This document shows positions 1-27,238 of a stretch of 27,238 nt of DNA, in pieces. The translations under genes and the position numbers were made by a program. The notes beneath the pieces are model-generated. The model did not search any database, was not told where the DNA came from, and saw only the letters and a list, made by a program, of their open reading frames with translations. How positions within the stretch are numbered: position 1 is the stretch's first letter; every line of letters starts with the position of its first letter. This DNA is from a virus, in the IMG/VR virus record IMGVR_UViG_3300045049_000253, positions 1 to 27,238 of that record, one strand, 5' to 3'.

Positions 1-16
1 TAATACTGTCACTCAC

Positions 17-394
17 TTACTTCTCCGGCATCACTTCTGATGGGGTGGATGACGAGGGATCAGCGGCAACAAGCTCCAGAGCTTGTCGAATCGCATCAGC
101 ACCGTAGTACTCGATGATCTCGCGTAGCACCTCGGGGTCTGCCTCGCCGGGCACGGGAAGACTGCGCATACGGTGCTCGATAGGCTCCGTCGCGCCAAGC
201 TGCAGAGCGAGCGCATGTGCAGCAGCATGCGTACCAGCGTTACTGGTGTACGCGTAGTCATACCCGAAGCTCGCATAGCAGAAGGGGTGCATGCCCTCGT
301 GCTGCAGCATCACATGGCGAGCGCCGCAGATGTCGTCTTCGATCCAGATTGCCGTGGGGTAGATTTTCTCGATGGTCACGGTTTGGATGCTCAT
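17..394 (-). CDS. Hypothetical phage protein, 125 aa
   Basis: I do not recognise a family. The product is acidic and soluble, with no signal peptide or membrane segment. Its start overlaps the stop of the upstream gene by 4 bp (ATGA), with GGGAG just ahead of the ATG, so it is translationally coupled. It is the last complete gene of the leftward early operon seen here. Its C-terminal tail (SSTPSEVMPEK) is encoded partly by a 13-bp sequence (36-48) that recurs at 416-428, in the tail of the gene upstream. Function unknown. Confidence 0.7.
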   Translation of the reverse strand: MSIQTVTIEKIYPTAIWIEDDICGARHVMLQHEGMHPFCYASFGYDYAYTSNAGTHAAAHALALQLGATEPIEHRMRSLPVPGEADPEVLREIIEYYGADAIRQALELVAADPSSSTPSEVMPEK

Positions 395-753
395 CTCTCA
401 CTCCCAGGAATAGCGTCTGATGGGGTGGCTGACTTGAACAGAGCCATGTCGTGCGCGTTTCGCTTTTCGGTCGCGGCTCTCACGTCGGCCTGCAAATCGC
501 GGAACGGCAGGCGCGCTCGGCTCCGCTGAAGCGTGTAGCCTCGTCGCGCCATGAACCACAGAAAGCGATCGATCACGTAGGACTGGCCAGTGACAAAGTC
601 GAGGCTGTAATGCCCGGTGATAGCGTCGGACGGGTCGGCTGGCTTCTGTAAGTCGTGCATAGCCTTGAACACGTCCTTCTGGTCGTGAAAATCGCGCAGC
701 ACATCCGGCAGGTACTTGCCGGCCTTCATCCACGCGCTCAAGGGGTCAGCCAC
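391..753 (-). CDS. Hypothetical phage protein, about 120 aa
   Basis: No family is recognised. The frame stays open to a GTG at 765, but GGAGG lies inside that extension, 5 nt before a second GTG at 753. I therefore place the start at 753. This gives an 8-bp overlap with the upstream stop, as seen at several other junctions in this operon. The protein has an aromatic segment (FLWFMARRGY) followed by a basic stretch. Its C-terminus (ATPSDAIPGSER) shares a 13-bp DNA repeat with the end of the next gene downstream. Confidence 0.65.
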   Translation of the reverse strand: MADPLSAWMKAGKYLPDVLRDFHDQKDVFKAMHDLQKPADPSDAITGHYSLDFVTGQSYVIDRFLWFMARRGYTLQRSRARLPFRDLQADVRAATEKRNAHDMALFKSATPSDAIPGSER

Positions 754-1360
754 GCTCACCTCCACGATCCGAAGCCTGACGGGCTATTTCTGCGGCGTAG
801 ATTTCACCGCAGTACATGCAGCGGGGCGCGTTCGGAAGGACGAGCATTGCCTTGGTCGAGCGGTCGCGGACACGGCCCGCAAGGATGTGCGCGTCCTTCA
901 TATCGGTAGGAGCGACATGGCTGCCGTTACAGCATCCGCACTCCGAACTCATGAGATTCATGCCCGATTCGCCAGCGCGAGTATTGGCGTGGTTTTCGCG
1001 CCCCCAATTGCCGCCCCACTTAGTTTGGCCCGGCCTGAGCGCGTAATGCCATGCGTTGCCATCCCGGTGGCGTCGTTCGTGGGCCGACCAATGAGATGTC
1101 ACCCATGATCCGATGATGTTTCGCTGGTAGGACGGATGGAAGTACAGGCAAATCGGCGCTCCCCATTCCGCCGCCCGCCCGATGAACGCCAGGTCGTATT
1201 CGCCATCGTCTGGCAGCCATTTGCCATCCGAGAATCGTCGGACCTCGCCTCGGAACATGTTGGGGAGGGGGCGAAACTCATAGACGGCCTGCAACTGATA
1301 GCCGGTTGTGCCGTGATCGGCTTCCCTATCCGAAGCCTCGATGCTGATGGTGTTAGGCAT
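746..1360 (-). CDS. Hypothetical protein with possible zinc-binding cysteines, 204 aa
   Basis: The start is placed at 1360 (MPNTISIEAS) because AGGAGG lies 8 nt upstream. Upstream ATGs at 1378-1381 would have the ribosome-binding site inside the gene. The C-terminal third carries CGCC and CMYCG, four or more closely placed cysteines that could bind a metal. The middle is rich in Trp and His (WVTSHWSAHERRH). It overlaps its upstream neighbour by 8 bp and its downstream neighbour by 8 bp. Function unknown; zinc binding is inference. Confidence 0.68.
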   Translation of the reverse strand: MPNTISIEASDREADHGTTGYQLQAVYEFRPLPNMFRGEVRRFSDGKWLPDDGEYDLAFIGRAAEWGAPICLYFHPSYQRNIIGSWVTSHWSAHERRHRDGNAWHYALRPGQTKWGGNWGRENHANTRAGESGMNLMSSECGCCNGSHVAPTDMKDAHILAGRVRDRSTKAMLVLPNAPRCMYCGEIYAAEIARQASDRGGERG

Positions 1361-1919
1361 GGCTGGAGCCTCCTGCATCAACGCGTTCGTAGCTCACCAC
1401 GCGCCGTAGCTTCATGCGCCGCAACAGCGTATCTCCCGGCTCCGTCTTGTCACCCACCTTCAAGCGGTGCAGATAGGCAACGTCCACTTCCAGCACGCGA
1501 GACACGGCCCGCAGAGAGCCATGCTGCTTCACGAGTTCGTCAATGCGCTCAGCCAGCGTCGTCTCTCCCCCTGCTGGCGCTGCTGCTCCAAGGGTGATTG
1601 CAGCGGGAATGGCCTTGCGAAGAGTGCCGCGCAACTCATGCAATCCTACTTTCCAGCCATCAGCGACAAACACTTGGTAGGATGCCTCGACCATTGGCTC
1701 CGTGAGCCTCACCGCTGCTGCTGGAGCAAGGGAAGGGGCGAGATAAAGTGGAGAAATGACGGCTCCATCCCTTCGTTCGTCAACGGACTGTTCAGCAAAA
1801 TTCCGGCTTATGAACGCGCGATCAACGTAGTGTCTGCCGCCATGGACAAGCCAAGCTACCGGCTCTCCTGCTTCACCCGCAGGAATGCTGCCGAGGGAAT
1901 CATCAGTGTGTGTCGTCAT
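1353..1919 (-). CDS. Two-part accessory protein: PVAWL/LYLAP domain plus HTH-like domain, 188 aa
   Basis: Residues about 19-62 start with EPVAWLVHGG and end with ISPLYLAP, a layout I know from many uncharacterised phage accessory proteins. Residues about 119-182 (LAERIDELV, QHGSLRA, LLRRMKLRRVVSYER) form a compact basic helical domain like a one-turn HTH. The same domain occurs at the N-terminus of the gene at 3134-3511, so the two are paralogous through this domain but carry it at opposite ends. ATG at 1919 has AAGGA 6 nt upstream and overlaps the preceding stop by 4 bp. DNA binding is inferred. Confidence 0.72.
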   Translation of the reverse strand: MTTHTDDSLGSIPAGEAGEPVAWLVHGGRHYVDRAFISRNFAEQSVDERRDGAVISPLYLAPSLAPAAAVRLTEPMVEASYQVFVADGWKVGLHELRGTLRKAIPAAITLGAAAPAGGETTLAERIDELVKQHGSLRAVSRVLEVDVAYLHRLKVGDKTEPGDTLLRRMKLRRVVSYERVDAGGSSHA

Positions 1920-2098
1920 TTCGGGTCCTTGACTTCCATCCGAACGGCAATCAGCACGTCATACGCGCAGATCAGCCAGCCGAGCCGCTTGTGCCACTCG
2001 TCCTTGTCTTCGATGCTGGTGAGCGGATCGTTTCGCACAGCGCGAATCATTTCAGGAGTGAGCTGTAGCGGCATCTGAACGGTGACGGGTTCACTCAT
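1916..2098 (-). CDS. Small hypothetical protein, 60 aa
   Basis: A short soluble protein with no recognised family. It has AAGGA 5 nt before its ATG, overlaps the upstream stop by 8 bp and overlaps the downstream start by 4 bp. Coupled translation and the ribosome-binding site support it as a real gene despite its length. Function unknown. Confidence 0.62.
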   Translation of the reverse strand: MSEPVTVQMPLQLTPEMIRAVRNDPLTSIEDKDEWHKRLGWLICAYDVLIAVRMEVKDPK

Positions 2099-2378
2099 GA
2101 TCGTCCTTGGATTCCATGGGTGTGTGATGCGAATTGCCTTGACCTAGGGGCGTTGTCACGCCAAGGGCGGCGCGCACGTTCCAAAGAGCGGAGAGCGGGG
2201 CGCTCCACAGCAGCAGGCTCATCCACATATCGCGCTCGGCATCAGCCGGAAAACCGAAGTGCTCGCAGTAGTCGAATCGCTCCGCTGCTTGGTATAGATA
2301 GCGGCGTTGCCGCCACGCGGCGCTCGCCTTTGACCGCCGACGCATCAGCGCATCAACAGCATTCGTGCTCTCACTCAT
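2091..2378 (-). CDS. Hypothetical protein, 95 aa
   Basis: The frame is open further upstream, but the ATG at 2378 (MSESTNAVDA) has GGAAGGA 8 nt before it and overlaps the upstream stop (2375) by 4 bp, so I chose it. The N-terminal half is rich in Arg and Ala (MRRRSKASAAWRQRR). The centre is aromatic and hydrophobic (MWMSLLLWSAPLSALW) and might be a single membrane-associated helix. The tail is low complexity. No family is recognised. Confidence 0.62.
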   Translation of the reverse strand: MSESTNAVDALMRRRSKASAAWRQRRYLYQAAERFDYCEHFGFPADAERDMWMSLLLWSAPLSALWNVRAALGVTTPLGQGNSHHTPMESKDDHE

Positions 2379-2800
2379 CGCTTCTGTCCTTCCCCAGACG
2401 CCCCGGGGTTGACCGCCACGCCATCGGCGCGGCGTGCTGAGCAGCACTCCTTGAGAATGGCCTCAGCGAATGCGGTCACGCGGGCGGTCATGCCAATGTC
2501 TTCTGGTAGACCGTTGAACACGTTCCCGTCGTCGTCTTTTACGTAGCAATCGAGATGTTCAACGGCGAGTTGCAGAATGCGCTCTTTAGACGGCTGCACG
2601 CCACGAGCGTCCTGTGTTTCTTCGAGCATGTGCAGGTCGGCGCTGAGCACTTCGCACCACACGACGCCCGGCTCGTCCACCTTCTCGAACTGATGCCAGC
2701 GGCCGTTTCGCGGCTCGCACATGCCTATGTAGACCAGCCGCTCGGGCTGGTTGCGCCAGTTGTACCGGCCGCCGACCTTCAAGGTTTCGCGCGTCAGCAT
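2375..2800 (-). CDS. Hypothetical phage protein, 141 aa
   Basis: Starts at ATG 2800 (MLTRETLKVGGRY) with AAAGGA 9 nt upstream, and overlaps the upstream stop by 7 bp. The N-terminal 60 residues (KVGGRYNWRNQPERLVYIG, then GRWHQFEKVDEPGVVWCEV) look like a small beta-rich domain that I have seen in unannotated phage proteins. The rest is helical. The longer reading frame upstream of 2800 is a shadow of the neighbouring gene. Function unknown. Confidence 0.68.
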   Translation of the reverse strand: MLTRETLKVGGRYNWRNQPERLVYIGMCEPRNGRWHQFEKVDEPGVVWCEVLSADLHMLEETQDARGVQPSKERILQLAVEHLDCYVKDDDGNVFNGLPEDIGMTARVTAFAEAILKECCSARRADGVAVNPGASGEGQKR

Positions 2801-3141
2801 TGCTCGGGTCCTTTCACGCCAGCAATACGCCTCGGATGCACACCGCAGTTGCTCGCCTTGTTCTGCTTGAACAGGCAGTTGTCGGCAGACGTGCACCCGT
2901 ATTCGCACCGCCTTTCGTACCTCGGCGCTTGCGACGGCTGCACGCCAGAGGTGGTTTTCATTTCCGCGTCGATGAGCGCGTCGAACTCCTCGGGCTTGCC
3001 AAAGAACACGGCACCACGGCTGAAGTGAAGGCGCGCCCATTCGTAGCGGGCGGCTTGCAGTTTTTCGCGTGCCGCACTTGCGGCTGCGATCCGCGCCTGC
3101 GCCTTTTGGACGCGCGCAATCTCGTCGGTGAAGTCATCCAT
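2794..3141 (-). CDS. Hypothetical protein with Cys-rich C-terminus, 115 aa
   Basis: Residues 1-40 form a likely amphipathic helix (ARVQKAQARIAAASAAREKLQAA is helix-forming). The C-terminal third has several cysteines (CEYGC, DNCLF, SNCGVH, EQC) that could bind zinc or iron. ATG at 3141 has AAAGG 8 nt upstream. The start overlaps the upstream gene by 8 bp, and the stop overlaps the downstream start by 7 bp. The junction carries a 13-bp sequence (3150-3162) that is repeated at the next junction (2810-2822). Function unknown. Confidence 0.65.
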   Translation of the reverse strand: MDDFTDEIARVQKAQARIAAASAAREKLQAARYEWARLHFSRGAVFFGKPEEFDALIDAEMKTTSGVQPSQAPRYERRCEYGCTSADNCLFKQNKASNCGVHPRRIAGVKGPEQC

Positions 3142-3511
3142 GAGAGTCGCCTTTCACGCCAGTAGCGCGTGCATCGTTCGTCGCGCTCGTTGAGTACGGC
3201 GCGCCCCATGCCTCGTTCGGTATGTCCGTCACGACCGGGCCTGGCAATGCCACACCATCACCGCCCTTCGCCCCGACTGATGCGACAGAGTTCATGCCAG
3301 AGGCGGCTTTGCCGATGCGCTCGTAGCTGACCACGCGCCGCAGCTTCATGCGGCGCAGGAGCTGTTCGCCCGGGTCGTTCTTCTCGCCGGATTTGAGCCG
3401 CCACAGGTACGCGGCATCGGTGCGAAGGACAGCGGCTGCCGCTCGCAGTGAGCCGTGTTGCGCGACCAGTTCATCAATTCGCTCGGCGAGCGTGATGGGC
3501 ACGGTGAGCAT
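3134..3511 (-). CDS. HTH-like domain protein, paralogue of 1353-1919 domain, 125 aa
   Basis: Residues about 6-67 (LAERIDELVAQHGSLRAA, DAAYLWRLKSG, LLRRMKLRRVVSYER) repeat the C-terminal domain of the 1353-1919 product closely. The rest is low-complexity and looks disordered. A strong AAAGGAGGTG site lies 4 nt before ATG 3511, and a GTG just ahead (3514) is an alternative start. The upstream stop shares one base with the ATG (TGATG). DNA binding, possibly regulatory, is inferred from the HTH-like pattern and basic residues; no target is evident. Confidence 0.7.
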   Translation of the reverse strand: MLTVPITLAERIDELVAQHGSLRAAAAVLRTDAAYLWRLKSGEKNDPGEQLLRRMKLRRVVSYERIGKAASGMNSVASVGAKGGDGVALPGPVVTDIPNEAWGAPYSTSATNDARATGVKGDSHG

Positions 3512-3747
3512 CACGCACCTCCTTTCTGCTCACCATCATTCGTCTGCGCCCCAGAGTTCATGCCGCGAGCGGCTTTGCGCTTCGTGCCACGTATAGGCTG
3601 TTGCAGCAGGCGAGTTGCTGCCTCGTTCCCGATGGCGACGTACAGGTCTTCGTCGCTATTTCCTGCCTCGTAGAGTTCGTTGGCGATGCGCTGGTCGCGC
3701 TTCGACATGCGCTCGATGGCGGCATCTACTGGGTGCTTGTGTGTCAT
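3511..3747 (-). CDS. Hypothetical protein, 78 aa
   Basis: A small helical soluble protein (MTHKHPVDAAIERMSKRD) whose core pattern (NELYEAGNSDEDLYVAIGNEAATRLL) does not match a family I know. Its tail (ARGMNSGAQTNDGEQKGGA) shares DNA with the tail of the downstream gene (AGAGTTCATGCC at 3287-3298 and 3553-3564). The start overlaps the stop of a 42-aa gene by 4 bp. Function unknown. Confidence 0.65.
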   Translation of the reverse strand: MTHKHPVDAAIERMSKRDQRIANELYEAGNSDEDLYVAIGNEAATRLLQQPIRGTKRKAARGMNSGAQTNDGEQKGGA

Positions 3748-3872
3748 CGCCTAGCCCTCTGGGCGTTGGCGCATCCCTGACCAACACGTCCGCAAACTCC
3801 CGCGTATTCCCAAGCGGCCCAAATGAGCGTGACTACCGCGAATGCGATAACAATGCGGAGAAACCAATCCAT
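3744..3872 (-). CDS. Tiny single-pass membrane protein, 42 aa
   Basis: Translates as MDWFLRIVIAFAVV..., with a hydrophobic helix at residues about 3-22 followed by a polar tail containing two cysteines and ending in QRARR. AAAGGAGGTG lies 4 nt before the ATG. The start shares a base with the upstream stop (TGATG) and the stop overlaps the next ATG (ATGA), so it sits exactly in the operon's coupling pattern. It is an inner-membrane protein by its helix and lacks a cleavable signal. The role is unknown. Confidence 0.68.
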   Translation of the reverse strand: MDWFLRIVIAFAVVTLIWAAWEYAGVCGRVGQGCANAQRARR

Positions 3873-4441
3873 CACACACCTCCTTTCGTCTGCGCCCCTG
3901 GTGAAGATGGAGAGAGGGCGGCACGAAGTGCATCGGCAGCTGTTTGCATGTCAGCGTTGATCTTCGGCAGATCCACGTCGCCGACCCTTGGCATGTAGTC
4001 GAGCGCGACCTCCAGCACAGCGAGTGCGATCTGCGCAGCATGAATGAGTGCCTGCGCTTCCCGTGCTGGCGCTGGTGATGCGGGAGGGGAGGCGAGATCG
4101 GCAGATGCAGTGAATCCGGTTGCATCCATGTTGATGTGCAAGCCGCGCGCCCAGTCCTTCGCGCCTTCGCGATTCCGGTCCAGAAGAATTCGCGCGATTT
4201 GGTAGTTCGCCTCGGCCAGCGCGCCGAGCAAGTCGGCTGCACGCAGCATGTTGTCGGCGCGTTCGTCCTCAGGGTTTTCGCCGTGCAATTGCGCCGCATC
4301 GTCACCGAGACATGCGATGACGGCTTCGATGTCCTCGCGATCGATCAGGCGAGGTTTGCTCGGGAGCTCCTCGTCCTCGCGTTCGCTGCCGATTCCTTCG
4401 GTGGCCATAAATTGAGCGTGGTCGTATTGGGCTTGGTTCAT
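3872..4441 (-). CDS. Hypothetical phage protein, 189 aa
   Basis: Starts at ATG 4441 (MNQAQYDHAQF), which overlaps the upstream stop by 4 bp; a longer upstream frame is not supported. The product is largely helical and acidic (DREDIEAVIACLGDD, ADLLGALAEANYQIARILLD), followed by an Ala/Pro-rich linker and a second helical part (IHAAQIALAVLEVALDY). The C-terminus (SPGAQTKGGV) again uses junction DNA repeated at 3539-3552 and 3885-3898. No function assigned. Confidence 0.68.
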   Translation of the reverse strand: MNQAQYDHAQFMATEGIGSEREDEELPSKPRLIDREDIEAVIACLGDDAAQLHGENPEDERADNMLRAADLLGALAEANYQIARILLDRNREGAKDWARGLHINMDATGFTASADLASPPASPAPAREAQALIHAAQIALAVLEVALDYMPRVGDVDLPKINADMQTAADALRAALSPSSPGAQTKGGV

Positions 4442-5019
4442 TGGGCTGCACCTGGCGATGGGGGAGCGGCGGCGATGGCGTCCGAGTACATCGCTATAGC
4501 GCAACCGCGCGAGCGATGGCGTTCGGCTCGCCGCTCGTATGTGTCATCGGGGTCGATGTCAGCCAGCCGGGATACGTGAGCCGCAGCGGCTTGAATCATC
4601 TCCTCGGTCGGCTCTTTCGGCACAAGCTGGTAGCCTTCGGGGATCGCTACCGGGGATGCCTTGCGTTCCAGATGCTCGAGAAGCATGAACACTGTGTGGT
4701 GTTCGGGGTCGAAGCCGTGTCGCTCCAAGATCGGCCGGAGCTTGAGGTCTTCATCTTGAAGATGGCGCAACAGGTTGTCCCGCCCCTGTTCGGCGCGCTC
4801 AATTCGCGCGAGCAGGTCTGCGGCGTCCGGGGATGAGGCGCGGGCGGCTTGCCACGCGGCCCAAGTCCAAGCCGTTGCGCTATGGCAGTAGTAGCCAGTT
4901 CGCTCATCGCCTCCGTAGACGATCCACGACCCGGGGTAAAGAATGCCGCTCATCTTCTGAATCGCCCACTTCTCGAACTCTTCTCGAAGGACTTGCTCTT
5001 TTGCTGATTGGTCGGCCAT
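4438..5019 (-). CDS. Phage accessory protein with FEKWA and EPTEEMIQAA modules, 193 aa
   Basis: The N-terminus (LREEFEKWAIQK, then WTWAAWQAARA) matches a small module common at the start of uncharacterised phage proteins. The middle is a charged helix (residues about 65-115). The C-terminal part (IPEGYQLVPKEPTEEMIQAA, then AMYSDAIAAAP) is another widespread phage module of unknown function. The combination looks like a mosaic of exchangeable domains. It lies 15 bp downstream of recombinase-free space: its start at 5019 is 15 bp after the recT stop. Function unknown. Confidence 0.7.
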   Translation of the reverse strand: MADQSAKEQVLREEFEKWAIQKMSGILYPGSWIVYGGDERTGYYCHSATAWTWAAWQAARASSPDAADLLARIERAEQGRDNLLRHLQDEDLKLRPILERHGFDPEHHTVFMLLEHLERKASPVAIPEGYQLVPKEPTEEMIQAAAAHVSRLADIDPDDTYERRAERHRSRGCAIAMYSDAIAAAPPSPGAAQ

Positions 5020-5034
5020 GGGGTGATCCTTGGG

Positions 5035-6015
5035 TTAGGCAGCTGCCGTTGACTTGGCGCGGCGTGCTTCGCCTTCTTTCTTCAAGCCGGTGCGCACGTT
5101 GGATGGAAGGCATGACCACAGGGCGACCTTTTGGTCGGAGTCGAGGTTTTCGGCTTCGATGCGGTCGAACGCAACGCCGACGCCGCTCTCCTCTGAGTTG
5201 AAGATGTCCGTCACTTCATTCGCGAGATCGCGCAAGTAGTTTTGCTGCTCGATGTCCAGCGCGGCCATTGAGCCCATCGTCGCGGAGCTGCGGAAGGATG
5301 TCGTTTCCGTGTTGGAAATGTCTGCAAGCCCTTCGCCGCCTTCGGTGTTGAGGAAGTGGACTGCGGTGTCCAGGCGGTCGGTTTTCGGCCAGAGCTTGTA
5401 GGCGCGCTTGATGACCGTTTTCTTTGTCATCTCGCCTTCGTCAGTGACCCACGGACACTTCTTCTTCTTTTCGACCCACGCCTTCCATGCGCTTGACCGG
5501 TCGCGGATGTCGTAGACCTCATCGATGCTCATGCACGTTGTGAGGTAGTCGCCGTCACGGGTCTTGACCACCACGTAGACCCCGACCACCGGGCCACGAT
5601 CCTTCGCAAAGGGGTTACGGTTGTGAAGGGGCGGTTTGTCGAAGCCGTTCAGCTCGAAGCGGTCCTGCTCGTAGACAAGTTCCGCTTGCCCCCACATGAT
5701 CGAGCCCGACGAGATTGCAAGGTCCAGCAGCCCCATGTAGCTGATGTCGAGGCAAATCTTCCCGTCGCGGGGTACGAGGTACGCTTGCCGCTTCGCGGGG
5801 TTCAGGCTGATGCCAATAGCCGCGACGTTGGTAACCGCGTTGATGACGGACTGGCGGTTATCCATCGCCACGCGCATGGCGTAGTCGTTTGCCGTCACGA
5901 TCTGGATGGCGAAACCGGCCTCGCGCTCGAAGTTCAGCGCGCCGCCGGACATCTTCTCGAAGCGCTCGCGGGTAGAGTAGATGTCGTCTTGGATGATTTG
6001 CAGGCTGTTGCTCAC
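5035..6015 (-). CDS. recT: RecT-family single-strand annealing protein
   Basis: RecT-type proteins coat single-stranded DNA and anneal complementary strands in phage homologous recombination. The 326-aa product has the family's core: AAIGISLNPAKRQAYLVPR (residues about 65-83), CLDISYMGLLDLA, the block H..NPFA.DRGPVVGVYVVV, and MTKKTVIKRAYKLWPK near residue 200. Length is close to that of E. coli RecT. The start overlaps the upstream stop by 4 bp (6012-6015). The usual partner, a 5'-3' exonuclease (RecE, YqaJ or lambda Exo type), is not among the neighbours here; it may lie beyond position 1 or be absent. Family assignment is firm; biological role is inferred from homologues. Confidence 0.93.
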   Translation of the reverse strand: MSNSLQIIQDDIYSTRERFEKMSGGALNFEREAGFAIQIVTANDYAMRVAMDNRQSVINAVTNVAAIGISLNPAKRQAYLVPRDGKICLDISYMGLLDLAISSGSIMWGQAELVYEQDRFELNGFDKPPLHNRNPFAKDRGPVVGVYVVVKTRDGDYLTTCMSIDEVYDIRDRSSAWKAWVEKKKKCPWVTDEGEMTKKTVIKRAYKLWPKTDRLDTAVHFLNTEGGEGLADISNTETTSFRSSATMGSMAALDIEQQNYLRDLANEVTDIFNSEESGVGVAFDRIEAENLDSDQKVALWSCLPSNVRTGLKKEGEARRAKSTAAA

Positions 6016-6206
6016 GCTTGCTCCTTGTTCAGGTCTTTCAATTCCGGCTCGGGGTAGTAGGGCTCACCGAAACTCGTTAGCCAGCCTTGGCCTGAGCAGT
6101 TTTCACAGGGCATGGCGGTCGGGAAGGGCAAGTGGGCTTCCACGTAGTCCAGAGTTGCGACAACCCCGCGCCCATCGCACTCCGGGCATTGATGCAGTTC
6201 GTCCAT
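6012..6206 (-). CDS. Small DnaJ-type zinc-finger protein, 64 aa
   Basis: Starts at MDELHQ, residue 1 at 6206. It carries two CxxCxGxG motifs, CPECDGRG (residues about 7-14) and CENCSGQG (about 34-41), the repeat seen in the DnaJ cysteine-rich domain, so one zinc ion is likely bound by the four cysteines. There is no J domain. It overlaps recT by 4 bp and shares one base with the upstream stop. Such small zinc proteins are common in phage early operons; a partner or substrate cannot be named. Confidence 0.75.
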   Translation of the reverse strand: MDELHQCPECDGRGVVATLDYVEAHLPFPTAMPCENCSGQGWLTSFGEPYYPEPELKDLNKEQA

Positions 6207-6373
6207 CACTTCACCATCAGCGGAACGACAATCGCCGCCACGCAAACGCCGATGGCAAGAGCCCAGACAATGTCGGACCAGCGAGTGGTGCGGGTTTCTG
6301 TTTCCGGCGCACGACGGGCCGGACACTCTCTACCTTGATGGCAATCGCCGTGACAGCAGATCGGCTCGTTCAT
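6206..6373 (-). CDS. Small Cys-rich single-pass membrane protein, 55 aa
   Basis: The N-terminus (MNEPICCHGDCHQGRECPARR) holds four cysteines. A linker follows, then one transmembrane helix (DIVWALAIGVCVAAIVVPLMV, residues about 34-54) at the extreme C-terminus. The layout suggests a tail-anchored inner-membrane protein with a cytoplasmic metal-binding head. It overlaps the upstream stop by 4 bp (6370-6373). I have seen similar small proteins in other temperate phages, but without a function. Confidence 0.7.
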   Translation of the reverse strand: MNEPICCHGDCHQGRECPARRAPETETRTTRWSDIVWALAIGVCVAAIVVPLMVK

Positions 6374-6639
6374 TTCGCGCTTCCTTGCATGCGCCTTGGC
6401 GCGTGAACTTGATCCTCGTAGGGCTGACCAGGCCGACCCCAGCGAGGTTCGCCGCCTTTCAACAGCGCCCGATCGCCCAGCGCATACACACTGGCAAGCC
6501 ACTTCTCGGCGTTCTTGCGATACACCTCCTTGGGCACGTCCTTGCTCTTGAACAGGCGCAGGGCCTTCTTCACGAGCGACAGAGGAGGGCGCTTCACGGC
6601 CGGCGCGCGCCGCGCGAGCGAGAGCTTCGGACGCGTCAT
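6370..6639 (-). CDS. Basic hypothetical protein, 89 aa
   Basis: Strongly basic (MTRPKLSLARRAPAVKRPP, then LVKKALRLFKSKDVPKEVYRK), so nucleic-acid binding is plausible. Overlaps both neighbours by 4 bp. It could be considered as an N-like antiterminator because of its charge and its place in the left operon, but lambda N homologues are first in the operon and smaller in their basic motif. I see no direct support for that role. Confidence 0.65.
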   Translation of the reverse strand: MTRPKLSLARRAPAVKRPPLSLVKKALRLFKSKDVPKEVYRKNAEKWLASVYALGDRALLKGGEPRWGRPGQPYEDQVHAPRRMQGSAK

Positions 6640-6905
6640 TTCTTCTTGCTCCCCATCTGTTCCAGCTTCTTCGGGAGGAAGCCGGTGCCTTGGTCGTTTG
6701 GATCAGAGGCGAGTCCGCGCCATGGGGCGTCCTGCACCATGCACGAGGTTGCAGGAAAGCTCGCGAAATGCCATGCGTTCCCGGTCCAGAGCTGCAAATA
6801 GATTTCACTTGGGCTGTATTCGCGCTCATATAGCCCGTGATGAGCAGGCTTCACGTCGCCAGGAAACCAAGGCGTCAGCTTCGGCGTGTGCTTCACGTCA
6901 GTCAT
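6636..6905 (-). CDS. Hypothetical phage protein with TPWFPGDVKP motif, 89 aa
   Basis: Start chosen at ATG 6905 (MTDVKHTPKLTPWFPG), which overlaps the upstream stop by 4 bp. The pattern TPWFPGDVKPAHHGLYER followed by aromatic residues (YLQLWTGNAWHFAS) is a small domain I recognise from many uncharacterised phage proteins. Its function is not known. It ends in a basic lysine tail (SKKK). Confidence 0.7.
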   Translation of the reverse strand: MTDVKHTPKLTPWFPGDVKPAHHGLYEREYSPSEIYLQLWTGNAWHFASFPATSCMVQDAPWRGLASDPNDQGTGFLPKKLEQMGSKKK

Positions 6906-7144
6906 GCAGCACCTCCGCGAGCTTTGAGCATGGCGTCGGCCATCGCGTAGCAACGCACGGCCATGTCATCGACCGTGATAGAGGTTCCGGTTTCTCCGAA
7001 CTTCATCACCATCGCCTTCGCTGCGAAGTAGTCGCGCAGCGTCATGCCCGGGTACTGCGAGGTGTACGGACCGTCTTGGTAGCTGGCCGTCGGGTCGCCT
7101 GTGCTGACAGGGAACGCAGGGCCGCCGTCGTTGATTTCGCTCAT
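6902..7144 (-). CDS. NDGGPAFP-type small phage protein, 80 aa
   Basis: The sequence MSEINDGGPAFPVS..., then GMTLRDYFAAKAMV and a C-terminal helix (VRCYAMADAMLKAR), is characteristic of a very common small accessory protein in phages of proteobacteria. The function of this group is unknown to me. It overlaps both neighbours by 4 bp. Confidence 0.75.
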   Translation of the reverse strand: MSEINDGGPAFPVSTGDPTASYQDGPYTSQYPGMTLRDYFAAKAMVMKFGETGTSITVDDMAVRCYAMADAMLKARGGAA

Positions 7145-7359
7145 GCCCCTAACCTTTCTTCCATCTCTTCGATCAACTTTGTTTCGATCTTGTCGAGGAG
7201 GTCGCGATTCAGCATTTCGAGGATGTCGCCTTTCGCGATGCAGGCAGTTAGCCTCGCATCAGCTGGATGTGGGCGGCTTGTCTCTGTTGCTGCCTCGGGG
7301 GGATCGAACTCAAACGTGCATTCAAGCTCCACGCCATAAAGATTGATCGTGGTTCTCAT
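7141..7359 (-). CDS. Hypothetical protein, 72 aa
   Basis: Starts at ATG 7359 (MRTTINLYGVELECTFEFDPPE), which overlaps the upstream stop by 4 bp; the open frame upstream is a shadow. The N-terminal 20 residues look like a beta hairpin and the C-terminal half is an acidic helix (LLDKIETKLIEEMEERLGA). No known family. Confidence 0.65.
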   Translation of the reverse strand: MRTTINLYGVELECTFEFDPPEAATETSRPHPADARLTACIAKGDILEMLNRDLLDKIETKLIEEMEERLGA

Positions 7360-7577
7360 GTCTGTTTCTCTCCGTGGTGAATGTCGGGAATCAATACAAA
7401 GAGCAGGTAGGTGGATGCCGGGCTTGATTCCGGCTGCCGAGGGTCTGCGAACACCTCGGCTCGGGCCGCTCCGCAATGCACGGCGTTGATCGCAGTGACG
7501 CCATGCAAATCGGTTAAGACCCTTTCGTTTCCTTCAACGCCGATCCACCTATCTGCTCTCTCCAAAAACTTGTTCAT
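7356..7577 (-). CDS. Hypothetical protein, 73 aa
   Basis: MNKFLERADRWIGVEGNERV... ends in a beta-rich, hydrophobic part (STYLLFVLIPDIHH). The ATG at 7577 lacks a clear Shine-Dalgarno sequence. It lies directly after an inverted repeat that separates it from the first gene of the operon (7585-7629). This is the one junction in the first part of the operon without coupling by overlap. No function known. Confidence 0.6.
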   Translation of the reverse strand: MNKFLERADRWIGVEGNERVLTDLHGVTAINAVHCGAARAEVFADPRQPESSPASTYLLFVLIPDIHHGEKQT

Positions 7578-7584
7578 CAGGAAA

Positions 7585-7629
7585 TAACCACTCGACTACC
7601 CCGGCTCTGCGGGGCAGGGAGGGTGGTTA
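7585..7629. repeat. Nested inverted repeat between the first two left-operon genes
   Basis: Outer arms TAACCAC (7585-7591) and GTGGTTA (7623-7629) enclose an inner CCCCG/CGGGG pair (7599-7603 and 7610-7614). No T tract follows on the transcribed strand, so it is not a standard intrinsic terminator. It includes the stop codon of the first gene. It may be an RNA structure that affects termination, processing or translation of the next gene; that is inference. Confidence 0.5.
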
Positions 7630-8106
7630 CTCGGAGACGTCCTTAAGCTGCTTCGCGAGAGAAGCGCATTGGGCCTTGACGTACTCGATGTCTCGGTACG
7701 TGGAGTCAGGAAGGTAGGAGCGGTTGTATTGAATTGCGGGGCAGACATCCCATGCATGACCGCAATCGAAGCCGTACCAATGACCGGAGTCGTCGCCCCA
7801 GAAGGCTTCACCCGAATAGGTGATGCCGCCATGGACATTGAACAAGCCGCCCGCGCTATCGTGTTCGTGATCGAGCAGGAACCAGCCACCGAACAGCGGA
7901 CGAGTTGGCGTCTTCGTGATCTGCGCGCTGTAGCTCACGCCGTGCAGCGGGTGACCGAACGGAATCTCGACGTAGCCGCAAAGATGACCGCTTGAGCCAT
8001 GCCGAACGATCGCGCACGCGTAGCCCGTTGCTTCATCAATCCAGCCAAGCTGATCGACCTCGTTCATCCACGGGCCGTCGGGCCACTTGCTCTTGTCGAT
8101 CGCCAT
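7627..8106 (-). CDS. First gene of the left early operon, hypothetical, 159 aa
   Basis: A soluble protein rich in Gly, His and Trp (GHLCGYVEIPFGHPLHGV, FGGWFLLDHEHD, FWGDDSGHWYGFDCGHAWDVCP), which suggests a globular fold with possible metal sites. I have seen similar unannotated proteins in other phages. AAAGGAGAG lies 5 nt before ATG 8106, and the mRNA start predicted from the promoter is about 43 nt upstream. As the promoter-proximal gene it would be the first product made after induction or infection. It has none of the Arg-rich character of lambda N. Confidence 0.75.
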   Translation of the reverse strand: MAIDKSKWPDGPWMNEVDQLGWIDEATGYACAIVRHGSSGHLCGYVEIPFGHPLHGVSYSAQITKTPTRPLFGGWFLLDHEHDSAGGLFNVHGGITYSGEAFWGDDSGHWYGFDCGHAWDVCPAIQYNRSYLPDSTYRDIEYVKAQCASLAKQLKDVSE

Positions 8107-8155
8107 TCACTCTCTCCTTTAAGGTTGGCTCCCCGATGGGGTGGGGATGGAGAGA

Positions 8156-8184
8156 TTATTAGGCGAAGCCTTATCGAATGTCAA
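8156..8184 (-). promoter_or_regulatory. Leftward early promoter (PL-like)
   Basis: Reading leftward: TTGACA (8184-8179), a 17-bp spacer and TAATAA (8161-8156), a near-perfect sigma-70 promoter. The predicted transcription start is near 8149. One operator-like palindrome overlaps the -35 and a second fills the spacer up to the -10, so a bound repressor would block RNA polymerase. Confidence 0.82.
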
Positions 8185-8220
8185 AGGCAAAGCCTTACAT
8201 AACAGTAAGGTATTGCCGAA
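8159..8220. promoter_or_regulatory. Left operator set (OL-like), three sites
   Basis: Three 15-bp sites fit TWAGGCNNNGCCTTA: 8159-8173 (TTAGGCGAAGCCTTA), 8183-8197 (AAAGGCAAAGCCTTA) and 8206-8220 (TAAGGTATTGCCGAA, weaker). Starts are spaced 24 and 23 bp. The same motif occurs around the cI/cro promoter region. They are probably bound by the CI-like repressor, the Cro-like protein, or both. Binding is inferred from shared motif and position. Confidence 0.75.
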
Positions 8221-8238
8221 TAATCTGGGCGTAGGCGG

Positions 8239-8261
8239 AAAAAAGCCACCCGAGGGTGGCT
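8239..8261 (-). terminator. Intrinsic terminator of the cI-lipoprotein operon
   Basis: On the minus strand, AGCCACCC (8261-8254) pairs with GGGTGGCT (8251-8244) around a 2-nt centre, followed by a run of six T. It ends leftward transcription from the repressor operon just before PL, keeping the two leftward units separate. Confidence 0.85.
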
Positions 8262-8307
8262 ATGGAATCCGGCTCAGGAGGAGGGGAGCGGCCGGAGCGC
8301 TAGTAGG

Positions 8308-8574
8308 TCACTCGCACCTGAATGTGACTGTCGTGATCGCGTTCGCAGGGAATCCGAGGTCGGTCCGCTGTTCTAGTACGACTATTTGCTTGCGCAGCTG
8401 CGCGCACTTCTGATTGGCGCTCAAAAGAGCCATCTCGGTAGAGGCTGTCTGACCGCCGCGCGCAGGTGAGGCGTTGGCAGAAACTCTGTAGGTGTCGAGC
8501 CCAATGCTTAAGGGCTCGCTCTGCCAGGCGCATGCGGCTAGAAACGGTGGTATGGCAAGGATAAGGGCTTTCAC
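8308..8574 (-). CDS. Putative lipoprotein, 88 aa
   Basis: A short hydrophobic N-terminus ends in the lipobox LAAC with the acceptor Cys at residue 15. The residue after it is Ala, which by the usual rule favours the outer membrane. The mature part has a pattern of ASTEMALLSANQKCAQLRKQ followed by a beta strand ending in a Cys (TTVTFRC). I do not recognise a named family. It is the last gene of the cI operon and overlaps its upstream neighbour by 4 bp. Expression in the lysogen is expected from this position, so it is a candidate lysogenic-conversion gene. Confidence 0.75.
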   Translation of the reverse strand: MKALILAIPPFLAACAWQSEPLSIGLDTYRVSANASPARGGQTASTEMALLSANQKCAQLRKQIVVLEQRTDLGFPANAITTVTFRCE

Positions 8575-8846
8575 TTGCAGATCATCCGCCAGATGTACTG
8601 CTTGTAGGTCGGGTCATAGACCTGGAACTGCCGGCAGGTCTTGCCCTCGGTCGGAGACAGCTTCGGAGATCCACTTTGAGGGATCAGAGGGGGCGCGTAC
8701 GGGCACGTCTCTTTCGGGCAAAACGGCTTCTTGTCCAACTTGTTCTCACATATGGCGCGCACCTGACCATTGAGACACATGCAAGTGCAGTCCGCGTGAG
8801 CGGCAAAGGGCACCGCCAAGGCAAGCCCCAAAATGAGTTTGCGCAT
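8571..8846 (-). CDS. Secreted Cys-rich protein, 91 aa
   Basis: A classical signal peptide (MRKLILGLALAVPFAAHA, probable cleavage after residue 18) precedes a mature part with eight cysteines, starting DCTCMC. It is probably periplasmic and disulfide-bonded. GGAGGGGAGAG lies directly upstream of the ATG. The gene overlaps the downstream lipoprotein by 4 bp. It is probably transcribed with the repressor. Function unknown; candidate surface or periplasmic conversion factor. Confidence 0.76.
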   Translation of the reverse strand: MRKLILGLALAVPFAAHADCTCMCLNGQVRAICENKLDKKPFCPKETCPYAPPLIPQSGSPKLSPTEGKTCRQFQVYDPTYKQYIWRMICK

Positions 8847-8864
8847 CTCTCCCCTCCATCTTCA

Positions 8865-8889
8865 CGGCACCGCCGTCTCAGCGGTGCCG
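8865..8889. repeat. Perfect 9-bp inverted repeat in the cI operon
   Basis: CGGCACCGC (8865-8873) and GCGGTGCCG (8881-8889) flank a 7-nt loop, in the 70-bp gap between two moron-like genes. No T tract follows, so it is not a full intrinsic terminator. It could stabilise the upstream cI mRNA or reduce readthrough. Confidence 0.6.
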
Positions 8890-8916
8890 CAATCTTCCCA
8901 CACGGCCTAGCCGATG

Positions 8917-9147
8917 TCACCGGGCCGGAACCTGGCGCCAACCCTTTCCCTTGAGGCAGGCGTTCTGGACAATGGCGGCCTGCAGCACCGATACGTTCCC
9001 ATTGCCGAAAGCCTGGGCGGTGCAGTAGCCGTGGTCGGTGTCGAAGTCGTCCTGAGTCGCGCCTTTCTTGTACCAGACCCATTGCTGATCAGACTCAGAG
9101 GCACACCCGCAAAGCGCGGCGACCAGGACGAGCGCCGCAACTCTCAT
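8917..9147 (-). CDS. Putative lipoprotein immediately downstream of cI, 76 aa
   Basis: Signal with lipobox LCGC and acceptor Cys at residue 15 (MRVAALVLVAALCGCASESD). The mature part, about 62 aa, has the pattern WVWYKKGATQDDFDTDHGYC followed by QAAIVQNACLKGKGW, with two cysteines. I have seen this pattern in small lipoproteins of phages and proteobacteria. The ATG overlaps the cI stop by 4 bp (9144-9147) and has GAGGG 5 nt upstream, so it is co-translated with the repressor. By position it resembles lambda rex or other exclusion genes; function is inference. Confidence 0.78.
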   Translation of the reverse strand: MRVAALVLVAALCGCASESDQQWVWYKKGATQDDFDTDHGYCTAQAFGNGNVSVLQAAIVQNACLKGKGWRQVPAR

Positions 9148-9806
9148 AGTTTCCCTCTCGTTTGGAATTCGATGACGCGACCGATGACGCGCATGGCTGG
9201 ATCGTCAATCTCGATTGTTGGATATGCCGGATTCAGGGCGCGCAGAAACCACCTGCCGCCGTCGGTGGTGAGCTGCTTGAACGTAGCCTTCTGGGTCTGC
9301 ACGTCCTTGGCGATCACGTAGTCGCCTGGGCCAGCCGCTCGCCCGGGGTCCACGATGATGATCGTTCCTTCCGGAAATGTGCGCTGCCCGGGGATGGGAT
9401 TGGTCATGCTGTCGCCGACCACGCGGAGAGCAAACGCGTTTTTGCCCGGCAGGCTGTCGAAGGCAAGCGCCCAATCGTCGGCTTCGCCGGGATAAAACTG
9501 ATCCTCTACGTCCTGCCACAGCCCTGCCTGCACCCAAGAAATGATGGGCACACGGCGATGCGACTCTGCCTGTTGCACGTTCTGCTCCTCCGTGAAAGCC
9601 GTCAAGCCCCAATGAGCTGGCCCTGCAACATCGGAAAAGTAGGCCCAGAGCTGCTGCAGCTTGCCCTTATCGACGGTCCCGCGCTTGATCCAGTCCTGAA
9701 CGGATGGCGGCTTGACACCGAAGTGCCGCGCGAGGTCGGCCTTCGTGACCCCCTTTTTTTCAATCGCGGCGGCGATTGCATCACCAAGAGCTTTGCCAGT
9801 AAGCAT
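9144..9806 (-). CDS. cI: CI-like repressor, S24 family (LexA/CI)
   Basis: Maintains lysogeny by binding operators and is expected to self-cleave on RecA activation. Residues about 19-45 form an HTH (TKADLARHFGVKPPSVQDWIKRG). The C-terminal domain is S24: cleavage site Ala94-Gly95 (VQAG), catalytic Ser133 in GDSM and Lys177 in ATFKQL. The length of 220 aa fits the family. I chose ATG 9806 (MLTGKALGDA) because the upstream extension runs into the Cro-like gene's promoter and lacks family features. Three exported proteins follow in the same operon. A self-operator-like site (GTAAGCATTGCCTTA, 9799-9813) overlaps its start codon. I could not identify a convincing maintenance promoter. Confidence 0.93.
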   Translation of the reverse strand: MLTGKALGDAIAAAIEKKGVTKADLARHFGVKPPSVQDWIKRGTVDKGKLQQLWAYFSDVAGPAHWGLTAFTEEQNVQQAESHRRVPIISWVQAGLWQDVEDQFYPGEADDWALAFDSLPGKNAFALRVVGDSMTNPIPGQRTFPEGTIIIVDPGRAAGPGDYVIAKDVQTQKATFKQLTTDGGRWFLRALNPAYPTIEIDDPAMRVIGRVIEFQTRGKL

Positions 9807-9834
9807 TGCCTTATGGTGAATCCTGACCGCTGAG

Positions 9835-9891
9835 TAAGGCAATTCCTGTTGCATTGAGTTAGGCTTGGCCTTATAGTGAGGCAATGTCTAA
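9835..9891. promoter_or_regulatory. Right operator set (OR-like), three sites
   Basis: Sites fitting the TWAGGCNNNGCCTTA motif: 9835-9849 (TAAGGCAATTCCTGT), 9859-9873 (TTAGGCTTGGCCTTA, nearly perfect) and 9877-9891 (TGAGGCAATGTCTAA, weak, over the cro start). Spacing is 24 and 18 bp. The nearly perfect site lies between the -35 and -10 of the rightward promoter, as the corresponding site does in the leftward one. Confidence 0.75.
9849..9877 (+). promoter_or_regulatory. Rightward early promoter (PR-like)
   Basis: TTGCAT (9849-9854), 17-bp spacer, TATAGT (9872-9877). The expected transcription start is 9883-9885, which coincides with the ATG of the Cro-like gene at 9884. It would drive the replication operon and is overlapped by operator sites. 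Confidence 0.8.
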
Positions 9892-10210
9892 TGAACGCGA
9901 CCAGCACTCAACGGGCCATCTCGCCCTGATCCGGGCTGCCGGGATCGTGGGCGGCCAACGTGCGCTGGCCCGTAAGTTGAGCGTTGAAGCTCCCACCGTG
10001 AATCAATGGGCCAAGCTGAAGCGCCCCATCCCCGATGAGAAATGCGTTGGCATCGAGCTGGCGACTGAAGGCGAGGTCGCTTGCGAAGAACTCGCGCCCG
10101 AGCGGCATTGGGTCCGCGTACCAGATCGCAAATGGCCGCATCCAAAGGGTCGTCCACTGATCGATCACGCCCCTGCCGCCAACGACAGCGAACACAAGAC
10201 AAGGGCGTGA
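9884..10210 (+). CDS. Cro/YdaS-like repressor, 108 aa
   Basis: Diverges from cI. The HTH part runs at residues about 18-45 (AAGIVGGQRALARKLSVEAPTVNQW), followed by PIPDEKCVGIELATEGEVACEELAPE, the layout of the YdaS/Cro group found beside cI in many prophages. It is expected to bind the shared operators and favour lytic growth. ATG 9884 is the only good start in frame, but the PR start point falls on the same base, so the message may be leaderless. Operator-like sequence covers the first codons. Confidence 0.85.
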   Translation: MSNERDQHSTGHLALIRAAGIVGGQRALARKLSVEAPTVNQWAKLKRPIPDEKCVGIELATEGEVACEELAPERHWVRVPDRKWPHPKGRPLIDHAPAANDSEHKTRA

Positions 10211-10211
10211 C

Positions 10212-10529
10212 GTGAGCAGCGAATCCACCATCGAACTGCTCGCGGAGGCTCTTTGCGAGCTGCGCGCTATCCATGCGGCGCTTGAGGAGCGACTCGGAAG
10301 CCGAGGTTCGACTCCTTGGACGCCTCCGCAATGGCCGCAATCCACAACTGCGGCACATGGAACGTTACTTCCTTCCCGCCCACTGACGGTTCCTTCGGAG
10401 TCAGGCGAACAAAGCCCGACCCCATACCGCTCACCGACGTGCACAGCAGCGCCCGCGATGACTCTTGCCCAGACTCTTGAATCTCTTGGGACGGAATCGC
10501 ATAGCGCTCCAACGGAACTCCGTCGATGA
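10212..10529 (+). CDS. Doubtful rightward ORF after cro, 105 aa
   Basis: GTG start 1 nt after the cro stop with AAGG 8 nt upstream. Residues 1-34 (MSSESTIELLAEALCELRAI) look like a genuine small helical protein. From about residue 35 the sequence turns Pro/Ser/Thr-rich and lies antisense to a better-supported minus-strand gene (10267-10551). The real gene may be short or frame-shifted. I keep it at low confidence. Confidence 0.35.
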   Translation: MSSESTIELLAEALCELRAIHAALEERLGSRGSTPWTPPQWPQSTTAAHGTLLPSRPLTVPSESGEQSPTPYRSPTCTAAPAMTLAQTLESLGTESHSAPTELRR

Positions 10530-10551
10530 AGTACACAAGGAAATATTGCAT
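10267..10551 (-). CDS. Convergent hypothetical gene within the right early region, 94 aa
   Basis: MQYFLVYFIDGVPLERYAIP..., with beta-type patterns (GFVRLTPKEPSVGGKEVTFHV) and a C-terminal helix (LWIAAIAEASKES). GGAAGGGGG lies 5 nt before the ATG. Amino-acid usage looks natural, unlike the opposite frame. It is transcribed against the PR operon and overlaps the rightward ORF at 10212. The promoter is not clear. No family recognised; it could be lysogen-expressed or antisense to early right transcription. Confidence 0.6.
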   Translation of the reverse strand: MQYFLVYFIDGVPLERYAIPSQEIQESGQESSRALLCTSVSGMGSGFVRLTPKEPSVGGKEVTFHVPQLWIAAIAEASKESNLGFRVAPQAPHG

Positions 10552-10690
10552 GAGTGCCCCCTTCCGTGGGACGCGAGTTGAGGAACCCGCATTTTCCCCA
10601 GAAGGAGGGCGCTCGCCCCAACCCCCCAGCAAGCCCCACTGCGCCCATCGCAGTGTCGTCTCCAACCTCCTCCAGGTAGGGCTTGCTTTT

Positions 10691-10718
10691 GGCTCGATTC
10701 GTTCGAGCCGCTTTTATT
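10691..10718 (+). terminator. Possible tR1-like terminator after cro
   Basis: GGCTCGA (10691-10697), loop TTCGT, TCGAGCC (10703-10709), then GCTTTTATT. It is a modest intrinsic terminator for rightward RNA placed between the Cro-like gene and the replication operon, as tR1 is in lambda. The surrounding 10552-10794 segment holds no gene I can support; it also has a T run at 10755-10761. Confidence 0.55.
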
Positions 10719-10794
10719 CCGAAAGGCGGGTGCTTGTTCATGGCCTGCAGTCTCTTGTTTTTTTCGACTAAACCGAAGTCAACGAGCGTCAACC

Positions 10795-11166
10795 ATGGAC
10801 AACCATTCGCAACGAGAGATGCCCTTTCTGGCCGAAATGAAGGGGCCACAGGAAGTGCCAATCGAATTCATTAAAGCATGCAAGTCGGAGCTTGAGGCTC
10901 TGAACCTGTGCATGAACCTGTCAAACCTCTCGGACGACGTGATCCGCGAAAAGCTGGGCGGGATCGACAAGGGCCACTTCTCGCGAATCCGCAAGGGGCG
11001 TGGCAACTTCCCGCCGAACAAGCGCGTTGCGCTGATGAATCTATGCGGGAACCTCGCCCCGATTCAGTACGAGGCCTGGCGCTTGGGGCGCGAGGTTGTA
11101 GAGCGCTCTAAGGACGCGCAAATCCGTGAACTACGCCAACGCCTGATGGCACTGGAGGCCGCATGA
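10795..11166 (+). CDS. Putative phage regulatory DNA-binding protein, 123 aa
   Basis: First gene of the replication operon after the possible tR1. It is a helical protein whose centre (LSDDVIREKLGGIDKGHFSRIRKGRGNFP, residues about 43-70) resembles an HTH recognition region, followed by a helical C-terminus ending ELRQRLMALEAA. I know similar proteins at this place in phages of Burkholderiales and Xanthomonadales, without a defined role. A CII-like activator is possible by position only. No good Shine-Dalgarno is visible, and ATG 10822 or 10840 are alternative starts. Overlaps the next gene by 4 bp. Confidence 0.68.
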   Translation: MDNHSQREMPFLAEMKGPQEVPIEFIKACKSELEALNLCMNLSNLSDDVIREKLGGIDKGHFSRIRKGRGNFPPNKRVALMNLCGNLAPIQYEAWRLGREVVERSKDAQIRELRQRLMALEAA

Positions 11167-11873
11167 CATCGCCATTCGAGAATCTTCGCATCAACTTCGA
11201 CCCGAAATACCTTGAGCCGCTCTGTCGATTCAAGGCGGTGCACGACATTCGCTACTACCTGAACGGCATCTACGTTGAGCGCGCCCCTTTGGAGCTTGGT
11301 GGCGTCTATCTCGTAGCGACTGACGGTCACACCATGGCCGTGATCCACGACAAGAGCGGAAGCATTGCTGGTGCCGACAGCGCAATCATCAGCATCACCC
11401 CGCAAGCGGTGTCAGCGGCGAAGGCATCTCAATCTCGTAAGCACGTTCTTCTGAAGCATCGCGTCTTGGTACAGGGCACTCGGCTTTTGATTGCACCTGA
11501 CTTTGACTGCGCTGCGGAACTCTACATCCAGCCTGGTCGCTGCAACATCGAAGGGAAGTTCCCCAATTGGCGTGGGGTCATCCCTGACTTTTCCAAGCTC
11601 AAGGAAGCGCAGATCACGACCAACTGCGTGAACGCGAACTACCTCGCTCGGCTCGCTGGGCTGACGAACGACAAGTACGGAAGCGGCATCACGCTTTGGC
11701 AAGACGATCCGCAGAAGGCGATTGTTTGCCAGATCAGCGGCTTGGAGGAAATGGTCGTCTTCGTCATGCCCATGAAGCTCAATACAGCCGGGTTCCAGCG
11801 CGGCATGTTTCCTTACCTCTCTGTTTCTAAAGCTGCGGAAAAGACCCCCGAGCCAACACCGGAGTCCGCATGA
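11163..11873 (+). CDS. Sliding-clamp-like protein (DnaN beta-clamp family, shortened), 236 aa
   Basis: Beta clamps are DNA-encircling rings that tether DNA polymerase. Key signs are DIRYYLNGIYVE (residues about 28-39) and VATDGHTMAV (about 51-60), which match the third-domain start of DnaN (A..DVRYYLNG, ATDGHRLA). KFPNWRGVIP (131-140) matches its YPDYRRVIP-type strand. VVFVMPMKL (197-205) matches the C-terminal VVMPMRL. Full DnaN is about 366 aa with three domains, so this product would have about two. It lies upstream of the O-like and helicase genes and overlaps its upstream neighbour by 4 bp. The tail after residue 210 is Pro/Glu-rich. It may form a phage clamp or act on the host clamp; which is unknown. 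Confidence 0.78.
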   Translation: MTSPFENLRINFDPKYLEPLCRFKAVHDIRYYLNGIYVERAPLELGGVYLVATDGHTMAVIHDKSGSIAGADSAIISITPQAVSAAKASQSRKHVLLKHRVLVQGTRLLIAPDFDCAAELYIQPGRCNIEGKFPNWRGVIPDFSKLKEAQITTNCVNANYLARLAGLTNDKYGSGITLWQDDPQKAIVCQISGLEEMVVFVMPMKLNTAGFQRGMFPYLSVSKAAEKTPEPTPESA

Positions 11874-12031
11874 ACGTCTGGAACAAGCTGCGCGCCCTCT
11901 TCATCAAGCCCACTCCCGAGCCCGAGCCCGCCAACATCACCTGGCCCGAGGAATTCGAGCGCTTGCGCCAGATCAGAGCTGCCAACGATCCCAAGAGAGA
12001 AATCCTCGCCCTTCCAGTCAAGGAGATGTGA
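11870..12031 (+). CDS. Small hypothetical protein, 53 aa
   Basis: MNVWNKLRALFIKPTPEPEP... has a short amphipathic N-terminus, a Pro/Glu spacer and a charged helix (FERLRQIRAANDPKREIL). The ATG overlaps the clamp-like gene's stop by 4 bp. The tail encodes the AAGGAG that serves the next gene. Function unknown. Confidence 0.6.
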   Translation: MNVWNKLRALFIKPTPEPEPANITWPEEFERLRQIRAANDPKREILALPVKEM

Positions 12032-12032
12032 G

Positions 12033-12224
12033 ATGGGTAGCTCTGGAGGCAACAGCCACGGCACGGTGCCGCAGTCGCCGAATTGGTCGAATCGTCCATT
12101 TAGCGCTCCGGTACTCCAGCGAGCCTTTTGCGGGCGGTGCGACCGAAGCTGTGAGCAAGCCACGCGCTGCCCCCACGGCGATCGTTGTGGGCGCCCTGAT
12201 GTTTCTGGCGCGAAGGAGTCCTGA
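12033..12224 (+). CDS. Small Cys-rich protein, 63 aa
   Basis: AAGGAG lies 7 nt before ATG 12033. Residues 33-52 carry five cysteines (CGRC, DRSC, ATRC, GDRC), a possible zinc site. The N-terminus is low complexity. It is followed after 1 nt by the next gene. Real by its ribosome-binding site and spacing; the role is unknown. Confidence 0.55.
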   Translation: MGSSGGNSHGTVPQSPNWSNRPFSAPVLQRAFCGRCDRSCEQATRCPHGDRCGRPDVSGAKES

Positions 12225-12225
12225 C

Positions 12226-12540
12226 ATGTCCCTCTCTGCTTCTTCGCCGCCAACCCGCTCCATCCCCCAGCGTGCAGAAGTTTCCTCTTCTGGAAGCTCT
12301 GCGGCATGTGAGAAAGAACAAGAAGTTCCTGTCGGTCAAACACTGACAGACGATCAACGCGAGGAAGCCATTCGAATTGCTGCTGGCCTCGTCGAAAAGC
12401 ACATGGCTGCATGGGAGAAATCCGGCTGCTTTGCAGATCGGGGGAATGCGGATCGAGCCCGAGTGTTGATGGAGCAATTGATCCGTGGGCGTTCTCCTGA
12501 GTACGTGGCTCGCATCGAGCGCGAGCGGGGGCTGCTGTAG
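12226..12540 (+). CDS. Hypothetical protein, 104 aa
   Basis: AAGGAG lies 8 nt before ATG 12226. About 35 disordered residues precede a helical part (DDQREEAIRIAAGLVEKHMAAWEKSG, then RARVLMEQLIRGRSPEYVARIERERGLL). Similar helical endings occur in unannotated phage early proteins. The stop overlaps the GTG of the next gene by one base. Confidence 0.65.
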   Translation: MSLSASSPPTRSIPQRAEVSSSGSSAACEKEQEVPVGQTLTDDQREEAIRIAAGLVEKHMAAWEKSGCFADRGNADRARVLMEQLIRGRSPEYVARIERERGLL

Positions 12541-12950
12541 TGAGCTACGGTTTCGTCTACTGCCTCGCCAACGCAGCAATGCCAGGTCTTTACAAGATCG
12601 GGCATACGAAGGGTTCTCCACACGCTCGTGCGGAGGAGCTTTCCCGCTCGACGGGGGTGCCAATTGAGTTCTATGTCGTCGGATACATCGAGATCGATGA
12701 TCCGCATTGGTGGGAGCAAAGATTCCACGAGCACCTAGCTCGATTTCGAGCAAACGATAGACGCGAATTCTTCAGGTGCCGCGCCTCGGACATTGCGCCC
12801 CTGTTTCTTCGTAATGAATACGCCGTAGCGATCCATGACGCGGACTTCAGCCCCTGCGCATATCAGGAAGAGGGCATCGATGTCAACAAACTGCCCAGCC
12901 CTTACCGTGCAAATGGCTCCCTCATTTCGCTTCGGGCTGTGGAGGTCTGA
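12540..12950 (+). CDS. GIY-YIG / T5orf172 (MUG113-type) domain protein, 136 aa
   Basis: Residues 4-80 show the T5orf172 pattern of the GIY-YIG superfamily: GFVY (4-7), MPGLYKIGHT (14-23), Arg30, ELSRSTGVP (33-41), WEQRFHEHLARFR (58-70) and REFF (75-78). GIY-YIG domains cut DNA, but the catalytic role of the T5orf172 group in phages is not settled. The C-terminal 55 residues are unmatched. Starts with GTG, sharing one base with the previous stop, and is followed directly by the O-like replication gene. Confidence 0.82.
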   Translation: MSYGFVYCLANAAMPGLYKIGHTKGSPHARAEELSRSTGVPIEFYVVGYIEIDDPHWWEQRFHEHLARFRANDRREFFRCRASDIAPLFLRNEYAVAIHDADFSPCAYQEEGIDVNKLPSPYRANGSLISLRAVEV

Positions 12951-13735
12951 TGCGCGATTACGGAGCCGTATCACCGAAGTTCTGGACAGGCGGAACTGGC
13001 AAAGCCCTGCGCGGTGATGCGCAAGCGCAGCTCGTTGCCCTGTATCTGATGACGAGCCCGCACGCCAACATGATTGGCGTCTATTACTGCCCGGTCGATT
13101 ACATCGCCAAGGAGACAGGGCTATCAATAGAAGGGGCTTCGGAGGCCCTTCGAAGGCTCTCCAAGGAAGACTTCTGCACTTATGACGCTGAGGCTGAATG
13201 GGTGTTCGTTCACAACTTCGCCGCGAACCAGATTGGCGAGTCGCTGAAGCCTGACGACAAGCGAGTTAAGGGCATCGCAAACGAGATCGCGAAGGTTCCA
13301 AACGGCCTTTGCCTGGCTGCTTTCAAGGCCCGATACGCGTCTGCGTTCCACATTCCCGCAAGCCCCTCCGAAGCCCCTTCAGAAGCCCCTTCGAAGGGGC
13401 AACAGAAGCCCCTTCGAAGCCAGGAACAGGAACAGGAACAGGAACAGAAGCAGGAACAGAAAGGGGCCGCGAAATCGCGGCAAACCTCCATGCCTGTCGG
13501 CTTCGCAATTTCCGATCGAGTTGCCGAATGGTCGGAGGGTAAGGGGTACTCGTTGGCCTATCGGGATGCCAATTTCGAGTCGTTCATGTCCTACGTCAGA
13601 CGCAAAGGGCCGAAGTACATCGACTGGGACGAGGCGTTAATGACCGCGATCCGCGAGAACTGGGCGAAGGTGCCATCGCCAACCGATCACCGGTCGGCAC
13701 AGCTGGCTTCTGCGGCATGGGCGGGGGCGAAATGA
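12950..13735 (+). CDS. O-like phage replication protein, 261 aa
   Basis: Residues 20-100 look like a winged-helix domain (LVALYLMTSPHANMIGVYYC, then IAKETGLSIEGASEALRRLSKE), as in replication initiators that bind iterons. A Ser/Ala/Pro then Gln/Glu linker (137-176) follows, and the C-terminal 80 residues (MPVGFAISDRVAEWSEGKGY, then FESFMSYVRRKG) are typical of phage O-like proteins that load the helicase. GGAGG lies 5 nt before the ATG, which shares a base with the upstream stop. Its linker DNA carries iteron-like repeats. The helicase gene follows with a 4-bp overlap. Replication role inferred from architecture and context. Confidence 0.78.
   Translation: MRDYGAVSPKFWTGGTGKALRGDAQAQLVALYLMTSPHANMIGVYYCPVDYIAKETGLSIEGASEALRRLSKEDFCTYDAEAEWVFVHNFAANQIGESLKPDDKRVKGIANEIAKVPNGLCLAAFKARYASAFHIPASPSEAPSEAPSKGQQKPLRSQEQEQEQEQKQEQKGAAKSRQTSMPVGFAISDRVAEWSEGKGYSLAYRDANFESFMSYVRRKGPKYIDWDEALMTAIRENWAKVPSPTDHRSAQLASAAWAGAK
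13130..13462. repeat. Iteron-like repeats inside the O-like gene; candidate replication origin
   Basis: AAGCCCCTTC-type decamers occur at 13360-13369 (one mismatch), 13371-13380, 13383-13392 and 13406-13415, at 11, 12 and 23 bp intervals. Inverted copies appear at 13130-13139 and within a perfect 16-bp palindrome, GCCCCTTCGAAGGGGC (13385-13400). They are followed by seven CAGGAA-like hexamers (13421-13462). In lambda the origin iterons also lie inside gene O. Origin function is inference. Confidence 0.6.
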
Positions 13736-14661
13736 CCGAAGTCATCACGCAGGAAATGCTCGACTCATACACCTACGAGGAAGAGTTCCGAGCCAAGGTT
13801 TGCTGGCCTACCGACTATCTGGACAAGGTCAAGGCGAGACTTGATCCACGCTCGGAGCGGGCTCAACACCCTTCGATGCTGATGTCCAAGGCTAGGGGAC
13901 TGCAGTTCCGTCCGAGCGAGGTCACGGCGTGGCTTGGGTTTAACGGGCATCGCAAGTCGATGTTCACCAGCCAGGTAGCAGTAGAGCTCGCGATGCAGAA
14001 AAGGCGAGTGCTCATGGTCTCGCTGGAGATGGACCCGGCCGACACGTTGACCCGGATGGTGCGCCAAGCCTCGGGAAGCAGTGAGCCGAGCGAAGCGGTC
14101 ATCACGCACTTCCACAAGTGGGGTGGTGGCAAGCTGTGGATGTTCGATCACGTTGGACGCCTGTCTGTCGAAAAGGCATTAGCGCTGTGCCAGTACTTCC
14201 GCATGGAGCATGACGGAACGGATGTTTTCCTCGACTCGATGATGATGATCTGCGCCAGCGAGGAACGTTTGGACGAGCAGAAAGCTTTTTCCACCGGCAT
14301 CGTGCGGCTGGCACAAGAGACTGGGCTTCACATCCATGTCATCACCCATTGCCGCAAGCCGGACAAAAACGGGGAAGCATCTCTTCCTACCCGCTACGAC
14401 ATCCGTGGTTCTGCCGCAATCAGCGACCAGGCGCACAACGTTGTCGTGGTGTGGATGAACAAGGCCAAGTACCAAAAGCTCGAAGAGAACCCGAACGACC
14501 TTGAGGCACACGCCGAGCCTTGCGCTGTGGTGAAGGTCGACAAGCAGCGCAACGGAGCATGGGAAGGAAAGATCAAGCTATGGAACCACGCTCCGAGTCT
14601 GCGGTTCTGCGAGGACCGCACGACAGCGGTTCAACCCTACGCGTTCCTGAAGGCCGCATGA
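13732..14661 (+). CDS. DnaB/Twinkle-like replicative helicase (RecA-fold), 309 aa
   Basis: Unwinds DNA at the fork. The start at 13732 overlaps the O-like stop by 4 bp. Walker A is GFNGHRKS (69-76), with Arg where most P-loops have Gly before Lys; I recall this also in related phage proteins. The next strand and helix are RRVLMVSLEMDPADTL (91-106). Walker B is DVFLDSM with Asp168. ITHCRKP (204-210) and RYDIRGSAAISDQAHNVVVVW (221-241) match the sensor and switch regions. There is no N-terminal primase domain, so it resembles only the helicase half of T7 gp4/Twinkle. Acts with the O-like protein. Confidence 0.87.
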   Translation: MTEVITQEMLDSYTYEEEFRAKVCWPTDYLDKVKARLDPRSERAQHPSMLMSKARGLQFRPSEVTAWLGFNGHRKSMFTSQVAVELAMQKRRVLMVSLEMDPADTLTRMVRQASGSSEPSEAVITHFHKWGGGKLWMFDHVGRLSVEKALALCQYFRMEHDGTDVFLDSMMMICASEERLDEQKAFSTGIVRLAQETGLHIHVITHCRKPDKNGEASLPTRYDIRGSAAISDQAHNVVVVWMNKAKYQKLEENPNDLEAHAEPCAVVKVDKQRNGAWEGKIKLWNHAPSLRFCEDRTTAVQPYAFLKAA

Positions 14662-14807
14662 GCGCTGAATCAAATCGCCTGCGTATGCCCACGGTTGCCC
14701 AGTGGGTCGATGAGCTGAGAGAGCAGGGATTTCAACCCAAGGTGATTTGGGCCAAAGAGAACGGATACGAGGTCGGCAAGAAACCTGAATACGAGGAGAT
14801 GAAATGA
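14658..14807 (+). CDS. Small hypothetical protein, 49 aa
   Basis: MSAESNRLRMPTVAQWVDELREQGF... is a compact charged protein; MPTVAQWVDELR resembles a small helix-turn-helix start seen in short phage proteins. It overlaps the helicase stop by 4 bp and the next gene by 4 bp. Function unknown. Confidence 0.62.
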   Translation: MSAESNRLRMPTVAQWVDELREQGFQPKVIWAKENGYEVGKKPEYEEMK

Positions 14808-15166
14808 AAGTCCATCGTCCTGAGACCATCGAAACCCTGCGCTTAGTGGCTGGTGTGGATCACATCACCACTCGCGAGATCGCGAAGGAGCTGCGCATCA
14901 CCGTCGATATCGCGAAACGCCGCATCGACAACCTGCACATGCAGGGGTTTGTGGAGAGTCATGGTTACGTGCGTGGACTGCCGGTCAAGTACTCGGTCAC
15001 GGCCAAGGGGCTGAGCATGCTCCGTTCGATCGATGCGAAGCCTGAACCGGGAGACTTCCCAACACCTCGCATTCCGATCAGCAAAGAGCCATACATCCCG
15101 CCGCAATGGAACATCCGCGCTGGCGGAAGGGACCATGAAGCCATCCACTCGCGGGGAATTGCATGA
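14804..15166 (+). CDS. Winged-helix DNA-binding protein, 120 aa
   Basis: Residues 7-75 form a winged helix (ITTREIAKELRITVDIAKRRIDNLHMQGFV, then VKYSVTAKGLSML), like MarR-type or replication-associated wHTH domains. The tail (YIPPQWNIRAGGRDHEAIHSRGI) is a motif I know from the ends of phage regulatory and DnaC-neighbour proteins. It lies next to the helicase gene, so a replication or early-regulatory role is likely but not shown. Confidence 0.72.
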   Translation: MKVHRPETIETLRLVAGVDHITTREIAKELRITVDIAKRRIDNLHMQGFVESHGYVRGLPVKYSVTAKGLSMLRSIDAKPEPGDFPTPRIPISKEPYIPPQWNIRAGGRDHEAIHSRGIA

Positions 15167-15627
15167 GCGACCTCCAACCAACCTTTCAAGGCGCTTTGTG
15201 GTTTAAGCGTTGGTCCGACAGCAGCACGCAAGGTGTTCAAGTTACCTTCGCGCTTTCTGACGCCGACGAACTAGAGCCTCTGAAGACAAAGATCGGCAAG
15301 CGTTTCGCGTGCGTGCTGATTGAGATCGGGGATGACGAGAAGCCTGTTCCGTCGATGTTTTCGGATCGGCGCGGCCCCTATTGCCGCGAGGCATGTGACC
15401 TTTGCAAGAACAAGCTGTTCCTGATGTGGATCACGACGCAGGGCGTGAACCCGTGCGACGAAGAGCGGGCAAAGCAGTGGCTTTTGAAGCAGTGCGGCGA
15501 CATTGGCTCTCGAAAGGAGCTTGATTCCAATCCACAAGCGGCCGAGCTGTTCATCAGCCAGGTGCGCGTGCCCTTCATGAAGTGGCAGCGGTCCACCGCT
15601 CGCGCCCAGGACAGGGCAACGACATGA
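15163..15627 (+). CDS. Hypothetical phage protein with Cys pairs, 154 aa
   Basis: The N-terminal 60 residues (GALWFKRWSDSSTQGVQVTFAL, then LKTKIGKRFACVLIEIGDDE) form a beta-rich domain that I have seen in phage early proteins. It continues with CREACDLCKNKLFLMWI (about 75-91), a cysteine pair that could bind zinc, and ends with SRKELDSNPQAAELF and VPFMKW. A role in the recombination (nin-like) block is plausible by position. Overlaps both neighbours by 4 bp. Confidence 0.7.
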   Translation: MSDLQPTFQGALWFKRWSDSSTQGVQVTFALSDADELEPLKTKIGKRFACVLIEIGDDEKPVPSMFSDRRGPYCREACDLCKNKLFLMWITTQGVNPCDEERAKQWLLKQCGDIGSRKELDSNPQAAELFISQVRVPFMKWQRSTARAQDRATT

Positions 15628-15851
15628 GAGTATCCAAAGTCATCTCAGTTCTGCGGCGGCGTGATGAATGGCTTGCCGAGAAGCTTTTGCAAATCGCCGA
15701 CAGCAACCCTAAAGCGGCTTCCTGGCTAGAAGAGGAAAAACGAGCCATAGAAGTCGCGATTGAGATTTGCGGCAAAGAGCTTGCGCGCAGGCATATCGAG
15801 TTGATGGAGCAGCGCCTGTCGGATGAAGAGGCTGCGAGGCTGCAAGCATGA
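15624..15851 (+). CDS. Small helical protein, 75 aa
   Basis: Start at ATG 15624 (MRVSKVISVLRRRDEW), overlapping the upstream stop by 4 bp. It is almost wholly helical and charged (ASWLEEEKRAIEVAIEICGKELARRHIEL), which would suit a coiled coil. No family recognised. Confidence 0.62.
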   Translation: MRVSKVISVLRRRDEWLAEKLLQIADSNPKAASWLEEEKRAIEVAIEICGKELARRHIELMEQRLSDEEAARLQA

Positions 15852-15976
15852 AGCCCCGCCTTCAATACAGACTGGGCTACTGGTGGTGCGGCAATCCTTC
15901 GCTGCCTAGGGCCTATTGGGCGTGCGCATTGACCCCAAAAGACGCCTTCTATCTGTGGGAGCAGTGCAATGCGTAG
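15848..15976 (+). CDS. Tiny Trp/Tyr-rich protein, 42 aa
   Basis: MKPRLQYRLGYWWCGNPSLP... is rich in aromatic residues and has three cysteines. Overlaps the upstream stop by 4 bp and ends 8 bp inside the next gene. Similar short aromatic peptides occur at nin-like positions in phages. Small but consistent with coupling; function unknown. Confidence 0.55.
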   Translation: MKPRLQYRLGYWWCGNPSLPRAYWACALTPKDAFYLWEQCNA

Positions 15977-16244
15977 GGCTGCCAAGGTGGACGCCAATCA
16001 GGACCAGATCGTGTCGGCGCTGCGAGCTGCCGGCGCGAGCGTTCAGAGCTTGGCGGCCATCGGCAAGGGGTGTCCTGACCTGTTGGCGGCTCGGGCTGGA
16101 AAGATGTTCCTGCTCGAAGTCAAGGACGGCAAAGCGGAGCCGAATGAGCTGCAGAAGCGCTGGCACATCGCCTGGAACGCGGAAGTACATGTAGTGCGCA
16201 GCCCTGACGAGGCCTTGCGCGTGGTGGGAGTGATCGCATGCTGA
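15969..16244 (+). CDS. VRR-NUC-like PD-(D/E)XK nuclease, 91 aa
   Basis: GCPDLLA (34-40, with Asp37), FLLEVKDGK (47-55, with Glu50 and Lys52) and a following helix ELQKRWHIAWN fit the PD-(D/E)XK core of VRR-NUC-type nucleases, which cut branched or structured DNA. The size matches the small phage forms. GGGAG lies 7 nt before the ATG. It sits beside an HNH-like gene in a nin-like segment, so Holliday-junction or flap processing is plausible. Confidence 0.82.
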   Translation: MRRAAKVDANQDQIVSALRAAGASVQSLAAIGKGCPDLLAARAGKMFLLEVKDGKAEPNELQKRWHIAWNAEVHVVRSPDEALRVVGVIAC

Positions 16245-16498
16245 ATCGGATTAACGCTCGTGAACGGAAACACCTGGCACGCGTGAAAGAGCTTCCTTGC
16301 TCGGTCTGCGATAAGCCTGGACCGTCCGAGGCTCACCACATCAAGCAGGGTCGCCAGTACCTGTGTGTGGCCTTATGCGAAGACTGCCATCGTGGCAGCC
16401 GCAACGGATGGCATGGCGATCGTCGCATCTGGTCCGTGATGAAGATGGACGAGATGGACGCGCTGCAGGTCACATTGCAACGGCTGCTACAGCATTGA
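16238..16498 (+). CDS. HNH-like zinc protein (Ref/YbcO-type), 86 aa
   Basis: CSVC (21-24), EAHHIKQGR (31-39) and CEDCHRG (47-53) give the paired cysteines and HH of treble-clef HNH proteins, followed by GWHG and IWSVMKM. This resembles the YbcO/Ref-like proteins of lambdoid phages, which have nuclease activity in characterised members. Overlaps the VRR-NUC-like gene by 7 bp. The exact cleavage role here is inference. Confidence 0.75.
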   Translation: MLNRINARERKHLARVKELPCSVCDKPGPSEAHHIKQGRQYLCVALCEDCHRGSRNGWHGDRRIWSVMKMDEMDALQVTLQRLLQH

Positions 16499-16508
16499 TG
16501 GAGGCCAC

Positions 16509-17267
16509 ATGACAGCCTACTACAACGAGATCGATGAATGGGCGGCGGCCTTGCTTCGCGAATTGATAGCGGCCGACGAGATACCGGCTGGAGAGGTAGA
16601 CACCAGGAGCATCGAGGATGTCCGAGCAGCTGACCTTGTGGGATTCCGACAGTGTCATTTTTTCGCCGGCATTGGCGGATGGCCCCTTGCTTTCAGGCTT
16701 GCTGGAATTCCAGACGATGCTCCGGTCTGGTCAGGGTCTTGCCCCTGCCAGCCGTACTCCGTCGCTTCAGTTGCTCATGGCGGAGCGAAAGGCCAAGGCG
16801 ATAGCCGCCATTTGTGGCCGGTCTTCAGCTCTCTCATCCGCGAGCGTCAACCTTCAGGCGTCTTTGGAGAGCAGGTTGCGAGCGCGATTCAATGGGGATG
16901 GTGGGACGAGGTCTGCATGGACCTTGAGCCACAAGGCTACGCCTGTGCGGCGGCCGTATTGCGAGCTGACTCCTTCGGTGCCGTCCATCAGAGGAAAAGG
17001 CTCTACTGGGTGGCCCACGCCGGCGGCGCGGGACGGGAAGGACATCAGCCGGTCCGGCGCGTTCTTGGCGCAGCGCAAGCGGCACTCGCCAAGCATGGCA
17101 ACCCGCTTGCTAGAGCGCGGCGCGCCTTGGGCGGTGATTACAGCGATCTACTGCCTTGCGATGGGCTATCCGTCCAGATGGAACGCCTACGCACCAAAGG
17201 GTACGGGAACGCGATCGTCCCGGAAGTCGGCGCAGCGTTCATCGAATCAGTGATGGAGGCCACATGA
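16509..17267 (+). CDS. C5 cytosine DNA methyltransferase, 252 aa
   Basis: Transfers a methyl group from AdoMet to cytosine C5. Motif I FFAGIGG (51-57), motif IV GSCPCQP (76-82) with catalytic Cys80, motif VI reduced to GEQV (120-123; ENV is usual), motif VIII QRKRLYWVA (161-169) and motif X YGNAIVPEV (232-240) are present and in order. The part between VIII and X is short, so target recognition may be minimal. There is no paired restriction enzyme, so it is probably an orphan enzyme that protects phage DNA. GGAGG precedes the ATG. A second 211-aa frame lies inside it. Confidence 0.9.
   Translation: MTAYYNEIDEWAAALLRELIAADEIPAGEVDTRSIEDVRAADLVGFRQCHFFAGIGGWPLAFRLAGIPDDAPVWSGSCPCQPYSVASVAHGGAKGQGDSRHLWPVFSSLIRERQPSGVFGEQVASAIQWGWWDEVCMDLEPQGYACAAAVLRADSFGAVHQRKRLYWVAHAGGAGREGHQPVRRVLGAAQAALAKHGNPLARARRALGGDYSDLLPCDGLSVQMERLRTKGYGNAIVPEVGAAFIESVMEAT
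16618..17253 (+). CDS. Overlapping ORF nested in the methyltransferase gene, 211 aa
   Basis: It reads in another frame of the same strand, begins MSEQLTLWDSD and ends near the methyltransferase stop. AGGAG lies 8 nt before its ATG. The motif TGWPTPAARDGKD, the run SLESRLRARF and the ending LAMGYPSRWNAYAP, then SSRKS, are features I recall in phage proteins annotated beside C5 methyltransferases. Those could all be shadows of methyltransferase motifs (GWPTP lies under WVAHA), so homologue recall alone is not proof. Whether it is made is unknown. Confidence 0.5.
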   Translation: MSEQLTLWDSDSVIFSPALADGPLLSGLLEFQTMLRSGQGLAPASRTPSLQLLMAERKAKAIAAICGRSSALSSASVNLQASLESRLRARFNGDGGTRSAWTLSHKATPVRRPYCELTPSVPSIRGKGSTGWPTPAARDGKDISRSGAFLAQRKRHSPSMATRLLERGAPWAVITAIYCLAMGYPSRWNAYAPKGTGTRSSRKSAQRSSNQ

Positions 17268-17449
17268 TCCCTCTACTAGCCAACTGCGAAACCTACGAGA
17301 TCTGGGAAGGTGAAGTCCTGATCTATTCGGACGACATGACCCGCCAAGAACCTCTGCCCGAACTCCCTGCGGAAGTCTGGAGCCGAGAGGTTTTTGATGC
17401 TGATAGGGCTTGGAGGGCTACGTTGATTGCTTGCAAAGGAACGACATGA
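17264..17449 (+). CDS. Small hypothetical protein, 61 aa
   Basis: MIPLLANCETYEIWEGEVLIYSDD... is acidic and probably beta then helix. Overlaps the methyltransferase stop by 4 bp and the next gene by 4 bp, with GGAGG 7 nt upstream. No family recognised. Confidence 0.62.
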   Translation: MIPLLANCETYEIWEGEVLIYSDDMTRQEPLPELPAEVWSREVFDADRAWRATLIACKGTT

Positions 17450-17805
17450 GCACGAGAACCATCATCGAGATCAACCACGATTACATCAGCAGTGTGCGGA
17501 CGTTGGCTGACATGCACGATCTTCTTCAGAGGCTTCCTTCTTCGGAAGTAACTGGCCAACTAAATCGAAATGAAGGTAAGCCGGTCATCTGGAACGGCAA
17601 TCCCGCGATCCGCATTCTCGGCCAGCGGCACCACAGCGAGCCCGAATGGCTGCAGCCCTGTTCGCCTACCCGAGAGGAGTTGGCGAGTTTGTTGGCGGCG
17701 CTGCACTTCGGGCAATACAACACAAACGACGACGAAAAGCAATTGCGAAGCGCCATCCGGCGGGCACTGAAGAATTTCGATATCGGAACTGCAAAGTTCG
17801 TTTAA
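17446..17805 (+). CDS. Hypothetical protein, 119 aa
   Basis: Start at ATG 17446 (MSTRTIIEINHDYISS), overlapping the upstream stop by 4 bp. A soluble mixed alpha/beta protein with a polar loop (NGNPAIRILGQRHHSE) and a C-terminal helix (LRSAIRRALKNFD). No family recognised. It is the last gene of the coupled early-right block; a 43-bp gap follows. Confidence 0.65.
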   Translation: MSTRTIIEINHDYISSVRTLADMHDLLQRLPSSEVTGQLNRNEGKPVIWNGNPAIRILGQRHHSEPEWLQPCSPTREELASLLAALHFGQYNTNDDEKQLRSAIRRALKNFDIGTAKFV

Positions 17806-17848
17806 TCCGGGTCCGCGCCACCCCTGACGGCGCAATAGGAGAGAGTGA

Positions 17849-18751
17849 ATGAAACTTACGGACGAACATGGAAATTTGAGCGTGTTCCGAATCGGCGGTC
17901 TCGCCGCAGCGGCACTTGTCAGCTTGGTGATGCTGGCGACCATCTGGCCGTTCTATAGTGTGCCAACTGGTTCGCGTGGCGTTGTAACTCAGTTCGGTGC
18001 CATCAAAGGCATCGAGAACGAGGGGCTCGTGATCCTGCCGCCCTGGCAGCGGCTAGCGATCTTCAATATCCGGGCCGAAGAGGCTAACATCGACAACGCC
18101 GAGGGCAGCACCAGCGACACACAGCCGGTCAAAGTATCCATGACGGTGCGCTACAGCATCGCAACGGACAAGGTAGCCGAGGTCTATGAGAAGTACACGC
18201 ACGACGGCAACCTATCCAGCTACGTCCAGACAGCGACGCAGGAGGTGTTCAAGGCGGTTACGGCCAAGTACACCGCGCCTGACCTGATCGCCAAACGCGC
18301 CCAGGTTTCCGGCGACATCGGCACTGCGCTGCGCGCCAAGCTGGCGATCTACGGGGCGCAGGTGATCAACATCGACATGCGCAACTTCTCCTTCAGCGAC
18401 AGCTACATGAAGGCGATCAACGATAAGGTGACGCAGGAGCAGTTGCGACTCGTGGCGGAAAACCAGCTCAAGACTGTCGAATCGCAGCAAAAGCAGAAGG
18501 TTGCGATTGCAGAGGCCGAGGCCAGCGCCGTGAAGGCGAAGGCAGACGGTGAGGCATATGCCAACCTCAAGGTCGCCCAGGCACAGGCCGAAGCTCTAAG
18601 GGTGCAGAACGCCGCACTCGCACAGAACAAGGACGTGCTGGAACTGCGCCGCATCGAAGTGGAGCTTGAAAAGGCGCACAAATGGGATGGGAGGCTGCCG
18701 GAGGCGATCTATGCCGGCGCTCCTATTCCTTTCCTGCAGGTCGGCAAGTAG
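17849..18751 (+). CDS. SPFH/Band 7 (prohibitin-like) membrane protein, 300 aa
   Basis: SPFH proteins form membrane-associated rings or scaffolds that often shield or control proteases. Residues 15-35 are one transmembrane anchor. The SPFH domain follows (PTGSRGVVTQFGAI, GLVILPPWQR, then VKVSMTVRYSI and NIDMRNFSFSDSYMKAI). A long Ala/Glu/Lys/Gln coiled coil covers about 190-280. AGGAGAG lies 5 nt before the ATG. It is separated from the early operon by 43 bp and precedes the late region. Band 7 proteins are found in some phages, but I know no proven role. Confidence 0.87.
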   Translation: MKLTDEHGNLSVFRIGGLAAAALVSLVMLATIWPFYSVPTGSRGVVTQFGAIKGIENEGLVILPPWQRLAIFNIRAEEANIDNAEGSTSDTQPVKVSMTVRYSIATDKVAEVYEKYTHDGNLSSYVQTATQEVFKAVTAKYTAPDLIAKRAQVSGDIGTALRAKLAIYGAQVINIDMRNFSFSDSYMKAINDKVTQEQLRLVAENQLKTVESQQKQKVAIAEAEASAVKAKADGEAYANLKVAQAQAEALRVQNAALAQNKDVLELRRIEVELEKAHKWDGRLPEAIYAGAPIPFLQVGK

Positions 18752-18801
18752 GGCTACGTATCCGCCATTCTGGCAATTGAGCAGGCTAGGCAGGAGGACT
18801 G

Positions 18802-19182
18802 ATGCTGATGAAGACGGAAAACGACGCGATCCTTGATGACATTCTCTCCAGGTGGCACGAGCATTGCCTCGGCTTCCGTCTGGGCGCTCAGGCTGCAAGC
18901 CCGATGTTCCGAGGAGCTTTGCGGGCAAGAGGAGAGCAAACCCTCCAGGCGATCACCGAAGACTCCCATTGGTCCGGGGTGTTCAAGGCTCTGGACTTCC
19001 ACGTAGGGGAGATGAAGGAGCCATGGAGGTCGGCAATTTACTGCAACGCCAGAAATTGCTACACGGGCCGGGCGGTCTGGTTTTCACCCCGCTTGCCGAG
19101 AGACGCCATCGAAAGAGCCGCTATCGTTTCTGTAGCACGGACACAACTGGTGGAAAGACTGGTTCAAGCCGGAGTAATGTGA
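18802..19182 (+). CDS. Candidate late-gene regulator (Q position), 126 aa
   Basis: A protein like this (DDILSRWHEHCLGF at the start, then AIYCNARNCYTGRAVWFSPRLP and ending LVERLVQAGVM) occurs in related phages at the same place. I do not recognise it as one of the Q families. It ends immediately before a promoter plus early terminator, the arrangement served by Q in lambda, so an antiterminator role is inferred from position only. AGGAGG lies upstream; ATG 18802 and 18808 are both possible. Confidence 0.62.
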   Translation: MLMKTENDAILDDILSRWHEHCLGFRLGAQAASPMFRGALRARGEQTLQAITEDSHWSGVFKALDFHVGEMKEPWRSAIYCNARNCYTGRAVWFSPRLPRDAIERAAIVSVARTQLVERLVQAGVM

Positions 19183-19183
19183 C

Positions 19184-19211
19184 TTGACATCTGCTCATTT
19201 TTCGATAGCAT
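19184..19211 (+). promoter_or_regulatory. Candidate late promoter (PR'-like)
   Basis: TTGACA (19184-19189), 16-bp spacer and TAGCAT (19206-19211). The -35 is perfect; the -10 is moderate. It begins inside the last base pairs after the 19182 stop. The start point would be near 19218, and a terminator follows about 40 bp beyond the -10. Confidence 0.5.
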
Positions 19212-19249
19212 TCAATTTCGAAGGGCCAAACTCGCCCTAAAAATCCATC

Positions 19250-19288
19250 GCCCGCCAGATCAATCGGTCTGAGCGGGCTTTCTGTTTT
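19250..19288 (+). terminator. Intrinsic terminator just after the late promoter (tR'-like)
   Basis: GCCCGC (19250-19255) plus CAGA pair with TCTG and GCGGGC (19273-19278) around an 8-nt loop and a single bulged A, followed by TTTCTGTTTT. Together with the promoter it would give a leader RNA of about 65 nt unless antitermination occurs. A smaller AGGGC/GCCCT hairpin lies in the leader (19222-19238). Confidence 0.72.
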
Positions 19289-19502
19289 CGGTGAATGCGC
19301 ACGCTGATGCGCAAAGATGAACCGGGTTGCGGTGATCTCGCGGCCGACAGCGTGGAGATAGTCCAAGCCTTCTTGGGTGGTGCGCAACACCAAGCCGGAG
19401 ATCAGCACCGGCCACCGAATCATTTGCCTGGGCACGAGAGCATATCCACCCGATATTCCTCCTGCTCCTCTCGTCGCCCGGCATTCAATCGAAGGAGCCG
19501 AC
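19289..19502. other. Leader stretch without a supported gene
   Basis: Open frames exist on both strands, including a minus-strand one reading [16 protein letters not shown], but none has a good start with a ribosome-binding site in a matching context. It probably is the untranslated leader between the late promoter/terminator and the first late small gene. Confidence 0.4.
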
Positions 19503-19643
19503 ATGCCCTTGACCAAATCCACCAGCAAGCAGGCGTTCAAGAAGAACGTCGAGCGCGAGGTTCAGGCCGGAAAACCGCCCAAACAGGCTGTCGCCATTGC
19601 GTACTCGGTCAAGCGTCAGGCCGAGAAGAAGGGCAAGAAGTGA
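19503..19643 (+). CDS. Small basic late protein, 46 aa
   Basis: [20 protein letters not shown]... has the pattern [36 protein letters not shown] that I know from small basic proteins in many tailed phages. GAAGGAG lies 5-6 nt before the ATG. No signal peptide. Position at the start of the late operon suggests it may bind DNA or virion components; unproven. Confidence 0.75.
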
Positions 19644-19702
19644 AAAAGCTCCGCGACCTCCTTCCAAAGCGCCTTCGCGACAAGTACGCCCCGAAGAAGT
19701 GA
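19640..19702 (+). CDS. Possible 20-aa basic peptide
   Basis: A GTG overlapping the previous stop by 4 bp opens [20 protein letters not shown]. The stop lies 2 nt before the next ATG. It is coupled on both sides and is strongly basic. Such length is at the limit of what sequence can support. Confidence 0.35.
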
Positions 19703-19704
19703 CC

Positions 19705-20034
19705 ATGTTCCAACCCCTCAAAGACAACTTGGTCGTCCGTCTGGACGAATCCATCCCCAGTGCGGCGAAGTTCGGCTTGTACGTTCCTCCGAAGACCGAT
19801 GCATGGCGTGCCAAGGACGGTGCGGTGGAGGGGGAAAACCGTGGGACTGTGGTTCGGATCGGCCCGGGCAGACGGTCAGAAGACGGGGACTTTCTCCCCA
19901 TGTCCGTGCGGGTCGGGGACATCGTCCGTTTCGGGGAACTGGAATATCCGAGTGAGACCGTGGACGGTCGAAAGCACGTCCTGATCTCGGAGATGGACGT
20001 TTTGTGGGTCGAAGAGCCCGAGGAAGCGGCATGA
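19705..20034 (+). CDS. GroES-like co-chaperonin (Cpn10 fold), 109 aa
   Basis: GroES caps GroEL during protein folding. The product matches the Cpn10 layout: FQPLKDNLVVRLDE (2-15), GLYVPPK (24-30), RGTVVRIGPGRR (46-57), FLPMSVRVGDIVRFGE (63-78) and KHVLISEMDVLWVEE (90-104). These correspond to GroES strands around IRPLHDRVVVKR, GKVVAVGPG, VKVGDIVIF and ILAIVE. A mobile loop is expected at about 17-32. The gene is at the start of the head operon, which suggests folding of the coat protein. GroEL binding is inference. Phage Cpn10 analogues (T4 gp31, RB49 CocO) are known. Confidence 0.85.
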   Translation: MFQPLKDNLVVRLDESIPSAAKFGLYVPPKTDAWRAKDGAVEGENRGTVVRIGPGRRSEDGDFLPMSVRVGDIVRFGELEYPSETVDGRKHVLISEMDVLWVEEPEEAA

Positions 20035-20222
20035 AGATTCTCATCGATTGCAAGCTGTTCGCGGTCTTGCTGGTCATCGGCAAGGTGTGGGACGTGCGTG
20101 ATGACCAATTCCAGACCACCTGCCTGCGCGTAGCTTGGCGTGGCCGACCGGTTCTGCGGCTTGGGCCTCCTCCCACCCCTGCAACGAACGCCACTCGCCC
20201 TGAGTTTGGGATGCAGTCGTGA
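20031..20222 (+). CDS. Small hypothetical protein, 63 aa
   Basis: MKILIDCKLFAVLLVIGKVW... has a hydrophobic N-terminal half, possibly a weak membrane segment or beta core, and a Pro/Thr/Arg-rich tail. Overlaps the GroES-like stop by 4 bp and the next GTG by 4 bp. Function unknown. Confidence 0.55.
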   Translation: MKILIDCKLFAVLLVIGKVWDVRDDQFQTTCLRVAWRGRPVLRLGPPPTPATNATRPEFGMQS

Positions 20223-20452
20223 AACCCATCGACAACATCTCCCAGTACATCGACCTGAACAAGCCTCAAGACGCTGAAGCCATTCGCTCGGCCATCCGCA
20301 AGGCCCAGGCGGCTCAAAGTCCCATCTCAGTTCGAGACGCGGCCAAGGCTGGGTATGGGCTGGAGCTGATCGCCGCACATCCTGTGGCCAGAGCCTGCGC
20401 CACCTACATGGGAAGGCAGATTCGCCCGCTTCCCCGTTTCGTCAAACAGTAA
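20219..20452 (+). CDS. Hypothetical protein, 77 aa
   Basis: GTG start overlapping the preceding stop by 4 bp. Helical, with the pattern PQDAEAIRSAIRKAQAA and then VRDAAKAGYGLELIAAHPVARA. A DNA-binding or structural role cannot be called from it. It precedes the small terminase by 2 nt. Confidence 0.62.
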   Translation: MKPIDNISQYIDLNKPQDAEAIRSAIRKAQAAQSPISVRDAAKAGYGLELIAAHPVARACATYMGRQIRPLPRFVKQ

Positions 20453-20454
20453 TC

Positions 20455-20910
20455 ATGGGTCGCCCAACTGACTACCTGCCCGAGTACGACGAGCAGGCGT
20501 ACAAGCTGTGTCTTCTCGGGGCGACCGATGCGAAATTGGCCGATTTCTTCGGGGTGACGGAGCAGACCGTCAACAACTGGAAGCAGGCCCACCCAAGCTT
20601 TTTTGAGTCCATCACGCGAGGCAAGGAAGCTGCAGACGCCGAGATCGCTGCAGCCTTGTTCCATAGGGCCAAAGGGTATGAGCATCCAGAGGATGACATC
20701 CGCACGGTGAGTATTGCCGGGGGTGGGTCCGAGATCGTCATCACGCCCACGGTGAAGCATTACCCGCCCGACACCCAGGCGGCCAGCCTGTGGCTGCGGA
20801 ATAGGCAACCCCATTTGTGGCGTGACAAGACCGAGCAAGCTCTCTCGGGTGAAGTGGCCATTCGCAGGATCACCCGGGAAGTGATCGACCCAAAAGCAAA
20901 GAGTGACTGA
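20455..20910 (+). CDS. Terminase small subunit, 151 aa
   Basis: Recognises the phage DNA packaging site and assists the large subunit. GRPTDYLPEYDEQAYKLC, then GATDAKLADFFGVTEQTVNNWKQ (residues about 23-45, HTH) and FFESITRGKEAADAEIAAALFHRAKGYEHPE, match the widespread small-terminase family found in phages of proteobacteria. The C-terminal part has NRQPHLWRDKTEQ. It lies directly before the large subunit with an 8-bp overlap. No clear Shine-Dalgarno before ATG 20455. Confidence 0.9.
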   Translation: MGRPTDYLPEYDEQAYKLCLLGATDAKLADFFGVTEQTVNNWKQAHPSFFESITRGKEAADAEIAAALFHRAKGYEHPEDDIRTVSIAGGGSEIVITPTVKHYPPDTQAASLWLRNRQPHLWRDKTEQALSGEVAIRRITREVIDPKAKSD

Positions 20911-22141
20911 CCTCGTCATCCAGACGCCGCGCGTCTTCCTTCCTCTGCTCAAGCCAGCGAGATACAAGGGAATACGGGGTGGTCGTGGATCTGGCAAGAG
21001 TCACTTTTATGCCGAGCTGATGATCGAGCGGCAGATCGCCGAGCAGATCGATGCGGTATGTATTCGTGAGAACCAAAAGAGCCTGGACCAGTCGGTCAAA
21101 AAGCTCTTGGAGCTGAAGATCGAGAAGATGAACGCCGGGGCCTACTTCGACGTTCAGGACAAGCGGATTCTCGGTAAGGCAGGCGGTCGCATCATCTTCC
21201 AAGGGATGCAGAACCACACCGCGGAATCCATCAAGTCCCTTGAGGGCTACGACGTGGCTTGGGTAGAAGAGGCCCAGACCATGAGCCAAAAGAGCTTGGA
21301 CATGCTGCGGCCGACGATCCGCAAGCCGGGCTCTGAACTGTGGTTCTCATGGAACCCCAGGTTTGCTACTGATCCGGTCGACGCTTTGTTGTGCGGGGAC
21401 AACCCTCCGCCCGATTCAGTCGTGGTTGATGCCAACTATCCCGACAACCCGTGGTTCAGTGAAACCACATTGCAAGCGGAGATGGAGTACGACAGGGCGC
21501 GTGATCCTGAGAAGTACGCCCACGTCTGGCTAGGCCACTACCAGAGAAATTCTGAGGCGCGCGTCTTCAAGAACTGGCGCGTCGAAGAGTTCGAGGCTCC
21601 TGCCGGCGTGACGTTCCGCCTAGGAGCGGACTGGGGATTCAGTATCGATCCCTCGGTTCTGGTGCGCTGCTACATCGAAGGACGAAACCTCTACGTCGAT
21701 TACGAGGCTTACATGATCGGCTGCGAGATTGTGAATCTGCCAGCTCTGTTCATGTCGGTTCCGGATGCGGAGAAATGGCCGATTGTGGCCGACAGCGCAA
21801 GACCGGAAACCATCAGCCATATGCGCAGCCATGGATTCCCCAGGATTCTTCCAGCGGTCAAAGGTGCCCGCAGCCTGGAAGAGGGGATTGAATGGCTCAA
21901 GAGCTTCGACATCATCGTTCATCCGAGATGTCAACACCTGATCGATGAATTGACCCTGTACTCCTACAAGACCGACCCCATGACTGGACAAGTTCTGCCG
22001 GTGCTTGAGGACAAGAACAACCATGCAATTGACGCACTGCGCTACGCCTGTGAAGGGGTGCGGCGCGCACAGAAACAGGCCCCCGTCGTGTCGCGAGTGA
22101 TCCGTCATACCCCCGCTCAATCCATGGGGTGGATGTCCTAA
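20903..22141 (+). CDS. Terminase large subunit, PBSX/XtmB type, 412 aa
   Basis: Motor and nuclease for DNA packaging. Walker A is GGRGSGKS (26-33), with KGIRGGRGSGKSH typical of the PBSX-type terminase family. Walker B-type strand is DVAWVEEA (117-124). Coupling motif SWNP follows. The nuclease part has GADWGFSIDP, then VADSARPETI and a final NNHAIDALRYA. GTG start inside the end of the small-subunit gene. Length matches the family. Packaging type is not determined. Confidence 0.95.
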   Translation: MTDLVIQTPRVFLPLLKPARYKGIRGGRGSGKSHFYAELMIERQIAEQIDAVCIRENQKSLDQSVKKLLELKIEKMNAGAYFDVQDKRILGKAGGRIIFQGMQNHTAESIKSLEGYDVAWVEEAQTMSQKSLDMLRPTIRKPGSELWFSWNPRFATDPVDALLCGDNPPPDSVVVDANYPDNPWFSETTLQAEMEYDRARDPEKYAHVWLGHYQRNSEARVFKNWRVEEFEAPAGVTFRLGADWGFSIDPSVLVRCYIEGRNLYVDYEAYMIGCEIVNLPALFMSVPDAEKWPIVADSARPETISHMRSHGFPRILPAVKGARSLEEGIEWLKSFDIIVHPRCQHLIDELTLYSYKTDPMTGQVLPVLEDKNNHAIDALRYACEGVRRAQKQAPVVSRVIRHTPAQSMGWMS

Positions 22142-24214
22142 ATGGCCAAGAAAAGCCTCATCGAAGAAGTCCGCAGCTTCATGCAGTTGTGCATTGATGC
22201 TGAAGGGACCAATCGTGCGGCTGCGCAAGAGGACATCCGTTTCTCGTCTCTTGCAGAGCAATGGCCGGCGCAAATCCGCATGCAGCGGGATTTAGATCGT
22301 CGTCCGTGCCTGACCATCAACAAGACGGATACGTTCGTCCGTTCGGTGGTCAACAACATGCGCCAGCAACGACCCAGGATCAAGGTTCATCCTGTGTCTG
22401 GTGGAGCGCAGAAGGCCGTGGCAGACGTGATTCAGGGATTGACCCGTCACATCGAGGTGTCGAGCAATGCGGATGCTGCTTACGACACGGGAGCGGACTA
22501 CCAGGTTCGTATGGGATGGGGCTATTGGCGTATCGATCCCAAGTACGTCGATGAGATGAGTTGGGATCAGGAGTTGTGCATCAACCGGGTTCGCAATCCG
22601 TTCTCTGTGTACTTCGACCCATCCAGTGTCGAACCTGACGGGCTGGATGCAACTCGTGTCGCGGTGACGTACATCATGCGCAAGGAGGACTTCGAGGCGA
22701 AGTATCCGCGCAAGAAGGTGACAAGCTGGAACCTCACGGGTCCGGGCGATGACATTCCGACCAAGGATGAAATCCTGCTGGTGGAGTACCAGCGGATCGA
22801 AGAGAAGCCAGAAGACCTGATTCAGCTGTCGGATGGTAGTTCTGTGTGGGCCTCGGACTTCGACAAGGAAGAAGCCGAGGCTCGTGGCCTGATTGAGATC
22901 GATCGCCGCAGGTCGGTGAAGCGCCAGTTGAAGCAGTCCCTGCTCTCTGGGTCTGATGAACTCGAAAGCCGCGATCTCCCCGGGAAATACATCCGCGTCA
23001 TCCCCGTGTTTGGGGGGGAAGTCATCGACTCGGGCAAGGTGATTCGCTACGGGATGGTGCGCCATCTCAAAGACCCGCAGAGGATGTACAACTTCTGGCG
23101 AACTCAAGAGACTGAGTTTGTCGCGCTGGCGCCGAAAGCTCCGTGGCTCATGGCCGAAGGGCAGGATGAAGGGCATGAGGATGAGTGGAACCAGGCGAAC
23201 ACGAAGAACTATTCGAGCCTGAAGTACAAACCCGTTGTGGGGCCCGACGGTAATACGCCGCTTCCACCTCCGCAGCGGATGGAGCCGCAGGCCATCCCCG
23301 CCGCATCGGTCAACGCTGCTCAGATGGCCAGCGAAGACTTGAAGGCTGTGGCAGGGATGTTCGATCCTGCTCTAGGTGCGCCGGGTCAGGAAACGTCCGG
23401 CTTGATGGTCCAGCGCCGACAGCAGCAATCGGACCTCTCAAACTTCCACTTCTACGACAACTACACCCGCTCCATTCGAGCTACGGGCGTGGTGATCCTC
23501 GATTTGATCCCGCACTACTACGACACCCAACGGGTGGTGCGGATCATCGGTGAGGACGGGATGCCGGATTCGGTCACGATCAATGAACGGGCTGTCGGCA
23601 AGGTCTTGAACGACGTGACGGTGGGCAGGTATGACGTGGTGATGGACACCGGCCCGGGCTACGACACGAAACGCCTAGAGGCGCAGGAAATCCTCACGGA
23701 ACTCGCCAAAGCCTTCCCGCAGCTCATGCAGGTTGGCGGTGACTTGATCCTGAGGCAGATCGATGCGCCGGGTGTAGATGCACTGGCAGACCGTCTGGCG
23801 GCAATGATCCCCGCAGCTCAGATCGACAAAGAGCTGCCGAAGGACATGGACCCGCAGGTCAGGAAGTTCGTCGCCGGGATCATGCAGCAGCTCCAAGCAG
23901 CCAAACAGGTTGTTCAACAGCTCACGATGGAGAAGCAAGCCAAGGTCTTCGGCATCGAACAGAAGGAACACGCGGTCACCGAGCGCGAAATGCTTAAGGA
24001 AGACGCCGAGACACAACGTCTGCACACGAGAGAGGCGGCCGAGACGCATCGCGAACTCTTACGCCTGCATGCTGACGAATCGATGAACACGCAGGACAAC
24101 CACACCAGCCTGACTGAGACAGTCATGACGCTGGAAACAAACAAAGAGCTGGGCCGAATGAAGGCCCAGCAGCACGGGGTGCCGAACAACAACCGACCCA
24201 CGAATCAGAAATAG
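22142..24214 (+). CDS. P22-like portal protein, 690 aa
   Basis: The portal ring at the unique capsid vertex through which DNA passes. The N-terminal part shows the P22-portal pattern: EDIRFSSLAEQWPAQIRMQRDLDRR, PCLTINKTDTFVRSVVNNMRQQRPRIKV, then GYWRIDPKYV and NPFSVYFDPSS. The C-terminal third is a long alpha-helical barrel-like region rich in Gln/Glu. The length is close to P22 gp1 (725 aa). Begins right after the terminase stop. P22-like portals usually accompany short-tailed phages. Confidence 0.92.
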   Translation: MAKKSLIEEVRSFMQLCIDAEGTNRAAAQEDIRFSSLAEQWPAQIRMQRDLDRRPCLTINKTDTFVRSVVNNMRQQRPRIKVHPVSGGAQKAVADVIQGLTRHIEVSSNADAAYDTGADYQVRMGWGYWRIDPKYVDEMSWDQELCINRVRNPFSVYFDPSSVEPDGLDATRVAVTYIMRKEDFEAKYPRKKVTSWNLTGPGDDIPTKDEILLVEYQRIEEKPEDLIQLSDGSSVWASDFDKEEAEARGLIEIDRRRSVKRQLKQSLLSGSDELESRDLPGKYIRVIPVFGGEVIDSGKVIRYGMVRHLKDPQRMYNFWRTQETEFVALAPKAPWLMAEGQDEGHEDEWNQANTKNYSSLKYKPVVGPDGNTPLPPPQRMEPQAIPAASVNAAQMASEDLKAVAGMFDPALGAPGQETSGLMVQRRQQQSDLSNFHFYDNYTRSIRATGVVILDLIPHYYDTQRVVRIIGEDGMPDSVTINERAVGKVLNDVTVGRYDVVMDTGPGYDTKRLEAQEILTELAKAFPQLMQVGGDLILRQIDAPGVDALADRLAAMIPAAQIDKELPKDMDPQVRKFVAGIMQQLQAAKQVVQQLTMEKQAKVFGIEQKEHAVTEREMLKEDAETQRLHTREAAETHRELLRLHADESMNTQDNHTSLTETVMTLETNKELGRMKAQQHGVPNNNRPTNQK

Positions 24215-24219
24215 ACGAA

Positions 24220-24296
24220 TAGCGCACGTCACGCGCTAAACCGCTGCCAGTCGGCCTACTGGCGAACCCGCCCTGAGCAATCACGGCGGGTTTTTT
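24220..24296 (+). terminator. Three-hairpin cluster with intrinsic terminator after portal
   Basis: TAGCGC/GCGCTA (24220-24225, 24233-24238) and GCCAGT/ACTGGC (24246-24251, 24258-24263) precede AACCCGCC/GGCGGGTT (24265-24272, 24285-24292) with a T tract at 24291-24296. The last is a classic rightward terminator. Together they may also protect the 3' end of portal mRNA. Confidence 0.82.
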
Positions 24297-24316
24297 CGTT
24301 TCTGGAACGTTAAACC

Positions 24317-25189
24317 ATGCCCGAAGCCACCCAAACGGCGACTACGAATGACGCACGTCAAGCGTCGATGTCTCGCGTGCAAACGCATGACACCGTTCTA
24401 GCCAATCTCGCATCGCAAGGGGCCGCGTCAGAGCCTACCGAAGAGAAATCCGAGGTCGAGAAAGACAAGGACGGGGGCGAATCCAAGCCCAAAAAGACCG
24501 CGCAGGAGCGCATTCAGGAGCTTGCAGCCAAACGCAAGGAAGCCGAGGCAGACGCCGAAGCCGCCCGACGTGAAGCCGCAGAACTGAAAGCACGCCTGCA
24601 AGCTCTTTCCGCTCAAGCCACGCCTCTCGAGGACAGCGGGAAGCCTCTTCGCTCACAGTTCGCAACGGACGATGAATACATCGAAGCCCTTGCGGACTTC
24701 AAAGCGAAGCAGGCCATCGCCAAACGAGAGCAGGAACAAGCGCAAGCGCGCGCCGAAGCCGAAGAGGCCGAACTCGCGTCTACGTGGAACCGTAGGCAAG
24801 AACAGGTAATGAAGGCTCTCCCCGATTACGCGGAAGTTGTCGCGAAGTCGGAAGTTTCCGTGCCTCCTCATGTCTATCGGGCCATCCTGGAAAGCGACCA
24901 AGGGCCGCAGCTCAACTACTACTTGTGCCTGCATCCCGAGGAAGCCAAGCGCATCGCGCAGATGCCGCCGATTCGAGCCATCAAGCACCTCACGGCGCTG
25001 GAGCGCGATCTCGCGGCTATCGAGCAGGAAGAGGAAGCGGTCGAAGTGGACAAGGACAAGCCCAAACCGCAGAAATCGAAGGCTCCGCCTCCTATTGATC
25101 TGCCCAAATCGACGCCCTCTGCTACTCCGTCTACGACGAACAGCTACGAGGAATACAAGAGGCGACGACAGGCCGAACAAAGGAAGTAG
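24317..25189 (+). CDS. Scaffold protein, 290 aa
   Basis: Scaffolds guide coat assembly into a procapsid and then leave. It lies between portal and coat, the normal place. It is very polar and helical: disordered acidic N-terminus (1-60), a coiled-coil-like part (about 60-105 and 128-160, rich in Ala/Glu/Lys/Arg/Gln), then WNRRQEQVMKALPDYAEVV and a folded domain, and a Pro/Lys-rich tail ending EEYKRRRQAEQRK. A basic C-terminus contacts coat protein in P22. Homology to a named family was not certain; position and composition support it. Confidence 0.82.
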   Translation: MPEATQTATTNDARQASMSRVQTHDTVLANLASQGAASEPTEEKSEVEKDKDGGESKPKKTAQERIQELAAKRKEAEADAEAARREAAELKARLQALSAQATPLEDSGKPLRSQFATDDEYIEALADFKAKQAIAKREQEQAQARAEAEEAELASTWNRRQEQVMKALPDYAEVVAKSEVSVPPHVYRAILESDQGPQLNYYLCLHPEEAKRIAQMPPIRAIKHLTALERDLAAIEQEEEAVEVDKDKPKPQKSKAPPPIDLPKSTPSATPSTTNSYEEYKRRRQAEQRK

Positions 25190-25205
25190 AGCCAGTCACC
25201 CACCG

Positions 25206-25228
25206 AAGGCCCGAAAGGGCCTTTTTGT
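25206..25228 (+). terminator. Intrinsic terminator between scaffold and coat
   Basis: AAGGCCC (25206-25212), GAAA tetraloop, GGGCCTT (25217-25223), T tract to 25226. Placed in the 55-bp gap just before the coat gene. Confidence 0.85.
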
Positions 25229-25244
25229 TTGGACTGGATAGGAA

Positions 25245-26552
25245 ATGGCAAACACTTTGCTGACCATCAGCGACATCACCAATGAAGGGTTGATGATCCT
25301 GGAAAACGAGACTGTCCTCGCGGACAAAGTCAATCGAGAGTACGACGACCGCTTCGGCATCGACGGTGCAAAGATCGGCTACACGGTGAACCTGCGTCGT
25401 CCGGCGCGCTTCACGGTGTCAGGCGGTCCAGCCCTGCAAGTGCAGGACTTCGTGGAAACGTCCACGCCTGCGACCCTCACCAACCAAGCGCACATCGATA
25501 CGCAGTTCATCACGTCAGATCTGTTGCTGTCGATGGACATGTTCTCCAAGCGTGTCCTCAAGCCCAAGATCGCGGCGCTGGCGAACAGCGTGGACGCCAC
25601 GCTAGCCAACGTGATGCGGATCAACACCGCGAACATCGTGGGCACTGCAGGTACGTCTCCCACGACGCTGGCTCCGTTCCTCACGGCGGGTGCGTTGCTG
25701 GATACGGAAGCTGTTCCCCGTGACGGCGAGCGTTGCGCAGTGCTGGATCAGTTCAGCCAAGCCTCCATGGTCGGTTCGCTGACTGGCCTGTTCAACCCGC
25801 AGATTGCGATCAGCGAGCAGTACAAGAAGGGCTTGATGGCGCGTCAGACGGTTGGTGCTGACTGGTACATGGACCAGAACATTTCCAGCCAGACGTTCGC
25901 CACGCTGGCCGGCACGCCGCAGTACGACAACACCCAAACCTCGTCGGCTCTGCTGACCACGGGCTGGGCTGATAGCGGTACGTTGGGCACCAAGGGGTGG
26001 ACGGCTTCGACGGCCATCCTGAACGTTGGCGATGTGATCTCCATCGCTGGCGTGAACATGGTCAACCCGCAAAACCGCCAAGCAACCAACCAAGCCCGCT
26101 ACTTCGTGGTCCGTCCGCCCGTGGGAAACCCGGCCAACGGCACCTTCGCGGCAGTGACGGACGTGTTTGGCAACACCACTGGCGGCACTTACACGTCGGA
26201 TGGTTCGGGCAAGTGCCAGATCACGATTGCAGAATGCATCATCTCTAGCGGTCAGTTCCAAAACAGCTCTGCTGCTCCGGCGAACAGCGCAAACATTACG
26301 CTGTACGCCTCCAACAAGGTGTCTCCGCAGTCTTTGCTGTTCCATCGTGATGCCTTCACGCTGGTATCGGCCGACCTGCCGCTGCCTGGCGGCGTGGACA
26401 TGGCTGCGCGTGCGGCTGATAAGAACGTCGGCTTCTCGATGCGGATCGTGCGTCAGTACACGATCAACAACGACGCTCTGCCGACTCGTATCGACATCCT
26501 GTACGGCATCGCTCCGATGTACCGCAGCTTCGCGTGCCGCGTTGCTGGCTGA
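25245..26552 (+). CDS. Major capsid (P22-type coat) protein, 435 aa
   Basis: Forms the capsid shell in the HK97 fold. ISDITNEGLMILENETVLADKVNREYD (residues 8-34) and the following segments match the P22-coat-type N-arm. The centre has an inserted domain (GDVISIAGV, then NPQNRQATNQARYFVVRP), which matches the P22 insertion (I-)domain pattern GDKISFAGV. The C-terminus (RIDILYGIAPMYRSFACRV) fits. Length equals that of P22 gp5 (430 aa). Terminators on both sides may set high expression. Strong conclusion for family. Confidence 0.93.
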   Translation: MANTLLTISDITNEGLMILENETVLADKVNREYDDRFGIDGAKIGYTVNLRRPARFTVSGGPALQVQDFVETSTPATLTNQAHIDTQFITSDLLLSMDMFSKRVLKPKIAALANSVDATLANVMRINTANIVGTAGTSPTTLAPFLTAGALLDTEAVPRDGERCAVLDQFSQASMVGSLTGLFNPQIAISEQYKKGLMARQTVGADWYMDQNISSQTFATLAGTPQYDNTQTSSALLTTGWADSGTLGTKGWTASTAILNVGDVISIAGVNMVNPQNRQATNQARYFVVRPPVGNPANGTFAAVTDVFGNTTGGTYTSDGSGKCQITIAECIISSGQFQNSSAAPANSANITLYASNKVSPQSLLFHRDAFTLVSADLPLPGGVDMAARAADKNVGFSMRIVRQYTINNDALPTRIDILYGIAPMYRSFACRVAG

Positions 26553-26559
26553 TGAAACA

Positions 26560-26586
26560 AAAGGCCCTTCGGGGCCTTTCTCTTTG
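26560..26586 (+). terminator. Intrinsic terminator after coat gene
   Basis: AAAGGCCC (26560-26567), stable TTCG tetraloop, GGGCCTTT (26572-26579), then TCTCTTT. Followed after about 14 bp by the next start codon. Confidence 0.82.
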
Positions 26587-26599
26587 AAAGGAACACATC

Positions 26600-26980
26600 A
26601 TGTCTTCGAGCAATCCCGGGGCGGCTGTTACCACCCAAAACCAGCAAGTAGCCGCGACTGGCAACCTATCCAACGAGTGGATTCTTCTGCTCACGCCGGG
26701 CCTGACCACGACCATCCCTGCAAACAGCTCGGCGGAGATTTCCATCACTGTCACGGGCCTGCTGCTGAACGACTTCATCGAAGTCAACAAACTGAACCAC
26801 GTCGCCGGTCTGAGCGTGGGCAATGCCCGCGTTTCGTCTGCCAACACTCTGGCTATCCAGATGGTGAACAGCACGGCGGCGGGCATTGCGCTGCAGGCAG
26901 CCGATCAGTATCTGGTCAGTGTGGAACGTCCGATGGCGCAGTACGTCACCAACGGACTGCCCACCTCGATCCCGACCTGA
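26600..26980 (+). CDS. Probable virion protein after coat, 126 aa
   Basis: MSSSNPGAAVTTQNQQVAATGNLSNEW... is Ser/Thr/Ala/Asn-rich and beta-prone, with no membrane helix, which suits a capsid-decoration or head-completion protein. GAAAGGAA lies about 8 nt before the ATG. No family named. Sits between two terminators, so it forms its own small unit. Confidence 0.72.
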   Translation: MSSSNPGAAVTTQNQQVAATGNLSNEWILLLTPGLTTTIPANSSAEISITVTGLLLNDFIEVNKLNHVAGLSVGNARVSSANTLAIQMVNSTAAGIALQAADQYLVSVERPMAQYVTNGLPTSIPT

Positions 26981-26998
26981 TCGAAATCGCTTCAACTC

Positions 26999-27022
26999 AA
27001 GGCCCCTTCGGGGGCCTTTTCA
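26999..27022 (+). terminator. Intrinsic terminator
   Basis: AAGGCCCC (26999-27006), TTCG tetraloop, GGGGCCTT (27011-27018) and a short T run. The fourth terminator in the head operon. Confidence 0.83.
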
Positions 27023-27040
27023 TTGCCTCAAGGGAACGAG

Positions 27041-27238
27041 ATGTCAACTACCAATTTCGGCCCATCGCAAACGCTCACGACCAACCCACAGCCGATTACC
27101 GGACTGTTCGATCCCACGGGCGCGCTTCTTCAGTTGTATGGACCCGGTGGCCTGACCATCCCAACGACTATCGGGCCATATACCTACGCGAACCTTCCAT
27201 CCGCAGCTTCATTTCCTGGCATAGAAGCCTTTGTCTCA
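27041..27238 (+). CDS. Start of a virion-associated protein (cut by window end)
   Basis: MSTTNFGPSQTLTTNPQPIT..., with YANLPSAASFPGIEAFVS at the cut end, a sequence style I know from small phage virion/fibre-like proteins that continue with a YWRSDGT-like part. AGGGAACGAG lies before the ATG. Only 66 codons are visible. Confidence 0.7.
   Translation, partial: MSTTNFGPSQTLTTNPQPITGLFDPTGALLQLYGPGGLTIPTTIGPYTYANLPSAASFPGIEAFVS

Follow-up and report, generated by a model that had tools for sequence, protein, structure and literature searches.

A probable split C5-cytosine methyltransferase with overlapping subunits in phage genomes

The 27,238-base window, which comes from an IMG/VR virus record, contains a +1-frame open reading frame that lies wholly inside the open reading frame of a C5-cytosine methyltransferase, as seen in the ORF translations. 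We consider it quite likely that the locus codes for a split C5-cytosine methyltransferase with overlapping subunits, in which the nested product (beta) completes the product of the methyltransferase frame (alpha). Both halves of the enzyme appear to be encoded by a single DNA stretch. Translation of beta, an alpha-beta complex, methylation, a target site and a biological role are inferred. The original prediction described a 211-codon ORF nested in the methyltransferase gene, with several characteristic motifs and an ATG preceded at 8 nt by AGGAG; all of these are present (Table 1).

According to the proposed scheme, frame 0 (alpha) would provide the catalytic large domain, with SAM binding, Cys80 and motifs VI, VIII and X, while beta would start in the +1 frame from an internal ATG that has a ribosome-binding site of its own. 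Beta would contribute the small domain, consisting of a TRD-like region from GWPTPxxRD onwards and of motif IX (MGYPxxW). Alpha and beta would then assemble into one active, sequence-specific methyltransferase, which may methylate the DNA of the phage itself, presumably as protection from host restriction.

Table 1. Coordinates of the methyltransferase locus features in the window
Feature	Position	Strand	Basis
Alpha, C5-cytosine methyltransferase frame (frame 0), 252 aa	16509..17267	+	PF00145, phrog_363
Beta, nested +1-frame gene, 211 aa, ATG start, GWPTPAARD and MGYPSRW motifs	16618..17253	+	Open frame, conservation, synonymous constraint, phrog_1008
AGGAG, Shine-Dalgarno-like (SD), for beta; within alpha Arg-Ser codons	16605..16609	+	8 nt before ATG
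Beta ATG start, from GAT codon of alpha Asp	16618..16620	+	GAT enrichment
Alpha motif I, FAGIGG	16662..16679	+	Translation; near-invariant alignment columns
Alpha motif IV, GSCPCQPYS, catalytic Cys80	16734..16760	+	P79 and C80 invariant
Alpha motif VI, GEQV (canonical ENV)	16866..16877	+	E121 and Q122 invariant
Alpha motif VIII, QRKRLYWVA	16989..17015	+	R162 and R164 invariant
Beta GWPTPAARD motif, opens the TRD-like part	17008..17034	+	W132, T134 and P135 at least 90% conserved
Beta motif IX-like stretch, AVITAIYCLAMGYPSRWNAYA	17131..17193	+	Aligns to HhaI 273-295, KLHPRECARVMGYPDSY
Alpha motif X, GYGNAIVP	17199..17222	+	Translation; G233, N234, A235 and I236 conserved

Products of the two reading frames

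Alpha has the C5-methyltransferase hallmarks of motif I (FxGxG), IV (PCQ), VI, VIII (QxRxR) and X, and its catalytic cysteine as well as the motif VI and VIII residues are invariant in an alignment with 58 relatives. It matches phrog_363 at 2e-63, and its match to PF00145 covers only positions 58-162 of the 324 in the profile. Alignment to canonical C5 methyltransferases with hhalign extends over HhaI 7-172 and, weakly, over 264-319 (the motif X end); neither motif IX nor a recognisable TRD was found in alpha with Pfam or with hhalign to the canonical enzymes. In the AlphaFold2 model of alpha the large domain is confident and resembles that of HhaI, and a Foldseek search matched the model to HhaI, HaeIII and DNMT1. 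Residues 171-230 are modelled with low confidence, and they correspond to the stretch where the nested frame dominates (see below).

An hhalign comparison pairs the N-terminus of alpha (aa 3-18, 16515-16562), AYYNEIDEWAAALLRE, with HhaI motif II, VYSNEWDKYAQEVYEM (P 0.0028). This motif II-like stretch lies upstream of motif I, and the alpha type of methyltransferase looks locally permuted, with motif II ahead of motif I.

The second product, taken at first to be unknown, turned out to be partly known: it is present in PHROGs, and its C-terminal half resembles the TRD-motif IX part of C5 methyltransferases. Beta of the window matches phrog_1008 (labelled 'DNA methyltransferase') at 1.3e-8; this profile is matched by 21 of 21 beta relatives and phrog_31772 by 18 of them. 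Near-invariant residues of beta are W103, W132-T134-P135, M182-G183-P185 and W188; of these, W188 is invariant, and M182, G183 and P185 reach at least 90% conservation. The GWPTPAARD motif of beta shares its DNA with the end of alpha motif VIII.

When the beta-family profile, built with the window as query, was compared with canonical C5 methyltransferases, the best local match was motif IX (P 0.005-0.012), with HhaI 273-295 aligned at P 0.009-0.012. The family also aligned to the C-terminal parts of single-chain and split actinophage methyltransferases with an hhalign E of 2.1e-9, against 0.35 or worse for reversed or column-shuffled controls. Used alone, beta of the window clade, a small clade, gives only weak matches to canonical motif IX or to the actinophage domain (P about 0.1); its link to this domain runs through its family relatives, which it matches at 1.7e-45. 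Judging by these profile comparisons, the C-terminal half of beta, with a short putative TRD of about 50 residues, shows homology to the TRD-motif IX portion of C5 methyltransferases, and beta is most likely the DNA-recognition half that is missing from alpha's enzyme.

An unlikely alternative is that beta, although a real nested gene, has another role (e.g., as a regulator, an anti-restriction protein or a moron) and does not complete the methyltransferase. The N-terminal part of beta has no counterpart in HhaI, and phage nested genes often encode unrelated products. In addition, a Foldseek search with the AlphaFold2 model of beta alone, itself poor (pLDDT 65), found no structural match. A PDB profile search with beta returned nothing up to E 10. 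Against such a role, beta has exactly what alpha is missing, it never occurs without alpha in the fetched loci, and the same domain is read in frame in single-chain methyltransferases.

Predicted initiation of beta and selection on the nested frame

As judged by codon choice in alpha, the nested ATG is protected beyond alpha's needs. The alpha Asp codon that creates this ATG is GAT in 123 of 150 loci (82%) compared to 38% at other Asp codons (Fisher p 3e-27), and at the alpha Arg from which the SD is formed AGG is used in 46 of 150 loci (31%) compared to 7% elsewhere, both counts ignoring the kinship of the loci. This retention of ATG and SD codons argues for internal initiation rather than +1 ribosomal frameshifting from alpha as the source of beta. 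The latter would be consistent with the +1 frame being open through motifs I-VIII and with the five of 150 relatives that have no start codon near the expected site, but the product of such a shift would lack motif X, and we regard frameshifting as quite improbable. Because motif X lies in frame 0, a +1 frameshift cannot give the full enzyme and two polypeptides would be required; a programmed frameshift as the sole mechanism was rejected for the same reason.

The openness of the +1 frame was compared to that of shuffled genes, in which synonymous codons were permuted within the methyltransferase so that protein and codon usage were kept. Only two of 300 shuffles of the window methyltransferase match its real +1 open stretch of 217 codons, while the +2 frame is ordinary in the same test. 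A +1 stretch as long as the real one was reached by none of the 300 shuffles in epsilon15, K1G, Klebsiella S9a, Edwardsiella eiAU and Paenibacillus Diva, the last of these having a locus GC of just 0.43. Among 31 non-identical loci retrieved with the methyltransferase alone, p was at or below 0.05 for the +1 stretch in 27 and for the +2 stretch in one. A shuffle score based on the profile likewise favoured +1; its +2 control, however, was raised too (above shuffles by z 2.8-7.2 in seven of eight loci), and no conclusion is based on this score alone.

Divergence of synonymous sites shows purifying selection on beta. In a comparison based on 30 non-overlapping pairs of relatives, with figures taken from the pairs with controls, four-fold divergence was 0.141 in the overlap and 0.288 in neighbour genes, at equal amino-acid divergence (0.18). 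Within the window clade (11 loci), four-fold sites differ by 0.68 in alpha codons 1-36, which lie outside the overlap, 0.61 in codons 37-100, 0.35 in codons 101-163, 0.16 in codons 164-226 (motif VIII to X) and 0.42 around motif X. In codons 164-226 it is position 1 that varies most (0.41 vs 0.16 and 0.17, the value for position 3 being 0.17). Position 1 of alpha codons is the wobble position of the +1 frame, and the nested frame can therefore be considered dominant in this segment. A similar profile was obtained for the whole family (23 pairs), with four-fold divergence of 0.49, 0.38, 0.20, 0.14 and 0.32 in successive alpha segments: the highest value belongs to the part upstream of the overlap and the lowest to the part between the nested motifs GWPTP and MGYPxxW, where codon position 1 is again more variable than position 3.

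Low synonymous variation, along with preservation of start, SD and stop in relatives, had been named beforehand as the mark of a real overprinted gene, and the relatives display all of these in addition to +1 openness. The expectation that both frames are under selection holds overall and needs refinement in detail: beta is weakly selected in the first ~60 residues, and selection on it peaks downstream of motif VIII, the region in which alpha becomes the passenger frame. It is very improbable that the +1 frame is open and conserved-looking only as a by-product of the alpha protein and GC-rich codon usage. In favour of this view, some portions of the beta motifs do follow from alpha WVAD(A/T) and related stretches, two single-chain actinophage methyltransferases also have TWPxxG...LPTP in +1, and the profile shuffle test alone is not frame-specific. 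Against it, openness reaches significance in +1 but not in +2, four-fold sites are suppressed with position 1 more variable than position 3 in the VIII-X segment, and low-GC examples exist. The suggestion that the second frame might be a side effect of GC-rich DNA was discarded on the same evidence of shuffle openness and synonymous constraint.

Distribution, related systems and possible origin of the overlap

A beta relative is found in the same +1 frame in 38 of 39 phage loci that were retrieved by alpha only; in the lone exception (L040) the beta match is in frame 0, apparently due to an indel. Beta is in the +1 frame of alpha in 222 of 223 loci carrying both, a set partly chosen by beta. 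With tblastn, at least 195 phage records match a longer beta relative. Open +1 frames of the family span about 215-425 codons, and one of 569 codons extends beyond the alpha gene. The pair in the window, originally thought to be unusually long, is thus of ordinary length for its family.

The expectation that similar proteins are annotated separately in other phages proved correct for K1G (ORF30 'Mte8-like' in ORF31), Xanthomonas phage PhiXhv-28 and Paenibacillus phage Diva, where both frames are annotated and the nested one of Diva is called 'g49 internal gene'. Other phage records annotate just one of the two frames. WPTP proteins were also considered as stand-alone genes elsewhere, and this was rejected: the motif lay in the +1 frame of a methyltransferase in nearly all records examined, the exceptions being single-chain and AquI-like actinophage forms. 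No paper on the nested phage methyltransferase pair was found in the literature searched. The nested pair is widespread and poorly recognised, and it would explain hundreds of phage entries ('DNA methyltransferase' or 'hypothetical') that disagree on the reading frame. phrog_1008 and phrog_31772 do contain the nested frame, yet their label is silent on a second frame or subunit.

The closest parallel in gene arrangement is M.EcoHK31I: Lee, Kam and Shaw reportedly described in 1995 that its beta gene, like that of the phages, lies within the alpha gene and is read in a different frame. M.EcoHK31I is a heterodimeric C5 methyltransferase (YGGCCR) that needs two polypeptides, of which the larger carries motifs I-VIII and X and the smaller motif IX (PMC3404938). 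Phage alpha likewise has motifs I-VIII and X without IX, and the beta-family profile places motif IX in the smaller beta. The two systems, compared by described architecture, differ in that the TRD of M.EcoHK31I is predicted in the larger subunit while the TRD-like part of the phage pair is in beta, and in that M.EcoHK31I is a bacterial restriction-modification enzyme and not a phage one. M.AquI is split after motif VIII, and its smaller subunit contains the distal variable region and motif IX (PMC3404938). That subunit also has motif X, which in the phage pair stays in alpha (GYGNAIVP, frame 0), and the phage beta gene is wholly nested; it is actinophage pairs such as Renna12 gp41/gp42 that resemble M.AquI. 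The ShiLan domain is an out-of-frame HNH endonuclease in a phage methylase (PMC11855218). Here, too, the methylase gene gives a second product from another frame, but this product is an inserted homing endonuclease, whereas beta runs through the enzyme's own conserved motifs and has no HNH.

In actinophages the beta-like LPTP...MGxPxGW part is read in frame and occurs in two arrangements. It either belongs to one chain together with motifs I-VIII and X (Mycobacterium phage WillSterrel gp71, Babsiella gp54) or forms the second gene of an AquI-like pair (Renna12, Miramae, Commander, Lilbooboo). Arthrobacter phage MidnightRain gp84 (L245:660-2114) represents a third arrangement, with motifs IX and X in frame with I-VIII and repeated LPTP modules in +1 between them. 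Babsiella gp54 (L249:130-1977) is a single-chain methyltransferase with many in-frame LPTP repeats, and an annotated ORF nested in it, gp55 (L249:668-976), is named 'DNA methylase domain protein'.

If the locus does code for a split enzyme, many single-gene phage methyltransferase annotations describe half an enzyme, and cloning of the annotated frame with other codons would destroy the second subunit. If confirmed, the family would constitute a large natural collection of overlapping genes whose dominant frame switches between segments, as well as a route from a split enzyme to gene overlap. We tentatively suggest, with somewhat less than even confidence, that the overlap arose from a split single-chain phage methyltransferase and not by overprinting de novo. 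The reading frame would have shifted after motif VIII and returned before motif X, leaving the TRD with motif IX in +1, to be rescued by an internal start, and alpha between these points would have become a passenger; the single-chain, AquI-like, mixed and nested forms would then represent stages of a single series. Evolution may also have run the other way, with a nested pair fusing into a single chain.

The window itself is a P22-portal-type tailed phage or prophage fragment, according to the P22-type portal protein encoded at 22142-24214 (PF16510, 7.5e-169). A small Holliday-junction-resolvase-like protein (phrog_5702, Hjc-like) is encoded upstream of the methyltransferase at 15969-16244. 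Just downstream, at 17849-18751, lies the gene for a 300-residue SPFH/Band 7 protein (PF01145, 2e-28; phrog_200), an unusual neighbour for a phage methyltransferase.
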